This document shows positions 1 through 64,000 of a stretch of 64,000 bases of DNA, one piece after another; within the stretch, counting starts at the first letter, position 1, and each line of letters begins with the position of its first letter. The translations under genes were made by a program, and so were the position numbers. The notes beneath the pieces were generated by a model that worked only from the letters and a program-made list of their open reading frames with translations, made no database searches and was not told the origin of the DNA. Source of the DNA: Phosphitispora fastidiosa (GTDB lineage Bacteria > Bacillota > Thermincolia > Thermincolales > UBA2595); assembly GCF_019008365.1 (NCBI RefSeq), contig NZ_JAHHUL010000011.1, positions 1 to 64,000 on the forward strand, read 5' to 3'.

Positions 1-13
1 TTATTTTGGACAA

Positions 14-21
14 CCTCCTTT
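14..21 (-). promoter_or_regulatory. Leftward Shine-Dalgarno for a gene starting off-window
   Basis: The minus strand reads AAAGGAGG here, a near-perfect ribosome binding site with the bases between it and the window edge long enough for a normal spacer. No start codon with proper spacing is visible inside the window, so the gene would begin just left of base 1 and run away from the window, divergent from the TPR gene. Only the site is seen; the gene is inferred. Confidence 0.4.
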
Positions 22-49
22 AAATGGGTTTATTACCGATGATTTTACC

Positions 50-78
50 TTTAAATGCGGGGTTTGCTATGTTATAAT
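50..78 (+). promoter_or_regulatory. SigA-type promoter for the TPR protein gene
   Basis: A perfect -10 TATAAT lies at 73-78 and a 4/6 -35 TTTAAA at 50-55, with a 17-bp spacer. The site is about 40 bp upstream of the start codon and there is a strong AAGGAGGA site at 103-110 between. The match is by eye. Confidence 0.6.
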
Positions 79-118
79 TATATCCTGGAAAACAACCTTA
101 TGAAGGAGGAAGATAAAA

Positions 119-727
119 GTGGCGTTCATGAATGCTAGAAAGCGAAACAAGAGAATAATTATCATATTTGTAGTGTTAATTTCTGTAGGGCTTTTGGGGA
201 CTACCATTCCAATGGGCTTTTCCTATATTGGAGACTATCTGGGGAACAGCAATCAGGGGACTACAGGTTTATCCGGGTCGACTGAAGATAGGGCGGTTCA
301 GGATTATATTGAGGGTGTGAAGCTGATGGAGCAGCAAAAGCCTGATGCTGCCGGTGAGAAGTTTGCATCTGCTATCAAAGGCTTTGAACAGGTATTAGAA
401 TCTGACCCCGGGAATTTACCGGTTTTGGGTGACCTGGCCACGACATATTTTTATTCGGGAAATGTAGACAAGGCTGTTTACTATGCAGAAAAGGCGCTGG
501 AGATTGAACCCAAATACACGACGGTAAGGCTAAATTATGCCAGATACCTGTTTTATGGCAAAAACGATGTTGATAACGCTATAAAACAGTTGGAGCAGAT
601 TGAGGAAAGCGACAGTTATTATCAGGATGTACTGCGGTTGAAGCAGGAGATAGAAAGCGCCAATTCACAACCTCCATTACCCCAAGGCAATCAACCACAA
701 CTGGAAATTCCGGAAGGGAAGAAATAA
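119..727 (+). CDS. Membrane-anchored TPR-repeat protein
   Basis: This 202-residue protein has a basic N-terminus followed by one hydrophobic segment (about residues 12-36) that should act as an uncleaved anchor or signal. After it come two to three tetratricopeptide-like repeats (about residues 55-165), recognisable by spacing such as GDLATTYFYSGNVDKAVYYA and the following AEKALEIEPKY. The tail is rich in proline and glutamine. TPR domains bind other proteins, so a scaffolding role on the outer face of the membrane is likely but the partner is unknown. The GTG start at 119 is 8 bp after AAGGAGGA; an in-frame ATG three codons later is possible. It is monocistronic, with its own promoter and terminator. 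Confidence 0.75.
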   Translation: MAFMNARKRNKRIIIIFVVLISVGLLGTTIPMGFSYIGDYLGNSNQGTTGLSGSTEDRAVQDYIEGVKLMEQQKPDAAGEKFASAIKGFEQVLESDPGNLPVLGDLATTYFYSGNVDKAVYYAEKALEIEPKYTTVRLNYARYLFYGKNDVDNAIKQLEQIEESDSYYQDVLRLKQEIESANSQPPLPQGNQPQLEIPEGKK

Positions 728-740
728 ATATCAGGCATAA

Positions 741-768
741 AAGGGTGCGAATCGATCGCACCCTTTTT
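741..768 (+). terminator. Rho-independent terminator after TPR gene
   Basis: A perfect stem GGGTGCGA (743-750) / TCGCACCC (756-763), extendable by AA/TT, with a 5-nt loop, is followed by five T residues. It sits 14 bp after the TPR gene stop. Confidence 0.9.
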
Positions 769-853
769 ATGTAGAAAGCATTTCTAGTTATTTCCGGTGG
801 GTTTATTTGATGCACATCTGTATAATGGAAACAGAGATACATTTAAGATGTTT

Positions 854-893
854 GAGATAAAGAGATAAAGAGATAGAGAGATAGAGAGATAAA
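854..893 (+). repeat. Five tandem copies of an 8-bp unit GAGATARA
   Basis: Five consecutive octamers (GAGATAAA, GAGATAAA, GAGATAGA, GAGATAGA, GAGATAAA) occupy 854-893, followed by a partial GATAAGA. They lie in the leader 23-78 bp upstream of the metallopeptidase gene. The array is purine-only apart from the T, so one strand is almost pure A/G. Such arrays can change copy number by slippage; an effect on the downstream gene is inference. Confidence 0.85.
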
Positions 894-930
894 GATAAGA
901 TGGAACAAGATCTTAGCGGAGGGATGAGTC

Positions 931-1815
931 ATGGATAATTTTGCGCTGCCTACCATGAGCTCTGGCCTGGTACTGCAAAAATCGGGGAGAATACTGTTTG
1001 CTGCGGCCATGTTGTTTGTGATCTTTTCTATTATTCAGCCTGGTGTGGCAAAATCACAGATTTACAAAGGCTTTAGGGAGCTATCTAAACACAGGATGAT
1101 GTGGCAGACCCGGGGTTGGAGTGAGGTGCACAGTTCAAATTTTGTAGTCCGTTATACTGCACAGGATAGCAGTATAGCCGAAATGGTTCTTGAATCTGCT
1201 GAACAGAGCTATGAACCTGTTACCCGAAATTTTGCCGGTTCATACCGGGGAAAGATACTGGTAGTTGTATATCCTACCAAGGATTCACTGGGACGGAGCT
1301 TTGGTTGGGCTGCCGATGAAAGCGCTATGGGGGTTTACTGGGCAGGGGTGATTAGGGTGCTTTCACCCAGCGCCTGGATTGAAGAGGATGACCCGGAGGT
1401 AGTTAAAGAGGTGTTTAATAATGATGGCCCGCTGGCTCATGAATTTACCCATCTGCTGGTAGACTACGAGACAGGCGGGAATTATACGCGATGGTTTACC
1501 GAGGGGATTGCTCAGTATATTGAGGCAAAGGTTACCGGATACCGAATGGATTACCGGAGTATCCGTGATTATGACGCAATATATCCCCTGTCCCGTATGG
1601 ACAGAGATTTTGATAGTCTGAATGACCAGAATATGGCTTATTTGCAGTCATTCCAGATAGTGAATTATCTGGTAGAACTCTATGGCGAAGACAGTTTGCG
1701 GGATATCCTGGAACAGTTGGGCCGTGGACGGTCGATGGAAGCCAGTTTTAAGGATGTTCTGGGAATATCTTTGGAACAATTTGAACAGGATTTTGGTGAG
1801 TGGGTGATTGGGTAA
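931..1815 (+). CDS. Secreted or membrane-anchored gluzincin-type metallopeptidase (peptidase MA-like)
   Basis: The 294-residue product has a hydrophobic N-terminal segment (about residues 19-40) consistent with a signal or anchor. The remainder is extracytoplasmic. A zinc-peptidase HExxH motif is visible as HEFTHLL near residues 170-176, with a downstream glutamate-containing segment WFTEGIAQYIEAK that fits the third zinc ligand of gluzincins (peptidase MA-like families, M1/M61-like fold). It therefore probably hydrolyses peptides at the cell surface; the substrate is unknown. The ATG at 931 is preceded by GCGGAGGG at 916-923. It has no obvious operon partner. The residue pattern is complete, so activity is expected. 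Confidence 0.75.
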   Translation: MDNFALPTMSSGLVLQKSGRILFAAAMLFVIFSIIQPGVAKSQIYKGFRELSKHRMMWQTRGWSEVHSSNFVVRYTAQDSSIAEMVLESAEQSYEPVTRNFAGSYRGKILVVVYPTKDSLGRSFGWAADESAMGVYWAGVIRVLSPSAWIEEDDPEVVKEVFNNDGPLAHEFTHLLVDYETGGNYTRWFTEGIAQYIEAKVTGYRMDYRSIRDYDAIYPLSRMDRDFDSLNDQNMAYLQSFQIVNYLVELYGEDSLRDILEQLGRGRSMEASFKDVLGISLEQFEQDFGEWVIG

Positions 1816-1887
1816 TTTAATAATAGATCCTGCTTATTTTTTCATAGGTTTGGGAAAAATAAAAAAAACCTTGAAGGAGGCAGGAAT

Positions 1888-2331
1888 TTGATAAGTGATG
1901 ATACTTCAATCCAAAGAAATGTTGAAAATGTTCTTAAAAACAACCGGCTGTTGCGGAATGCGGATATAAAGATTGAAACCAGGAATGGTGAAGTTACACT
2001 GTTTGGTTTTGTTGACGTTTTAGCGGAAAAGTGGGCTGCCGGAGCTGCTGTTGCCCAGGTTCCGGGAGTAACATCTGTTGATAACAGCCTTACCGTGGCA
2101 GTAGATGGGCCCATTGATGACAGCGATGTCGGAGAAGGGGTCAGGGAGAAATTCTGTGCTGCAGACAGAAACTACCTTCATGAGCTGACTGCAGAGGTTA
2201 ATGATGGTGTTGTATGTATTCGGGGTCAGGCAGAGAGCCTGGCAGTAAAAGAGGCAGCAGTAATGGCTGCCGCAGGAGTCCCGGGAGTTAAGGATGTTGT
2301 GTCAATTTTGCACATTGGCGTGCCGGAATAA
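1888..2331 (+). CDS. Protein with two BON domains
   Basis: The 147-residue protein contains two copies of the BON fold (about residues 8-72 and 77-147), each with the typical glycine-valine pattern: NGEVTLFGFVDVLAEKWAA in the first and NDGVVCIRGQAESLAVKEAA in the second. BON domains bind phospholipid or peptidoglycan-associated partners in OsmY- and Kbp-type proteins. No signal peptide is visible, so it is predicted to be cytoplasmic or peripheral, which is also seen for potassium-binding Kbp. Translation starts at TTG, chosen because GAAGGAGG ends 7 bp upstream at 1880. It lies alone between two short spacers with a terminator after it. Confidence 0.75.
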   Translation: MISDDTSIQRNVENVLKNNRLLRNADIKIETRNGEVTLFGFVDVLAEKWAAGAAVAQVPGVTSVDNSLTVAVDGPIDDSDVGEGVREKFCAADRNYLHELTAEVNDGVVCIRGQAESLAVKEAAVMAAAGVPGVKDVVSILHIGVPE

Positions 2332-2350
2332 GAATAAATATGTCGGGTAG

Positions 2351-2386
2351 AGGGCAGGTGTTAAAACATCTGCCCTGAAATATTTT
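2351..2386 (+). terminator. Terminator hairpin after BON gene
   Basis: Arms AGGGCAGGTGTT (2351-2362) and AACATCTGCCCT (2365-2376) pair with one G-T wobble around a 2-nt centre. The following run is GAAATATTTT, a weak T tract, so termination may be partial. Confidence 0.65.
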
Positions 2387-2495
2387 CACCTTTACAGTCT
2401 ATGCAGGAATAATGCACTTGAGATAGAATATACAATAAATGCAGGTTTATGACCGAAATAATTGATTTGTGGTATATGCCATGGGAGGTTAAAGG

Positions 2496-3746
2496 GTGCA
2501 AAAATTGTACATAAAAGGCGGCAAAACACTAGAAGGGAAAGTAAGAATCGGTGGAGCCAAAAATGCTGCGTTGACCATAGTTTGTGCTTCATTACTGGCA
2601 GGAGACACTGTTTGCCTGGAGAACATGCCTGACATAACAGACGTTAATGTCTTGCTTGATATTATAACAAATTTAGGGGTAAATGTAGTGAGAAAGGGAC
2701 CGGATGTTGTCGAAATTACGACACCTGACCGTATATCAACTAAAACCCCTTATCGTGAGGTTAAAAAGTTAAGGGCATCTAATCTACTTCTGGGACCATT
2801 GCTGGCACGGTTCTGCAATGCGGAAATTGCCCTTCCGGGAGGCTGTAATATAGGGAGCAGGCCAATGGACCTGCACATCAAGGGTTTCGAGGCTCTGGGG
2901 GCAAATATAAGCCTTGAGCACGGTTTCATTAAGGGCCGCTGCAGCCGACTGTCGGGGTCTAAAATATATCTTGATTTTCCGAGTGTTGGCGCTACCGAAA
3001 ACATCATGATGGCAGCCGCTTTGTCTAAAGGACAGACGGTATTGGAAAATGTCGCTAAAGAGCCGGAGATAGTGGACCTGGCTAACTTTTTAAATAGTCT
3101 TGGGGCTAAAATCAGGGGCGCCGGGACCGATGTGATTAAGATTGATGGGGTCGACCAGTTAGGGGGAGGCCGCTATTCGGTTATTCCTGACCGTATTGAG
3201 GCAGGCACCTTTATGGTTGCTGCTGCGGCTACCCATGGCGACCTGACTATCGAAAATATTATTTCCACCCATGTGGAGCCCCTGATAGCAAAACTGCGTG
3301 AGGCAAATGTGGAGGTAATTGAAGACGATGAAACGATTCGGGTTATTGCCCGGGACGAACTCCGGCCTATTGACATTAAAACACTGCCATATCCCGGATT
3401 TCCTACTGACATGCAGTCACAGGTGATGGCTATGCTTACGGTTGTTAAAGGCACCAGTGTCATTGTGGAAAACGTCTTTGAAAACAGGCTTCAAGTAGCT
3501 GATGAGTTTAAGCGAATGGGCGCCAAGATAAAAGTTGAAGGCCGCACGGCGGTAATCCAGGGTGTCAAGCGGCTTCAGGGAGCTCAGGTGAAAGCGTCGG
3601 ATTTACGGGCGGGTGCAGCCCTAATACTGGCCGGCTTAATAGCAGACGGGGATACCGAAATCTGTAACACGTGTTATATTGACAGGGGATATGAAAAAAT
3701 TGAGCAAAAACTAATTTCACTGGGTGCAAGTATCAGCAGGATTTGA
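2496..3746 (+). CDS. murA: UDP-N-acetylglucosamine 1-carboxyvinyltransferase
   Basis: MurA transfers enolpyruvate from PEP to UDP-GlcNAc, the first committed step of peptidoglycan synthesis in the cytoplasm. The 416-residue length is normal for the family. The sequence carries the N-terminal KNAAL motif (substrate lysine and asparagine), the RASNLLLGPLLARF stretch, and the catalytic loop GGCNIGSRPMDLH with the fosfomycin-target cysteine. The C-terminal DLRAGAALILAGL motif is also present. Start is GTG at 2496, preceded by GGGAGGTT at 2480-2487. Firmicutes often have two MurA paralogues; whether this is MurAA or MurAB cannot be told from this window. Confidence 0.95.
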   Translation: MQKLYIKGGKTLEGKVRIGGAKNAALTIVCASLLAGDTVCLENMPDITDVNVLLDIITNLGVNVVRKGPDVVEITTPDRISTKTPYREVKKLRASNLLLGPLLARFCNAEIALPGGCNIGSRPMDLHIKGFEALGANISLEHGFIKGRCSRLSGSKIYLDFPSVGATENIMMAAALSKGQTVLENVAKEPEIVDLANFLNSLGAKIRGAGTDVIKIDGVDQLGGGRYSVIPDRIEAGTFMVAAAATHGDLTIENIISTHVEPLIAKLREANVEVIEDDETIRVIARDELRPIDIKTLPYPGFPTDMQSQVMAMLTVVKGTSVIVENVFENRLQVADEFKRMGAKIKVEGRTAVIQGVKRLQGAQVKASDLRAGAALILAGLIADGDTEICNTCYIDRGYEKIEQKLISLGASISRI

Positions 3747-3860
3747 TCAGGTCAAATGCAGTGGTTGATTTTTACCAAAATTTTATAGTTTTTTAGCAGG
3801 AAAACAGGTAAGGTAAGACGAAGTATAAAAACAGCTAAATTTGTCTAAGGATGTGTTATT

Positions 3861-5141
3861 ATGTCAAAGAGGCAAGTATTTAAGATAAAGCCCCTGGTTC
3901 AGCTTGGCATAATATTTATCAGCATCACAGGCGGAGGCACACTTATCTGGACTGCATTTTTACTTTACTACTTCCGGGCTACACCTGATGAAATCAAGTC
4001 TTTATTTATGTGGGTGGGACCAATCGGAATCGTATTTGGTTTAGTGCTGTTACTGTTGGTTAACCGGCTGCTTGTAAAAATATTTGAGATTTTCCTGGAT
4101 GTTATCAGCAAGGTTGCTGATAAGGACCTGACTCAGAAAATAGATTTTCCAACCAATGATGTGTTTGGGCGGATGGCTAAAGCCTTTAACAAAATGGTTG
4201 AGGATATCAGGCAGACTATCAGACAGAACAAGGAGACCGCACATCTTGTGGCATCTGAGGCCAATGAGGTTTCCATAGCCATCGACCAGGCAACAGCTTC
4301 GGTCCAGCAGATATCTGCGGCAATTCAGCAAATAGTGGGAGGTACCCAGGGACAGGCTTATCAGTTAAACGAAACCCTTCAGATTACGCGAGAACTGTCT
4401 GCCGCAGTACAACAGATAGCCGCTAATTCCCAGGCAGCACACACTGCTTCCCTAAATGCCTCGGAACTTGCCGTCAAAGGGGCCGGAGAAGTTGAAAAGG
4501 CCGTTGTGATGATGAATACCATTTCAGATACTGTAGCCGATTCTGTACAGGTGGTTAAAACCCTCAATGAACGGTCAGAGCAAATTGATGATATTGTTAA
4601 TGTGATTACCTCCTTTGCAGATCAGACTAATCTCCTTGCTTTAAATGCGGCTATAGAGGCTGCCAGGGCCGGTGAACACGGTCGCGGGTTTGCTGTGGTT
4701 GCTGATGAAGTCAGGAAGCTGGCTGAGGGTTCGGCAAAGGCGGCACAGCAGATTGGCGAATTGATTAAGGAAATTCAGGAGGAGACTTCCACTGCTGTGA
4801 ATGCAATGGTTGTTGGCAGTAACGAGGTAGAAGAAGGTGTTGTTGTCGCATCACAGGCACAGACAGCATTAAGTGAAATAGTTGATACCGTTAATAAGAC
4901 CGTACGGATGGTGCAGGAAATTTCCACTGCTGCCCAGCAGCAGTCCAAAGGAATTACACAGGTGGTCCAGTCCATTGATAAGGTCAGCAATATTGCCCAT
5001 CAGGTATCTGTGGCTACTCAGCAGGTTTCGGCATCAACTCAGCAGCAAACCAATACCAATGAGCAGGTTAATGCAAATGCTTCCAGAATGGCTCAGTTTG
5101 CTGCAGAGCTTAAGGAGCGGATAGGTAAGTTCAGAGTTTAA
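3861..5141 (+). CDS. Methyl-accepting chemotaxis protein with minimal sensor region
   Basis: The 426-residue protein begins with two close hydrophobic segments (about residues 12-35 and 45-70), leaving almost no extracytoplasmic ligand domain. A HAMP linker follows (about residues 72-125), then a long MCP signalling coiled coil. The conserved hairpin tip is clear: [20 protein letters not shown] followed by [20 protein letters not shown]. Glutamine/glutamate-rich methylation helices flank it. It should signal to CheA/CheW; with such a small outer region it may sense a membrane or cytoplasmic cue. No che genes lie nearby. Start ATG at 3861; the Shine-Dalgarno AAGGATG is modest. It ends at a strong terminator. 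Confidence 0.9.
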
Positions 5142-5160
5142 ATCATTCTGACATACTAAA

Positions 5161-5187
5161 GCCATGGGTTAGGTCCATGGCTTTTTT
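5161..5187 (+). terminator. Rho-independent terminator after chemotaxis receptor
   Basis: Perfect stem GCCATGG (5161-5167) / CCATGGC (5175-5181), 7-nt loop, six T residues at 5182-5187. Confidence 0.9.
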
Positions 5188-5280
5188 GTTGCGGTAGTTT
5201 GTTATAGCTGATATTATTAATAATGGTTGATGCGTCAGACAGTAAGAGTAATTTCGGTAAAAGCAATAGAAGGTGTTATT

Positions 5281-5910
5281 ATGGGCTATACATCGGAAAC
5301 AACGGTAATGTTTCCGGGAAAGACATTTAAAATTAATGTGGTTGAAGATGTCGACTACCTCCTTGATTTGGTGGAAACAGATGATGATGTTCCTTTCTGG
5401 GCAGTGCTGTGGCCTGCTGCCCTTGGGATGGCGGAGTATTTTTGGCAAAATACCGCTTTTGGCGGAAAACGTATTCTGGAACTTGGCGCCGGACTCGGTC
5501 TGGTGGGTATAGTCGCCGCAGCTAAAGGAGCTGAAGTGGTACAGACGGATTTTATTTCTGAGGCATTGCAGCTAGCAGAGCAAAATGCCCGGATTAACGG
5601 TATAAGTAAAATCCAACGAGTTCTGGCAGACTGGAGAGAATTCCCGCTGGATGAGCGTTTTGACCTGATTATTGGTTCGGATATTCTTTATGAACCGACC
5701 CTGCATCCTTTTCTTAAGGAAATATTTCAAAACAATCTCAAGCCTGGCGGGACAGTGGTTCTTGCTGATCCGGGCAGGGATGATGCCAAAAGTTTTATCA
5801 GCATGCTTCAAAACGAAGGGTATCAGACTAATACAGTTACCAAAGAGGTATTTGAGACTGGGCGCAGGATTTGTGTATCTATTTATTTTTTGAACAAAAG
5901 CGGAGGTTAA
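5281..5910 (+). CDS. Class I SAM-dependent methyltransferase (METTL21/Nnt1-like)
   Basis: The 209-residue protein has an N-terminal segment containing PFWAVLWPAALGMAEYFW, typical of the METTL21-type lysine/protein methyltransferase group. It is followed by SAM-binding motif I, RILELGAGLGLVGI, and post-I VVQTDF. The motif DLIIGSDILYEP corresponds to motif IV. It should methylate a protein or small molecule with SAM; the substrate is unknown. I start it at ATG 5281 because AGAAGGTG lies 5 bp upstream, whereas the longer frame beginning with TTG 5227 has no ribosome site. It is 3 bp before walJ, so the two are probably co-transcribed. Confidence 0.75.
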   Translation: MGYTSETTVMFPGKTFKINVVEDVDYLLDLVETDDDVPFWAVLWPAALGMAEYFWQNTAFGGKRILELGAGLGLVGIVAAAKGAEVVQTDFISEALQLAEQNARINGISKIQRVLADWREFPLDERFDLIIGSDILYEPTLHPFLKEIFQNNLKPGGTVVLADPGRDDAKSFISMLQNEGYQTNTVTKEVFETGRRICVSIYFLNKSGG

Positions 5911-5913
5911 TTT

Positions 5914-6705
5914 ATGCGGGTTTGTACTTTAGCCAGCGGAAGTTCCGGAAACTGTACATATATTGAGGGGAATGGGGCTTCAGTGCTGGTAGATGCCGGA
6001 CTAAGCGGGAAAGCAATAAAACAGGGCCTGGAGACTATTGGTGTCGATCCTCTGGACCTGGATGGGATCATGGTTACCCATGAACACCTGGATCATATTA
6101 AGGGTGCAGGTATTCTTTCCCGAAGGTATGATCTAAAGATTTATGCAACAGCAATGACCTGGGAACAAATGCTGCCCACTGTAGGGAATATTGAGGACTG
6201 CAATAGGGGGGTTCTGCGCAGGGAGGACTATCTGGAAATTGAGGATCTTAAGATTGAATGTTTCGAGACATCACATGATGCTGCCGAATCAATTGGATTT
6301 TGTTTCGCCAGCGGGAGGGTGAAAGTCGGAATAACCACTGATACCGGATTATTAACCAGACAGGCGCGAAAACACGTGGATGGCTCCGATTTGTTGATAT
6401 TTGAAGCCAATCATGACCTTGATATGCTTAAAAGCGGCAGATATCCCTGGAGTGTGAAGCAGAGGATTTTAAGTGACAGGGGTCATATGTCCAATATAGC
6501 GGCAGGGCACTGTTTAGCTTCTCTTATCAGCGGGAAGACTAATAAAGTAATTTTAGCTCATCTCAGCAGGGATAATAATACTCCTGAGCTGGCTTTTAAA
6601 ACAGTTGCCGATGTATTGCAGGAATCCGGTTTAACGCCAGGGCAGGATCTCGTTATGGAGGTGGCTCCGAGGTTTGGACCGGGAACAATCTGGGATATGG
6701 TGTGA
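5914..6705 (+). CDS. walJ: MBL-fold hydrolase of the WalJ/YycJ family
   Basis: The 263-residue metallo-beta-lactamase-fold protein carries the dinuclear zinc motif THEHLDHIKG (HxHxDH), the N-terminal LASGSSGNCTYIE signature typical of YycJ, and later metal ligands in ETSHDA, TTDTGLL and LAHLSRDNN. YycJ/WalJ has been linked to cell-wall regulation and to DNA exonuclease activity in Firmicutes. In Bacillus and relatives it lies beside an HtrA protease gene and rlmH, as here, which supports the name. Start ATG 5914 with GCGGAGG upstream; its stop overlaps the ribosome site of htrA. The two-component walRK genes are not in this window. Confidence 0.85.
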   Translation: MRVCTLASGSSGNCTYIEGNGASVLVDAGLSGKAIKQGLETIGVDPLDLDGIMVTHEHLDHIKGAGILSRRYDLKIYATAMTWEQMLPTVGNIEDCNRGVLRREDYLEIEDLKIECFETSHDAAESIGFCFASGRVKVGITTDTGLLTRQARKHVDGSDLLIFEANHDLDMLKSGRYPWSVKQRILSDRGHMSNIAAGHCLASLISGKTNKVILAHLSRDNNTPELAFKTVADVLQESGLTPGQDLVMEVAPRFGPGTIWDMV

Positions 6706-6719
6706 AGGAGAGGTTACCT

Positions 6720-7841
6720 ATGTATCATGATGACCATGATTTTTATATGGGACATCGCCGCCCCAGTCTGATATCATATGTAGCTGCTGCATTAATTGGG
6801 GCAGTAATCGGAGGCATGATTGTTGCTTTTGTGACAGCAGGTCTTTTCGATAACCCCACAAAAATGAACACTCAGGATAAAAAGAGTCCTGCTCCGGTGC
6901 AGACACCGGGAGAGTCACCGGTGGTCAGAATTGCAGAAGAAGTTGGCCCAACTGTCGTGGGAATAAGCAACCGTGTTGACGTTTCTTCCTTTTTTAATAA
7001 TCAACAGGTAGAACGGGGAACCGGTTCGGGAGTCATATTTAATGAGGCAGGCTATATAGTAACCAATTATCATGTGATTCAGGATTCAGACCAATTGATT
7101 GTCACCCTTCCAACCGGCAAGCAGGTATCAGGCAAGCTTGTTGGCGCAGACAGGAGGACTGACCTGGCTGTTATTAAGATTAATGAGAAAGGCTTGGAAA
7201 CCGCGGCATTTGGAGATTCGGATAAGATAAAGGTCGGGGAACTTGCTGTGGCTATCGGAAATCCGCTTGGAGAGGAACTGGCCAGCACTGTAACAACAGG
7301 TGTCATCAGCGCCCTGAACAGGACTGTTGATGTTAATGAACAACGATTCCAGCTTATACAGACAGATGCTGCGATAAATCCCGGAAATAGTGGAGGGGCT
7401 CTGGTTAACTCCAGAGGTGAAGTTGTGGGAATCAATAGTGTGAAAATTGTTGATGTTAATGTCGAAGGCCTTAATTTTGCCATACCAAGTAATACGGTAA
7501 AGCCTATAGTTGAGTCAATAATTAAAAATGGCAGGGTCATCCGCCCTTGGATTGGGATAATCGGGGGGGACGTAAACCCTGCGATCAAAGAACGTTTTGG
7601 GCTTGCCGTTGATAAAGGAGTGTTTGTCAGCGAGCTGCCCCCGGCGGGACCTGCCGCTAAAGCTGGTCTTAAAAGCGGGGATGTCATCATCTCCTTTAAT
7701 GGGCAGGACACCAAGGACTTTGGCGATTTGCGCACATATATTGACAAGCAGAGTATAGGAGAAGAGGTAGAGCTTGTCGTGATGCGTGGTGCAAATAAAA
7801 ATAGCATCAAAGTAAAGCTGGAACAAATGCCTGAGGAATAA
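6720..7841 (+). CDS. htrA: HtrA/DegP-family S1C serine protease, membrane anchored
   Basis: The 373-residue protein has a short cytoplasmic tail, one membrane segment (about residues 17-40), a trypsin-like protease domain and one C-terminal PDZ domain (about residues 275-370). The triad is visible: His in IVTNYHVI, Asp in RRTDLAVIKI and Ser in NPGNSGGALV. It degrades or refolds misfolded proteins at the outer membrane face. I choose ATG 6720 because AAGGAGAGGT lies 6706-6715; an upstream in-frame GTG at 6702 lacks a site. It forms an operon with walJ. The expected next gene in the Bacillus order, rlmH, is displaced by an inserted agr operon on the other strand. Confidence 0.92.
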   Translation: MYHDDHDFYMGHRRPSLISYVAAALIGAVIGGMIVAFVTAGLFDNPTKMNTQDKKSPAPVQTPGESPVVRIAEEVGPTVVGISNRVDVSSFFNNQQVERGTGSGVIFNEAGYIVTNYHVIQDSDQLIVTLPTGKQVSGKLVGADRRTDLAVIKINEKGLETAAFGDSDKIKVGELAVAIGNPLGEELASTVTTGVISALNRTVDVNEQRFQLIQTDAAINPGNSGGALVNSRGEVVGINSVKIVDVNVEGLNFAIPSNTVKPIVESIIKNGRVIRPWIGIIGGDVNPAIKERFGLAVDKGVFVSELPPAGPAAKAGLKSGDVIISFNGQDTKDFGDLRTYIDKQSIGEEVELVVMRGANKNSIKVKLEQMPEE

Positions 7842-7860
7842 GTTAAACCCCAGTGAAAGG

Positions 7861-8619
7861 TTATTCTGAGCCTACGTCCAGCATTTCGTACAGCATTTTG
7901 ACCTTTGATCTGCTCATCAGGGCATCATTGCTTGTGTTAAAAAATTTTACCAGGTATGAGTTATCTCCCCACGGCAAGATCTTCTCAACCATTTTCAGGT
8001 TAATTAAGTAACACTTATGAGACCTGAAGAAGTTCGTGGGATTTAACCTTTTTTCAATTTCATTTAGCGGCTCATGGGTTTCAAACTTACCCTTAACAGT
8101 ATGAATCACGGTTTTTTTTCGTTCCTTTTCCATGTAGAAAATCGAATCAGCGTCAATGAAGTGAAGCTCATAGCCACACTTCACATATAGCTTGTCAGTT
8201 GACTTAAAAACGTTGAAGAGTTTTTGCAGGTCCAGTTCCCGTTCTTTAATGAACCCACGGATTTTATCCAGAGTTTTTAAAACCCTGTCTTCATTATACG
8301 GTTTTAGAATATAGTCAAAAGAGGAAACTTCAAATGCCTCAACGGCAAAATCAGAATGACCGGTCACAAAAACAACCAACAGGTCTTCGTTATAATCTAA
8401 AAGAGTTTTTACTGCTGCCATGCCATTGACCTTGGGCATTTCTATATCAACAAAGACAACCTGAGGCATGTGTCTTTTGGTAAGATTAATCAGGTCCCGT
8501 CCGTCAGCGGCTTCGGCAACGACTTTAAAATCATCGTGTTTTTCCAGAATGTTTCTTAAGAATTTTCGGTTATTTGGCTGGTCTTCGGCAATTATAACTT
8601 TTATCAGCTTTTGGGACAT
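7861..8619 (-). CDS. agrA: LytTR-type response regulator, AgrA-like
   Basis: The 252-residue protein has a receiver domain (about residues 1-125) with acidic pocket IIAEDQ, phosphoacceptor Asp in VVFVDIEMP and the conserved Lys in SFDYILKPYNEDR. A LytTR DNA-binding domain (about residues 140-250) follows, recognisable from FYMEKERKKTVIHT and FFRSHKCYLINL. Such regulators bind pairs of short repeats spaced by about 21 bp. It is the last gene of the agr-like operon, after agrD. Start ATG 8619 is chosen because AAAGGGG lies upstream; a TTG seven codons earlier has no site. It should be phosphorylated by the adjacent kinase. Symbol is by role and context. Confidence 0.85.
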   Translation of the reverse strand: MSQKLIKVIIAEDQPNNRKFLRNILEKHDDFKVVAEAADGRDLINLTKRHMPQVVFVDIEMPKVNGMAAVKTLLDYNEDLLVVFVTGHSDFAVEAFEVSSFDYILKPYNEDRVLKTLDKIRGFIKERELDLQKLFNVFKSTDKLYVKCGYELHFIDADSIFYMEKERKKTVIHTVKGKFETHEPLNEIEKRLNPTNFFRSHKCYLINLKMVEKILPWGDNSYLVKFFNTSNDALMSRSKVKMLYEMLDVGSE

Positions 8620-8641
8620 ATTATGGAAATCCCCTTTCAAC

Positions 8642-8679
8642 TTAGTAAGAAGGGTAGGTTGTCCTACCCTTCTTACTAA
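8642..8679 (-). other. 17-bp perfect hairpin between agrD and the regulator gene
   Basis: Bases 8642-8658 and 8663-8679 are exact inverted complements with a 4-nt loop TTGT. Neither strand has a T tract after it, so it is not a standard terminator. It sits inside the operon, about 20 bp after the agrD stop and 23 bp before the regulator start. It may stabilise the upstream mRNA end or mark a processing site, giving more agrD than regulator; this is inference. Confidence 0.8.
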
Positions 8680-8701
8680 TGTTTGACTCTTCAGTTCTTT
8701 G

Positions 8702-8836
8702 TTACTTCTTCAGTTGCTGCGGAGCTTCCGGCTGGTAGCTGAGTAACCAGGAATACGTTGAAGCGCCAGCTGATGCGATGAGGGAAATAAGTGTAATAGC
8801 TGTCAGAATAAACATGGAGTTAAACCTTTTAAACAT
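8702..8836 (-). CDS. agrD: AgrD-type cyclic lactone autoinducer precursor
   Basis: This 44-codon gene has a strong AAGGAGGTG ribosome site 5 bp before its ATG. The product has the three-part AgrD plan: an amphipathic membrane-seeking leader (MFKRFNSMFILTAITLIS), a signal-peptide core STYSWLLS near residues 26-33, and a charged tail YQPEAPQQLKK. The tail matches the clostridial pattern xQPxxPxxL. The position that is normally the ring-forming cysteine is serine 29, predicting a five-residue lactone SWLLS instead of a thiolactone. There is no cysteine anywhere in the protein. It lies 12 bp downstream of agrB, its processing enzyme. The exact mature ends are inferred by alignment from memory with clostridial AgrD. 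Confidence 0.88.
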   Translation of the reverse strand: MFKRFNSMFILTAITLISLIASAGASTYSWLLSYQPEAPQQLKK

Positions 8837-8848
8837 AATTTCACCTCC

Positions 8849-9490
8849 TTAACGTATTTTTAGTAAGCATAAACCTTTGTCTGCCGTATTAATGATTTTG
8901 TGTCCCCAAGGGGTAATCATCAGAGCCTGCCAATAAATACCCAGAGCAGTCGAGATTATAATTGTTGAGCTTAAGGCCTGATTACCGACAGTAATATTAA
9001 CACCTAAAATTGTTACCAACCAGACCGCAAGGAATAGAAAGCTCAGCTTTGTTACTGTTTTTGTGGGTTTGGATGAACTACTGGAATAGTTGACACTATA
9101 ACCCGGACCGAACTTGTCCAGGGTGGCTGCCATAACAATAGATGCCAGAAAAGCAGTTATCAGAAGATTAACCGGGCTCATGATGCTTAAGAGGTATACA
9201 GCCAGGTAACCTAAAGCGATATATGCCATAAGAGATACGATTAGGCAGCGCAGACTGGAAGAGCAGTGCTGTCCGCCTGTTAGAACCCTAAGAGGAATAG
9301 AGGTACAGAAAACGAATAACATTGGTAACAGCAGATTCAGAACGTATGCAATAAGAACAAGCAATAATAATTTAATGGTTTCTCCGATGATTAATTCGAG
9401 ACCATAAGTAAGCACAGGAAGCTGTTCCGGCTTCCCTGCCTTCTCAGCCAGGTAACGGCCGGTTCTTTCAGATAAGCCGTGGATTGTCAT
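8849..9490 (-). CDS. agrB: AgrB-type membrane peptidase that processes AgrD
   Basis: The 213-residue protein has four to six hydrophobic segments. It carries the AgrB catalytic pair in LTGGQHCSSSLRC, where His and the second Cys are seven residues apart, the spacing seen for the catalytic His/Cys of staphylococcal AgrB. It cleaves the AgrD tail and forms the ring at the inner membrane face. ATG 9490 is chosen because AAGGAG lies about 11 bp upstream; the TTG three codons earlier would overlap the site. It sits 15 bp after the kinase gene and 12 bp before agrD. Confidence 0.92.
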   Translation of the reverse strand: MTIHGLSERTGRYLAEKAGKPEQLPVLTYGLELIIGETIKLLLLVLIAYVLNLLLPMLFVFCTSIPLRVLTGGQHCSSSLRCLIVSLMAYIALGYLAVYLLSIMSPVNLLITAFLASIVMAATLDKFGPGYSVNYSSSSSKPTKTVTKLSFLFLAVWLVTILGVNITVGNQALSSTIIISTALGIYWQALMITPWGHKIINTADKGLCLLKIR

Positions 9491-9505
9491 TGATATCAAT
9501 ACTCC

Positions 9506-10846
9506 TTATTTAACCGGAATAATAACAGAGAAACTGGTTCCTTTTTCTTCTGAGCTTTTAACTATTATCTCTCCCCCGATTTGATCCACAATTTGTTTAA
9601 CAACTGCCAACCCCAGCCCGCTGTGATTTTTCTTGGTTGTATAATTGGGTTCAAAGAGTTTGTCAATATCCAGAGGATCTATTAGAGGGCGTTGGTTAAC
9701 AACTTCAAAAATGAAGACAAAGGAAAATTTCTTGAGACTGACCTTTACAGTGCGAAATTCTGGTGGTTCATCAGCTACCGCTTCCAGAGCATTATCAATA
9801 AGATTGCCAAGGATTTTGACCACTTCGTAAGGTTTGAGCTTCAGGCCCTCCAGTGGGGTTTCCTGCCTGACGTCGAGGATAATATTGAGCCTTTCAGCGA
9901 CCGCTGTTTTGGTATTAAATAAAGCGCTGAGAACAGGGTCTTTTACTTTAATTACCCTACTGACACTTTGGATTTCCCCGAGAAGGTTTTCCATATAGCT
10001 TTTGGCTTCCTGAAGCTGGTCATTCTGCAGCATGGAATATATAACCTGAACATGATGGATAAAATCATGTCTTTGTCCCCGTATTGTGGTAAACAGCTTG
10101 TTAATATTGTCAATAAAAGCCTCCTGGGTTTCAGTTATAGTTTCCTGCTCAGAAAGGGTAAACAGTCTTTTCACTAAGAATATAGAAACTAAAGGGACGG
10201 TAAACAGGAGTAAACCGGCAATTCTGGTAAAGGCAATGTTGTCAAGCAATGGCCATAATTTATATTCCTGGTTGAAAATAATCATGTTCATTACTCCGGA
10301 TAGGAAGGCTTGCAGCATAACCAGACTTATAAGCACCAAGTTTATTTTCTTGCTTCTGGTTTTGGGATAAAAGAAGCTGGTTGCTGAAACCAGGGAAACC
10401 TTCTTTTTTAATAATATAACTGTGACCGCTATCATTAATAAAAGATAAGACCATCCTGTAATGAGACGGTATAATGTATTTGAGAAAATTTCCTTAACGG
10501 GCATATTAAAGACAAGAGATGCTACGGGATAGGTGATGTATTCAAGCAAAGCTATAATTATGAACCCGGTAAATATGTAGAAAAAGGATTTAATAAAAGA
10601 AATTTTAAGATATTTTGCAGTTAGTATGATAAATACAGGAATTTCTATTAATACATTCAAACCGAACTTCAGTTCAGGTAACGCACGCACAATGTATGTG
10701 ATCACAGCTAAAGATGTTCCCAATAAAACAATCCGGTAAAAGTTTTCCTTAACCTTGTATCCATAAATGGCAGCACTTAATGAAATCAGAATGGTACTTT
10801 CAGGGATGGAGTATAAAAGCAGAACAAGAATCGGCATTTTCTCCAT
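9506..10846 (-). CDS. agrC: AgrC-like sensor histidine kinase
   Basis: The 446-residue protein has a polytopic N-terminal half with about six or seven membrane segments (residues 5-225), typical of peptide-sensing HPK10 kinases. The dimerisation helix carries the phosphoacceptor in GQRHDFIHHVQVIYSML. The GHKL ATPase domain shows the N box in LGNLIDNALEAV and the G box in HSGLGLAVVKQIVDQIGG. It should detect the cyclic peptide and phosphorylate the LytTR regulator. It is the first gene of the operon, giving the order C-B-D-A instead of the staphylococcal B-D-C-A. ATG 10846 has AAGGAAGGGG upstream; an ATG three codons later with GGAG is also possible. Confidence 0.9.
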   Translation of the reverse strand: MEKMPILVLLLYSIPESTILISLSAAIYGYKVKENFYRIVLLGTSLAVITYIVRALPELKFGLNVLIEIPVFIILTAKYLKISFIKSFFYIFTGFIIIALLEYITYPVASLVFNMPVKEIFSNTLYRLITGWSYLLLMIAVTVILLKKKVSLVSATSFFYPKTRSKKINLVLISLVMLQAFLSGVMNMIIFNQEYKLWPLLDNIAFTRIAGLLLFTVPLVSIFLVKRLFTLSEQETITETQEAFIDNINKLFTTIRGQRHDFIHHVQVIYSMLQNDQLQEAKSYMENLLGEIQSVSRVIKVKDPVLSALFNTKTAVAERLNIILDVRQETPLEGLKLKPYEVVKILGNLIDNALEAVADEPPEFRTVKVSLKKFSFVFIFEVVNQRPLIDPLDIDKLFEPNYTTKKNHSGLGLAVVKQIVDQIGGEIIVKSSEEKGTSFSVIIPVK

Positions 10847-10876
10847 TTTTATGGTATCCCCTTCCTTTAAAATCGT

Positions 10877-10963
10877 ATTCTACAATACATTTTTGAATCC
10901 TTCTCCATGGGTTTGAAATACGGTAATTGTGGGATGAAATGCGGGTTTCGTGGGTTAAAATGC
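10877..10963 (-). promoter_or_regulatory. Predicted agr promoter with three 21-bp-phased repeats
   Basis: On the plus strand three related motifs occur at 10907-10921 (ATGGGTTTGAAATAC), 10929-10942 (GTGGGATGAAATGC) and 10950-10963 (GTGGGTTAAAATGC). Their TRAAATRC cores start exactly 21 bp apart. A candidate -10, TAGAAT on the minus strand, lies at 10877-10882, with no good -35 at 10900-10905, so the nearest repeat abuts the -35 position. LytTR regulators typically bind two 9-bp repeats separated by about 12 bp, which matches. The repeats are seen directly; binding by the local regulator is inferred. Confidence 0.6.
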
Positions 10964-11130
10964 AGAATTGCTCAAACAAACCAAGGACAATTCCCATAAA
11001 TGGAGGAAAATTCCAAACAATATACGTATATATCTTTTGAACACCCTTAAACCCTAAACGTTAACCATATTCGACATAAATAGACAAAATCCTTGCACTA
11101 GAATGATTATTGTTTCAGGAGGGATAGGAA

Positions 11131-11610
11131 ATGAATATACAGATCTTCGCTATTGGAAAAGTGAAGGAAAAGTATATCTCTGATGGACTGCAGGAGTACC
11201 TGAAAAGGATGAGGCCTTATGCCTGTGTAGAGGTAAAGGAAGTGCCTGACGATAAAGTCCCTGAAGGACTCAGCGCCAGGGAAGCGGAGCAGGTAAAAGC
11301 CCGGGAGGGCGAGCGGATATTGAAGCTGCTTAAACCGGGGCAGGTGGTCATTGCACTCGACAGCAGAGGCTCGATGATTTCTTCTGAGCAGCTGGCTGAG
11401 GAAATTAGCGGGTGGGGCCTGGCAGGTAAGAGTGATCTTGCTTTCATTATCGGGGGTTCGCTGGGACTGCACAGTGAAGTTATTGGCAGGGCTGACTTGG
11501 TATTATCATTCGGAAAGATGACATTTCCGCATCAACTTATGAGGCTGATCCTGCTGGAACAGATATACCGGGCATTTAAGATAAACAGGGGTGAACCGTA
11601 TCATAAGTGA
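11131..11610 (+). CDS. rlmH: 23S rRNA pseudouridine-1915 N3-methyltransferase
   Basis: RlmH is a SPOUT-class methyltransferase that methylates pseudouridine 1915 in helix 69 of 23S rRNA. The 159-residue length and the C-terminal knot motifs FIIGGSLGLH and LSFGKMTFPHQLMRLILLEQ, ending in NRGEPYHK, are fully typical. SD TCAGGAGGG lies at 11115-11123. The last codons (GEPYHK and stop) form the 21-bp sequence that recurs at 13065-13085. In staphylococci this gene end (orfX) is the attachment site for SCC cassettes. The gene is intact here, as expected for SCC insertion. Confidence 0.96.
   Translation: MNIQIFAIGKVKEKYISDGLQEYLKRMRPYACVEVKEVPDDKVPEGLSAREAEQVKAREGERILKLLKPGQVVIALDSRGSMISSEQLAEEISGWGLAGKSDLAFIIGGSLGLHSEVIGRADLVLSFGKMTFPHQLMRLILLEQIYRAFKINRGEPYHK
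11590..11610 (+). repeat. att-like direct repeat copy 1, in the 3' end of rlmH
   Basis: The 21 bases at 11590-11610 recur exactly at 13065-13085. The core GTGAACCGTATCATAAGTGA encodes the end of RlmH (EPYHK, stop) and resembles the staphylococcal SCC site of the form GAAGCRTATCATAARTGA, from memory. The bases before the two copies differ (G versus C), so the exact repeat ends at 21 bp. The element-side sequence that follows, TTGCGGTTTTCA, resembles staphylococcal SCC right ends. Confidence 0.88.
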
Positions 11611-11887
11611 TTGCGGTTTTCATGTATATATTTAACAATATAGAAGGATTTTGGGGGAAAAGGGAGAATGTTCATTAGTAGAAAATTATGTTCCCCTTTT
11701 AAGTTTGTCGATTATATAGTTAGGGCAAGCGTATCGAGGGTGTCTGTAGTTTTGGTGTGGATTGGTTTCAACTAAGATTTCTTAGTACATACTTCAATAA
11801 AAAATGAATTGTATTATGTCGATAATTTATTGATAATATGTAGCGGGTTATGATAGTATTTGTTTTGAAATAAATGGAGAAAATACT

Positions 11888-12886
11888 ATGCCGAATAATC
11901 GCAATTTTAAAACTACAAATGGGTTAATGAGTTATCTTCGTAGCTGTGGTATTGTCATAAATGGCAGTCATCAAAAGAGATTGTTGATTAATTATGGTTA
12001 TTACCATGGTTATAAAGGATATAGATTCTTTCATGACCCAAAGAGAAGGATACCGTTTGCTGATTTTAAACATCTTGTGGATATAATCGAATATGATAAC
12101 AGTTTAAAAGAATTGTTCTATTCGAAATTAATGTTTATTGAAACTGCATTAAAAAATTTGTCAATCGAGTATATACTTATTGATGCAGGTACTAATGAAA
12201 TCAATCAGATATTTATTAGGTCAATGCCTGGAAGGAGAGCAGCACCAGCTGGTGCAAATGCTGAAACGAAGAAAAAATTAGAGATAAAGAAGCAAAAATG
12301 TATACATAAATTCCGAGGGACACTCCTTAATGATTATAGTTACAGTAATAAAATTGTTTCTAATTTTTATGATAAGATAGCATATAATGATGTACCTGTA
12401 TGGGCAGTATTTGAAGTTATCACCTTAGGGCAGTTTGGTAACTTCGTATCTAATCTTAATATCGGATTAAGGGATAGAATTTCAAGAAATTTAAGATTGG
12501 ATTTATCAGGAGACACAAACCGTACATTGTTATCAGATATGATATTTGTCATTCAAGATTTAAGAAACGCAGTTGCGCACAATGATATTATATTCGATAC
12601 ACGATTTCGGAAAACCGATATCCGTGCTCCTTTGAAAATATGTATGACGCATGAAATTGGGTTACCTTATGCTAATTTCAAATCATTAGTTGATTATGTT
12701 AGTTTGATTGCCTATCTTATGAAAAAATTGTTAGTTTCTAAACGTAAGATATTGAGTTTTATAAGTGGTTTTGAAGATGAGATTATTTCTTTACAGTCAC
12801 GTTTGCCTGTGAATTTGTTCAACATGGTTGTACATCCAGATACTTTAAATAAAATTGGGACACTAAAAACTTTTATACGAACTTAA
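11888..12886 (+). CDS. Abi_2/AbiD-F-like abortive infection protein with HEPN motif
   Basis: The 332-residue protein matches the Abi_2 pattern: an N-terminal LLINYGYYHGYKGYRFF segment, a middle helix LKELFYSKLMFIETALKNLS, and a region VWAVFEVITLGQFGNFVSNL. Near residue 228 it has LRNAVAHNDIIFDTRF, which provides the HEPN-type RNase motif Rx4H. Proteins of this family abort phage infection or act as toxins by RNA cleavage. The codon usage is AT-rich compared with neighbours, consistent with transfer. ATG 11888 has TGGAGAA about 9 bp upstream, with a weak promoter TTTATT-N17-TATGAT at 11826-11854. It is the only cargo of the rlmH-linked cassette; no antitoxin gene is visible. Confidence 0.82.
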   Translation: MPNNRNFKTTNGLMSYLRSCGIVINGSHQKRLLINYGYYHGYKGYRFFHDPKRRIPFADFKHLVDIIEYDNSLKELFYSKLMFIETALKNLSIEYILIDAGTNEINQIFIRSMPGRRAAPAGANAETKKKLEIKKQKCIHKFRGTLLNDYSYSNKIVSNFYDKIAYNDVPVWAVFEVITLGQFGNFVSNLNIGLRDRISRNLRLDLSGDTNRTLLSDMIFVIQDLRNAVAHNDIIFDTRFRKTDIRAPLKICMTHEIGLPYANFKSLVDYVSLIAYLMKKLLVSKRKILSFISGFEDEIISLQSRLPVNLFNMVVHPDTLNKIGTLKTFIRT

Positions 12887-12962
12887 CAAGTTATTGAATA
12901 TTTGTATATAAAATGGTACAATATAAGAAGGAATTGAGGCGCAAGTTTGCGGACTTGTGCTT

Positions 12963-12995
12963 AAGAGAGTCGGATACGTTCGACTCTCTTTTCTT
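12963..12995 (+). terminator. Terminator after the Abi gene
   Basis: Stem AAGAGAGTCG (12963-12972) / CGACTCTCTT (12981-12990), 8-nt loop, followed by TTCTT. It lies inside the cassette. Confidence 0.88.
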
Positions 12996-13064
12996 ATGTC
13001 AAGAATTTCCTTTGAAATAAAGGTTTATATTACCATTGAGTGTAAACCGCCGATGCAATGGTGC

Positions 13065-13085
13065 GGTGAACCGTATCATAAGTGA
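13065..13085 (+). repeat. att-like direct repeat copy 2, distal cassette boundary
   Basis: Exact 21-bp copy of the rlmH 3' end. Downstream sequence (GGTGGCTTTCAATATG) is loosely similar to what follows copy 1. The copy overlaps the stop codon of a small minus-strand reading frame, so the junction truncates or terminates that gene. Confidence 0.88.
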
Positions 13086-13234
13086 CGGTGGCTTTCAATA
13101 TGTATTTCATAGTGACTGCCATGATTTTGAATGTGTTTTACATATCCGTCCCATTCCTCATACTTCCGACCGAATTTTTCACGACAGTGAAAGGCTACAG
13201 GATATGGGGAGGTAGAAATTTTTGTATTTGTCAT
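13076..13234 (-). pseudogene. 5' portion of a small gene ending in the att repeat
   Basis: A 52-codon frame starts at ATG 13234 with an excellent AGGAGGTG site 5 bp upstream. It encodes PYPVAFHCREKFGRKYEEWDGYVKHIQNHGSHYEIHIESH and then stops within the att repeat (HRHL, stop). From memory the sequence resembles the N-terminal half of a small clostridial protein of about 100-115 residues that continues after IESR. The abrupt end inside the att core suggests loss of the 3' half by cassette recombination. Function is unknown. It could also be an intact short gene; a comparison with relatives would decide. Confidence 0.55.
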
Positions 13235-13296
13235 GAGACACCTCCTATACCGGTACTGAGGTTCCTGTTGATTTGGAAACAGAGAGTTGGTTAGAC

Positions 13297-15063
13297 CTAA
13301 AAATTCCTTAGCACCTTTATAAACTTCCTGACCAGAGCGGGGTCAAACTGTGTTCCCGCACATTTCTCTATTTCTGCCAGGGCAGCTGATTGCGAAATGG
13401 CCATTCTGTAGGGCCGGTCATTGGTCATTGCATCATAGGCATCTGCTATAGCCAAGATGCGGCATTCCAGAGGGATATCTGTTCCCTGTAAGCCTAATGG
13501 ATAACCTTTGCCATTCCACCATTCATGATGGTACAGAATCCATTCAGCGATGGGTATCAGATCCTGTGCTGACATGGCAATACGGTAACCTATTTCGCAG
13601 TGTTGCTGCATAATGGCCAGTTCATCTGGGGTAAAGGGACCCGGCTTAAAGAGAACCTTATCAGGCACCCCTACTTTTCCAATATCGTGAAAATGAGCGA
13701 ACAGGCGCAGGTTGTTTAGTATATGAGCGGGGTAGTTAAATTTATTTGCAAGTTTTAGTATCAGATTTTCCAAACGTTCCGCGTGGCCTTCCGTGATGTA
13801 ATCTCTGGCATCAAGCATTTTCGCAAGTGTACTCACTATGGAACTGCGTGCGCTTTGTTTCCTGTACAGCTTTTCCCGGTACATGTTGTTATCTGCTTCT
13901 TTAAACATTTCGTCAATATCACTGCATGTTTCACTGGAAGAGAAACCGACAGAAAGACTCAGGAGAAGCTCCGGGGTTTTTTCGTTATAGTCGTTCATAA
14001 GGTGACGGATGGAGCCGCATAATTTTTCTGCTTCTTTTCTGTTACAAAAGGGCAGCAGTATGGCAAATTCGTCTCCTCCTATGCGGGCAATTATGTCCTG
14101 CTTTCTCAGCGCACTAAAGATTACTTTTGTGGCTGATTTAAGCAAGACATCTCCGTTTTCATGCCCAAGGGTATCATTTACCAGCTTAAGCCCATCGATA
14201 TCGCAGACAATTATAGCCAAAGGATAACATTTTTCCTGCTGGAGTCTTTGAAGTTCCTGTTCAAAGTAAGCACGGTTATAGAGCCCTGTAAGATTGTCAT
14301 GCATACTGAGGTATTTCATCTGCTCCTCTGAGCGCTTACGCTCACTGATGTCAACTATGGTTCCCCTAATGCCATCCGGTTTGCCGTCATGGAAAAGCGG
14401 TACCGAATGTATGATAACAGGTACTTTTTTGCCGTCTTTACGGATAATAGTGTATTCGGAAACGCCCAGATATTCACCTATATAGAGTTTGGCAATGTTT
14501 TCTCTGGCTTTCCGTTGGTCTTCCGGTGGTAACGCCCAGATAACGTTAAAACCCCTGTTAAAATCTTCTTGGGTATAACCCAGGAAATCATAAGCCCGCC
14601 GGTTTACATAGGTAAGTTTACCCTCAACATCTGCTTCAAAGATGGTATCCTGCAGCGAATCCAGAATTTCTGAGTATTTAATATTGTTTTCCAGTACCGT
14701 TTCCGTCAAAGTTTTTAGCTGGGTGATGTCTATAAGCTGGCCCAGTAAAGCGGGGTTTTCGTTAAACTCGATAAAAGAAAAGGACCAGAGAACATTTAAT
14801 TTTCGGCCATTTCGGGTAACGACCTTAAATTCGTAGTCACCAAAGAGGCTGCAGGTCGTACAGTTCAAAACTTCGGCGGTGAACTTTGGTTTATCTTCAG
14901 GGTGAATTAACTCTATAAATGGGAATTTGCCCAGCTCTTTTTGGGAGCAATCCATTAGATGCGCCATCTTGGAGTTGGCTGTTTGCACCAAACCATTTTG
15001 CAGAACGAATGAGGCTGTTGGTAAAAAATCTAAAAACTCTTTAAATGAATTTATGAAGCTCAT
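13297..15063 (-). CDS. PAS-PAS-GGDEF-HD-GYP cyclic di-GMP protein
   Basis: The 588-residue soluble protein has two PAS domains (about residues 8-115 and 125-245, the second followed by a PAC segment GIRGTIVDISERK). A GGDEF domain (about 255-405) has the intact site RIGGDEFAILLPF. An HD-GYP domain (about 410-588) has intact metal ligands in FAHFHDIGKVGV, ILYHHEWWNGKGYP and ADAYDAMTNDRPYR. It can in principle make and break cyclic di-GMP; which activity dominates is unknown. No membrane segment is seen, so it senses an intracellular signal. It is convergent with the rlmH region and stands alone. Confidence 0.93.
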   Translation of the reverse strand: MSFINSFKEFLDFLPTASFVLQNGLVQTANSKMAHLMDCSQKELGKFPFIELIHPEDKPKFTAEVLNCTTCSLFGDYEFKVVTRNGRKLNVLWSFSFIEFNENPALLGQLIDITQLKTLTETVLENNIKYSEILDSLQDTIFEADVEGKLTYVNRRAYDFLGYTQEDFNRGFNVIWALPPEDQRKARENIAKLYIGEYLGVSEYTIIRKDGKKVPVIIHSVPLFHDGKPDGIRGTIVDISERKRSEEQMKYLSMHDNLTGLYNRAYFEQELQRLQQEKCYPLAIIVCDIDGLKLVNDTLGHENGDVLLKSATKVIFSALRKQDIIARIGGDEFAILLPFCNRKEAEKLCGSIRHLMNDYNEKTPELLLSLSVGFSSSETCSDIDEMFKEADNNMYREKLYRKQSARSSIVSTLAKMLDARDYITEGHAERLENLILKLANKFNYPAHILNNLRLFAHFHDIGKVGVPDKVLFKPGPFTPDELAIMQQHCEIGYRIAMSAQDLIPIAEWILYHHEWWNGKGYPLGLQGTDIPLECRILAIADAYDAMTNDRPYRMAISQSAALAEIEKCAGTQFDPALVRKFIKVLRNF

Positions 15064-15264
15064 CTTGACCCTCTCTTTTAAAAGTGCAAATAATGGTTAG
15101 TCACCCGTAAATAAGCAGGTGACAGTATTTAGCCATTCGACAGTTTTTGGCAAAATTCCTTCTAATACAACAAGTAATAACTTGTATCATCTGTGATAAA
15201 GTTCACGGGAAAATCTAAATTTGTGTGGTATATTATTCTAAAGGAAAGAGGGCAGGGAACATTA

Positions 15265-15363
15265 ATGGAATGCTGCAACAGGCATGGTGATTTGGTTTCC
15301 CGATATGGTGGAGAGGAATTTGCGGCAGTTTTGGGGGATACTAACATGAAGAGGTTGTCATAA
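15265..15363 (+). pseudogene. Remnant of a GGDEF diguanylate cyclase
   Basis: A 32-codon frame contains HGDLVSRYGGEEFAAVLGDT, the unmistakable active-site segment of a GGEEF diguanylate cyclase domain. It has no room for a full domain before or after and ends in a stop soon after. The upstream ATG has no convincing ribosome site. It is best read as the leftover of a deleted gene next to the intact GGDEF/HD-GYP gene, perhaps a former duplicate. It is the only gene-like content in the 330-bp gap 15064-15394. Confidence 0.75.
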
Positions 15364-15394
15364 CTTTGAAAACAAAAAACAATTTTGAGGAGGA

Positions 15395-16600
15395 ATGATG
15401 ATGTCGTTTAAAGTCAGTGAACATGTTACCTGGGTAGGAAAGATTGACTGGGAATTGCGGACGTTTCACGGTGAAGAATTATCAACCCATCGCGGGTCTT
15501 CTTACAACTCCTATTTGATTAAAGACGAAAAAACGGCGCTGGTTGATACTGTGTGGGGGCCGTTTGCCAAGGAGTTCGTAGGAAATCTCAAAAAGGAGAC
15601 AGACTTATCCAAGATAGACTTTATTATTGCCAACCATGGCGAGACCGACCACAGCGGGGCGCTGCCGGAGCTCCTTAAGGAGATACCCGGAACCCCGGTA
15701 TATTGTACGGCCAATGCGGTTAAATCCTTAAAAGGCCATTATCATGAGGACTGGAATTTTCAAATCGTGAAAACCGGAGATAAGCTTAGCCTGGGTGCAG
15801 CAGACCTCGTTTTCGTGGAAGCGCCGATGCTCCATTGGCCTGACAGTATGTTTTGCTACCTGTCCGGAGATAACATACTTTTCAGTAACGATGCCTTTGG
15901 GCAGCATTATGCCACAGAGCATATGTTCAACGACCTGGTAGACCAGGATGAGCTTTATGGGGAGGCTGTTAAATATTATGCCAATATACTGACCCCCTTC
16001 AGCAAGTTAGTTGAAAAGAAAATTAATGAAGTGGTTTCCTTTAACCTGCCTGTCAGCATGATCTGTCCCAGTCACGGTATTATCTGGCGCAAGGACCCTC
16101 TGCAGATTGTCAATAAATATATGCAGTGGGCCCAGGATTATCAGGAAAACCAGATTACAATTGTTTATGACACCATGTGGAACGGCACTCGCATGATGGC
16201 TGAAGAAATTGCCCGGGGGATAAAATCTGGGGACAGTCAAGTCACAGTGAAATTATTTAACTCGGCTCGTTCTGACAGAAGTGATATCATTACCGAAATT
16301 TTTAAATCAAAGGCAATCTTGATGGGTTCCCCCACAATTAATAAAGGGCTGCTTTCATCGATAGGCGGGATAAAGGAGGAAATCAAAGGACTGAGCTTTA
16401 AGAACAAAAGGGCGGCGGCTTTTGGTTCTTACGGCTGGAGCGGTGAATCTGTAAAGCTTTTAAGTGCTGCACTGTCAGAAGCCGGATTTATGGTTCTAAA
16501 TGAAGGCATAAAGGAATTCTGGTTTCCTGACAGTGAGGCCAGGGAAAACTGTTTCAAATTTGGCGAAACGTTTGCCCGGGGCCTTCAGGAAGGCCCTTAA
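15395..16600 (+). CDS. A-type flavoprotein (flavodiiron protein, FprA-like)
   Basis: The 401-residue protein has an N-terminal metallo-beta-lactamase-like diiron domain with the ligand set in IANHGETDHSG (HxExD...H), a later His in PMLHWPDSM, Asp in SNDAFGQH and His in CPSHGIIW. A C-terminal flavodoxin domain (about residues 255-398) has the FMN loop YDTMWNGTRMMA. Flavodiiron proteins reduce oxygen to water and/or nitric oxide to nitrous oxide with electrons from rubredoxin, protecting anaerobes. No rubredoxin gene is adjacent. GAGGAGG precedes a cluster of three in-frame ATG codons (15395, 15398, 15401). It is monocistronic with a terminator. Confidence 0.94.
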   Translation: MMMSFKVSEHVTWVGKIDWELRTFHGEELSTHRGSSYNSYLIKDEKTALVDTVWGPFAKEFVGNLKKETDLSKIDFIIANHGETDHSGALPELLKEIPGTPVYCTANAVKSLKGHYHEDWNFQIVKTGDKLSLGAADLVFVEAPMLHWPDSMFCYLSGDNILFSNDAFGQHYATEHMFNDLVDQDELYGEAVKYYANILTPFSKLVEKKINEVVSFNLPVSMICPSHGIIWRKDPLQIVNKYMQWAQDYQENQITIVYDTMWNGTRMMAEEIARGIKSGDSQVTVKLFNSARSDRSDIITEIFKSKAILMGSPTINKGLLSSIGGIKEEIKGLSFKNKRAAAFGSYGWSGESVKLLSAALSEAGFMVLNEGIKEFWFPDSEARENCFKFGETFARGLQEGP

Positions 16601-16638
16601 GAGATAAATGGCCGTTTGACGTAAAAGATGTAAAAAAG

Positions 16639-16664
16639 CCCAGGGAATCCCCTGGGTTCTTATT
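16639..16664 (+). terminator. Terminator after flavodiiron gene
   Basis: Stem CCCAGGG (16639-16645) / CCCTGGG (16650-16656), 4-nt loop, then TTCTTATTTT. Confidence 0.75.
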
Positions 16665-16737
16665 TTGGTGTGCCAAGCAAGGGCACAATCAATCAGGCAA
16701 AGAACTTTGCCCAAATGTAATTAAGAATATCTGCTAT

Positions 16738-16866
16738 TTATGCCTTTTTCCTGGTAGGGAGCATTCGGCTGTATAGTTCGTTTAAGTACAAGGGATCTAC
16801 AAAGATTAATTGATTGGTCACCAGCCATTTAACAGCGCCGTGGAAATTTACAACTTTTATTTTCAT
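16738..16866 (-). CDS. Small basic protein of unknown function (42 residues)
   Basis: A 42-codon frame begins at ATG 16866 with GAGGGTG about 7 bp upstream and ends just before the flavodiiron terminator. The product (MKIKVVNFHGAVKWLVTNQL then IFVDPLYLNELYSRMLPTRK) has a possible N-terminal strand-turn, a short hydrophobic patch and a basic tail. It resembles no family I recognise. It lies on the same strand as, and downstream of, the XRE regulator gene at 16945-17328, with 78 bp between, so it may be co-transcribed. Codon choice and ribosome site support a real gene, but the short length leaves doubt. Confidence 0.5.
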   Translation of the reverse strand: MKIKVVNFHGAVKWLVTNQLIFVDPLYLNELYSRMLPTRKKA

Positions 16867-16944
16867 AATCAGCACCCTCAATACGAAGGCTTTGCTAATA
16901 TATAGTATGCACCAACTATCACAAACACTCCATGAAATATTAAA

Positions 16945-17328
16945 TTATTTCATGGAGCTTTTTTTAACTAAATATACATAGGATTCAATTATTTTTTCAA
17001 CTGCCTCTGCCGGAAGGTCCAGGACCTTGATCTTGTGGGCCAAAACCAGGTAATCCATGTTTTCTTCGTTAAGGATAAATTGCCGGATTTCCTGTGGCAG
17101 GTTGGGTATGGCTTCAAAAGGGGTAACCGCATTTTCATCCAGGAAATACAGCGGCGAAACCCTCAATGCTTTAGATATTCGCTTGACGAGTTCCAGGGAA
17201 GTATTTTTCTGCTTGTCGTTTATCAGGTCACTGATGGTGGCCTTAGAAATAGCGGTTTGCCTAACAAGATCCGCCTGGCTCATTTCCCTAAGTGACAATA
17301 GATGCTTAATTTTTTTGCCAATGGACAT
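16945..17328 (-). CDS. XRE-family transcriptional regulator
   Basis: The 127-residue protein has an N-terminal helix-turn-helix domain (about residues 4-62): LREMSQADLVRQTAISKATI then SDLINDKQKNTSLELVKRIS. The C-terminal half is helical and charged, with no recognised ligand domain. It lies divergently from the four-cysteine protein gene, and two TTCG-N6-CGAA-type operators are placed in the shared promoter region, so autoregulation and control of the formate operon are plausible. Start ATG 17328. Related phage-type repressors have the same architecture, but no phage genes are near. Confidence 0.85.
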   Translation of the reverse strand: MSIGKKIKHLLSLREMSQADLVRQTAISKATISDLINDKQKNTSLELVKRISKALRVSPLYFLDENAVTPFEAIPNLPQEIRQFILNEENMDYLVLAHKIKVLDLPAEAVEKIIESYVYLVKKSSMK

Positions 17329-17370
17329 GGTTACGAGCCTCCGTTAAATAATTTTTGTTGGACTGACATT

Positions 17371-17448
17371 ATTCGACATAGCGAACATATAATGTACCAA
17401 AAAGCGAAACAATTTTATTTTTTGATAAAATTGTTCGCTATAACGAAC
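17371..17448 (+). promoter_or_regulatory. Paired XRE operators and stem-loop in a divergent promoter region
   Basis: Two 16-bp sites are seen: ATTCGACATAGCGAAC (17371-17386) and GTTCGCTATAACGAAC (17433-17448), both fitting RTTCG-N6-CGAAC, with centres 62 bp apart (about six helical turns). Between and overlapping them, 17403-17418 and 17424-17439 form an inverted repeat of 15-16 bp with one bulged base. The right operator ends 18 bp before the next start codon. The spacing fits a repressor looping the DNA. The binding protein is probably the divergent XRE regulator, which is inference. Confidence 0.65.
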
Positions 17449-17466
17449 AGATAGGGGGGAACTCTA

Positions 17467-17664
17467 ATGTGTCCATATATTAGAAAAGGTATGAATATCA
17501 ATGGCTGGTACTACTATTGCGATGCTGTTGCCTTTGGTTTGAAGCTGACAGGCAAAGACTTAGACAGCATCGGGTGCACCGAAGAACAGCGAAAAATCTG
17601 CAAGAGCCTGATGGAACTTGCCGTGGGAGTCGGCATTGTTCCGGAACCTGTTGACGAAGGTTGA
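17467..17664 (+). CDS. Stand-alone four-cysteine domain protein
   Basis: The 65-residue protein has four cysteines (residues 2, 18, 37, 45) in the pattern C-x15-C-x18-C-x7-C, plus conserved NGWYYYC, and VGVGIVPEP at the end. The same spacing occurs in the C-terminal half of the next gene, which is an HTH fusion. The cysteines could bind iron-sulfur or zinc. It has no signal peptide. GATAGGGGGG lies about 8 bp upstream of the ATG. It sits under the paired operators and upstream of the formate dehydrogenase operon, so a redox or metal sensing role in that control is suggested. I do not recognise a named family. Confidence 0.75.
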   Translation: MCPYIRKGMNINGWYYYCDAVAFGLKLTGKDLDSIGCTEEQRKICKSLMELAVGVGIVPEPVDEG

Positions 17665-17749
17665 AAACTTTTCTTTTAACAATAACATATGCAGTTAACC
17701 CCGCGGAGTTGTTATTAAATTTAAAAAAATTTTGAAAGGCTAGATTTAT

Positions 17750-18175
17750 ATGCTGAATGGTCCTAAAATAAGGAACCTGCGCTTAACCAAGAACCTGAGC
17801 TTAAGGGAATTGTGTAAGCAGACTAATGGGGAGATCAGCCCCAGTCATCTTTCGGCATTGGAAAGAGGCCGGGTAATGAATCCAACGAAAAGGCTTACCC
17901 GTGCTTTGGCCAAAGTCTTAGGGGTTAAGGAAGTCGAGTTGTTTTCCTTTGAGGATTGTATGGAGGGGGAATTCAAGATGTGTAAATACCGTAGAGAATA
18001 TCCAACTATGAACGGCTGGGTTTATTACTGTGATCTGGCTGCCACCGGCAGAGACCTTACCATTGAGCAATTAACGGCTGTCGGGTGTACCGCGGAGGCC
18101 AGAAAAAACTGTAAAAAGATGATGGAATATACCTGTGGTGTCGGAATTGTGCCTGACCCGAAAAAAGACAGTTGA
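17750..18175 (+). CDS. HTH regulator fused to the four-cysteine domain
   Basis: The 141-residue protein has an XRE helix-turn-helix (about residues 1-66: IRNLRLTKNLSLRELCKQTN and SHLSALERGRV) and a C-terminal domain (77-141) paralogous to the preceding protein, with cysteines 78, 94, 113 and 121 at identical spacing and GVGIVPDP near the end. It probably regulates transcription in response to metal or redox state. The gene lies 34 bp upstream of fdhA on the same strand. The ATG at 17750 has only a weak GAAAGG site, while an internal in-frame ATG at 17978 has a strong one, so two products are possible. 17664-17750 holds a 7-bp inverted repeat (AATAACA/TGTTATT) of unclear role. Confidence 0.8.
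   Translation: MLNGPKIRNLRLTKNLSLRELCKQTNGEISPSHLSALERGRVMNPTKRLTRALAKVLGVKEVELFSFEDCMEGEFKMCKYRREYPTMNGWVYYCDLAATGRDLTIEQLTAVGCTAEARKNCKKMMEYTCGVGIVPDPKKDS
17961..17980 (+). promoter_or_regulatory. Internal Shine-Dalgarno and ATG for the cysteine domain alone
   Basis: Inside the HTH fusion gene GGAGGGGG is followed 8 bp later by ATG TGT at 17978, which is in frame and begins exactly at the domain boundary (residue 77, M-C). The product would be 65 residues starting MCKY, the same length and start (MCPY) as the stand-alone upstream paralogue. The signal is visible; use in the cell is inferred. Confidence 0.6.
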
Positions 18176-18209
18176 CCAAATTAGAGTTGACCAAAGAGGA
18201 GGAATATAA

Positions 18210-20243
18210 ATGAACGAAGTCTTAACGACTTGTCCCTATTGTGGCTGTGGGTGCAACTTTTACCTGATTGCCGATAAGGACGGGGAAATTACGGGTGTTA
18301 TTCCAAGCCGCGAACATCCGGTCAGCCGGGGGAAGTTATGTGTCAAGGGCTGGAATGTTCATGAGTTTGTAAACAGTCCTGACAGATTATTAAGCCCGTT
18401 AGTTAAGGAAGCAGGAACTTTGCAGGAAGCAACGTGGGATGAGGCCTTGAAAAAAACCGCCGCTAAATTGCAGGAAATCATAAAAAAATACGGTCCTGAT
18501 GCTGTGGGGTTCTTTAGCTCCGCTAAGTGTACCAATGAAGAGAATTTTCTGTTTGCCAAATTTGCCAGGGCAGTGGTGGGTACAAACAACATAGACCACT
18601 GCGCCCGTCTCTGACACTCCGCCACTGTCGCCGGGCTGGCGGCATCATTTGGAAGCGGAGCGATGACCAACTCCATCGCTGAAATAGCCAATGCTAAGGT
18701 GATTTTGGTTACCGGGTCCAATACCACAGAGCAACATCCCGTGATTGGTTCTAAAATTCTTGAAGCTGTGGAGCATGGAGCCAAATTGATTGTAATCGAC
18801 CCCCGCCGGATACCCCTCGCTAATTTTGCGGATATTTATCTACAGCCAAAAGTAGGTACTAATGTTGCCTGGTTAAATGGTTTAGCACATGTAATCATCG
18901 AAGAAAAGATATGTGATCGTGATTTTATAGCTGAACGAACAGAAAATTACCAGGACCTTGCCAAGGTGGTTAAAAAATATACCCCGCAATATGTTCAGGA
19001 TATAACGGGTATCCCGGCTGATGATTTAGTCAGCGCGGCCAGGTTGTATGCTAATACTGACAGAGCCATGATGTTCTATTGCATGGGAATCACGCAGTTT
19101 ACTTCCGGTATAGATAATGTAAGAACATGTGCCAATTTGGCCATGTTAACTGGAAATGTTGGGAAACCCGGAACAGGGGTAAACCCCCTGCGGGGACAGA
19201 ACAATGTTCAGGGAGCGTGCGATATGGGCGCTCTGCCCAATGTACTGACGGGATATCAAAAGCTGGAGGACGAGGAAGCCAGACACCGGTTTGAACAGGT
19301 TTGGCAGGTGGAGCTGCCCGCAAAAACCGGCCTAAGTCTGACGGAAATGATTAGTAAAGCTGCCGAGGGTAAGCTCAAATGCCTGTATGTCATGGGAGAA
19401 AACCCCTTGATCAGTGACCCGGATTTAAACCATGTGCGTGAAGCATTTAAAAAGCTGGAATTATTGATTGTGCAGGATATATTTCTGACCGAGACCGCAT
19501 CCATGGCAGATATAGTTCTGCCAGGCGCCTGTTTTGCTGAAAAGGACGGGACCTTTACAAATACAGAACGCAGGGTCCAAAGGGTCCGGCAGGCGGTCTT
19601 ACCCAAGGGCAGCGCCCGTGAGGATTGGAGAATAATTTCGGCTTTGGCCTGTAAGATGGGTTACCTGATGGGTTATGAAGCTCCAGAGGAAATCATGGAG
19701 GAGATATCCATATTGACTCCGATATACCGCGGCATAAGTTATCAACGATTACACAATAAAGGGATTCAATGGCCATGCCCTCATGGGACCCACCCGGGAA
19801 CACAGTTCCTGCATAAAAACAAATTCAACTCAGGCAAAGGGAAGTTCCATCCTGTTGATTATAAAAGGCCTATGGAACTGCCGGATAAAGAGTACCCCTT
19901 CCTGCTGACAACCGGTCGCACAGCTTATCAGTTTCATACGGCTACGATGACCAAAAGAGTCGCAGTTCTGCTAAGGGAAGACCCTGACGGGTTTATCGAA
20001 ATTAACCCTGATGACGCAAAATCAATAGGTGTCAGAGAAGGCTGGCCGGTGGAGGTATCTTCGCCCAGGGGCAGGGTCATCTGCCGGGTGTCTGTTACTG
20101 ACAGCCTGCCGCAGGGGACAGTATTTATGCCCTTCCACTTTGCCGAAGCTGCAGCCAATCTGTTAACCAACAGCGCAGTTGACCCTGTCGCCAAAATTCC
20201 GGAATACAAGGTTTGCGCCGTCAGGATAAGGGGGGTAGATTAA
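18210..20243 (+). CDS. fdhA: Selenocysteine formate dehydrogenase catalytic subunit
   Basis: The gene oxidises formate to CO2 (or the reverse) at a Mo/W-bis-pterin site. It is one frame of 678 codons interrupted only by TGA at 18612-18614, codon 135, in the context DHCARL-U-HSATVAGL where the family has its Sec or Cys metal ligand. The N-terminal 4Fe-4S motif is CPYCGCGC (residues 8-15) with Cys 44 in KLCVKGW. Molybdopterin-binding motifs include the GSNTTEQHP loop, NPLRGQNNVQG and TTGRTAYQFHTATM. No extra ferredoxin domains or Tat signal are present, so it is a cytoplasmic enzyme. AGGAGG precedes ATG 18210. Electrons should pass to the two following subunits. Sec insertion genes are not in this window. 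Confidence 0.95.
18612..18642 (+). promoter_or_regulatory. Bacterial SECIS element following the UGA codon
   Basis: Starting 4 nt after the UGA, CCGCCA (18619-18624) pairs perfectly with TGGCGG (18637-18642), leaving a 12-nt loop CTGTCGCCGGGC. A hairpin within about 40 nt after the UGA is what SelB needs in bacteria. The reading frame continues through it as HSATVAGLAA. The structure is seen by eye; SelB binding is inference from known bacterial SECIS layout. Confidence 0.8.
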
Positions 20244-21281
20244 ATGTATCATCTCATAACAAAGGGACTTGTTAAAGTCTGGCTGAGAAAACTGATCAAG
20301 CAGGGAGTCCTGGTAGCGCCAACTGAGCTGGCCGGCGGGGATGTGGTTTTTAAAGAGGCTTTTACGCCTGAAAATGTCTTGCTGAAATTTAAAAAGCCGT
20401 TATATTCAGTGAAATCGTATTTTATGCCGCAGGAAGAAACCCTATTTACCTTTCATGATAGCTCTGTGAACACACTTGAAGAAGTATTTGACGAATTTCC
20501 CAGGATATTTTTCGGCCTCCGGCCTTGTGATCTCAAGGCGATAACCCAGGCTGACAGATTTTTTAACGAAGGGTTTCAGGACGCATACTATGATCACCGG
20601 CGCAAGCAGACGTTATTAATGGTTATCGGGTGTAATAACCCGGATAGCAACTGTTTCTGCCATACAATGGGTATCGGGCCTTTTTATAAAGACGGGGCGG
20701 ACATTTTCATGGTAGATTTGGGGCACAGTTTTGCCGTCACGGCCCAAACACCAAAAGGCACGGCTGCTGTTGAAGATTACTCCTATCTCTTTGAAAAGGC
20801 CTCAGAAGAAGACGAAGAAGATATATTTTTTGAAGAGAACTCAGCCCTGAGCAGACTCAATTTTAACATGCCGCAAAATATTAAGCTGCCTGATTTTACT
20901 AAAGTTGATGACGGGTTTTGGGAAAAAGCCAGCCGCCGATGCTTTAGCTGTGGAAGCTGCTCATATGTATGCCCCTTGTGCTTCTGCTACAATGTGGTCG
21001 ACAGGCAGAACAGGGCTTCTCAGGGTAAGCGGGTAAGGACGTGGGATTCGTGTGTTTTTGAGGGATTTACCCGTATGGCAGGGCGCCATAATATGTTTAA
21101 AACCCGGCAGGATAGGTTGAAAAAGAGGTTTGCCCATAAGCTTTATCAATATCCGGAAACGTATGGCTATATGGGATGTACCGGGTGCGGCCGTTGTACA
21201 GTTACCTGCCCCGGGAATATCGGAATGATGTCTATGATTAAACAGTTAGCGGAGGAGGTGTCTACAGATGGCAAAAAATGA
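20244..21281 (+). CDS. Iron-sulfur electron transfer subunit (HydB/AsrA-like)
   Basis: The 345-residue protein resembles the beta subunit of sulfhydrogenases and AsrA of anaerobic sulfite reductase. The first half has the FFGLRPCDLKAI and GCNNPDSNCFCHTMG motifs. Two ferredoxin-like clusters follow at the end: CFSCGSCSYVCPLCFC and MGCTGCGRCTVTCPG. It should carry electrons between FdhA and the flavoprotein encoded next. Its ATG follows the fdhA stop with no gap, and its end overlaps the next gene by 14 bp, so the three are translationally coupled. Expected cytoplasmic. In known enzymes this subunit belongs to hydrogenase; its pairing here with formate dehydrogenase is notable. Confidence 0.87.
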   Translation: MYHLITKGLVKVWLRKLIKQGVLVAPTELAGGDVVFKEAFTPENVLLKFKKPLYSVKSYFMPQEETLFTFHDSSVNTLEEVFDEFPRIFFGLRPCDLKAITQADRFFNEGFQDAYYDHRRKQTLLMVIGCNNPDSNCFCHTMGIGPFYKDGADIFMVDLGHSFAVTAQTPKGTAAVEDYSYLFEKASEEDEEDIFFEENSALSRLNFNMPQNIKLPDFTKVDDGFWEKASRRCFSCGSCSYVCPLCFCYNVVDRQNRASQGKRVRTWDSCVFEGFTRMAGRHNMFKTRQDRLKKRFAHKLYQYPETYGYMGCTGCGRCTVTCPGNIGMMSMIKQLAEEVSTDGKK

Positions 21282-22095
21282 ACTGGCTCCTAAAGCGGCC
21301 CGGATAATGAACATTACCCAGGAAACCAGTGATACAAAAACCTTCACCCTCGTTTTTACTAATCCCGCGGACCAGGATGCCTTTAATTACCGACCGGGGC
21401 AGTTTGTGGAGATATCAGTACTGGGAGTTGGCGAAGCCCCTATCTCGATAACGTCATCACCCTCGCGGAAAGGTTTTTTGGAGCTCAGCATTAAGCGGGT
21501 CGGACAATTGACCGAAATTATCCATGCTCTGTCTCCCGGCAGTATAGTCGGAATAAGGGGTCCGTATGGCAATGGGTTTCCCTTCGAGGATGTCAGTGGT
21601 GACAACATCTTGTTTGTGGCTGGGGGAATAGGGCTGGCGCCGCTTCGTTCACTAATAAACTATGTTTTTGATAATCGTCGCGATTATGGAGATGTAAAAA
21701 TACTATATGGCTCCAGAAATTCCGGGGAACTGGTTTTTACAGGGGAGTTAGACCGGTGGAGCGGGATGCCGGAAACAGAAGTGCTGGTCACAGTTGATAG
21801 AGGGGATGAACATTGGCAGGGTAATGTGGGGCTGGTAACCACTCTGATTCCCAGAATCAAACTGACACCGGAAAGTTATTCAGCTTTTGTTTGTGGTCCT
21901 CCGGTGATGATTCCCTTCGTAATTAAAGACTTGCTCAAACTGGGTTTCAGGGAAGATAAAATTATCAGCACCCTGGAAAATTACATGAAGTGCGGAGTAG
22001 GCAAGTGCGGACACTGCCTGCTGGGTGGAAAATTCATCTGTATGGAAGGACCTGTTTTTAAATACAGTCAAATGAAGGACTTAGGTTTTGGGTAG
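21268..22095 (+). CDS. FAD/NAD(P)-binding diaphorase subunit (HydG/AsrB-like)
   Basis: The 275-residue protein has a ferredoxin-reductase fold. The FAD-binding part contains YRPGQFVEISVLG and PISITSSP. The NAD-binding part has FVAGGIGLAPLRSLI and a CGPPVMI motif. A C-terminal 2Fe-2S motif, MKCGVGKCGHCLLGGKFIC, is typical of sulfhydrogenase gamma and AsrB. It should exchange electrons with NAD(P)+, making the operon a formate:NAD(P)+ oxidoreductase; NADH or NADPH preference is not clear. GGAGGAGGTG lies upstream of ATG 21268, within the end of the previous gene. It is the last gene, followed by a palindrome shared with the convergent gene. Confidence 0.88.
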   Translation: MAKNELAPKAARIMNITQETSDTKTFTLVFTNPADQDAFNYRPGQFVEISVLGVGEAPISITSSPSRKGFLELSIKRVGQLTEIIHALSPGSIVGIRGPYGNGFPFEDVSGDNILFVAGGIGLAPLRSLINYVFDNRRDYGDVKILYGSRNSGELVFTGELDRWSGMPETEVLVTVDRGDEHWQGNVGLVTTLIPRIKLTPESYSAFVCGPPVMIPFVIKDLLKLGFREDKIISTLENYMKCGVGKCGHCLLGGKFICMEGPVFKYSQMKDLGFG

Positions 22096-22130
22096 AGTTT
22101 AAACAACCAGCCAAAAGCGGCACATGTAAA

Positions 22131-22156
22131 AGGGAATTGGACGCGTCCAATTCCCT
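22131..22156. terminator. Perfect 26-bp palindrome between convergent genes
   Basis: The two 13-base halves are exact complements (AGGGAATTGGACG and CGTCCAATTCCCT). It lies between the end of the formate operon and the end of the convergent binding-protein gene. The T tracts are poor, so it may be a weak bidirectional terminator or mRNA 3' end stabiliser. Confidence 0.65.
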
Positions 22157-22172
22157 TAGTGTTTGTCTCAGG

Positions 22173-23267
22173 TTATTTTTCCAAAATGGCTTTTAGCGGA
22201 CGGAAGTCGGCAAACTTGTTATATGGTTTGTCCGTATACCCGGCATCGAAAATAAAGGTGTGCAGATTTTTGACAAACTCCTCATTAGGGTCATAGGTGA
22301 TATGAATTTCATCCCATTGGGCGGCGATTTCTTCCATTGGAGTTTTTTCATAATCGACAGCTCCCACAACTTCTTGATAATAATAGTCCAGAGCATCAGT
22401 GGCCAGCCGGGGCAGGTCTTTTCTGTTCTCTTCAGCTGCGGCGGTTAGTTCAATATGGGTTTTCAGCATGATGTTAGCCAAGTCGGGCCAGTTTTCCAGA
22501 ACATCGCTCCTGGCATACAGCCAGGCGCTGGGAATTGTATCACCTGCGGCGCTGCCGTCATTTAAGGAGAGCAGTTTTTTGGCATTGGGAAACCGTTCCG
22601 GCAAATTCGGCTCTTCTGTGTCGCGGGCTATAATGGCATCGAATTCCCCGTTTCTGAACATCTCGTAGAATTCAGCTAAATAATCCTGAAAACGCACCTT
22701 TACTGAACCGCCGACAGTTTCGGTGGCCAGTCCCGCTTTTGATAGCTGTAGGTTTAAGAGCATTTCATGGGAATAGCTGTTATTTACAATCCCGATAACT
22801 TTTCCGTCCAGGTCTTTGAGTTCAGAGATGTTTTCATTGACTAACAGGATGGAACCTTCAGGTACGGCCTGACTTCCTGCGATGATGCGATAATTGTTTC
22901 CGGCGGCAAATTGTGAGGTTTCTGTGAAATAAGCAGTGAAATTGTTAATCGGCGTATATAGAAAATGAAATTTGCCTTCCTCCATCAAAGGACCTACATT
23001 ATCTCTGCCGCGGGTGATTACCCATTCCACCTCATATCCGGCATCCCCAAATGCTTTTTCAAACATCTTTTTCTCACGGTTAATCAGAGCCTGAGGCGAG
23101 GAGCGGGTCATGGCAATATAACCGATTGTAATTGTTTTCGGCGGTTCCAAGTCGGTGTTTTGAGATGCTGCATCTTTTGTCTGGCCCCCGCAGCCGGTGA
23201 AAATTGCAGTGGATAATATTAGAATACATGACACTAAGACCACCAGCATACCAATTTTCTTCTTCAT
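22173..23267 (-). CDS. PhnD-like phosphate/phosphonate-type binding lipoprotein
   Basis: The 364-residue protein has a lipoprotein signal ending in IFTGCGG, and a periplasmic-binding fold typical of the PhnD/PhnB transporter family: ITIGYIAMTRSSPQALINRE at the start of the mature part, with KDLDGKVIGIVNNSYSHEML as the second-lobe entrance. Family members bind phosphonate, phosphite or other oxyanions. No permease or ATPase gene is adjacent, so it may serve a sensor kinase or a distant transporter. ATG 23267 is chosen because GGAGGAAA lies 7 bp upstream; an earlier in-frame ATG at 23300 lacks a site. The gap 23268-23510 contains no other gene. Confidence 0.8.
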   Translation of the reverse strand: MKKKIGMLVVLVSCILILSTAIFTGCGGQTKDAASQNTDLEPPKTITIGYIAMTRSSPQALINREKKMFEKAFGDAGYEVEWVITRGRDNVGPLMEEGKFHFLYTPINNFTAYFTETSQFAAGNNYRIIAGSQAVPEGSILLVNENISELKDLDGKVIGIVNNSYSHEMLLNLQLSKAGLATETVGGSVKVRFQDYLAEFYEMFRNGEFDAIIARDTEEPNLPERFPNAKKLLSLNDGSAAGDTIPSAWLYARSDVLENWPDLANIMLKTHIELTAAAEENRKDLPRLATDALDYYYQEVVGAVDYEKTPMEEIAAQWDEIHITYDPNEEFVKNLHTFIFDAGYTDKPYNKFADFRPLKAILEK

Positions 23268-23510
23268 AGAAATTTCCTCCATAATATAAAATGTTTTCAT
23301 TATGAGTTTATCAGGCTTAACTAATCACGTCAATAAACTAATGCATGTAGAATGTGGAAATGTAAAACTAAATTAATTAGTAGTTTTCTTGCTGTGTTAA
23401 AAGGAAAATAAAGTTAGACCTAGAATATTAATATAGTTAGTAGTTACTATTAGAATAAAAGTGCAGTCATAGTGTAATTAGAGGGAAACCTCAAAAAAGG
23501 AGGCGCAAAG

Positions 23511-26357
23511 ATGACTGAGAAAGTAAAAAAGGCTTACTCAAAACTAAGCACTAACTTGAAAATTGGTATCGTGCTGAGCTTTGCCGCAATATTTCTAACC
23601 AGTTCTGTCCTTATTGCTTCTGAGGGCAGCGGCATTATTTGCAGCAGCCACGTTCCGGCCAAGGATAGTACAGTGAATGTGACTAATCCGAATGGTTCTG
23701 TATATGTCAAAGACACGGTTGATGATTTGAACCCCAATTCTCTCGCTGTTAAAGTTAACGGCAAACCTGTTGCAGCCAGCCTGCAATTTAAAGGCTATAC
23801 CGACGCCTGCACCGAAACCTGGATTACTCAGAGCTATAAAGAAGGAACCATCAGCTTCAGCACCTCTGGGCTGCCGGAAGGCGTCAACACTGTTGAAATA
23901 AGTATTGCCGACATTAAAGGTAATGTGTTAACCGAACAATGGTCCTTCAAAGTGGATGCCCTGCCTTTGCCAAGCAAGTGGACTCCCGCCAAAGACAGTA
24001 CTATTGCAACTGCGAATCCTGCTATTTCACTATATGTTGCGGCCAGGGCTGTTGACCTGAACCCCCAGTCGATAAGCGCCAAGCTGAACGGCGAACCTGT
24101 TGCAGCCAGCCTGCAGTATAGGGGCTACAATGATGCCTGCACCGATACTTGGGTCATTACGAGCTATAAAGAAGGTACGATTAAAATTAACCCTACGGGA
24201 CTTAAAGACGGGGTTAATACTGTTGAAATGGCAATTGCCGATAAAGCCGGAAATAAGGTAAATGAAGCATGGTCTTTTACTGTAGCGGAAAAGCCGGTAA
24301 TTACCAGCCTGTACCCCGTAAATGGCTCTGAGAATGTAGGAGTGACCAAGGTTTCTGCAGTTATCAAGGATAATACTGCGGTTAACTGGGACGGTGTCAA
24401 GCTGTACATCAATAATAATGAAACTGCTTTTACTCATAATGAAGAGACAGGTGAGTTCAGCGCCAATTATGATTTTCCCACGGGTAACCATCAGGTGAAG
24501 CTTGTGGCTGTTGACATGAATGGCAACCAGAATACTGCCACCTGGAGCTTCATTTCCAGCTCGACAGCTTCGGAACTGACCGCCCTGCAGTATTTCTCAG
24601 ACGGCATGACCATAACTAATGGGGTGTTGAAGTTTTATGCCAAGTTAAACGACTCGGTAGATATAAATGATAATGTAACCCTAAAGCTAAACGGCGTTCC
24701 TCTGGACATTGACTTTAAGTTCAAGGGTTATACGGATACATGTTCCGATGACGGTCAATACATAATTCTGTCAAGAAAAGAAGCCTATGTTTCATACGAG
24801 AAAAAAGTTATTGATGGCGAAAACTTAACCCTGGAGCTGTATGCTGAAAACAAATATGGCTACAGCAGGACCTGGACCTGGACGTTTAATGTTCTGACAC
24901 CGCCCACCATAACTAATGCAGCACCGCTAAAATATGGTGTGACTGATCTTCAGCCGGTTATTTCCGCTGTTATCGGTGAAAATGATCACTTGGCATCAAT
25001 TGTGATGAAATTAAATGGGGTGGATGTTGATTATCAATATGACTCAAATACTGGCAAGCTCACCTATATTCCTGCTGAACCGCTGGCAAATGAGACTAAT
25101 TATACAGTCAGTGTGTCGGCTGTAGACGGAATTGGCCTGACTGCCGACAGCACCTGGAAATTTACGGTGAACACTTATCCTGACATGTATGACGGTAATG
25201 TAACAAGCTGTCAGGCCTGTCATGAGAATCAAAGCAGCCGGGCGCCTTATGAGGCGATACACCCAGAGTTTCTGTTTCAGGGCCATGAGAATAGCTGCGA
25301 TAATTGCCATATTTATGTTACTATACCTGATGTCTGCAGCGGGTGTCATTATGCCGGACAGATACTTCCCGAGCCGTTCCCGCCACACAACGAATATCCG
25401 GGGATAAAATACTCACCAAAACGGCAGAGCACTTCAGAGCCGCTAAGGGTGACCACCAATAGGGAGGAATGGGACTGCATCATTTGTCACCAGCCCGGAG
25501 CAGGCACTAAGACGGGACCTACCTGGGGAAATAACAGGCTGTTGAACAACCACGATATTCCACAGCTTCATATTGCACCCCTGACAACGAACACCGAGTC
25601 GTGCCTTGAATGTCACGCCAGGTCGCTGACCAGGGAACACGCACGGGATGGCAGGGTTGACAAAGCAGGCAGGGCGATTAACTGTAATACCTGCCATAAG
25701 AGTACCGACCCAGCGGTGCAGGGCGCAATCACAGCAAAAGACTTAAGCTGTACGGCCTGCCATGAAAGTGCGGATCATGAGGCTTTACATGTCAGCAGTA
25801 TTGATAGTAACTGCGGAGAATGCCACAGCGACAGCCTGACCACTGAGCATATGAATAATGAGAAGACTACCGGGAGCAAGGGCTATGGCTGTGAGACCTG
25901 CCATGTAAGCAGCAAGAAACAAGTTGTCAGGGCCATTGAGACAAACAGGCGTAATTGTACCAGTTGTCATACTCAAGGACACGATGTTTACTTTGCTGAT
26001 GATGTACCAGCTGACATTCCGCTTTACGAATCCTTTGAGTGGACCACGCCAATGGAAGCCGAGATATTTGCTGGTGAAGCCGGTATTCCGGCAGAATACC
26101 TGATTGGTCAGGTGGTTATGTCAAACAGACGCACAGACCTGAATCTGGATAATGTGCGCCAATTCTACAATGACTCCCTTACATCAAATAGTTGGGAAAG
26201 TACGGCGTACACGGTATCAGATGATGGTCAGCGCTTCGCTGCACAATATAAAAAAGGAAGCCGTAATGTCTTAATATACTTCTTCAACACTGCAGGCCGA
26301 GCCGGTGAGGGCAGCCCGGTTCCAGCAGGATCAAGGCTGGAAATATGGTATAAGTAG
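23511..26357 (+). CDS. Decaheme c-type cytochrome with Ig-like repeats
   Basis: The 948-residue protein has a signal or anchor segment (about residues 16-37). Next come about five Ig-like domains (45-560) with repeated patterns such as LKLNGVPLD and WSFKV. A heme region (566-820) follows with ten CxxCH motifs: CQACH, CDNCH, CSGCH, CIICH, CLECH, CNTCH, CTACH, CGECH, CETCH, CTSCH. The last 125 residues form a heme-free domain. It should sit on the outer face or wall and carry electrons, as multiheme cytochromes do in metal-reducing Gram-positive anaerobes. Ig domains 1, 2 and 4 each keep a cysteine in GYTDxC or GYNDAC. Start has AAAAAGGAGG. No cytochrome maturation gene is close. Confidence 0.92.
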   Translation: MTEKVKKAYSKLSTNLKIGIVLSFAAIFLTSSVLIASEGSGIICSSHVPAKDSTVNVTNPNGSVYVKDTVDDLNPNSLAVKVNGKPVAASLQFKGYTDACTETWITQSYKEGTISFSTSGLPEGVNTVEISIADIKGNVLTEQWSFKVDALPLPSKWTPAKDSTIATANPAISLYVAARAVDLNPQSISAKLNGEPVAASLQYRGYNDACTDTWVITSYKEGTIKINPTGLKDGVNTVEMAIADKAGNKVNEAWSFTVAEKPVITSLYPVNGSENVGVTKVSAVIKDNTAVNWDGVKLYINNNETAFTHNEETGEFSANYDFPTGNHQVKLVAVDMNGNQNTATWSFISSSTASELTALQYFSDGMTITNGVLKFYAKLNDSVDINDNVTLKLNGVPLDIDFKFKGYTDTCSDDGQYIILSRKEAYVSYEKKVIDGENLTLELYAENKYGYSRTWTWTFNVLTPPTITNAAPLKYGVTDLQPVISAVIGENDHLASIVMKLNGVDVDYQYDSNTGKLTYIPAEPLANETNYTVSVSAVDGIGLTADSTWKFTVNTYPDMYDGNVTSCQACHENQSSRAPYEAIHPEFLFQGHENSCDNCHIYVTIPDVCSGCHYAGQILPEPFPPHNEYPGIKYSPKRQSTSEPLRVTTNREEWDCIICHQPGAGTKTGPTWGNNRLLNNHDIPQLHIAPLTTNTESCLECHARSLTREHARDGRVDKAGRAINCNTCHKSTDPAVQGAITAKDLSCTACHESADHEALHVSSIDSNCGECHSDSLTTEHMNNEKTTGSKGYGCETCHVSSKKQVVRAIETNRRNCTSCHTQGHDVYFADDVPADIPLYESFEWTTPMEAEIFAGEAGIPAEYLIGQVVMSNRRTDLNLDNVRQFYNDSLTSNSWESTAYTVSDDGQRFAAQYKKGSRNVLIYFFNTAGRAGEGSPVPAGSRLEIWYK
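23643..24302 (+). repeat. Tandem 330-bp duplication encoding two Ig domains
   Basis: The units 23643-23972 and 23973-24302 encode aligned 110-residue domains, both starting near PAKDST and sharing PVAASLQ, GYxDACT and SYKEGTI. A 20-base identical stretch (CCTGTTGCAGCCAGCCTGCA) occurs at 23766 and 24096, exactly 330 bp apart. The DNA similarity shows a fairly recent duplication or ongoing conversion. Confidence 0.75.
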
Positions 26358-26389
26358 TAGAAAATAATAATAAGGATAATAAGAAATAA

Positions 26390-26742
26390 GTCCATGCCCT
26401 TAAAGGCGTGGCAGACCTGTCAGGATTATCCAACCACTGGGATGTGTATGACGCATCGGTTGGAGGAACTGCAATTCAGTGCAGTGATGTAAATGATACA
26501 TTCTCCGCTGCTGCGTTGTTAAGGGATGTGAAGGCGCCTCAAGGTGTCAATTCAACTGGGACTGCTTTTGAGATTAAAGCAGAAGCTGGCGATAGCCGGC
26601 AGTCCGGGACGATAACAGCCTTTAACAAACCGGTGACGTTTTCTCTGCAGTTAAGTCTAAATATATTGCTCAGGGTTATCCGGGCGGGAATTTGCACCCG
26701 ATGGAGATGTCACCAGAGTTGAATTTGCCTGCATGCTGCTGA
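26390..26742 (+). pseudogene. Decayed fragment of a multiheme/surface protein gene
   Basis: The frame reads HALKGVADLSGLSNHWDVYD, then QCSDVNDTFSAAALLRDVKA, and a frameshift near 26650 moves it into KYIAQGYPGGNLHP before a stop at 26740. QCSDVND looks like a destroyed heme motif (CSDCHD). HALKGV and related phrases occur, from memory, in multiheme proteins of Peptococcaceae. The first 104 residues form a GTG-initiated frame with no ribosome site. It lies directly after the decaheme gene, so it may be the wreck of a second cytochrome. Nothing else is found in the gap 26358-26994 apart from a terminator. Confidence 0.6.
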
Positions 26743-26792
26743 ATCAGCTGTAATGATTTCGGCTTTTGGCGCAAATAGAGTATACAGCTATG

Positions 26793-26831
26793 AGAGAGAT
26801 TGGGGAAACTTCCCTGGTCTCTCTTATTTTT
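26793..26831 (+). terminator. Terminator downstream of the cytochrome remnant
   Basis: Stem AGAGAGA (26793-26799) / TCTCTCT (26818-26824), with inner GGGGAA / TTCCC pairing, followed by TATTTTTT. Confidence 0.75.
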
Positions 26832-26994
26832 TAGACTTTTAAAAAAAGATATCACTGGCGTATTGCCAAAGAGGCGTAAGTGTGATAAATTGAACAGGGG
26901 GCAAAATTGTACGGAGTACAAACACAATCATATTCCAAACACAACTATATTCCACACCGGAGAGTTTTGGGCCGGGTTCAGAAGGAGTGAAATA

Positions 26995-27615
26995 ATGAGT
27001 TTTAAGGAAACTTCCGGTGGAAGCCGGGTTGAGCGAAAAAAGGAAGAGACCAGGAAAAAGATTATGGCTGTTGCCATGACACTGATTAAGCGGCAGGGTT
27101 TTGATACTACCACTATGGAACAGATAGCCAGGGAGGCTGATATTGCCAAAGGAACCCTGTACAATTATTTTCCTGTCAAGGAAGCAATAATTGACGAATT
27201 TATTAAGCGGTCCTTCAGGGAAAAAAACCCGGACAGAATGCAACAGTGCCGGGAAATGCCTGATACCCGGTCCCGCATGATCCTTATTTTCAGTGAGTTG
27301 ATGGAAGGTGTACAGGCCGGCAAAGAATTTTTTGAAAAGTATCTTGTTTACCGGATGCAGAACATGGTTTCATTTCGGGTTGGTGAAAGCGAGAAAAGCG
27401 GGTTTTACCTGATTGCATCCAAGATAATTGAACTGGGACAAAAAAACGGCGAAATCCGAAAGGACTTACCGCTATACATACTGGAAGATTTACTCGAATT
27501 TGCTTTTATTGAAGTAGTGAAGCAGTTTTATTTTGATCCTGATAAGTTTAATGCCAGTAAAGCTATTGAACAGTGTGTCGACCTCTTTATTTATGCGGTC
27601 AGACCAGAAGATTAA
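26995..27615 (+). CDS. TetR-family transcriptional regulator
   Basis: The 206-residue protein has the TetR N-terminal helix-turn-helix (about residues 15-62): TRKKIMAVAMTLIKRQGFDT then MEQIAREADIAKGTLYNYFP. The ligand-binding C-terminal half is not specific enough to name an effector. ATG 26995 is chosen because AGAAGGAGTG lies directly upstream; a longer open frame back to 26800 crosses the terminator and is not used. The alpha/beta hydrolase gene 55 bp downstream may be in the same operon, and its substrate could be the effector. Confidence 0.88.
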   Translation: MSFKETSGGSRVERKKEETRKKIMAVAMTLIKRQGFDTTTMEQIAREADIAKGTLYNYFPVKEAIIDEFIKRSFREKNPDRMQQCREMPDTRSRMILIFSELMEGVQAGKEFFEKYLVYRMQNMVSFRVGESEKSGFYLIASKIIELGQKNGEIRKDLPLYILEDLLEFAFIEVVKQFYFDPDKFNASKAIEQCVDLFIYAVRPED

Positions 27616-27670
27616 CTGGAATGCTTGATTCAAAAGCATCCAGATAATATTATAATAGGAGTGATTATTT

Positions 27671-28462
27671 ATGTCTTTTATAAAAGTTAATGGGATTAAC
27701 CTCCATTATGAAATCCGTGGCAGCGGACCCCGCGTCCTTTTTCTTCACGGTATAGGTGCGGACCTAAAGAACCTTGTTGGTATTTTCAATTCTCCGGTGC
27801 CGCAGCAGTTTACTGTACTCGCCTTTGACTACCGCGGTCTGGGGGAGTCGGACAGCCCCGCTGAACCTTTCAGCATTGCTGATATGGCCGAAGACGCCGC
27901 CGGTCTGGCGGCAGCTGTCGGCTGGGACCGGTATCATGTTCTCGGTGCCTCCATGGGAGGGATGGTGGCCCAGGAGCTGGTGCTGCGGTATCCTGATGTG
28001 GTTGACAGGCTTGTCCTTGGAGTTACCAATGCAGGAGGCGCTAATGCCGGACCACAGGTGATAGATAAGCTTGATCAAATGTCTACAGCTGAGAAGCTGA
28101 AACTGTCCGATACCCGGCAAGACGAGGCTTGGGCTGCTGCCAACCCGGAGATGGTCACCCGTTTCGAGGAACAGTCCAGGGCAGCCAGGGAGGCCTTACA
28201 GGGCAACCCGGATTTTTTCCGGGGCTTCAATAACCAAGTGCAGGCCGTTTTACAGCATGACACCTTTAACCGCCTGCAGCAGATTACTGCCCCGACCCTT
28301 GTTTTCGGCGGGCGCTATGATGGCAGTAATCCGCCTGAGATAACCCGGGCGCTGGCTGACCAAATTCCGGGGGCGCGTTATGAACTGTTTGAATCCGGGC
28401 ATGGCAGCTGGTATTTTGATCCGGCGGCATGGCAATTGATTATTGAATTTCTCCGTGGTTAA
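27671..28462 (+). CDS. Alpha/beta-fold hydrolase
   Basis: The 263-residue protein has the oxyanion segment FLHGIGAD, the nucleophile elbow GASMGG (Ser), acid in FGGRYDGSNPP and His in FESGHGSWYF. This is the complete catalytic triad of the epoxide hydrolase/3-oxoadipate lactonase-like group. The substrate is unknown. No signal peptide is seen. TAGGAGTG lies upstream of ATG 27671. It follows a TetR regulator and precedes an ABC-F gene by 35 bp. Confidence 0.85.
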   Translation: MSFIKVNGINLHYEIRGSGPRVLFLHGIGADLKNLVGIFNSPVPQQFTVLAFDYRGLGESDSPAEPFSIADMAEDAAGLAAAVGWDRYHVLGASMGGMVAQELVLRYPDVVDRLVLGVTNAGGANAGPQVIDKLDQMSTAEKLKLSDTRQDEAWAAANPEMVTRFEEQSRAAREALQGNPDFFRGFNNQVQAVLQHDTFNRLQQITAPTLVFGGRYDGSNPPEITRALADQIPGARYELFESGHGSWYFDPAAWQLIIEFLRG

Positions 28463-28496
28463 TTACATTTAGGAGATATAGGCAAGGAGTATTATC

Positions 28497-30392
28497 ATGA
28501 GTTTATTGGTACTCGAAAACATAGTAAAAGAATATGGCAATCAATGTGTGTTAAACTGTGTTAGTCTAAGGGTCGAAAGAGGTGAAAGAGTAGCTCTGGT
28601 AGGTCCTAACGGCGCCGGTAAAACCACATTGCTTAAGATTGCCATGGGCCTTGAGAACAGTGATTGCGGTACTGTCAACATGGCACGGAATATCAAGGTG
28701 GGATATCTCAGTCAGGATTTGGCAGATGTCGAGGGTTCTGAGCTAACGGCAGATACAATCGTTCGTTATGAGAAGGTCTCTATACTTGAGAGGAGACTCA
28801 GGGAACTGGAACACCAAATGGCTGAGCACAGTGGAAATTCAGATGAAACCTCATACAGGAGATTAATGGATGAGTATTCAAGAATCCTGATCAAATATGA
28901 GGCCATGGATGGATACACGATCGAAACCAAAATTCGTAAGATGCTGGTTGGCCTGGGTCTGCGCAAAGAGACTCTCAGTACTCCGCTTAGCAGGTTGAGC
29001 GGGGGAGAGAAAATGCGGGTTTCGGTTGCCCGGATTCTTTTAGAGGAACCGGATTTGCTGCTGCTTGATGAACCTACCAATCACCTTGATATCCGGGCAA
29101 CTGAGTGGTTTGAAGGCTTCCTCAAAAAATTCAAGGGCGGCATACTGTTAGTTTCCCATGACAGGTATTTCCTGGACCGGGTGGCTACCAGAGTCGCAGA
29201 GCTTGAAAATGGCAGTATTTGTATCAGGAGCGGCAACTATTCAAACTACATTCAGCATAAAAAGCAGCTTGGCCAGTTTGTGCTGAGTGAACAGAAACGC
29301 CTGAGATGGACCATCAGAAATGCAAAAGAAACTGCACAGGGACTCAAAAGCAGAGGCAATATAAAGGGCTCCAAAAGCAGGGAAAAAGAGGTAAAAAAGC
29401 TGAATAAGGAGCTGCAAACGAACCTGGAAGCAGTTAAAAAGCAGGAGCATCTTCACCGGGCGGCGGGTCCTAAAATAAAATTCAAGAAGGTCAGGCATGT
29501 CAGCAAGGACATCGCCTGGGCAGATAATCTGAAGAAAAGCTTTGGCGAGGTGACGCTGTTTGCCGGTGCCGCTTTCCATTTAATAGGGGGAGAAAGAATC
29601 GGTATCATCGGTCCTAACGGGTGTGGGAAATCCACACTTATTAACATGCTGCTGGGCAAGGATAAAGATTATGAAGGCTTCCTCAGGCTTGGTGAATGGG
29701 TAAGATATGCCTATATGGGTCAGGAAGTACTTTTTGATAATGATGAGATGACCATGCTGCAGCTTGTGTTATCCCAAAAGGAGATGAAGGAGAGGGAGGC
29801 CAGGGACCATCTGGCCTGGTTCCAGTTTTACGGGGATGAGGTTAATAAAAAAATACAGGTCTTAAGCGGTGGAGAACGTGTCCGGCTTTACCTGGCATGT
29901 GTGATGCTGGAGGATGCAGACTGTCTGATCCTCGATGAACCTACCAATCATCTTGATATGCCGGCAAGGGATGCAGTGGAAGCGGCATTAAAGGAATTTA
30001 AGGGGACCATTATAGCTGTTACCCATGACAGATACTACCTCACACATTGTGTGGAAAAAATACTTGAAATCGAAAACGGAAAGATAAATACCTATCAAGG
30101 AAACTATGAATTCTACAAACAGACTAAATTCGGCACTGATGAGGAAGCTGCCGAAGACAAGGTTTTGAATAATAAGAACTACAATAACAGAAAACCTGAT
30201 AAGAATGTAAACAGTTTTAAAATCAAAGCCATGGAGAAAGAGAGGCAGGAGGTTGAAGCTCGGATAATTACTCTTGAGGCTAAAATTAAGGAGATGGAAG
30301 GATCGTTTGATGCGTCAACTCCCTTAGAAAAATATCAGGAATATGATGAGCTAGTAAAAGAAATTGACAGGCTGTACAGTGAGTGGAGTTGA
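28497..30392 (+). CDS. ABC-F family ATPase (ribosome-acting)
   Basis: The 631-residue protein has two ABC domains without membrane segments. Domain 1: Walker A GPNGAGKTTL, signature LSGGEKMR, Walker B LLLLDEPTNHLD. Domain 2: GPNGCGKSTL, LSGGERVR, LILDEPTNHLD. A charged linker (about residues 255-330) joins the domains and a coiled-coil tail (about 570-631) ends in YDELVKEIDRLYSEW. ABC-F proteins bind the ribosomal E site and either rescue stalled ribosomes or give antibiotic resistance; the tail is like Uup/YfmR housekeeping forms. Which type this is cannot be decided here. AAGGAG precedes ATG 28497. Confidence 0.93.
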   Translation: MSLLVLENIVKEYGNQCVLNCVSLRVERGERVALVGPNGAGKTTLLKIAMGLENSDCGTVNMARNIKVGYLSQDLADVEGSELTADTIVRYEKVSILERRLRELEHQMAEHSGNSDETSYRRLMDEYSRILIKYEAMDGYTIETKIRKMLVGLGLRKETLSTPLSRLSGGEKMRVSVARILLEEPDLLLLDEPTNHLDIRATEWFEGFLKKFKGGILLVSHDRYFLDRVATRVAELENGSICIRSGNYSNYIQHKKQLGQFVLSEQKRLRWTIRNAKETAQGLKSRGNIKGSKSREKEVKKLNKELQTNLEAVKKQEHLHRAAGPKIKFKKVRHVSKDIAWADNLKKSFGEVTLFAGAAFHLIGGERIGIIGPNGCGKSTLINMLLGKDKDYEGFLRLGEWVRYAYMGQEVLFDNDEMTMLQLVLSQKEMKEREARDHLAWFQFYGDEVNKKIQVLSGGERVRLYLACVMLEDADCLILDEPTNHLDMPARDAVEAALKEFKGTIIAVTHDRYYLTHCVEKILEIENGKINTYQGNYEFYKQTKFGTDEEAAEDKVLNNKNYNNRKPDKNVNSFKIKAMEKERQEVEARIITLEAKIKEMEGSFDASTPLEKYQEYDELVKEIDRLYSEWS

Positions 30393-30419
30393 AGTAAGGT
30401 TGTGGAATTGGGACTTTAA

Positions 30420-30569
30420 TCACAGGAGGAGCTGGCCAACCTGGTGGGAGTATCCAGGCAGACCATAAGTCTGATTGAATCAGGCAAATACAATCCGTCC
30501 CTCAGCCTTTGTGTGGCTATATGCAGGGCCCTGTCCAAGACATTAAATGACCTGTTTTGGGAAGAGTAA
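30420..30569 (+). pseudogene. N-terminally broken XRE regulator
   Basis: The frame SQEELANLVGVSRQTISLIE then SGKYNPSLSLCVAICRALSK is the body of a small YgzD/Xre-type regulator of about 65 residues. Its first 14-16 residues are missing: a TAA codon lies immediately upstream at 30417-30419 and no start codon or ribosome site is present. It is probably a remnant; a point mutation or frameshift could also have produced it. Confidence 0.7.
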
Positions 30570-30612
30570 TATCAGCACAGGATTAGATAATTAAATTAAG
30601 GGAGGGGTCAAT

Positions 30613-30984
30613 ATGTATCGTTTCTCTCATGTGGGAATAGTTGTGGAAAATATGGAGGAATCGGTGGACTTTTATACCAGAGTTCTGGACTGTCAGATCC
30701 ACAAACAGCATCGGGACGAAAACATTCAGTTCACCCTGTTGAGGTCAGATAATCAGGAGATTGAACTGCTGAAATTCCCTCGCGACGAAAAGGAGAGAAA
30801 AGAAGGAGTAATCAGTCACATTGCCTTTGCTGTAGAGAATATAGAGAGGGAAATCAGCCGTCTTCATGAAAGGGGAGTAAAGCTGGTTGGTGACCAACCC
30901 CGGGAGGTTTTAGGCGGGATGAAGATATTTTTCTTTAGCGGTCCCAATGGTGAGAGTATTGAATTTGTTCAGTATCACCAATAG
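30613..30984 (+). CDS. VOC-family (glyoxalase-like) protein
   Basis: The 123-residue protein is a single vicinal oxygen chelate domain with two beta-alpha-beta-beta-beta repeats: FSHVGIVVENMEESVDFYTR and SHIAFAVENIEREISRLHER, ending FSGPNGESIEFVQYH. Metal ligands His (position 5), Glu (51) and His and Glu in the second half fit lactoylglutathione lyase or methylmalonyl-CoA epimerase type enzymes. The exact reaction is not clear. AAGGGAGGGG precedes ATG 30613. It stands alone. Confidence 0.82.
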   Translation: MYRFSHVGIVVENMEESVDFYTRVLDCQIHKQHRDENIQFTLLRSDNQEIELLKFPRDEKERKEGVISHIAFAVENIEREISRLHERGVKLVGDQPREVLGGMKIFFFSGPNGESIEFVQYHQ

Positions 30985-31046
30985 ACAGATGTGTCAGATA
31001 ATATCACCAAGAGAAATAGAGATGAGTTTACCGAAGGAGAAACCAA

Positions 31047-31787
31047 ATGAAATATGATTTAAACACAGGTACTCCGCGTACTTTGTCTACGGAAAACCCT
31101 GCCAGGCGTATCCTGGTGATGACTGCTGTACCGGCAGAAAGAGAGGCTGTACTGCGCGGACTGAATGGTGACAAAAGGTTTGATGTGCTGCTGGCAGGTG
31201 TTGGCCCGGCTGCAGCTGCAGCCAGCACAGCAAGGGCTCTGGCGGAGGCACAGGAACGGTTACTGGCACAGGTATCTGCAGATACCGGGCCTGGTTATGG
31301 CCTGGTAGTGAGTGCCGGTATTGGTGGAGGCTTTCCTGGCATCGCTGAGGTTGGTTCCCTGGTTGTAGCTACCGGAATTGTGGCTGCAGATCTGGGAGTG
31401 GAGACAGAGGAAAGTTTCATCAGCCTGGACGAACTAGGCCTTGGGTCAACCACTATACAGGTTGACAGTCAACTGGTACACTGCTTGACTGAGGCCTTCC
31501 GTGCAACAAAGCTCCCGGTTGTCAGCGGACCTGTGCTCACCGTATCGACTGCAACAGGAACAACCGCCGGTGCTGCAGTACTGGCCCGAAGGATACCGGG
31601 CGCGGCAGCTGAGGCTATGGAGGGCTATGGCGCTGCGGTAGCGGCTGCGGACTGCGGCATCCCCATATTGGAAATCCGCGCCATATCAAATTTAATAGGG
31701 CCGCGTGACCTGACCAAATGGCGCATTAAAGAGGCTCTGGATGTTCTGGAAGCTGCCGGCTCGGCATTGTTGGAGGTATTACCATGA
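31047..31787 (+). CDS. mqnB: Futalosine hydrolase
   Basis: MqnB removes hypoxanthine from futalosine to give dehypoxanthinyl futalosine in the alternative menaquinone route. The 246-residue protein is in the nucleoside phosphorylase-like family: VMTAVPAEREAVLRGL at the start, a LLAGVGPAAAAAS loop, VVSAGIGGGFPG, and AEAMEGYGAAVAAADCGIPI then LEIRAISNLIGPRD near the end. The first 20 residues are an unusual extension; an internal start is possible. Its stop overlaps the mqnD start by 4 bp (ATGA), and the pairing with mqnD strongly supports the assignment. Confidence 0.92.
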   Translation: MKYDLNTGTPRTLSTENPARRILVMTAVPAEREAVLRGLNGDKRFDVLLAGVGPAAAAASTARALAEAQERLLAQVSADTGPGYGLVVSAGIGGGFPGIAEVGSLVVATGIVAADLGVETEESFISLDELGLGSTTIQVDSQLVHCLTEAFRATKLPVVSGPVLTVSTATGTTAGAAVLARRIPGAAAEAMEGYGAAVAAADCGIPILEIRAISNLIGPRDLTKWRIKEALDVLEAAGSALLEVLP

Positions 31788-32623
31788 AAATAGCATTCTC
31801 TTCCTGTCCCAATGACACATTTATTTTTCATGCCTGGGTGCATGGATTAATTCCGGGTGCACCGGAGCTTGAAGTCACCTATGCCGATATTGATATTACT
31901 AACACCCTGGCAGCCGGCTCAGGCGGGCCGGATATTATCAAAATTTCATATGCAGCCCTGCCTTGGGTGTTAGCCGAATATGCACTGCTGCCCTGCGGCG
32001 GGGCTTTGGGCAGAGGCTGTGGACCGCTGGTACTGACTTCCGGCGGGGCCGGCGCTGCCGCTGACCCGAAGCTGCTGAGCGGTCGACGAGTCGCGGTCCC
32101 AGGTGAACGTTCAACAGCCTATTTACTGTTCCAGTTGTGGGCGGCTCAAAAAGTGCCGGGGGGTGTGGGTGAAATAGTTGTCCTGCCTTTTCATGAGATT
32201 ATGCCGGCAGTTCGCGACGGCTTAGTTGATGCCGGGATGGTGATTCATGAGGCCCGGTTTACGTATCATATGTATAAATTAAACCTTATGGCCGACCTGG
32301 GCAGCTGGTGGGAGGAGGATACCGGCTTGCCGATTCCGCTGGGGGCCATCATCGCCCGACGCTCATTGGACCTGCCTGCACTGGCCGGATGGATTCGAGC
32401 TTCGGTCAAATATGCCTGGGAGCATCCGGAGGCATCCCTGGAGTACGTTTTAAGCCATGCCCAGGAAATGTCCCCGGCAGTGGCTCAAGCCCATATTCAG
32501 CTTTATGTAAATGAATTCAGTGAGAACTTGGGTGAGGCGGGTTATCAGGCGGTAACTTCCCTGCTGAACCGGGCTGCGAAAGCAGGTCTGGTCCCAAAGG
32601 TGGATTTGGGGAGTGGTATTTGA
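31784..32623 (+). CDS. mqnD: 1,4-dihydroxy-6-naphthoate synthase
   Basis: MqnD converts cyclic dehypoxanthinyl futalosine to 1,4-dihydroxy-6-naphthoate. The 279-residue protein has the diagnostic SSCPNDTFIFHAWVHGL start, then DIDITNTLA and IKISYAALPW, and VPGERSTAYLLFQLW. It has the binding-protein fold typical of the family. It is coupled to mqnB. The presence of this route implies menaquinone-based electron transport, in line with cytochromes in the window. The other mqn genes are not here. Confidence 0.94.
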   Translation: MKIAFSSCPNDTFIFHAWVHGLIPGAPELEVTYADIDITNTLAAGSGGPDIIKISYAALPWVLAEYALLPCGGALGRGCGPLVLTSGGAGAAADPKLLSGRRVAVPGERSTAYLLFQLWAAQKVPGGVGEIVVLPFHEIMPAVRDGLVDAGMVIHEARFTYHMYKLNLMADLGSWWEEDTGLPIPLGAIIARRSLDLPALAGWIRASVKYAWEHPEASLEYVLSHAQEMSPAVAQAHIQLYVNEFSENLGEAGYQAVTSLLNRAAKAGLVPKVDLGSGI

Positions 32624-32674
32624 GAATATTTCTCCTAAATTCATATGGGCCAGGCTTGGTAAAGAGCTTTTTGG

Positions 32675-33580
32675 TTATTGTTTAAGTGGTTTGGCAAAGA
32701 AATCAACAGCCTGACTAAAGTCCGCAGGCAGTGGAGCTTTAACCGTGACCTCGTGTTTGTCCCTTAAACACGTAAAGATGACTGAGGAGGCATGTAATGC
32801 CTGTCTGTTAATATAAGGAGAGGCTTTGCCATACATATGGTCTCCAATAACCGGGTGTCCCACATGGGCCAAATGGATGCGAATCTGGTGGGTTCTCCCT
32901 GTATCCAGACGTAATTCCAAAAGAGAAACCTCTGTAAAACTTTGAATGGTCCGGTAATGAGTAACGGCTCGTTCCCCGTTTTCGTTGACAGCCCGCCTGT
33001 TGGGCCGGTTAGGGTGGGATCCGATGGGGGCATCTATAGTTCCCGAGGCAGGTGAAACTGTTCCCTGAACCAAAGCCCAATAAGTACGTTTCAGATCACC
33101 GTTTTTTAACTGCTGCTCCAAAGTAAATTGACTCTGGGAATCCTTGGCAAAAACCACACACCCCGAGGTATCCCTGTCTAACCTGTGTAAAGGTCTAACA
33201 GTGCTCATTATGCTGCGTTGTTTCAAGTGGTATGCCAGATAATTTGCCAGTGTGCCGCCGGTTGTCCGCCCCGTTGGATGAACCAGCAGAGATGCAGGTT
33301 TATTTAAAACCATCAGGTACTCATCTTCATAGAGCACATCAATTTCTCCCGGTTCCGGCTGAGCCCCGTAGGTTGTATCTTCCAGCATAAGGACACGTAA
33401 ACTATCCTTCGGTTTCAGCTTCTTTTGCAGGAATACGGTTTTCCCATTAAGAAGAACCCCTTTTTTTCTGGTCAGTTTTTGAATTTTTCGGCCGGAATAT
33501 TGTAGAATCTGCTTTAAATAGTTCTCGACGGTTAACCCTTCGTGTTCTTCGGAAATATTATAAATATCAAATGTTTTCAT
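32675..33580 (-). CDS. RluA/RluD-type pseudouridine synthase
   Basis: The 301-residue protein has an N-terminal S4 RNA-binding domain (about residues 12-70) and the RluA catalytic motif HRLDRDTSGCVVFAKD with the catalytic Asp. Later LRLDTGRTHQIRIHLAHVGH confirms the family. It isomerises uridines in rRNA or tRNA; the target site cannot be told. AAGGAAG precedes ATG 33580. It is convergent with mqnD. Confidence 0.93.
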   Translation of the reverse strand: MKTFDIYNISEEHEGLTVENYLKQILQYSGRKIQKLTRKKGVLLNGKTVFLQKKLKPKDSLRVLMLEDTTYGAQPEPGEIDVLYEDEYLMVLNKPASLLVHPTGRTTGGTLANYLAYHLKQRSIMSTVRPLHRLDRDTSGCVVFAKDSQSQFTLEQQLKNGDLKRTYWALVQGTVSPASGTIDAPIGSHPNRPNRRAVNENGERAVTHYRTIQSFTEVSLLELRLDTGRTHQIRIHLAHVGHPVIGDHMYGKASPYINRQALHASSVIFTCLRDKHEVTVKAPLPADFSQAVDFFAKPLKQ

Positions 33581-33811
33581 TATTCCAAGACTTCCTTCCT
33601 GAATATCAACAGAGTTCTTACGTCAGGTTGACTGATATATTCCCGCAAACGTTTAGTTGATACTGCGGTTATTTTATTGCCATAATACAATATTTATTAT
33701 CTAAAAACAAGATTGCCAAAAAAATCTGTATTTCAAAAGGTATTCATGCGATCAGAGCGGAAATATGGAAATTGACATACCATTCTATTCATGAGGGAGA
33801 TGATTTATAAG

Positions 33812-35743
33812 ATGTATGGCTGGTTTGATTGTCGCCTGCGGGTGGACCTTACGGCAGGCAGTGTACAGCGTGAAAATATTGGGGATCAGGTTCTGCGTGC
33901 CTTTATCGGCGGGCGCGGTCTTAATGACTGGGTATTGTTTCAGGAAGTACCGGCAGATGCAGATCCTTTGGCTCCGGAGAATGTAATCTGTTTTGCCCCC
34001 GGACCGCTGACCGGCACGGCTGTACCCATGAATTCCCGCTGTGAAGTAAGCACCATTGGTCCTCACAGTAATATTCTTGGCGACGGTAACGGCGGCAATA
34101 TATTTCCTTATAGACTGAAGTGTTCGGGGCTTGACCAGATTGTGGTCACCGGCAGTTCGGAACGGCCGGTATACCTATGGATTGACAACGATGAGGCGGA
34201 GTTGTGTGATGCATCTGCATTGTGGGGCATGAACACCTGGGAGACAACCGATGTCCTGAAGAAAGTCCATGGCAGTGATATCGGTGTAGCCTGTATCGGC
34301 CAGGCCGGTGAAAACCTCGTAAGATTTGCCAGTGTAATACTTGACAAGCACAGCTCGGCGGCCCGCGGAGCCGGGGCTGTCATGGGTTCCAAACAGCTTA
34401 AGGCGATAGCTGTACGTGGCGGCAAAAGTGTTCCGGTTGCCCATGAGGGTGAGCTTAAGTTATTAGCCGGGGAGGACCGGCGCTATTTTCTCACCAATCC
34501 GTTCCAGAAGGAGACCGTATCCCGGGTGGGCACACATCATGGGCTGGGGAACTGGTTCCCGGGCTGGCGTAATAATACCAAATACCTGAGCAGTGACGAA
34601 GTTCCCCAACAGATTCATACTGAAGCATGGACTAAGTTTCAGACCGGGCGTACTGCCTGTCACACCTGTCCTTCGTTTTGTAAAGACGTTTATACCATAC
34701 CTGAGGGCCCATATGCAGGGGAAACAGGTTCGGCAATGGAATATGAAGGCATCCACTGCCTGGGAATAAATTGCGGTGTGGAGGAACCGACTCCCATAAT
34801 GGTGATGCAGAATTTGGCAGATAAATACGGTATGTGTGTTATTCCCCTGGGGAACAACCTTGCCTTTGCCAAAGACCTGTTTGCCCGTGGCATTCTTTCA
34901 CCTGAAGATGTGGACGGACTTGACCTGTCCTGGGACAATCAAGAGGCCCAAATAGAATTAATTCACCGGATTGCACTGCGGAAGGGGTTTGGCAGCATTC
35001 TTGCGGAAGGAGAAATAGGTGCAGCCAGGCTGATTGGTCGTGGCTCCGCGGATTATAGCGATCAGGTCAAGGGGACCGGCCGGGGACATTTCCCTCCCGG
35101 TATTTTTGCCCTGGCACACGCCACTTCGACACGCGGGGCAGACCACTTGCGCGGTCGGAGCTGGGCCTTTGGCGAGAATGATGGGGACCTGTTTTCTCAA
35201 CTGATTGAACAGGGTTTTATACCATCTGACGATGTCGGCAAGCTGTTAGCCAGTGAAGAGGCCTGTGCCCTGAACGACTGCCTCGGACGCTGTAAGGGGT
35301 CAGTAAATGCCTGGGTTAATGCTATTCCACTGGTCTGGAAACATCCCCTGTATAAGGGTCTGGCCAAAATGATGACTGCAGCCACCGGTGTTTCATTTAA
35401 TGAAAACGACCTGACCCTGGCCGGCAGGCGGGTCTACCTGTTGGAAATGGCCCTCAATGCGCGGCGCGGTGTCACCCGCACCTCCGACCGCGTGGTACAG
35501 CGCCCTGAGCTGCGCGACACCCCGGAAGGGGAGCAACAGCGCCGGCAGCATGAGGAGATGCTGACCGAATATTACCGGCGCCGGGGTTGTGACCCGGTCA
35601 CCGGTGTACCGACCCGTTCTGCGTTGGAAGGTCTGGACCTGGGTGAGGCCGCAGATGCCTTGGAAGCCGGGCCGGTGCGCACCTGGGATGGTCCGCCATT
35701 GTGGCCGGTGTCTGCTTACCCGAACGGACAAACTAGAGCTTAA
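33812..35743 (+). CDS. Aldehyde ferredoxin oxidoreductase family protein
   Basis: The enzyme oxidises aldehydes to acids with ferredoxin at a tungsten or molybdenum bis-pterin. The 643-residue protein has the AOR N-terminal fold start [16 protein letters not shown], the GGRGLNDW pterin loop, and a 4Fe-4S set [10 protein letters not shown] with a further Cys in [11 protein letters not shown] choose ATG 33812 because family members begin there and GAGGGAG lies about 12 bp upstream; in-frame ATGs at 33791 and 33800 are less likely. The last 11 bp overlap the convergent glnS. No partner subunit is adjacent. In syntrophs this enzyme helps interconvert acids and aldehydes. Confidence 0.93.
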
Positions 35744-37385
35744 ACGAACTTTTCAGGGAAACTATTCTGTTAAACACCGGCCTGCCGGCTGTTGAGTGTT
35801 TGGGGTCAACATTAAAATAACCGTGCCTGAAGAACTGGAACTTATCATGGGGGTTTGCTTCCTTAAGGGCAGGTTCTACAAAACCCTGCAATACTTCCAG
35901 TGAATTAGGGTTTATATTGCTCGTGAAATCTGTCCCGTCTTCATTTTCTTCGTCAAGAATCAGGGGTTCATACAGCCTGAAATCCACTGCCACTGCACTA
36001 TTGGCATCAACCCAGTGAATGGTCCCCTTTACTTTTCTCTCTGTGAAATCGGAACCGCTTTTGGTTGCCGGATCATAGGTACAGTGAATTTCAGTTATAT
36101 TACCCTGCTCATCTTTGACAAACTCATGGCATTTTATAAAATAAGCATGCTTCAGCCTTACTTCATTCCCGGGGAACAGCCGGTGGTATTTTTTGGGCGG
36201 ATCTTCCATAAAGTCATCCTGTTCAATATAGATTTCCCGGGAAAAAGGGATTTTCCTGGTACCCATTTCGGGGTTTTCCGGGTTATTTTCGGCCTCCAGC
36301 CATTCTACCTCTCCCTCAGGGTAGTTAGTGATAACAACCTTGAGCGGTCTGATGACAGCCATGGTCCTGGGGGCCTTCAGCTTCAGGTCTTCCCTGACAA
36401 AGTGGTCCAGCATCTGGGCATCCACTGTGCTGTAGCTCTTAGCGACCCCGATTTCCCTCACAAAGCTGCGAATGGCCTCGGGTGTATAGCCTTTTCTCCT
36501 TAATCCGGATATGGTCGGCATCCGGGGGTCATCCCATCCGTCAACCAGCTTTTCATCCACCAGAAGCTTGAGTTTTCTCTTACTCATGACAGTATTTGTC
36601 ATATTGAGCCGGGCAAATTCATATTGACGCGGCTCGTTGTCCATCTCACATTCCCTGACTACCCAGTCATACAGAGGCCGGTGGTCCTCAAATTCCAGGG
36701 TGCAGATGGAATGGGTAACTCCTTCTAGGGCATCTTCCAGGGGATGGGCAAAGTCGTACATGGGATAAATGCACCATTTGTCCCCGGTATTATGGTGTGA
36801 GGCATGGGCAATCCGGTACAGCACCGGATCCCGCATATTAAGGTTGGGGGAGGCCATATCTATTTTAGCTCTGAGCACTTTTTCGCCATCTTTAAATTCG
36901 CCATTTCGCATCCGTTCAAAAAGCTCCAGATTTTCTTCCACTGTTCTGCTGCGATAGGGGCTCTCCTTTCCCGGCTCCTTGAGGGTACCCCGCGTCTGCC
37001 TGATTTCTTCTGCTGACAGATCACATACGTAAGCCAGGCCTTTTTTTATCAAAATTACCGCTCTGTTAAACATCTCCTCAAAAAAGTCTGAGCCAAAATA
37101 CAGGCCATCCCATTCATAACCCAGCCATTTTACGTCCTCTTTAATTGATTCGACATATTCGGTTTCCTCTTTTAACGGGTTGGTGTCATCAAATCGCAAA
37201 TTGGTTTTCCCGTTAAATTCATCAGCCAGGTCAAAGTTCAGCACTATTGACTTGGCATGCCCGATATGTAAGTAGCCATTGGGTTCAGGAGGAAAACGGG
37301 TCACGATTTCTTTGGACTTACCCGAGTTTAAATCATCAATAACAATATTTCTTATAAAATTGGAAGGAGCAGGCCTATTTTCCAT
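35733..37385 (-). CDS. glnS: Glutaminyl-tRNA synthetase
   Basis: GlnRS charges tRNA-Gln directly with glutamine. The 550-residue length fits. Class I motifs are present: HIGH as [16 protein letters not shown] and KMSKS-like [26 protein letters not shown] is diagnostic of GlnRS over GluRS. The C-terminal anticodon-binding beta barrels are complete ([17 protein letters not shown]). Most Firmicutes use GatCAB instead, though several anaerobic lineages have acquired GlnRS, so its presence suggests past transfer. The stop overlaps the aldehyde oxidoreductase end. Start ATG 37385 has a weak AAAGGTG upstream. Confidence 0.95.
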
Positions 37386-37630
37386 GTGATCACCTTTTCT
37401 ATTATATTTTTTCCGTAATATTGATTATTTGTATATATATTATAAAAACCCTTTTGTTTCCCGGCAACTTTTTTATTTTCTTTAATCAGGCCGCACTTTG
37501 GCAAGCCTTTCCCTTAACCATTGTAGACTGTCCCGGTAAAGGGTTTTTTATACCTGTTCCGCATATGGGAAACCTGGCGCGTTTTCTCATCCCCGTACGG
37601 TGAAAAGACAAATCATAGGCTGTGGAGCTA

Positions 37631-37679
37631 TTGAATAATGAACAATAACTTGATAGAATAGTGTTAGCAGATGCTAACA
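37631..37679 (+). promoter_or_regulatory. Promoter with TetR palindrome operator
   Basis: TTGAAT (37631-37636) and TAGAAT (37654-37659) are spaced by 17 bp. Two bases after the -10 lies TGTTAGCAGATGCTAACA (37662-37679), a perfect 8-bp inverted repeat with 2-bp centre covering the likely transcription start. It is 38 bp upstream of the TetR-family gene, a textbook position for autorepression. In the gap 37386-37630 I see nothing else. Confidence 0.75.
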
Positions 37680-37717
37680 TTTTAAATCAATCTGCAACTT
37701 TCTGTCTGGAGGGAAAA

Positions 37718-38293
37718 ATGAATAGCCATACCTCTGAGAAGATCCTTGATGCATCAATGGCCCTTTTCTCACAAAGAGGCTATAATTCTGTGACCACGAA
37801 ACAGATTGCGCAAGAGGCCGGGGTCAGTGAGATGACTGTTTTCAGATACTTTGTAAACAAACGTAATTTGTTTGAACAGGCCCTCGAAAGGTTTATGTTT
37901 TCTCCCAAGTTTAAAGCTCTATTCGAGAACAGCCTGGTTTGGGATCTGGAAAAGGATTTACTGAAAATAAGCTATTATTACCAGGATGCATTACATAAGA
38001 ACCAGAAAATTATTTTAATGCACTTTAAGAATGACGGGTTGGATTATAAACCCGAATCCCCTCTCTTTAAATACCCCAATGAACTCAAAAAACTTCTGGT
38101 TGATTACCTTAACAGAATGAAGGAAAAAGGCGCTTTGGAAGAAAATCCCGAGGTTTTGGCTGTCAGTATTTTGGCTGTTAACTTTGGGTTTTTTATGACT
38201 TACCTGATAAATAAGAGATTAACTATGAATACAGACCTGGACTCTTGTATCTCTAATTTTGTAAAAATTATCACTAAAGGGGTAACCGGTTAA
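37718..38293 (+). CDS. TetR-family transcriptional regulator
   Basis: The 191-residue protein has the TetR helix-turn-helix (about residues 5-52): ILDASMALFSQRGYNSVTTK then QIAQEAGVSEMTVFRYFVNK. The C-terminal ligand domain is unspecific. ATG 37718 is chosen because GGAGGG lies 7 bp upstream and it leaves the palindromic operator outside the gene; a longer frame from 37661 would cover the operator. It likely represses itself and perhaps the giant activase gene 87 bp downstream. Confidence 0.88.
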   Translation: MNSHTSEKILDASMALFSQRGYNSVTTKQIAQEAGVSEMTVFRYFVNKRNLFEQALERFMFSPKFKALFENSLVWDLEKDLLKISYYYQDALHKNQKIILMHFKNDGLDYKPESPLFKYPNELKKLLVDYLNRMKEKGALEENPEVLAVSILAVNFGFFMTYLINKRLTMNTDLDSCISNFVKIITKGVTG

Positions 38294-38321
38294 GTTTCCC
38301 TGAAAACCCGGTTAAATTTTT
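38283..38321 (+). terminator. Terminator overlapping the end of the TetR gene
   Basis: TAACCGG (38283-38289) pairs with CCGGTTA (38308-38314), with inner GTTT/AAAC pairing, followed by AATTTTT. The left arm lies in the last codons of the gene. Confidence 0.65.
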
Positions 38322-38380
38322 ATATGCCGTACGTTAGTAGTGACTTATTAGTGTGCTTTAACTGACATTGGAGGGCTGAT

Positions 38381-41300
38381 ATGAACGGTATACTTAATGT
38401 TGGGCTGGATGTAGGCTCAACAACGGTAAAAATGGTTGTCCTTAACGGAGAGGACAAAATTGTATATAAAAAGTATTTGCGACATTTTTCAGATATAAAA
38501 AGTACAGTCGGATCTTTATTTGAGGATGCCAAATCGGTTTTGGAGCGGCGTCTGCTGACCATCATGATCACAGGTTCCGGTGGGTTTGGTATTGCCCAGA
38601 AAATGGCGGTGCCTTTTATTCAGGAGGTTATGGCCAGCCTGGATGCGGTCAGGAGCAAGATTCCTTTTACTGATGTAGCTATTGAGCTTGGCGGTGAAGA
38701 TGCCAAAATCACCTATTTCGGCGATTCGGTTGAACAGAGGATGAACGGGACCTGTGCCGGGGGAACAGGCGCTTTTATTGATCAGATGGCATCACTGCTG
38801 CAGACTGACCCGGCGGGGCTGAATGAACTGGCAAAAAGTCATCGCAATATTTACCCGATTGCATCAAGATGTGGTGTGTTTGCCAAGACAGATGTCCAGC
38901 CGCTGCTCAATGAAGGTGCGGCAAAAGAAGATATTGCGGCATCCATTCTGCAGGCGGTTGTTAACCAGACAATCAGCGGACTGGCCCAGGGAAGGCCAAT
39001 TTCCGGCAATGTTGCTTTTCTGGGAGGGCCGCTCCATTTTATGTCGGAATTGAGGAAGCGGTTTAGTGATACCCTGAAGCTGACCAACAAAAGTGTTGTC
39101 TTCCCTGAAGATTCACAGTATTTTGTGGCCCTGGGAGCGGCTTTATCTTCCCGGAAGGAGCGGCCATTAGCCTTTGAATGTCTTTATGAGAGGTCTCCCA
39201 TGATATCACTGCTTGACATGCAGGAAAGTGGGCACATGGAGCCGCTTTTTGCCAGTGATGAGGAATATCGTGAATTTGCTGACAGGCACTCCCGGCACAG
39301 GGTGAAGAGAGTTCCTCTGGAGAGCTGCCAGGGAGATGTTTTTTTAGGCATTGATGCCGGATCTACCACAACAAAGATTGCGCTCATCGACAACGAGGGG
39401 AACCTCTTGTATTCCCATTACGGGAGCAATAAGGGAAGCCCTCTGGAATCCACTATTGCAGCGCTGAAAAAGCTTTATAAACAATTGAATAAAGAGACCA
39501 ACATCGTTTATTCTGCTGTTACGGGTTATGGTGAACACCTGATAAAGGCTGCCCTCAAAATTGATATAGGGGAGATTGAGACTGTAGCCCATTATAAGGC
39601 GGCAGAATTCTTTCTGCCGGGAGTAGACTTTGTCCTCGATATCGGCGGGCAGGATATGAAGAGCATGGTCATTCGTGACGGGGTTATTGATTCCATTATG
39701 TTAAATGAAGCGTGCTCCTCAGGGTGCGGCTCTTTCATCGAAAACTTTGCCAATTCATTGAAAATGGATGTAAAAGAATTTGTTGCCATGGGAGTCAGGG
39801 CGGAGAACCCTGTAGACCTGGGAACCCGCTGTACTGTTTTTATGAACTCCAAGGTAAAACAGGCCCAAAAGGAAGGGGCAGGTATAAGTGATATTTCTGC
39901 AGGAATATCCATTTCAGTTATCAAGAATGCCCTGTTTAAAGTTATCAGGCTGAGGAATGCAGATGACCTGGGCCGGAAGATTGTGGTCCAGGGAGGTACT
40001 TTTTACAATGAAGCTGTCCTCCGGGCAATGGAGAAGATTACCGGGGCTGAAGTTGTCCGCCCGGACATTGCGGGAATCATGGGGGCCTTCGGCGCTGCCC
40101 TGATTGCCAGGAACCGTTATGAAAAGGGATATGCTTCCGGCCTTCTTCACGCAGAGGAGCTGGAATCCTTCACAACAGATACATCAATGAGACGCTGCGG
40201 GTTATGTGGGAACAATTGCCTGGTTACGGTAAAGGCATTTTCCAACGGCAGTGAGTTTGTCTCAGGCAACAGGTGTGAACGCGGCGCCGGGAAAGAAAAG
40301 GTTGACAACAACATTCCCAATGTCTATGAATATAAATACAAAAGGCTTTTTAATTACAGGTCGCTGCCTGAGACGGAAGCTCACAGAGGGGTTATCGGAA
40401 TTCCCAGGGCGCTGAATATTTACGAGGATTATCCGTTCTGGCATACCTTTTTTACAGAATTGGGATACCGGGTTGTGGTTTCAGGACGTTCCTCAAAGGA
40501 TATCTACGAACTGGGGATGGAAACGATTCCATCCGAGTCAGCGTGTTATCCGGCCAAAATAACCCATGGCCACATTGCAGACCTGATTCTCAATAAAGGT
40601 GTCCGTAAAATATTTTACCCCTGCATACCGTATAACATAAAAGAGGACCCTGAAGCCAACAACATGTTTAACTGTCCCATAGTTACCTCATATCCGGAAA
40701 CAATCAGCGCTAACATGGATGTAACCAGAGCAGGTGGAGTTACTTTTTATCATCCCTTCCTGCCTCTTGATATGCCGCCAAGGATGGTCAAACGGCTGAT
40801 CGAAGAACTTGCTCCTGAAGGTATTCCCAGGAAAGAGCTTGAACAGGCAGTTGGCAAAGCATACCTTGAACTGGAACGGTACAAAGAAGATGTACGCAAA
40901 GAAGGGGAAGCAACCCTTAGGTATATAAAGGAAAACCATCTCAAGGGGATAGTGCTGGCAGGCAGGCCATATCACATCGACCCTGAAATAAATCACGGTA
41001 TTCCGGGGATGATCAATTCCTATGGTTTTGCGGTCCTGTCCGAGGACTCCGTCAGGCACCTGGGCATAGTGGAACGACCGCTCAGGGTGGTTGACCAGTG
41101 GGTGTACCATTCCAGAATGTATGCTGCCGCTTCCTTTGTGGCCACACAGCCCGACATAGAGCTGATTCAGCTTAACTCTTTTGGCTGCGGCCTGGATGCA
41201 GTAACGACAGACCAGATAAAAGAAATTCTCGATAATCACGGAAAAATTTACACGTTATTAAAAATAGATGAAATAAATAACCTGGGCGCTGCCCGGATAA

Positions 41301-42640
41301 GGCTGCGTTCCCTGATTGCCGCTATCAGGGAAAGGGATAAAAGAAAGTTTGTGCCGGGAAAACGTGTCCAGTTACAACAAAGAGCTGTATTTACGGAAGA
41401 AATGAAAAAAACCCACACAATCCTGGCTCCCCAGATGTCACCGATACATTTCCAGTTCCTGAGGACCGGGTTTGAGCTTGCCGGATATAATGTTGAAGTT
41501 CTCCCATCAGTAGATAAATCGGCAATTGATGAGGGGCTGCGGTATGTTCATAATGATGCCTGTTACCCGGCAATTATTGTGGTCGGGCAGCTAATGAAGG
41601 CCTTGAGGTCAGGGGAATATGACCTGGACAGTACTTCTGTGATTATTACCCAGACCGGAGGGGGCTGCCGGGCTACCAACTATATTTCTTTTATTAAAAA
41701 GGCTTTAAGGGATGCCGGCATGGAGCGCGTTCCGGTACTGTCCCTTAATGCTTCCGGCATGGAAAAACATCCTGGTTTTAAAGTGACCCTGCCGATGCTG
41801 AATAAGCTTTTGATGGGGCTGATTTATGGAGACCTTTTTATGAGACTGCTTTACCGGGTAAGGCCATATGAAAAAATACCCGGTTCCGCCAACCGCCTGT
41901 ACGAAAAGTGGGCTGCCAGATGCCAGGAATCACTGCGGAGCGGCGGGAGAAAACAGTTTAAGGAAAACATTTATAAAATTGTCGCCGATTTTGATAATTT
42001 TGAAATCTATGAGGATATGGTCAAGCCAAGGGTGGGAGTTGTCGGTGAAATCCTGGTCAAATTCCATCCTACTGCCAACAACAACATAGTAGAACTACTG
42101 GAAGCAGAAGGGGCGGAGGCGGTAGTCCCGGACCTGACAGATTTCCTGTTCTACAGTGCGTTTGACAGTAAAATTAAGTATCAGCAGCTGTCAGGAAGCT
42201 TCAAAAACATGGTTTCCGGCCAGGTATCCATCAAATTTATGGAGTATTTCAGAAAGGACATGAAAAAGGCCCTGGCTAAAAGCAGGCGTTTTCACCCACC
42301 CAAAACCATTGAAGAAATAGCCCGGTTCGCGGAAAAACATCTTTCACTGGCACATCAGACAGGTGAGGGGTGGTTCCTGACAGGTGAAATGGTTGAACTT
42401 ATTCACAGCGGCGTACAAAATATTGTGTGCCTGCAGCCCTTTGCCTGTCTGCCAAACCATATTACCGGGAAAGGTATGATCAGGGAACTCAGGAGGTCAT
42501 ATCCCATGGCCAATATTGCCCCAATTGATTATGACCCAGGGGCCAGTGAAGTCAATCAGCTCAACCGGATTAAACTGATGCTGTCTGTTGCTGTAAAAAA
42601 CATGGAATCAGGTACAGTAATGAGTACCGAAATAGGATAA
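38381..42640 (+). CDS. Giant BadF/BadG/HgdC-type acyl-CoA dehydratase activase, two activase domains
   Basis: The 1,419-residue protein has two ASKHA-fold ATPase domains: one at about residues 5-290 ([12 protein letters not shown]) and one at about 322-590 ([15 protein letters not shown]). Each has the two cysteines used for cluster binding: C125 ([10 protein letters not shown]) and C164 (ASRCGVFAK) in the first, and NEACSSGCG with GTRCTVFMN in the second. A Cys motif [10 protein letters not shown] follows near residue 600. The rest (about 630-1400) is the DUF2229/dehydratase-related region. Activases inject electrons at low potential, driven by ATP. In known activases two monomers share one 4Fe-4S cluster, so here one chain could hold it. 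No dehydratase genes lie next to it. Confidence 0.93.
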
Positions 42641-42949
42641 AAAAACAGGCAGCTCCGCAACTTATGGGGTGCGTGTTCTAATTTGAAGTCATAAAGCAAG
42701 AAGCGGTAGATATTTTCCGGAAGGATGAGTCTGACGTCAGTCGGCCCACGAGCGCTTTGCGCGAGTGGCAAGCCGACTGAGTTGTCGGGGGACCCCCCAA
42801 TCCGTCGAAACGGCGGCTTTCGAAGAGCCGGGGTTTCGGTAACGGATTGGGGGTCCATCCTGGAGGAATTTATCTACCGCTTCCTGGCCTTTATTGGTTA
42901 AATTTAGACAGGCAGCCCAATAAGTGAATTGGAGCCGCCTGTTTTTTTT
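42639..42949. repeat. About 310-bp long imperfect hairpin (MITE-like or structured RNA)
   Basis: The intergenic region folds on itself over its whole length. Outer arms: ACAGGC-n-GCTCC (42645-42656) with GGAGC-n-GCCTGT (42931-42942). Next ATAAAG (42691-42696) with CTTTAT (42889-42894). Then a perfect 13-bp arm GAAGCGGTAGATA (42700-42712) with 42871-42883, and AGGATG (42722-42727) with CATCCT. The apex has two sub-hairpins: CAGTCGGC (42738-42745) / GCCGACTG (42772-42779), and 42790-42811 / 42833-42856 with one C bulge. A-run and T-run flank the ends. Stops of both convergent genes overlap its edges. No protein frame is convincing. Confidence 0.8.
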
Positions 42950-43424
42950 ATTTCTTCCTTCTGCGGGCTTCTCTTTCTGCCTTTTGTGCTGCTCTTCTTT
43001 CCTGTTCTTCTCTTTCTTGTTCGACAGTCCTCATAAAGATTCCTGACCCCAGCCAGGCCGAAACAGCGAATATCATCCAAAGTGCGTGGGTAAGCACCAA
43101 CCCCTGGAGAATGAAGTTAACTCCAAAACCCAGGCCTACAGCAGGAATACTGATAAGAAGTGTGCGAATGACCCGTTCAAAACCTTTTTGGCGGGGAATA
43201 GGCCATATCTTGGCAAAGATGGCCCCGATAATGAGACCCAGGGTAACGGTGATTAATATCTGGGCGAGAACCAAAGGTGTGGGGAAGTCCCAACCCCAGA
43301 TATAATGGCCTGCCAGGTAGAAAAGGTCAACGAAAAAGGAGATCCCCAGGGCCCTGCGTACAATCCATAAAATAATTGCGGAATTCAACTTATATCTCCC
43401 CCCAATTGCGATACCGGTAGTCAT
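42948..43424 (-). CDS. Membrane protein of unknown function next to symporter
   Basis: The 158-residue protein has about four hydrophobic segments (residues 15-45, 50-72, 85-112, 115-132) and a strongly charged C-terminal tail (EQEREEQERRAAQKAERE...). I recognise no family. It is 86 bp downstream of the symporter genes on the same strand and may be part of the operon. A GGGGGGAG site precedes ATG 43424. Its stop lies in the T run of the long hairpin. Confidence 0.72.
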   Translation of the reverse strand: MTTGIAIGGRYKLNSAIILWIVRRALGISFFVDLFYLAGHYIWGWDFPTPLVLAQILITVTLGLIIGAIFAKIWPIPRQKGFERVIRTLLISIPAVGLGFGVNFILQGLVLTHALWMIFAVSAWLGSGIFMRTVEQEREEQERRAAQKAEREARRRKK

Positions 43425-43510
43425 AGTTTCAACTCCCCCCTTTTTTAAGGAAGCCCCGGGGCGGTAACCTGGCCCCAGGGCTGTAAAGTACCTGTTATTG
43501 AACCATTGTT

Positions 43511-45205
43511 TTAGTGAGCCTGTGCTTCCCCTACGCCGGACGGTGTCCGTACGTCATTGACAAGCTGTTGAATTTCAAGCGGCGGCGGCGGGGTAAGCCG
43601 TGAGATTACGAAGGTCAGCACAAAGTTGAAGATCATGCCCACCATTCCGATACCCTGGGCGTTGACACCCATGAAATCGGTGAGTAGTGGGGCTTCGGTA
43701 CCTAATACTTTCATTGACTGCATCATTACTATCATGGAGAGTGTAAACACAAGACCGACAATCATTCCCACGATAGCGCCTTCCTTGGTCGTTCTGGTAT
43801 CAAAGATACCCAGGATAATAACCGGGAAGATACTAGCTGCCGCAAGACCGAAGGCGAAGGCCACCACCTCGGCAACGAATCCCGGCGGGTGAACACCGAA
43901 CCAGGCGGCACAACATACGCCGACCAGTACCATGGCCCGACCTATCTTCATCCGCTGTGCTTCAGAGGCATCAGGCCTGAAGATACGGTAATAGAGGTCG
44001 TGGGATACCGCAGAGGACATCGCTATCAGCAGGCCTGACGCTGTCGAGAGGGCTGCTGCCAGACCGCCGGCGGCCACCAGGGCAACGATAAAGGGAGCCA
44101 GTTTGGCAACCTCAGGGGTTGAGAGAACGATCATATCATTGTCAATGGTAACTTCATTGGCAGGGTCTTTGGCATTGGTCATATTAATCATGCCGTCACC
44201 GTTTTTGTCTTCTAGCTTGAGCAGTCCTGCAGCTCCCCATTTCTCAACCCAGGAAATTTTCTGGACCTCGGCAAGGGGCTTGTTGGCAAGAGTATCAATC
44301 AGGTTGTACCTGGCAAAAACGCCGATTGCAGGAGCTGTGGTATACAGCAGGGCGATGAAGAGGAGGGCCCAGCCTGCTGAGTAACGGGCATCACGTACAG
44401 TTGGAACTGTATAGAACCGGATGATAACGTGAGGCAGTCCCGCAGTACCTACCATCAGTGAGAGGGTAATGGCAAACACGTTAAGTGCGCTCAGGTTGGT
44501 AAAGGGTTTGATGTATTCATTCATGCCCAGGGTTAACTGGAGGTCACTGAGGCGCTGGGCAATATCTGTAAAGGTCAGGCCAAGCTGAGGAATCGGGTTG
44601 CCGGTCAGCTTGAGGGAGATAGCGATAGCCGGGATTGCATAGGCACACATAAGTACGCCATACTGGGCAACCTGGGTGTAGGTAACCCCTTTCATACCAC
44701 CGATAGTGGCGAAAAAGGCGACGATAACCGTACCTATAAGAACTCCGACGACAATGTCAACCTGCAGGTAACGGCTGAAAACGATACCAACACCGCGCAT
44801 CTGGCCGGCAATGTAGGTCATGGATACAAACACGGTACATACGGCGGCAACGGCACGCGCGTACTTGGAGTAGTAACGGTCACCGATAAAGTCGGGAACT
44901 GTGTACCGGCCAAACTTACGCAGGTAAGGAGCCAGGAGCAGAGCCAGGAGCACATAGCCTCCGGTCCAGCCCATCAGATATACGGCTCCGTCATAACCGA
45001 GCACCGAGATACTACCGGCCATACCGATAAAGGAGGCAGCCGACATCCAGTCTGCAGCGGTGGCGGCGCCGTTGGCTAATGCGGAGACACCCCGACCGGC
45101 AACATAGAAACCGGCCGTTTCCTTAACCCGGGACATCCAGCCGACGTAAATGTACAGACTAAAAGTGATTATAACAAATATAATAGTCCAGGTTTCAACG
45201 CTCAT
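43511..45205 (-). CDS. Sodium:solute symporter, ActP-like (acetate/solute permease)
   Basis: The 564-residue protein belongs to the SSS family with about 13 membrane segments: ATAADWMSAASFIGMAGSIS, TVPDFIGDRYYSKYARAVAA and GLAAALSTASGLLIAMSSAV are typical. It resembles the ActP cation/acetate group. A roughly 60-residue insertion with KLEDKNGDGMINMTNAKDP (about residues 309-345) sits in an extracytoplasmic loop and contains a DxNxDG calcium-binding-like motif. It is preceded by its small DUF4212 partner. Substrate in this organism is probably a short-chain carboxylate, but lactate or pyruvate cannot be excluded. Confidence 0.9.
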   Translation of the reverse strand: MSVETWTIIFVIITFSLYIYVGWMSRVKETAGFYVAGRGVSALANGAATAADWMSAASFIGMAGSISVLGYDGAVYLMGWTGGYVLLALLLAPYLRKFGRYTVPDFIGDRYYSKYARAVAAVCTVFVSMTYIAGQMRGVGIVFSRYLQVDIVVGVLIGTVIVAFFATIGGMKGVTYTQVAQYGVLMCAYAIPAIAISLKLTGNPIPQLGLTFTDIAQRLSDLQLTLGMNEYIKPFTNLSALNVFAITLSLMVGTAGLPHVIIRFYTVPTVRDARYSAGWALLFIALLYTTAPAIGVFARYNLIDTLANKPLAEVQKISWVEKWGAAGLLKLEDKNGDGMINMTNAKDPANEVTIDNDMIVLSTPEVAKLAPFIVALVAAGGLAAALSTASGLLIAMSSAVSHDLYYRIFRPDASEAQRMKIGRAMVLVGVCCAAWFGVHPPGFVAEVVAFAFGLAAASIFPVIILGIFDTRTTKEGAIVGMIVGLVFTLSMIVMMQSMKVLGTEAPLLTDFMGVNAQGIGMVGMIFNFVLTFVISRLTPPPPLEIQQLVNDVRTPSGVGEAQAH

Positions 45206-45207
45206 CC

Positions 45208-45483
45208 TTATGCCCCCTTCTTCAATTTGACTTCTTGTACGTCAAATTCTTTGTCCATTTTGTCCATTTTCCAGCAGTAGAAGAATATCAGGCACACAAA
45301 AATGATGATAGAACCCTGCTGGGCAAACCAGAAGGAAAGCGGGACACCGCCCAACTTGATGTTATATAGAGGGTTAGCAAAGATAATTGCAGCACCGAGA
45401 CTTACTGCTGCCCAGACAATCAGGCAGCCGATAATTAGGGTGAGGTTCTTTTTCCAGTAGACCTTTAAACGTTCTTCGTTCAT
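45208..45483 (-). CDS. DUF4212 small subunit of sodium/solute symporter
   Basis: The 91-residue protein has two membrane segments and the typical start MNEERLKVYWKKNLTLIIGC. Proteins of this family (DUF4212) always pair with an SSS permease, as here with a 2-bp gap. ATG 45483 is chosen because AAGGAGG sits 6 bp upstream; a longer frame to 45531 is not supported. It is the first gene of the symporter operon. Confidence 0.9.
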   Translation of the reverse strand: MNEERLKVYWKKNLTLIIGCLIVWAAVSLGAAIIFANPLYNIKLGGVPLSFWFAQQGSIIIFVCLIFFYCWKMDKMDKEFDVQEVKLKKGA

Positions 45484-45981
45484 ACCCATCCTCCTTAATT
45501 TAGGTTCAAAAGTTAATAGGAATAACTCCAAATTCTAATTGTCAGGTTTTATTTACCTGATCTTTTTCTAAAGGTTTCTTCCGTAATCCTGAAAGCGAAT
45601 TGAACTAACATTCCTCCCTTCCTAGGATTTATCTGTTGTTCTCTTATCCCCCCATGTCATCTTATCCAGGACAGAGCCTGAATCACCTCCTTTGGTTAAT
45701 ATGTCTGATGGTAATTCCTATTCTAATTGTAAGGGGTGTCGGGGAAATAATAATTAAAAAATCCTTTAGGAATCAAAAAAAGCATCCGTTTGGAGATATA
45801 ATTCTTTTATTGGTTAAAGCATTTATTAGGGGCTGTTTTCAATAACTCCTTTGACTGCTTACCTGATGATAGAACCGTTGGCGGTTAATATAGACCGTCC
45901 ACGCCGGTAAAATAGCAAAATTTCAGAAATTTTAGATATTAATGCCGAAGAGCCGAAAGCACTGCCAATGCCCTCAACAGT
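45484..45981. other. About 500-bp intergenic region without a convincing gene
   Basis: This holds the leader of the symporter operon (minus strand) and a stretch of AT-rich DNA. A 69-codon plus-strand frame at 45636-45845 is hydrophobic but has no ribosome site, so I do not call it. No tRNA, repeat or operator was recognised. The distal end contains the terminator hairpin described separately. Confidence 0.5.
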
Positions 45982-46016
45982 AAAGGCCCGAACCTTTTTG
46001 CAAGGTCCGGGCCTTT
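45982..46016. terminator. Strong hairpin downstream of the ferredoxin gene
   Basis: Arms AAAGGCCCGAACCTT (45982-45996) and AAGGTCCGGGCCTTT (46002-46016) pair with one A-C mismatch. It lies about 50 bp past the stop of the ferredoxin on the minus strand. T tracts are short on both strands, but the arms are A- and T-flanked. Confidence 0.7.
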
Positions 46017-46064
46017 AAAAAACAGCAGATTATTGGCGAACGGTTAGGATTCTACTGTTATCAC

Positions 46065-46274
46065 CTATTTCATTTTGATGGCACGATGGGGGCAGTAAGC
46101 AACACACTTTCCGCAGCCGACACACTTATCCCCGTCGATTTGGGGGACCTCAGCCTTAAAGAGCCAATGCGTTTTTTGGGTGATAGCCCCAAGGCCGCAG
46201 ACTCTTTTGGCGGCACAGAACGGTGAATGGTCACACAGTTTTTCATTAAGTACAGCTTTTTTCTTCTTTGCCAA
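46065..46274 (-). CDS. Ferredoxin-like 4Fe-4S protein
   Basis: The 69-residue protein has a standard cluster motif CVGCGKCVAYCP near the C-terminus and an irregular N-terminal set CDHSPFCAAKRVC, so it binds one cluster surely and a second or a different one perhaps. It resembles small ferredoxins encoded with radical SAM or archaeal-type proteins. I choose TTG 46274 because GGAGG lies 8 bp upstream; the ATG at 46289 overlaps this site and has no site of its own. It is monocistronic. Confidence 0.82.
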   Translation of the reverse strand: MAKKKKAVLNEKLCDHSPFCAAKRVCGLGAITQKTHWLFKAEVPQIDGDKCVGCGKCVAYCPHRAIKMK

Positions 46275-46412
46275 TTCAAAAACCTCCATATAAGTAATAT
46301 CAAATCAACAGTTTAGATCAAATCAACAATAGGCTGCTATCAAACCAAGTATAATTAAAACCATACAACATACCCTAGGGGGGTATACTCAGTATAGCAG
46401 AAAAAAGTTTCA

Positions 46413-46441
46413 TTTACAAACCCGTTAAAAAATTATATAAT
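46413..46441 (+). promoter_or_regulatory. SigA promoter of the thiamine operon
   Basis: TTTACA (46413-46418) and TATAAT (46436-46441) with a 17-bp spacer lie about 30 bp before the TPP riboswitch. Confidence 0.8.
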
Positions 46442-46473
46442 AATTAAATAATAACAGAGACTCAAATTGTTTT

Positions 46474-46562
46474 TAGCTAGGGGTGCCCAAAAGGCTGAGA
46501 GGTTTTGTCAGAAACCAACCCTTGGAACCTGAATCCCGGATAATACCGGCGAAGGGAAGCTA
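46474..46562 (+). promoter_or_regulatory. TPP riboswitch (THI element)
   Basis: The conserved parts are all visible: AGGGGTGCC, GGCTGAGA (46494-46501), ACCCTTGGAACCTGA, and GGATAATACCGGCGAAGGGA. The closing stem P1 is TAGCT(A) at 46474-46479 with AGCTA at 46558-46562. It binds thiamine pyrophosphate and should turn off thiS-thiG-thiH when TPP is abundant. The downstream terminator-like hairpin suggests transcriptional control. Confidence 0.97.
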
Positions 46563-46578
46563 GTGTTTTGTTAACAAA

Positions 46579-46613
46579 GCAGGCTTGCCATTTGGTAAGC
46601 CTGCAGCTGTTTT
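46579..46613 (+). terminator. Riboswitch-linked terminator hairpin
   Basis: GCAGGCTT (46579-46586) pairs with AAGCCTGC (46597-46604), with inner CC/GG, and TGTTTT follows. It lies between the riboswitch and thiS, the expected expression platform. The T tract is modest. Confidence 0.6.
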
Positions 46614-46644
46614 CAGCGAATAAATTAATAGGGTGATGGTAATT

Positions 46645-46845
46645 GTGCAGCTAAAAATTAATGGCAAGGTGACGGAAATAGAGCCTTTGCTGACTCTTGC
46701 CGGCCTCATGCAGACCCGCGGGATTAAGTCGGGGGCAGTGGTTGTCCAGTACAACGGGGATATTGTTGATAAGGGCTTTTGGACCGAAATTGTACTTAAA
46801 GAAAATGATGAATTGGAAATACTTCGTTTTGTAGGGGGGGGCTAA
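46645..46845 (+). CDS. thiS: Sulfur carrier protein ThiS
   Basis: ThiS is a ubiquitin-fold carrier whose C-terminal Gly-Gly is thiocarboxylated and gives sulfur to the thiazole. The product is about 66 residues, begins QLKINGK, has LTLAGLM in the helix and ends LRFVGGG. I choose GTG 46645 as start because this gives the family's normal N-terminus and GGGTGAT at 46631-46637 acts as ribosome site; in-frame GTG 46633 and ATG 46636 would add three to four residues. It is the first gene after the TPP riboswitch. Confidence 0.9.
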
Positions 46846-46847
46846 TA

Positions 46848-47621
46848 ATGGACATCTTAAAAATTGGAGGGCAGGAAATTCACAACCGGCTGTTTCTGGG
46901 CACAGGGAAATTTGCTTCAGATGCGCTCATTCCTGATGTGATCAAGGCTTCCGGGGTGCAGGTGGTGACTGTTGCTCTGCGCAGGGTTGATTTTGAAAAC
47001 GAGCAGGATAATATGCTGAATTATATAGATAAGGAATGTGTTTTGATGCCCAATACCTCAGGGGCGCGGACCGCTGATGAGGCAGTCAGGATTGCCCGGA
47101 TTGCCCGGGCTGCCGGATGTGGTAACTGGGTTAAAATTGAAGTCATAAAAGACAACAAATACCTGCTTCCTGATAATACTGAGACCCTGAAGGCAACCGA
47201 GATCCTTGCCCGTGAGGGGTTTGCGGTTTTCCCATACATGAGCCCGGACCTGATGGCAGCCCGTCAGATGAGGGATGCCGGGGCTGCAGCTATTATGCCC
47301 CTGGGTTCGCCCATAGGTTCCAACAGGGGATTGCAAACCCGGGAACTGGTGCGGATACTTATTGATGAAATTGACCTTCCGATAATTGTTGACGCTGGGA
47401 TTGGCCGGCCTTCGGAGGCCGCAGAAGCAATGGAAATGGGCGCTGCTGCAGTGCTGGTGAATACCGCAATTGCGGTGGCTGATGATCCTGTATCTATGGC
47501 TGCAGCCTTCAGTATGGCAGTAAAGGCGGGCCGTCAGGGTTACTTGGCTGGACCTGGGGCTGCAAAGCTGTATGCAGAGGCTTCATCGCCTCTGACCGGG
47601 TTCCTGCGGGATTTTGAATAA
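46848..47621 (+). CDS. thiG: Thiazole synthase
   Basis: ThiG forms the thiazole phosphate from deoxyxylulose phosphate, ThiS-thiocarboxylate and dehydroglycine. The 257-residue (beta/alpha)8 protein shows LFLGTGKF, the ALRRVDF segment, the active-site lysine in [10 protein letters not shown], and [15 protein letters not shown]. The phosphate loop [19 protein letters not shown] and [13 protein letters not shown] complete it. It starts 2 bp after thiS. GGGGGGG serves as ribosome site. Confidence 0.96.
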
Positions 47622-47679
47622 CAAATGAAAAGAAAGTTTATGTCTGATAAATTATTGAAATTGATTGGAATGATTACAG

Positions 47680-48783
47680 ATGGGCTTTTATGAAATATAT
47701 AATGAAATTAAAGATACAGACTTTGCCGGATTGCTTAAAGAGGTGACAGTTCAGCAAGCAGAGAGGGTAATCGGGGAAAACACGGTTAGTGATACCGGGT
47801 TTCTGCGGCTGTTGTCTCCGGCTGCCGGCGAAAGGCTGGAGCCTATGGCCCGGAAGGCACATCACCTGACCTTAAAGAATTTTGGCCGGGTAATCGGCCT
47901 GTATACACCGATGTATCTTTCGGACTTTTGTACCAACGAATGTGTTTACTGTGGCTTTAATACCAAAAACCCTATGCGCCGCAGGACTCTAAGTGTTGCA
48001 GAGGTTGAACGGGAAGGCCGGATGATTGCCGGAACGGGATTGAGACACCTGCTTATCCTCACGGGAGAAGCGCCGCGCCAGGCATCTGTGGAATACCTGG
48101 CCGAGTGTACCGGGAGATTGCGGAAGTACTTCTCCTCAGTTTCTATTGAAGTATATCCCATGGAAACAGCAGGATATCAGACCCTTGTTGCCGCAGGGGT
48201 TGATGGAATGACTGTTTACCAGGAGGTATATGACCCGGAAATTTATGACCGGCTCCACATTAAAGGGCCTAAGAAAAACTATCTCTTCAGGCTTGATGCA
48301 CCGGAGCGGGCTTGTCAGGCCGGCATGCGGACTGTCAACCTGGGGGCATTGCTGGGGCTTGCAGACTGGAGAAGCGAGGTTTTTGCCCTTGGGCTTCATG
48401 CAAAATACCTTCAGGATAAATACCCCGATACCGAAATCAGTGTGTCATTTCCACGCATCAGGCCCGCAGCCGGACAATTCCGGCCTGCGGTAGAGGTAAC
48501 TGACCGGGCACTGGTTCAGATGATATTAGCGATAAGGCTGTTTTTGCCCCGGGCGGGGATTACCCTTTCTACAAGAGAAAACTCCGATTTTCGGGACAAC
48601 CTCATCAGGCTTGGGGTAACCAAAATGTCTGCCGGTTCCTGCACTGAAGTGGGAGGGCGGCTGGATGGGGATGGCCATGAAGGTCAGTTTGAAATTTCCG
48701 ATACGCGTTCTGTGGCCGAAATGAAGGCTGCTATTTTACAACACGGATACCAACCTGTCTCCAAAGACTGGCTGATAATATAA
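47680..48783 (+). CDS. thiH: 2-iminoacetate synthase
   Basis: ThiH is a radical SAM enzyme that cleaves tyrosine to dehydroglycine for ThiG. The 367-residue protein has the cluster motif CTNECVYCGF (CxxxCxxC) near residues 86-93. It then has LILTGEAPRQASVEYL, the GVDGMTVYQEVYDPEIY segment and RENSDFRDNLIRLGVTKMSA near the end. It completes the operon. Use of ThiH instead of ThiO fits an anaerobe. No thiF is adjacent; ThiS activation must come from elsewhere. Confidence 0.96.
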   Translation: MGFYEIYNEIKDTDFAGLLKEVTVQQAERVIGENTVSDTGFLRLLSPAAGERLEPMARKAHHLTLKNFGRVIGLYTPMYLSDFCTNECVYCGFNTKNPMRRRTLSVAEVEREGRMIAGTGLRHLLILTGEAPRQASVEYLAECTGRLRKYFSSVSIEVYPMETAGYQTLVAAGVDGMTVYQEVYDPEIYDRLHIKGPKKNYLFRLDAPERACQAGMRTVNLGALLGLADWRSEVFALGLHAKYLQDKYPDTEISVSFPRIRPAAGQFRPAVEVTDRALVQMILAIRLFLPRAGITLSTRENSDFRDNLIRLGVTKMSAGSCTEVGGRLDGDGHEGQFEISDTRSVAEMKAAILQHGYQPVSKDWLII

Positions 48784-48894
48784 GACCGGCTGATAAATTG
48801 AGTTGAGTATAAGTGGTCAGCAATCAATGTAATGGGACTGTTTTTCGGCGGCTGCAGCCGTTTGTGGGGCAGACCTGTTTTTTTTAGAATTTTC

Positions 48895-48920
48895 GAACCG
48901 TTTTCAGGGGATATGGTGTC
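48895..48920 (+). promoter_or_regulatory. Possible ECF-type promoter of the sigma operon
   Basis: GAACCG (48895-48900) resembles the ECF -35 core AAC and GTC (48918-48920) the -10 core, spaced about 17-18 bp. This fits autoregulation by the sigma factor encoded next. The match is short and could be chance. Confidence 0.35.
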
Positions 48921-48952
48921 TAATAGATAGACAGCAGTCAGGTGGTGTGGCA

Positions 48953-49483
48953 ATGGATATAACAGGACTGGTAAAAATGGCCCGGGCCGGAGACGAACAG
49001 GCTTATGCCAGGCTTATAGAAATGAAGCGGGAGAATCTCTACAGGATTGCTTTAGCATATGTGGGCAATGAAGCTGACTGCCAGGATATGCTTCAGGAGG
49101 CCTATTTAAAGGCATACTTGTCTTTAAATAAGCTTAAGAACCCTGAATTTTTCTTTACTTGGCTGACCAGAATTCTGATAAATCTATGCTGCAGCCAGTT
49201 AAAAAGAAGGTATAAATTTGTCAGATTAGATGGAGGGCAGCCCGCAGGAAGTTATGTTGACCCGAATTTCATTTTGGCTGAAGCCAAGGCTGATATAACC
49301 GGTATGCTTGATTCCCTTGATGAAAAGTACCGCCAAGTGCTAATTTTAAAGTACTTGGGAGAATATACCCTTGTTGAAATCAGTGAAATACTGAAATGTC
49401 CCCTGGGTACGGTCAAATCGCGTTTAAACTACGGGCTCAGGGAACTCCGGGAAAAAGCTGAAAGGAGGGCTGGCTGTGATTGA
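48953..49483 (+). CDS. ECF-type RNA polymerase sigma factor
   Basis: The 176-residue protein has sigma region 2 (LIEMKRENLYRIALAYVGNE, DCQDMLQEAYLKAYLSL, FFTWLTRILINLC) and region 4 (LDEKYRQVLILKYLGEYTLV, EISEILKCPLGTVKSRLNYG), with no region 3. It resembles SigV/SigW-group factors and should direct a regulon in response to envelope stress. ATG 48953 is chosen because AGGTGGTG lies 6 bp upstream. Its end overlaps the anti-sigma gene by 8 bp. Regulon unknown. Confidence 0.93.
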   Translation: MDITGLVKMARAGDEQAYARLIEMKRENLYRIALAYVGNEADCQDMLQEAYLKAYLSLNKLKNPEFFFTWLTRILINLCCSQLKRRYKFVRLDGGQPAGSYVDPNFILAEAKADITGMLDSLDEKYRQVLILKYLGEYTLVEISEILKCPLGTVKSRLNYGLRELREKAERRAGCD

Positions 49484-51023
49484 TTGCAGGTCAGTGCAAA
49501 ATTTGCTGCCGGAATATGCTTTGGCAGAACTGGATGATGAAACAACACAACGTATTTGCCGGCACCTGCGGGAATGTCCGGAATGCAATCAGGAGAAGGA
49601 GCGGCTCCGGGAGTTGTATGGTTTCGGTAACGTTTTTTTCGGGCAAATGAAAGAGGGTATCCCAATTCCGGCAGGCGCTGGATACCTAAAACTGCCGGAA
49701 TACAGGAGACGGGGGCTCCGGCTGCCCGTGTTCCGGGAAGTTTTTGGCCTGAAATATGCTGCAGCCTGTGCCGTTGTGGTAATCCTCTTTTTCAGCACAT
49801 ATATTTCCCCGACCGCAGCCTATTATGCCTCCAAAATTCCCGTCCTTGGCCAGGTATTCACTACTGTGGATGAAGGGGCCCTGGTGGCACATGAAGAGGG
49901 TTTTGGGCAGCGGGTGGGAAAAACCAGGACCATTAACGGGGCCGCTTTTATGGTGGATGAAGTTATCATTGACCAGGCCAGAACCCTGCTGTTATTCCGG
50001 ATAAAACTGCCGGAGTATGTTGAATTTGATGGCGGGATGCCGGAAGATGTTGTCCTGGAAGACCAGTTTGGCTATTCATACCGGTTCAGCGGTGCTTCGG
50101 CTGAAGCCTCCACAGAAAAAAAAGAGATTTCAGGTGTTCTGGAATTCCCGCCGCTGAAGACCTGGGCCAGGAAACTGACCTTCCGGACAACGGCGCTTAA
50201 TATACACAGAGACAAAGAACAACATTATATTTTGGGAAACTGGGAATTTGATTTCGCAGTTGACCCTCTGCTTGCCAAAAGGGTAACCAGAGAGATCAAA
50301 ATTGACCGGGAGTTTTCTGTTGACGGGGTGGATATTCACTTTACCAAGGCAGTCCTTGCTCCCAGCCAGACTGCAGTATTTTATGAGTATAAATCTAAAG
50401 AGCCTGATAGGGCCGGCAGGGAATGGAGGCATCGCGAAGAGTTGCTGCGCCAGGTTAAACTGATTGATGATTCCGGCAGGGAATACAGCCGCCTGGGGGG
50501 AGGGGGAGGAACTTCCTCTGCTTTGGGGAAAATTACCGGTAATGGAGTGTTAAACTTCAGCCCGGTCCTGTTTTCTGATGCCGGTCGGCTTAACCTGGAA
50601 GGAGCCGGGTTTGCAGTAGATAAATCCGGTATGGAAGTGCTTGTGCCTCTGGACCTTAAAGTTGAATACCCTATGAAACATGAGTTTTTGGACGGCACTG
50701 TGACCATTGACAGCGCCGCTGCTGCCGACGGGCAGTTGAAGGTTCGTATCCTCACAGGTGACGGAGCCGTAAACAGCGTTTATTCGGTGTTTTTAACAGA
50801 TACCGCCGGAAAACAATATAACGCCGTGAGTATGAGTTTTGTCGACAAGGTCAGGATTGGGACCGGTGACCGGGTTCAAACAGGGATGGTACAGGAAATC
50901 GTTTTCAATACCCCTGCTGCAGACCCAGCGGGTAGGTTTACCATGGTCATCCGGGAGGCAAACATTAATATAGACAGCACATGGAGAGTTGCTATTCCTT
51001 TGGGACGGGAGGGGGAGAGATGA
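49476..51023 (+). CDS. Anti-sigma factor-type membrane protein (zinc finger, DUF4179/DUF5643-like)
   Basis: The 515-residue protein begins with a putative zinc-finger anti-sigma domain (about residues 1-45): CRSVQ, then HLRECPECNQEKER, giving the HxxxCxxC set. One membrane segment follows (about 88-110). The outer part (about 115-515) resembles the DUF4179 and DUF5643 regions of Bacillus sigma-linked proteins. It should sequester the sigma factor until a surface signal arrives. GTG 49476 has AAAGGAGGGC upstream, inside the sigma gene. Its end overlaps the next gene by 4 bp. Confidence 0.86.
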   Translation: MIDCRSVQNLLPEYALAELDDETTQRICRHLRECPECNQEKERLRELYGFGNVFFGQMKEGIPIPAGAGYLKLPEYRRRGLRLPVFREVFGLKYAAACAVVVILFFSTYISPTAAYYASKIPVLGQVFTTVDEGALVAHEEGFGQRVGKTRTINGAAFMVDEVIIDQARTLLLFRIKLPEYVEFDGGMPEDVVLEDQFGYSYRFSGASAEASTEKKEISGVLEFPPLKTWARKLTFRTTALNIHRDKEQHYILGNWEFDFAVDPLLAKRVTREIKIDREFSVDGVDIHFTKAVLAPSQTAVFYEYKSKEPDRAGREWRHREELLRQVKLIDDSGREYSRLGGGGGTSSALGKITGNGVLNFSPVLFSDAGRLNLEGAGFAVDKSGMEVLVPLDLKVEYPMKHEFLDGTVTIDSAAAADGQLKVRILTGDGAVNSVYSVFLTDTAGKQYNAVSMSFVDKVRIGTGDRVQTGMVQEIVFNTPAADPAGRFTMVIREANINIDSTWRVAIPLGREGER

Positions 51024-51895
51024 AAAAAAGACTGTTGATTATAGTCCTGGCTGTGCTTGCCTTGGGCTTTATGCTGCAGTTGCTGCCTGCCTCGAATATT
51101 GCTTTACAGACAGTTGACGCGGAAACCCGTCGGGAGTTTTTACAGAAAATAAACCGCACTGTCAAGGCTGAAGGGCTAGAGATAACGGTCACGGAAGTAT
51201 TTCTTGACCTTAATACCATATATGTCAACGGCACTGTCAGGGGTAAAGAAAAAATTGTTGCCCTGGAAGTAACCGACAAGAATGACCCCGAAGCAGCTGA
51301 TAAAGTCAACGATAGCGGGCAGCAGCCAAAAGCGCTGCCGGGTACGGAACTGGAGTGGGGAATGCACGGGCTTTGGTCGGGCGGGAAGTGGTGGCATCCG
51401 GCGGGTGACAGATTTTCTGTCAGGTTTCCCCATGGCCTTGACCTGAGTCAGCCGGGATTTAATATGGTGTTTTATACTTCGCCAGGTGAGAAGGTAGTTT
51501 TGGAGATACCGGTTAAAGAAAACCTTAAGGATAAAGTAAAGGTGGTTCCGGTTAACTGGAAGGCAGACCTTGAGGGGAAGCGGCTGGAGATCCGGGAAAT
51601 CAGTTTTGGGCTGACCTATACGGCTGTCCAATACCAAACCCGGTCAAGTTTTGCATGGCGGGACATGGAATTCACCCTTACTGATTTAACGACAGGGAAA
51701 ACCTACCGGAGCGCATTTGGCTCTCTGAGCGGAGATGGGGAAGAATATACCGGGGAGGCAGCATTTGAGGACCCCGTACCACTGCCGGAAGGCCCTGTTG
51801 AGCTTAAGGTCCGCAGCAAGGAAGGTACTGTTAAAAAGCAGATCAGTGTGTTGACACTTCCCATACCTAAAGGCAGGGGATTCTTGGGTGATTAA
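51020..51895 (+). CDS. Secreted or anchored protein of the sigma operon, DUF5643-like
   Basis: The 291-residue protein has an N-terminal signal or anchor (about residues 4-24) and a long beta-rich outer part. It contains RTVKAEGLEITVTEVFLDLN, similar to the DUF5643-type region in the preceding anti-sigma factor, so it may bind or modulate that protein. ATG 51020 overlaps the previous stop (ATGA) and GGGAGGGGG is directly upstream. The function is unknown; a role in sensing envelope state is an inference from operon position. Confidence 0.75.
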   Translation: MKKRLLIIVLAVLALGFMLQLLPASNIALQTVDAETRREFLQKINRTVKAEGLEITVTEVFLDLNTIYVNGTVRGKEKIVALEVTDKNDPEAADKVNDSGQQPKALPGTELEWGMHGLWSGGKWWHPAGDRFSVRFPHGLDLSQPGFNMVFYTSPGEKVVLEIPVKENLKDKVKVVPVNWKADLEGKRLEIREISFGLTYTAVQYQTRSSFAWRDMEFTLTDLTTGKTYRSAFGSLSGDGEEYTGEAAFEDPVPLPEGPVELKVRSKEGTVKKQISVLTLPIPKGRGFLGD

Positions 51896-52013
51896 ACCTC
51901 CCCTCCATAGGAATATTATACCATACAAAACCTATGTTCGGGGAAAATATGTTCGCCTTTAAAATAATATAGCAACTTTCGGGGCATCGACCCTCGGTCA
52001 CTGTGCCTTATAT

Positions 52014-52034
52014 CCCCATGGCTAAAGCTAGGGG
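52014..52034 (+). mobile_element. Possible IS200/IS605-type end hairpin remnant
   Basis: CCCCATGGCTAAAGCTAGGGG forms a short stem (CCCC/GGGG, bulged A, TGGC/GCTA) with a TAAA loop, followed by CTTTACGGCGC. Subterminal hairpins with a bulged base are recognised by Y1 transposases of IS200/IS605 elements, and similar ends occur in clostridia from memory. No tnpA or tnpB is nearby. A 9-bp direct repeat TTAGCAGGG occurs downstream just before the next gene. Confidence 0.3.
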
Positions 52035-52098
52035 CTTTACGGCGCTTATGGTAACTATTAGCAGGGTACACAACCAAATTAGCAGGGGGCAATGACAC

Positions 52099-52941
52099 AT
52101 GTGTGAAGAACATACGGTTAGGGAACCGTTTTGGATGAAAAAGCTGATGCTGCTTGCCTACGGGAAATGGGTAGATGACACTCTGGATTATTACCTCTTT
52201 TTGGGGAGAATGACCAGGGTTCCTTTGATCGGCAGGGTGGTGCATTTTTTTGCGGAACAATACGGCAAATATATGCACGGAGGCAGGGCGGCAACGGCAG
52301 ATGAATGTATCGGGGTGCTGGCAGGGGCACGACAGATTGCTATTATGGACTGTTCCTGCAGGGTTAAATACGACAATTGTGATAAACCGATCAGGACCTG
52401 TATCGCCATAAATACCGGGGCTGAAGTCCTGGGCAGCCTAAGAAAAGAGCAGCTTGTTTCGATAGAGGAAGCAGTGCGGATTGTAAGGGAAGCACCGGAC
52501 CATGGTCTGATAAGGTCAATCACCCATTGTGTGTTACCTGACCAATACGTTATCTGCAACTGCTGTACCTGCTGCTGTGTGCCTTACAGGCTAAGAAGCG
52601 AGTATGGCATCAGAAGCGCCGTGGAGGATGGGTTTTATGCGGCTCAAATCAATACCGGAAGCTGCCTCAAATGCGGCAGGTGTCTGGATAAGTGTCCCCA
52701 AGACGCCATTGATATTGATCAGGGAACAATTGATGCGGCGAAGTGCCTTGGCTGTGGAAACTGTTTTGACAACTGCCCCCACAACGCGATACAAATGGTG
52801 GTGCGGGAGGACCGGAAACCTGTGATGCTGCCCGGCAGAGCCGCAAGATTCCTGATGTATACCGTCTTTCTGGCAGTAATCCTGCCCCTGGCTGGGGGGT
52901 ATAAACTACTGCATACATCGAAGGGGAAACTATCCAAATAA
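52099..52941 (+). CDS. 4Fe-4S ferredoxin-type protein with cysteine-rich middle
   Basis: The 280-residue protein has a cysteine-rich middle (MDCSCRVKY, then ICNCCTCCCVPYR, about residues 94-175) and two ferredoxin clusters (CLKCGRCLDKCP and CLGCGNCFDNCP, about residues 195-240). A hydrophobic C-terminal segment (about 252-270) may anchor it. The pattern resembles 4Fe-4S proteins common in anaerobes that pass electrons to a membrane partner. The extra cysteines suggest a third cluster or metal site. ATG 52099 follows GCAGGGGGC. It is monocistronic. Confidence 0.8.
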   Translation: MCEEHTVREPFWMKKLMLLAYGKWVDDTLDYYLFLGRMTRVPLIGRVVHFFAEQYGKYMHGGRAATADECIGVLAGARQIAIMDCSCRVKYDNCDKPIRTCIAINTGAEVLGSLRKEQLVSIEEAVRIVREAPDHGLIRSITHCVLPDQYVICNCCTCCCVPYRLRSEYGIRSAVEDGFYAAQINTGSCLKCGRCLDKCPQDAIDIDQGTIDAAKCLGCGNCFDNCPHNAIQMVVREDRKPVMLPGRAARFLMYTVFLAVILPLAGGYKLLHTSKGKLSK

Positions 52942-52987
52942 CCTGATAGATTATGATATTTAAATTTAAAGCAAGGAGTATAATTTT

Positions 52988-53023
52988 CCTCCAGGGCGTC
53001 CAACGGTGTCCTGGAGGTTTTTT
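52988..53023 (+). terminator. Terminator after the iron-sulfur protein
   Basis: Stem CCTCCAGG (52988-52995) / CCTGGAGG (53010-53017), with further pairing inside, followed by TTTTTT. Confidence 0.92.
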
Positions 53024-53130
53024 CCTGCTTTTTTAGCCGTTTGGCGGCAATAAATGAGCAGGGGAAAATACATAGATGGACTCTTTAAGGGAAACCATAT
53101 TTTATAAGAGGGTTTCATGGGAGTGTGCTA

Positions 53131-53580
53131 ATGGACAAACATCGTTTGCTGGAGAAGCTTAACTGGTTTTATTCCCTGGAAATTAATCAGGTGGATATGT
53201 ACCGGAAGCAGAGCAAAAAGACTGAAGACCCGCATCTTGCCAGGGCGCTCAACAAATTTGCCGAGATTGAACAGGGTCATGTCGAAAATATTTGCAGCAC
53301 AATTGAGCGGCTGGGGGCCAACCCATCTTTTTTATGGGAAATTGCCGGGGAGATATCCGGCGCTGTTACAGGCACCCTTTCAAGTCTTCCGACCCGTGAA
53401 GAGACATTAAGGTTTAATATTGCCCTGGAGACAAAGGCAATATCCGATTATAAGGCGTTAATGAGATTGGTTGGTGATGATGACATCAGGGAGACCCTTT
53501 GGAGCAATATGATTGATGAGGAACTGCATACATCGTGGATGAATGCTGAATTGATGAAAATGAAAGGAGAAGGTCATTGA
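53131..53580 (+). CDS. Ferritin-like (rubrerythrin-fold) protein
   Basis: The 149-residue protein is a four-helix bundle with carboxylate and His metal ligands: LEINQVDMY in helix 1, FAEIEQGHVENI (ExxH) in helix 2, ALETKAISDYKAL in helix 3 and MIDEELHTSWM (ExxH) in helix 4. That is a complete diiron set. It may protect against peroxide or bind iron. ATG 53131 has GGGAG 7 bp upstream. It ends with a 1-bp overlap to sleB, so the two are co-translated; a link between this protein and spore cortex lysis is not established. Confidence 0.82.
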   Translation: MDKHRLLEKLNWFYSLEINQVDMYRKQSKKTEDPHLARALNKFAEIEQGHVENICSTIERLGANPSFLWEIAGEISGAVTGTLSSLPTREETLRFNIALETKAISDYKALMRLVGDDDIRETLWSNMIDEELHTSWMNAELMKMKGEGH

Positions 53581-54278
53581 TGCGGGAGTTTAAACTTAGT
53601 AGGTTATTAGTAGTTTCTTTGCTGGTGTTGACGGTTTTTTCGGGAGGATTAATATATTCCCGGACTATTTCAGCCCAGACTCCAAAGCTGAACTGGGGTT
53701 CCTCCGGAGCTGATGTTTCCAAGGTCCAGACAAAACTCAGGGACTGGGGTTATTACAAAGGGGCGGTTGACGGGGTATACGGCGGTGGTACTGTAAATGC
53801 GGTAAAAAAATTTCAGGCCAAAAACGGCCTGGCTGCAGACGGGATAGTTGGTCCTGCCACATGGGAAGCCCTGGGGTTTACTGTAAGCCGTCCAGACGGA
53901 TACCAGCCTTCAAGGGGTATTTCCGCCAGGGATGATATATATCTCCTGGCAAGGGTAGTCAACGGGGAAGCGGCAAATGAACCACACCTCGGAAAAGTTG
54001 CGGTGGCAGCAGTGATTTTAAACAGGGTCGAAAGCGATAAGTTTCCCAATACTCTGGCAGGGGTTATTTACCAGCCACATGCCTTTGAATCCATAACCAA
54101 TGGAATAGCCAATGCGCAGCCCTCCCAGGATTCGGTCAAGGCTGCTCAGGATGCCATGAATGGATGGGATCCTTCTCAGGGGGCATTGTTTTTTTGGAAT
54201 CCCGCGAAACCCGTGAGCAGTTGGATATGGTCAAGGCCCATTATAACCGAAATAGGAGGTCATGTGTTCGCCAGGTAA
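53580..54278 (+). CDS. sleB: Spore cortex-lytic enzyme SleB
   Basis: SleB is a lytic transglycosylase that breaks muramic-lactam cortex during germination. The 232-residue protein has a signal peptide (about 10-33), a peptidoglycan-binding repeat (about 38-98: GSSGADVSKVQTKLRDWGYY) and a C-terminal hydrolase_2 domain (about 115-232) with ARVVNGEAANEPHLGKVAVA and the catalytic Glu in NGEA. ATG 53580 overlaps the previous stop. It precedes ypeB, its known partner. Presence indicates an endospore former. Confidence 0.94.
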   Translation: MREFKLSRLLVVSLLVLTVFSGGLIYSRTISAQTPKLNWGSSGADVSKVQTKLRDWGYYKGAVDGVYGGGTVNAVKKFQAKNGLAADGIVGPATWEALGFTVSRPDGYQPSRGISARDDIYLLARVVNGEAANEPHLGKVAVAAVILNRVESDKFPNTLAGVIYQPHAFESITNGIANAQPSQDSVKAAQDAMNGWDPSQGALFFWNPAKPVSSWIWSRPIITEIGGHVFAR

Positions 54279-54343
54279 AGCCAGGAGTTAAGGTTTAGCG
54301 CCTAAGGCTGTCAATAATTTGAGTTAGAAAGGGGACTTTTACT

Positions 54344-55693
54344 TTGAGGAAATGGTGGATGATTCCTGCCCTGGCTGCTGTGCTGGCCATAGGCGGGCTG
54401 GCATACTGGGGATACGGATTAGCTCAGGACAGGGACCAGATTGTCACTTATATGAACAACAATAACCAAAGGGCGTTCTACCAGTTGGTGGACCATGTGG
54501 AAAATATGGAGGTCATGCTTTCCAAGGGCCTGGTCTCAAACTCACCCTCACAGCGGATGATGATTTTTTCCGATGTTTGGCAGGAATCCTATGCAGCCAG
54601 GGAAACCCTGGCACAGATACCGGTCACAGGACCCAGCCTGACCCGAACCTCTACCTTCCTTACCCAGACCGGAGATTATGTCTGGTCACTGGCCAAGAGA
54701 TTTGTCAGGGGTGATGAGATCAAGGCTGAAGAAATCGACAAACTGAACAGGCTGCATACTGAAGCCGGGTATCTTGCCGCTGAGTTGGAGAACATAGAGA
54801 AAATGGCTGCTGACAGGAGGCTTACCTGGGGGGAAATCAAGTCAAAGTCTGAAGATATGGGCCAAGATGTCAATGTTCCCAGGGGACTTGAAAATATTAA
54901 CCGGAAAATGGAGGACTTTCCCACCTTGATTTATGACGGTCCATTTTCAGACCACATTATCAATAGAAAGCCCCAGAGTCTTACCGGCAGCGCAGTCAGC
55001 AGGGATCAGGCCGGGACCGCTGCCCGGAGATTCGTGGAGACAGGGACTTCCAAAAAATTCAGGGTGGTAAATACTGAAGAGGTTAATGGCATCATTCCTG
55101 CCTACAGGATTTATCTGGCTTCACAGCGGCAGGTAAAACCATCGGTAACGGTTGATATATCCAAAAAAGGCGGACATACGCTGTTTATGCTGAACAACAG
55201 AGTGGTTAACAAGGCCGCGACATCTTCCGATAAGGCTGTTTCACTGGCCCGGAGTTTTCTGGAAAAGCGGAATATAGATAATATGGCGCCGACATACTTT
55301 ATTGAACAGCAAAATACGGGAATAGTTATTTTTGAATATGAACAGGACGGGATACTGATTTACCCCGACCTGATGAAAGTAAAAGTCGCTCTGGATACCG
55401 GAGAAATAGTCGGCTTCGAAGGCACCGGGTTTCTGATGAATCACCAAAACAGGCAGCTTCCCAAACCGAAATTGAGTGAGCGGGAAGCCCTATCAAAAGT
55501 AAATCCTGACCTGAAAATAAGTTCCAAAAGGCTGGCGGTGATTCCCCGGGAAAACCTGGAGGAAGTGCTGGTATATGAATTCAAGGGCACCCTCGAGGAA
55601 GACAGCTTCATTATTTACATTAATGCTATGACAGGTGATGAGGAGCAAATACTCAAAGTCATTGAAACCAATGGTGGACCAATGATGATGTAA
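54344..55693 (+). CDS. ypeB: Germination protein YpeB
   Basis: YpeB is needed for SleB stability in the spore. The 449-residue protein has an N-terminal membrane anchor (about residues 7-25), a helical domain (about 30-200) and C-terminal PepSY-like repeats (about 210-440: VSRDQAGTAARRFVE, then SDKAVSLARSFLEKRNID). TTG 54344 follows GAAAGGGG. The gene follows sleB by 65 bp, as in other endospore formers. Typical length is about 450 residues, so it is intact. Confidence 0.93.
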   Translation: MRKWWMIPALAAVLAIGGLAYWGYGLAQDRDQIVTYMNNNNQRAFYQLVDHVENMEVMLSKGLVSNSPSQRMMIFSDVWQESYAARETLAQIPVTGPSLTRTSTFLTQTGDYVWSLAKRFVRGDEIKAEEIDKLNRLHTEAGYLAAELENIEKMAADRRLTWGEIKSKSEDMGQDVNVPRGLENINRKMEDFPTLIYDGPFSDHIINRKPQSLTGSAVSRDQAGTAARRFVETGTSKKFRVVNTEEVNGIIPAYRIYLASQRQVKPSVTVDISKKGGHTLFMLNNRVVNKAATSSDKAVSLARSFLEKRNIDNMAPTYFIEQQNTGIVIFEYEQDGILIYPDLMKVKVALDTGEIVGFEGTGFLMNHQNRQLPKPKLSEREALSKVNPDLKISSKRLAVIPRENLEEVLVYEFKGTLEEDSFIIYINAMTGDEEQILKVIETNGGPMMM

Positions 55694-55798
55694 TACAGTG
55701 AAAAGGCCATAGGACGAGGATTCATAGGTATTTGGGGGGTATTGGGCGTGGGTTCAGGTTCATCCGGTGTTTCGCGCGCATAACCCCTCTTAGCATTT

Positions 55799-55827
55799 TT
55801 GCCTTTCCCAAAAAAACAAGCTATAAT
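55799..55827 (+). promoter_or_regulatory. Promoter for the candidate structured RNA
   Basis: TTGCCT (55799-55804) and TATAAT (55822-55827) are spaced by 17 bp. The only thing between it and the next terminator is the RNA candidate. Confidence 0.65.
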
Positions 55828-55833
55828 TGTACT

Positions 55834-56049
55834 ATCCCAACAAGGGCTTAATTTTAAATTTTAGCGGCTTGAGATGGTGAAGTAGTTCCGGGCAGTAGGT
55901 GTAAATGCGAGCAGGTATATGCTTTGACTGGAGCGGATATCTGTAAGTGTTTAGATATAACAGTGATAACACCCTAAGTCGAAATTGTTACCGGTTCACC
56001 GAACCCGGAATCGAAAAATCAGCTAAAACCTGAGAGCTGGGGCTTTTTT
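55834..56049 (+). ncRNA. Candidate structured non-coding RNA or leader
   Basis: About 215 nt between a good promoter and a T7 tract (56043-56049) lacks a protein frame but contains nested pairing. TTTTAGC (55859-55865) pairs with GCTAAAA (56022-56028) as a closing stem. Inside are TAGGTGT/ACACCCTA, ATATCT/AGATAT and CCGGTTC/GAACCCGG. CAGCT (56020-56024) can alternatively pair with AGCTG (56035-56039) just before the T tract, which would break the closing stem. It could be a 6S-like RNA or a riboswitch leader for the downstream amino acid transporter. It matches no riboswitch I know (T-box, SAM, lysine, TPP, cobalamin, c-di-GMP motifs are absent). Folding was by eye. Confidence 0.5.
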
Positions 56050-56119
56050 TAGTTCTGAATAAACAGGGCTAAAGATAGATCATGCAAATGGTCTGGGGTG
56101 AGTCGGTGAGGCGAAACCT

Positions 56120-56178
56120 GGGCACTCTAACTCTCTTCTATTAATAGAAGAGAGTCAGAGTGCCCATTTTTATTTTTT
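56120..56178 (+). terminator. Very strong terminator upstream of the ABC operon
   Basis: A 23-bp near-perfect stem (56120-56142 / 56143-56165, single A-C mismatch) is followed by ATTTTTATTTTTT. It lies about 110 bp upstream of the binding protein gene, so read-through, or a promoter located after it, is needed to express the operon. Together with the structured RNA upstream this may be an attenuator. Confidence 0.9.
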
Positions 56179-56275
56179 ATGAAAAGGAGGGATAAATGGC
56201 GCCCGCTCTCGGAAATAGCCGAGCCACAGCGGAGGGGAAAACACATAAAAATGAAAAAGGAGGAGAATAAACAAA

Positions 56276-57112
56276 ATGTTTAAAAGGTATTTCAGATATA
56301 TCTGCCTGGCCTTGCTGGTTGTGATGACAGGGGTTCTGGCGGCAGGATGCAGTGATGACGGGATTAAAATAGGAGTTGTTACCGGGACAACTTTTGAGCA
56401 GGAAGCAAACAAATTTTCCAAGGTGGATGAGGTTAAATTATATAAGGATGATAACTTTACCCTTCAGGAACTGTCCAGCGGCAGGATTGACGGTGTGATT
56501 ACGGACAAGCTGGTCGGGCTGACAGGGATCAAAGAGGGAGGCTATGACAACCTTAAACTGGCGGGTGACCTGCTCTATACCGAAACTATCGGGGTAGCTG
56601 TCAGAAAAGAGGATGATTCCCTAAGGCAGGCAATTAATGAAGCCCTTGGAGAAATGATAGCTGACGGTACTTATGCAGAAATAAGCAAAAAATATTTTGG
56701 CCGTGATATTATGGAAGGTATCGAATATAAAGAGACTTTTCCTGATGAAGAAAGCGCTGCAGACGACAGCCTGGACAGAGTAAAAGAGGCAGGGAAGCTG
56801 CAGTTTGCTATGAGCGGTGGCTATCCCCCATTCAACTATTTTACTGAAAATGATGAACTGACAGGTTTTGATGTTGAGGTCGGGAAAGAAGTTGCCAAGA
56901 GGCTTGGGGTCGAGTATGAGCCGGTAACCACAGACTGGAGCGGGATTCTTGAGGGTCTCAGGGCCGGTCGTTATGACGGTATTTTCGGCAGTATGGCAAT
57001 TACCGATGAGAGACTGGAGGTTGTTGACTTTACCGATCCTTATTATTATTCTGGGGCACAGTTGATAGTCCGGGAGGATTCAACCATTACCGGGCCAGAG
57101 AACCTGAAATAG
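56276..57112 (+). CDS. Polar amino acid ABC binding lipoprotein, circularly permuted
   Basis: The 278-residue protein has a lipoprotein signal ending LAAGC (Cys 25). Residues 29-145 match the second lobe of a normal binding protein, from KIGVVTGTTFEQEANKF to EISKKYFGRDI. After a linker (146-170) residues 171-278 match the first lobe: GKLQFAMSGGYPPFNYFTEN to DERLEVVDFTDPYYYSG, ending ITGPENLK, exactly where a normal protein continues GKKIGVV. The order is thus second lobe then first lobe, a circular permutation with the total length of one domain. It should bind a polar amino acid for the permease and ATPase that follow. AAGGAGGAG precedes the ATG. Confidence 0.88.
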   Translation: MFKRYFRYICLALLVVMTGVLAAGCSDDGIKIGVVTGTTFEQEANKFSKVDEVKLYKDDNFTLQELSSGRIDGVITDKLVGLTGIKEGGYDNLKLAGDLLYTETIGVAVRKEDDSLRQAINEALGEMIADGTYAEISKKYFGRDIMEGIEYKETFPDEESAADDSLDRVKEAGKLQFAMSGGYPPFNYFTENDELTGFDVEVGKEVAKRLGVEYEPVTTDWSGILEGLRAGRYDGIFGSMAITDERLEVVDFTDPYYYSGAQLIVREDSTITGPENLK

Positions 57113-57118
57113 AGATTC

Positions 57119-57155
57119 CGGGGTGCACAGCTTGGGTGCTGTGCACCCGGTTTTT
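57119..57155 (+). terminator. Intra-operon terminator between binding protein and permease
   Basis: A stem of GGGTGCACAGC (57121-57131) with GCTGTGCACCC (57138-57148), extendable with CC/GG, is followed by TTTTT. Such partial terminators let the binding protein be made in excess of the permease and ATPase. Confidence 0.85.
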
Positions 57156-57221
57156 GTCTGGCGCAGGAACTCTGTTGATTGAAGGTATAAGTGGTGAGCT
57201 TCAAATAGGAGGTAGTGCTTT

Positions 57222-57881
57222 TTGGTATATGATTTTAGCATAGTAGTAGAAAAGTTTCCGATTTTTATCCCGGCAGCAGTGCAGACTCTTAAAATTACGG
57301 CGACATCAATTGTTTTTGGGGTTATTTTAGGTTTGGTTGTTGCTCTTGGCAGGATTTCAAAGTCAAGACTCTTTTACTACCCGGCCACTTTGTATATTAC
57401 AGTTATCAGGGGAACACCTATTCTTCTACAGCTGTTTATCGTATATTTCGGTCTGTCTGAGATTGTCAGGCTGGACCCCTTTCCTTCTGCGGTAATTGCC
57501 TTCGGAACCCATAATGGTGCATATATAGCGGAAATATTCCGCGGGGCCATCAAGTCCATTGATATCGGGCAGATGGAAGCAGCGCGCTCACTTGGGATGA
57601 CACAATTTCAGGCTATGCGGCGCATCATCCTGCCTCAGGCTTTGAAACGAGCGATTCCGCCTCTGGGAAACCAGTTTATTATTGCTACCAAGGACTCTTC
57701 ACTGGCCAGCGCCATTTCGGTCAGGGAGCTGCTGCTTAAATCTCAGCAGCTAGGCTCGTCTACCTATCGGTTTATGGAGTATTTTATTATTGCCGGAATT
57801 TATTATCTCATTATCACAACTATACTGGGGTATCTGGTACACAGGCTGGAACGCAGGCTGGCTGTAAGTGACCGTCTGTAA
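57222..57881 (+). CDS. Polar amino acid ABC permease (HisM/GlnP type)
   Basis: The 219-residue protein has about five membrane segments and the EAA loop AARSLGMTQFQAMRRIILPQ for contact with the ATPase. VIRGTPILLQLFIVYFGLSE is typical of HisMQ-type permeases. TTG 57222 follows AGGAGG at normal distance. It is the second gene of the transporter operon; one permease gene suggests a homodimer. Confidence 0.93.
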   Translation: MVYDFSIVVEKFPIFIPAAVQTLKITATSIVFGVILGLVVALGRISKSRLFYYPATLYITVIRGTPILLQLFIVYFGLSEIVRLDPFPSAVIAFGTHNGAYIAEIFRGAIKSIDIGQMEAARSLGMTQFQAMRRIILPQALKRAIPPLGNQFIIATKDSSLASAISVRELLLKSQQLGSSTYRFMEYFIIAGIYYLIITTILGYLVHRLERRLAVSDRL

Positions 57882-57944
57882 ACCGGTGCAGTGGTATGAA
57901 CGGAGTGTGGCCGATGAATAAGATGAGTGACGAGGTGTGATGAT

Positions 57945-58691
57945 TTGAATAAAAGAAGTGACCGAAAAATGGTCAAGGTTAAAGGACTTCATAAGAGCTT
58001 CGGAAAACTGGAAGTTCTCAAAGGTATAGACCTATCTGTGTCTGAGGGGGAAGTAGTGGTTATTATCGGGCCCAGTGGTTCCGGGAAGAGTACGCTTCTG
58101 CGCTGTATTAATTTCCTGGAAGAAAACCAGTCGGGAGAGATATATATTGACGGCCAGTTGATTAAACACAGGGATGGCCATATAAACAAAATGCGGCAGA
58201 ATGTCGGAATGGTATTTCAGCACTTTAACCTTTTCCCACACATGACTGTGTTGCAAAATGTTATTGAAGGGCCTATTCAGGTGCGGAAAATGAGCAAACA
58301 GGATGCTATCACGATGTCGGAAGAACTTCTGGATAAGGTTGGCCTGGCAGACAAGAAAAATGTATACCCAGCCATGCTGTCCGGAGGCCAAAAGCAGAGA
58401 GTTGCCATTGCCAGGGCTCTGGCAATGCAGCCAAAGGTGATGTTGTTTGATGAGCCGACTTCGGCGCTGGACCCTGAACTGGTCGGAGAAGTTCTGGCTG
58501 TTATGAAGCAACTGGCCAGGGAGGGTATGACGATGCTGGTGGTCACCCATGAAATGGGCTTTGCCCGTGAGGTGGCCGACCGGGTGATATTTATGGATGA
58601 TGCCGCAATTGTGGAACAGGGAATACCTGAGGACGTTTTTGATAATCCCAGGAATGAACGTACTCAGGCGTTTTTAGGCCAGATATTATAA
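57945..58691 (+). CDS. Polar amino acid ABC ATPase (GlnQ type)
   Basis: The ATPase has Walker [12 protein letters not shown] loop [20 protein letters not shown], signature [15 protein letters not shown], Walker [14 protein letters not shown] and the H loop VVTHEMGF. This is the complete set for a functional GlnQ-type subunit of about 248 residues. I prefer TTG 57945, with GAGGTG upstream, over an ATG at 57969 or an earlier GTG at 57927. It drives uptake with the permease encoded 64 bp before. Confidence 0.95.
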
Positions 58692-58716
58692 TTGCGGATG
58701 TAGTTTTATGTGCTGG

Positions 58717-60735
58717 CTAATCCAGCTGCTGCTGTCCGCGGCGTTTCCCCGGAAGATTTTTCCGCGATTCCGGCCAGCTGCCCCAAAGCCCGACTCCGTT
58801 TTCGAAACCTGAGAAGAAATGCAGGGTACAGTATTCCCGGGGTTCTGTCCCTTTGAGAAAACTTGCTCTGATAGTGTCCGGGGAAAGGGGTGTCGCCAGC
58901 AGCCCTGTATCTGTACAGATGTTTGCGGTGACGATGTCGGGTGGTACACTGAATTGTTCAGGGGGGACATTTTCCAGTGCCTGTGACATGAACCTGGCCC
59001 AAATGGGACCGGCGATTTTGCCGCCTGGGATACCCACGGCTTTTTCCGGATTGTCGTAACCGATATACACACTTGCAGCCAGGTGTGGTGTGTAGCCAAC
59101 AAACCAGGCATCACGGTAATTTTGGGTTGTGCCTGTTTTACCTGCAGCCGGGCGTGAGATAATTCCGGAAAGTGAAGCGGCGGTACCTCCGGGATCAAAA
59201 ACCGCAGACAGCATATCAGTCACCAGATAGGCCGTGGAATCTGAAATTACCCGTTCTGTGACCGGGGCATTTTCTTCGATTACCCGGCCCTTTTTATCGG
59301 TAATTTTAAGTATGAACAGGGGTTTGCTTTTGATGCCGCCGGAGGCTAAAGTGCTATACGCGGCGGCCATTTCAAGGGGAGTTACCTCGGAAGTGCCCAA
59401 TGCCAGGGACAGGTACGGCCTAAGGTCACTTTCTATACCCATTTTATGGGCATATTCGGTCATTGTGCGGGGAGTGATTTCACCGGCAAGCCTGACAGCC
59501 ACAATGTTATCGGAAATTTTCAGGGCCTCTTTTAAAGTCAGCGGTCGGTTGTGATAGGGGGCTGCCCCGTAATCAGTAGGCTTATATGGTTTGCCGTTGT
59601 CCTGAGGGAACTCCACATATTCACAGGTAAGGGTGCTTCCCTGGGTATAGCCGCGGTCAATGGCTGCAGTGTATAAAAACGGTTTAAAGGCTGAACCCGG
59701 CTGCCTTTTCGCCTGGACAGCCCTGTTGAATTTTGATCGGGAAAAGTCCCGCCCGCCAACCATAGCCCTGATATGCCCGGTGCCTGGTTCAATGGCAGCA
59801 AGAGCGCCGTCCAGCTGTGCATCATTATCTTGAAGGACACTGTCAAAGGAGCTTTCAGCTGCCTTCTGCATATTCAGGTCAAGGGTTGTATAAACAGAGA
59901 TGCCCTCTGCATAAAGCATGTCAGCCCCATCCTCATATTTATCTGTGAGGTATTGGATTACTTCACTGATAAAATAGGGGGCGGTTTCTGTCTCTGTCCT
60001 GCCGGATTTTAAGATAAGCTTTTCCCGGAAGGCTTCATCAGCTTGCTCGTCGGTAATAAACCCTGCAGCAGTCATGCGTTTCAGGACAGTTTTCTGCCGA
60101 TCCCTGGCTTTGTCCCAGTCCTTAAAAGGGGAATAGGTATTCGGCGCCTTGGGAAGTCCGGCCAGCATAGCGCTTTCAGCGAGGTCAAGTTCTGAGGCAG
60201 GCTTATCAAAATACGTCTGGGCAGCGATTTCCACGCCGTATGCCCCATGACCAAAATAAATCTGGTTTAAGTAGAGTTCGAGAATTTCGTCTTTGGAGTA
60301 TTTTCGCTCCATCTGGACAGCCAGCAGCGCTTCCCTGAATTTGCGGCCAAAGGTTTTTTCTCTGGACAGGTAGAGGTTTTTGACTGTCTGCTGGGTTATG
60401 GTACTGCCGCCCTCCACAAGTTCACCCGATCTAAGGTTACGCCAAGCCGCTCCGATGATGCGGACAGGGTCCAGGCCAAAGTGTTTATAAAAACGCGTAT
60501 CTTCAACAGCTATAAAGGCATTTCGGGTCATTTGGGGGATTTTTTCCACCGGGACTTCCACCCTGTTTTCCCGGTAAAGGGTAGCAATGACCTGATTATT
60601 TACATCATAGACCTTTGAGGCTACCGGTACTTTTGGAGTGGGGAGCGTAAGCAAGCTACAGCCGCCTGTAAACGCTGCACTAAGTGTAAGAAATAATAGA
60701 GCAATTAGCGGCCAAATATTTTTTTTGCAATTCAT
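58717..60735 (-). CDS. Class A penicillin-binding protein (PBP1A-type)
   Basis: The roughly 672-residue protein polymerises and cross-links peptidoglycan. The glycosyltransferase domain (about 60-235) has AVEDTRFYKHFG and GGSTITQQTVKNLYLS. The transpeptidase domain (about 320-600) has SAFKPF (SxxK), SDNIVA (SxN) and GKTGTTQN (KTG). The N-terminus is unusual: the hydrophobic segment ends in AAFTGGCSLL, which looks like a lipobox instead of a plain anchor. ATG 60735 is preferred (GGTGA 8 bp upstream); GTG 60747 adds four residues. The C-terminus is short, without added domains. It is convergent with the ABC operon. Confidence 0.92.
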   Translation of the reverse strand: MNCKKNIWPLIALLFLTLSAAFTGGCSLLTLPTPKVPVASKVYDVNNQVIATLYRENRVEVPVEKIPQMTRNAFIAVEDTRFYKHFGLDPVRIIGAAWRNLRSGELVEGGSTITQQTVKNLYLSREKTFGRKFREALLAVQMERKYSKDEILELYLNQIYFGHGAYGVEIAAQTYFDKPASELDLAESAMLAGLPKAPNTYSPFKDWDKARDRQKTVLKRMTAAGFITDEQADEAFREKLILKSGRTETETAPYFISEVIQYLTDKYEDGADMLYAEGISVYTTLDLNMQKAAESSFDSVLQDNDAQLDGALAAIEPGTGHIRAMVGGRDFSRSKFNRAVQAKRQPGSAFKPFLYTAAIDRGYTQGSTLTCEYVEFPQDNGKPYKPTDYGAAPYHNRPLTLKEALKISDNIVAVRLAGEITPRTMTEYAHKMGIESDLRPYLSLALGTSEVTPLEMAAAYSTLASGGIKSKPLFILKITDKKGRVIEENAPVTERVISDSTAYLVTDMLSAVFDPGGTAASLSGIISRPAAGKTGTTQNYRDAWFVGYTPHLAASVYIGYDNPEKAVGIPGGKIAGPIWARFMSQALENVPPEQFSVPPDIVTANICTDTGLLATPLSPDTIRASFLKGTEPREYCTLHFFSGFENGVGLWGSWPESRKNLPGKRRGQQQLD

Positions 60736-60878
60736 TTCAATTTTCACCAGCCTGAAAGCAAATCTAAGTTTATTATATCAAAAACCAATGCTGCTATGTA
60801 GGTTTCGATTATACAAGACAAATTTTTAAAATATAGAATACAAACTTTCGAGAATATTTCAAAACCAGGAAGGATTTC

Positions 60879-60944
60879 ATGAAAACGTGGCGAAAGGAAT
60901 CTGCTACATGGGAAATATTTACCATTTGCAGTAGGGAGGGGTGA
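60879..60944 (+). CDS. Short upstream ORF (21 residues) coupled to the kinase gene
   Basis: ATG 60879 has a good AGGAAGG site 5 bp upstream and reads MKTWRKESATWEIFTICSRE-G before a TGA at 60942-60944. That TGA overlaps the GTG start of the kinase (GTGA). The kinase's own Shine-Dalgarno GGGAGG is only 2 bp from its GTG, too close for normal use, so re-initiation by ribosomes finishing this ORF is plausible. The peptide shows no recognised domain and may matter only as a translational coupler. Confidence 0.42.
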   Translation: MKTWRKESATWEIFTICSREG

Positions 60945-62467
60945 AAGCCTTGCTTCTGAAGAATGACATTAAACCCAAATCTGCTGGGATGAGTTCGGAA
61001 AAGCCTTCGGGAGTCCTTATCGCTGATTTCAGCGGAAAACTTAAGCTCGCGAAATGGAGATTAATGAGTGATGGCTACAGCGTTTATTATGCCAGGCAGC
61101 TGTCTGAAATAGAGAATATCTTGAGCAAAGAAGACATTCGGGTAGTTCTGGCTGGCATTTCAGGGGAAGATGACAGTACGTTTGTAGAAAATATAAAAAA
61201 AACCAGGGACGGTCTGGGAATAGTCGCCGTTCCAGTGGCTAAAGGCCTTCATATTGATAAAGCCCTTTATTCCCTGAATGTTCGCAAAGTCGCCGGGTTT
61301 CCGGTGGATTATCCCCAGCTAAGCGCGGCTGTTGCCGCAGAACTGGAGCAGGTTAACCAGTTGAACCGGCAAAAGTCGGCCCTCAGCCATATTAAAAGGG
61401 CGCTGGTATTTCCGCAGGTTAAGCCTTTGATATATCAGACCGCTTTTGATCACATAAAAACAGGAATCCTGCTTTTAGACACATCAGGTGAAATCCTTCT
61501 CGCAAACAGCTCAATATGCAGTTTGCTTAAAATTGAGGCCGGCCTGGTTATCGGAAAAAACTTTGCAGAGGTTATAGGGAAGCGGGAAGCCCCGGAACAG
61601 GAGGCGGTTTATGGCTTGATCCAGGAAATTGCTTCCGGCAGGGCGACAGTGTGTGCCGAAATCTTTAACAATACCGCTGCGGATGAACCTGTGCCTTATG
61701 AAGTGGCAGCACACCGCGTATTTAGCCCGAAAGGGGAATACATCGGGATGTGTATTTCGGCAGCAGATATCAGGGACTTCAGAAAATTGGAGAAAGCTAT
61801 TGCCCGGTCTGAGCGCCTGGTTGTTGCGGGGCAGTTGGCTGCCGGGGCCGCACATGAAATAAGGAATCCACTCACTTCTGTCAGGGGATTTATTCAGCTC
61901 CTGAAAAAGGAGTTGGAGGGTACTCCCAAAGAAGAATATATAAGCATAATAATTTCGGAAATAGACAGGGTTAATACCATAATCAGCAAGCTGCTGAAAT
62001 TGACGAAGCCCGCTGTTCTTAATAAAATAGAGGCCAATATCAGTAATTTGTTTTCGGACATTAGGGTGCTTATGGAGAGTGAGGCTTTTCTTAAAAACAT
62101 TACTATCACAGAAAACTTCCCGGATTCCCTGCCCCCGGTTCAAATTGACTGTGAACAGATAAAGCAGGTTATTATCAATATTGTGAGGAATTCCTTTGAG
62201 GCCATGCCTGAGGGAGGAAATATTGTCATAAGGGGTACTGAGAGAGAGAAAGAAAGACAGGTCTGCCTGGAAATATCGGATACCGGAGAGGGAATGACAG
62301 AAGAAACCATTAGACAAATGTTTATGCCGTTTTTTACCACCAAGGATTCCGGTACGGGTCTGGGGCTTGCTGTTTCCCAGGCAATTGTTGAAAGCCACGG
62401 CGGAAGGCTGGAGGTTATCAGCAAACTGGGTGAAGGAACCAAAACACGCTTATATCTGCCTTGCTAA
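60941..62467 (+). CDS. PAS sensor histidine kinase with degenerate receiver-like N-terminus
   Basis: The 508-residue soluble protein has an N-terminal domain (about residues 22-145: GVLIADFSGKLKLAKWRL...) resembling a receiver fold, but at the position of the phosphoacceptor it reads VVLAGISG without Asp. A PAS domain (about 165-280) follows. The HisKA helix has the phosphoacceptor in GAAHEIRNPLTSVRGFIQLL, and the ATPase domain has NIVRNSFEAMPEGG, ISDTGEGM and GTGLGLAVSQAIVESHGG. It is like sporulation-type orphan kinases. No response regulator is adjacent. GTG 60941 overlaps the upstream short ORF; TTG 60950 is an alternative start. Confidence 0.9.
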   Translation: MKALLLKNDIKPKSAGMSSEKPSGVLIADFSGKLKLAKWRLMSDGYSVYYARQLSEIENILSKEDIRVVLAGISGEDDSTFVENIKKTRDGLGIVAVPVAKGLHIDKALYSLNVRKVAGFPVDYPQLSAAVAAELEQVNQLNRQKSALSHIKRALVFPQVKPLIYQTAFDHIKTGILLLDTSGEILLANSSICSLLKIEAGLVIGKNFAEVIGKREAPEQEAVYGLIQEIASGRATVCAEIFNNTAADEPVPYEVAAHRVFSPKGEYIGMCISAADIRDFRKLEKAIARSERLVVAGQLAAGAAHEIRNPLTSVRGFIQLLKKELEGTPKEEYISIIISEIDRVNTIISKLLKLTKPAVLNKIEANISNLFSDIRVLMESEAFLKNITITENFPDSLPPVQIDCEQIKQVIINIVRNSFEAMPEGGNIVIRGTEREKERQVCLEISDTGEGMTEETIRQMFMPFFTTKDSGTGLGLAVSQAIVESHGGRLEVISKLGEGTKTRLYLPC

Positions 62468-62589
62468 GAAGGAATAACAGAGTCAGATTATTTCCCGGCA
62501 TAGGGGATTAATTTGGCTTTTTTTTCGGATTGGCGGCGGTAAAATGGGCAAAATAAAACCAGACCGGAATTACAAAAGGAGGATTGTTT

Positions 62590-62796
62590 ATGGCTACAGC
62601 TATTATTAATGTTGGAGGGATGACCTGTAATCATTGCAAGATGGCAGTAGAAAAGGCCCTGAAAACCTTGGATGGGGTTCAGGATGCCAGTGTTGATCTG
62701 AATGCAAAAAAAGTGTCTATTGAGTATGACCCGGCTGGAGTTGATGAGGCAGGACTGAAAAAAGCCATTTCAGATGCCGGGTATGATGTTTATTAA
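62590..62796 (+). CDS. Heavy-metal-associated domain protein (CopZ-like)
   Basis: The 68-residue protein is a single HMA domain with GGMTCNHCKMAVEKAL (metal-binding CxxC) and ending ISDAGYDVY. Such proteins carry Cu(I) to P-type ATPases or repressors. No copper ATPase gene is in this window. AAAGGAGG lies upstream of ATG 62590; a TTG two codons earlier overlaps it. The AarF-like gene follows after 17 bp and may be co-transcribed. Confidence 0.9.
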   Translation: MATAIINVGGMTCNHCKMAVEKALKTLDGVQDASVDLNAKKVSIEYDPAGVDEAGLKKAISDAGYDVY

Positions 62797-62813
62797 AGCC
62801 GGGAGGGAAGGCT

Positions 62814-64000
62814 TTGACCCGTAAATACCGTAAGGTTTCACGATACCGTGAAATTACCGGGATTTTGGTCAGGCATGGGTTCGGATACCTGATAAAGCCG
62901 CAAAAAAGGTCACTTCCCCAGCGGGTGAGAATGGTTTTTGAAGACCTTGGGCCGACCTTTGTTAAAATGGGTCAGTTATTGAGCGCTAGGCCTGACCTGG
63001 TTCCGCGGGACTATGTTGAAGAGTTCAGCCGGCTTCAGGATAAAGTTGAAGAGGTGTCTGAACCTGAAATAAGAGCTCAATTCATCGGGGAGATGGGCAA
63101 GGCCCCTGAGGAGATATTTCTTGATTTTAATTACAGACCCCTTGCCAGCGCTTCTATCGGACAGGTCCATGAGGCCGTCCTTCCAGATGGGGCGGAGGTA
63201 GTGGTAAAGGTCCAGAGGCCTCATTTGAAACAGCTTATCGGCGGTGATATCAAAATACTTAAACGGTTTGCCGGTATCCTTCAGAAACGAACTGTTCTGG
63301 GACAGGTCTGTGACATTTATGAGATTATCGATGTCTTTGAGAGACAGATACACAAGGAACTGGATTACCTTACTGAGGCTGTTAACACTGAAGCCTTTTA
63401 CAGGGAGTTCAGTGACGAGGAAAACGTAATTGTGCCCCGAATATTTTCGGACTATACCACCCGGGAGATCCTGACAATGGAATTTGTCAGGGGCATCAGG
63501 GTAGAGGAGTTCGAGGAACATAACTACAGTTACGATGAAAGCAGCCGGTATTCAGGAAACATGCTGCTCTCAATTTACCGTCCCCTGTTTGAACGAGGTA
63601 TTTTTCACGGTGACCCGCATCCGGGCAATGTTTTGTTTCAGGATAATTTTCGCATTGTCCTCATTGATTTCGGGATTGTGGGAAGGTTTGACCGTTGTTA
63701 CCGCAGGCTGGTTGCAGAGCTTTTGATAGCTCTGGGTGACCGGGATGTGCCGGCAGTAATGAACATTATCATGGAAACAGGGAGAACCACGAAGAGAATT
63801 CACCAGCAGCATTTTTTTGAAGATGTTTCCGAGATAGTCGAAAAGGCTAATGGGGTGACCCGCGGCGGAATAGCGCTGGGCCAGTTGATTAATGGCATGT
63901 TAGCGATTTCTATTGAGCACGGAATTAAAATGCCGGATAATCTCTTTATTTTAGGCAAGACGGTGATGATAAGTGAAGATATGGCCAGGCGAATATGTCC
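62814..64000 (+). CDS. AarF/UbiB/ABC1 atypical kinase, partial at window end
   Basis: The frame runs from TTG 62814 to the window edge, about 395 codons without a stop. It carries the family hallmarks: KMGQLLSARPDLVP (KxGQ motif), an alanine-rich loop LASASIGQVHEAVLPDG, VVVKVQRP (Lys), HGDPHPGNVLF (catalytic Asp/Asn) and LIDFGIVGRF (DFG). UbiB/AarF proteins act in quinone-lipid biology; in this menaquinone-using organism it may help menaquinone or lipid distribution. GGGAGGGAAGG supports the TTG start. A full-length family member has about 550 residues, so the C-terminal membrane segments lie beyond the window. Confidence 0.92.
   Translation, partial: MTRKYRKVSRYREITGILVRHGFGYLIKPQKRSLPQRVRMVFEDLGPTFVKMGQLLSARPDLVPRDYVEEFSRLQDKVEEVSEPEIRAQFIGEMGKAPEEIFLDFNYRPLASASIGQVHEAVLPDGAEVVVKVQRPHLKQLIGGDIKILKRFAGILQKRTVLGQVCDIYEIIDVFERQIHKELDYLTEAVNTEAFYREFSDEENVIVPRIFSDYTTREILTMEFVRGIRVEEFEEHNYSYDESSRYSGNMLLSIYRPLFERGIFHGDPHPGNVLFQDNFRIVLIDFGIVGRFDRCYRRLVAELLIALGDRDVPAVMNIIMETGRTTKRIHQQHFFEDVSEIVEKANGVTRGGIALGQLINGMLAISIEHGIKMPDNLFILGKTVMISEDMARRIC

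Follow-up and report, generated by a model that had tools for sequence, protein, structure and literature searches.

A conserved serine-type AgrD precursor in a complete agrCBDA operon and a candidate regulon of 21-bp direct repeats in Thermincola and relatives

The analysis of the window (the whole stretch of 64,000 nucleotides under study) has revealed a complete agr operon on the minus strand, located between the rlmH and htrA genes, in which both a sensor kinase and a LytTR response regulator are encoded together with agrB and agrD (Table 1). The gene order is agrC-agrB-agrD-agrA, in contrast to the order B-D-C-A of the staphylococcal agr systems. The AgrB protein carries its catalytic His and Cys residues in the motif GGQHCSSSLRC. 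The listed start codon of agrB is TTG, with an ATG three codons further in, and agrA is also listed with a TTG start, with an ATG 7 codons further in. The hydropathy profile of the AgrC-like kinase displays about seven hydrophobic segments, followed by SPOB_a and GHKL-type ATPase domains. An RNAIII has been reported for staphylococcal agr, whereas no Rfam family, RNAIII included, was found within positions 6500-12000, the divergent neighbour being rlmH. A promoter/terminator consensus scan gave no more matches than in shuffled sequences.

Table 1. Coordinates of the agr locus and its flanks, numbered from the first nucleotide of the window.
Feature	Position	Strand	Remarks
htrA/degP-type serine protease	6702..7841	+	conserved flank, outside operon; synteny in L186-L188
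agrA-like response regulator, receiver and LytTR domains	7861..8640	-	PF00072, PF04397
17-bp RNA hairpin, perfect stem	8642..8679	-	between agrD and agrA; fold z -5.1
agrD, 44-aa Ser-type signal precursor	8702..8836	-	ATG start; TIGR04223 29.9 bits
predicted ring S29-W-L-L-S33	8738..8752	-	register: ring residue 10 before conserved Pro39
agrB, membrane endopeptidase/cyclase	8849..9499	-	PF04647 2.4e-29
agrC-like histidine kinase	9506..10846	-	PF14689, PF14501, PF02518
three direct repeats, 21-bp period, predicted LytTR (AgrA) boxes	10910..10963	-	upstream of agrC
rlmH	11131..11610	+	conserved flank, outside operon; synteny in L186-L188

The AgrD precursor (MFKRFNSMFILTAITLISLIASAGASTYSWLLSYQPEAPQQLKK) contains no cysteine, and the existence of this cysteine-free gene of 44 codons, the starting point of the original prediction, was confirmed by reading of the open reading frame and by the match to TIGR04223 (AgrD family cyclic lactone autoinducer peptide; 4.3e-07), whose score lies above the curated cut-off of 19 bits; a Pfam search with the peptide gave 0 matches. 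A strong ribosome-binding site, AAGGAGGTGAA, is located directly 5' of agrD (8840-8850, minus strand). It is doubtful, however, whether ordinary gene callers would miss the gene for its shortness, as the original prediction held, since the curated NCBIfam model picks it up and its length exceeds the usual Prodigal minimum of 30 codons.

The ring position was defined as the residue located ten before the second Pro of the tail, which is Pro39 in this precursor; the ring residue of S. aureus AIP-I likewise lies ten before that Pro. This register places Ser29 (codon TCC, 8750-8752) at the usual position of the ring Cys, as had been proposed, and the C-terminal end of the precursor reads S29-W-L-L-S33/Y34-Q-P-E-A-P39, with the expected cut between S33 and Y34. 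The residue at Pro-10 was Cys, Ser or Thr in the AgrDs surveyed (n=155 distinct), a pattern that the pair Ser29/Pro39 fits.

The arrangement rlmH-agrCBDA-htrA is syntenic in four genomes. Besides the genome of the window (G000), from a Thermincola-like bacterium, these comprise two congeneric genomes (G001, G002) and one from a sister genus within the family (G003); AgrB identity is 76-89% among the congeners and 45% in G003. Among named relatives, the closest is a Thermincola ferriacetica MAG, with an AgrB 89% identical; the contig-level genome scan for relatives returned one relative. The comparison of agrD across these genomes has shown that the serine is kept in the orthologues L186, L187 and L188, and Ser29 is therefore neither a sequencing slip nor a chance occurrence. 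The ring segments of the orthologues are SWVFS, SWFLS and SWAIT (from the two congeneric species and the sister genus), so Ser and Trp are invariant and ring positions 3-5 differ, as expected of signal diversification. Two tandem kinase genes are found 5' of agrB in G003 (L188, reverse strand, 813-2147 and 2326-3660), possibly two receptors for one signal.

A second agrD with a cysteine was also sought in the genome of the window (239 contigs, completeness 99.96%), and none was found in this assembly: besides two agrBD pairs, no further AgrD scored over the TIGR04223 cut-off. The other pair, at G000:C28, encodes an AgrB 32% identical to that of the window and an AgrD ending in ...TNSMFMFYQPEPPKKY; this precursor likewise lacks Cys and carries Ser at the ring register. 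In G002, a LytTR gene adjoins an AgrD-like frame interrupted by a TAA (C40, 36785-38351), possibly a decayed second agr locus.

The hairpin between agrD and agrA folds far better than shuffled sequences (Table 1). In the alignment of four species its stem is 100% paired and 6 pairs are changed on both sides, versus none or one doubly changed pair in slid controls. In the window it is not accompanied by a T run. It may act in attenuation, RNA processing or RNA stability, and a role in agrD:agrA dosage would be a guess.

Direct repeats of LytTR type with a 21-bp period are also known from the S. aureus agr system. The repeats upstream of agrC consist of ACCGCATTT-like units of 9 bp with 12 bp between units, for which 0.02 matches are expected by chance in the window, and the triple repeat is the best conserved block of an otherwise diverged region. 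Their layout agrees with the 9-12-9 arrangement of LytTR boxes, e.g. ACCGCTTGT-12-ACCGCTTAT (PMC6193735). Repeats of 21 bp are present upstream of the agr kinase in G000-G003 and in G004, from another genus, thus in three genera; in G003 it is the second kinase that is preceded by the triple layout, and in G004 a pair of repeats precedes the kinase. A genome-wide pattern search, in which up to three mismatches were allowed and the reversed pattern served as control, gave 23, 23, 32 and 19 sites in G000, G001, G002 and G003 (2, 1, 2 and 4 in the control) and 43 in G004 (2 in the control), versus only 3 in G005 and 0-3 in more distant genomes tried. Spacer positions left free by the pattern were also conserved (AAAACC), and most sites fall upstream of genes. 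The genes recurring at boxes in the three Thermincola genomes (names by Pfam) encode a glucan phosphorylase, an HDOD protein, a tyrosine recombinase and two proteins of unknown family, with 166 and 137 aa, respectively. In two genomes boxes also recur at a sigma-factor gene and at genes for large secreted proteins, and a subtilase gene is found at a box in G000; the frame at the G000 sigma-factor locus was found short and may be broken.

These repeats, with their recurrence at orthologous promoters, define a candidate quorum regulon, a prediction in which AgrA would be the LytTR protein bound at the repeats. That the serine-lactone agr system controls this regulon through the 21-bp ACCGCATTT arrays in Thermincola and relatives is a tentative proposal, with odds slightly short of even; its members would include the HDOD-domain protein, glucan phosphorylase, tyrosine recombinase, an ECF-type sigma factor, the subtilase and the large secreted proteins. 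Alternatively, the operon could make the lactone signal but the genome-wide repeats could serve another LytTR regulator, so that the regulon would not belong to the operon. Three LytTR proteins besides AgrA are encoded in G000, which speaks for this explanation; however, G003 has two LytTR genes only, agrA and one that is apparently family-wide, G005 seems to carry the family-wide gene yet has one strong box site only, and boxes precede the agr kinase in three genera. The assignment of the repeats to another regulator is regarded as rather unlikely. The candidate regulon, a prediction, is of more interest than the peptide.

With regard to the peptide itself, the nucleophile could be a residue other than Ser29, for instance Thr27, which would close a ring of 7 residues. 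The four family members all keep Thr27 as well as Ser29, the second agrBD locus (G000:C28) also has a Thr two before the Ser, and E. faecalis GBAP has a lactone ring of 9 residues. This alternative is nevertheless improbable: the C/S/T position is constant at Pro-10 across the survey, numerous precursors of the Ser type lack a Thr at that distance from the Ser (e.g. KPASFFLW), and C. thermocellum uses the identical ring register. A decayed precursor, which contains no Cys at all because the ring cysteine has disappeared and which no longer yields a cyclic signal, is very improbable, given that the Ser is kept in four genomes, each with a complete operon in the same place, that the AgrB active site is intact and that Ser at the ring position is common to many members of the phylum. 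The product is best read as a serine lactone of five residues, S29-W-L-L-S33, with the cut ahead of Tyr34. Of the original prediction, the sequence supports an AgrD with Ser at the ring position and a predicted SWLLS lactone.

The genes and their order, the conservation of Ser29 and of the AgrB active site, and the repeats and their spread are read directly from the DNA; the two cuts, the lactone bond, the sensing of the signal and the binding to DNA are inferred. With its catalytic Cys, AgrB would cleave AgrD between Ser33 and Tyr34, and the hydroxyl of Ser29, in place of a cysteine thiol, would take the acyl group, forming the ring S29-W30-L31-L32-S33. The leader would be cut as well, probably behind an A-x-A site (before G24 or S26), which would release a peptide of 8 or 10 residues such as STYSWLLS, the sequence leaving this N-terminal boundary loose. 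Once exported, the peptide would be recognised by the membrane kinase AgrC, and this kinase would phosphorylate the LytTR regulator AgrA. AgrA would then bind the tandem 21-bp repeats 5' of agrC, giving positive feedback, as well as repeats at roughly a dozen further promoters. An autoregulated agrCBDA quorum-sensing operon with a predicted serine-lactone signal is the best explanation of the sequence data, with a probability of about 0.8.

Among known systems, a Ser-lactone pentapeptide was confirmed by LC-MS/MS in C. thermocellum, whose precursor has Tyr at the cleavage site and, five residues later, a conserved Pro (PMC5322536). The window precursor resembles that of C. thermocellum (Clo1313_2818) in its five-residue ring with Ser, Tyr at +1 and Pro at +6, the lactone being predicted here. 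The two differ in the ring residues and in the exocyclic tail expected for the window peptide, and the C. thermocellum agrD lacks an apparent agr operon, in contrast to the full agrCBDA of the window. Lactone AIPs have also been reported in S. pseudintermedius/intermedius and E. faecalis (PMC3673130, PMC12312760). The Ser at the ring position is shared with the S. pseudintermedius/intermedius agr, and the E. faecalis Fsr/GBAP system is similar in its Ser-based lactone (predicted here), AgrB-like processing enzyme, kinase and LytTR regulator, although the GBAP ring has nine residues versus the five predicted in the window; in that system fsrD is contained inside fsrB in another frame (PMC3673130). 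The window operon is also like S. aureus agr in its AgrB, AgrC and AgrA homologues and in the ring residue located 10 before the conserved Pro, but the S. aureus ring is a Cys thiolactone, unlike the Ser ring predicted here.

The assumption that serine lactones are rare compared with thiolactones was not sustained, either by these published lactone AIPs or by the survey of the phylum, in which 155 distinct AgrD precursors were drawn from 185 loci. The automatic tally (C 105, S 44, T 2, 3 unassigned and 1 mis-set) was completed by reading the four leftovers by eye (three Cys and one SWLAW), giving about 108 Cys, 45 Ser and 2 Thr. The Ser share of about 29% is a rough fraction, because the loci were mainly the best-scoring ones from a 398-genome phylum sample, plus relatives. 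No dedicated survey of Ser- versus Cys-type AgrD was found in the papers searched. Two AgrDs have Thr at the ring position (L017, minus 1980, and L026, minus 2106; TGFWS and TGSNG), possible threonine lactones, one of which belongs to the family of the window (G005). Five Ser-type AgrDs (L029, L081, L144, L166, L178) form a group in which the leader is short and charged (KLLKKATKANVASVSG...), whereas AgrD leaders are usually hydrophobic.

The catalytic Cys was found in all 117 aligned AgrBs, those with Ser-type partners included, and the catalytic His in 116 of them, so one enzyme type appears to serve both nucleophiles. Parsimony gave 13 changes between Ser and Cys on the tree of the 117 AgrBs, at least 3 of them forced by well-supported branches. 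An AgrB signature for lactone formation, G39-x3-K43 plus an aromatic residue near the catalytic Cys, was strongly associated with Ser partners. It was rejected as a determinant: it marks one Ser-rich clade and persists in several Cys members of that clade (L148, L113, L136), and Ser also occurs outside this clade without the signature. A sign test on it was undecided, with 3 well-supported independent switches only, and it is kept as a clade marker.

The window peptide is a real, conserved Ser-type AgrD within a complete operon, and it adds one more example of a ring closure that is already known and, in this phylum, common; the idea of serine-ring AIPs as oddities is corrected to about 3 in 10. 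On the AgrB tree, Ser and Cys have replaced one another at the ring position several times while the AgrB active site stayed, and the ring-closure chemistry is therefore testable in natural sister pairs such as L084/L130, L131/L023 and L148/L007. The genus Thermincola is known to transfer electrons to metals and to electrodes. Among the papers searched, one names both Thermincola and AgrD, a biofilm review with one mention of each. Thermincola now gains a concrete quorum-sensing operon with a predicted signal and a predicted regulon. If the agr system does control this regulon, the secreted products of these thermophiles, and perhaps their recombination, would be under quorum-sensing control.
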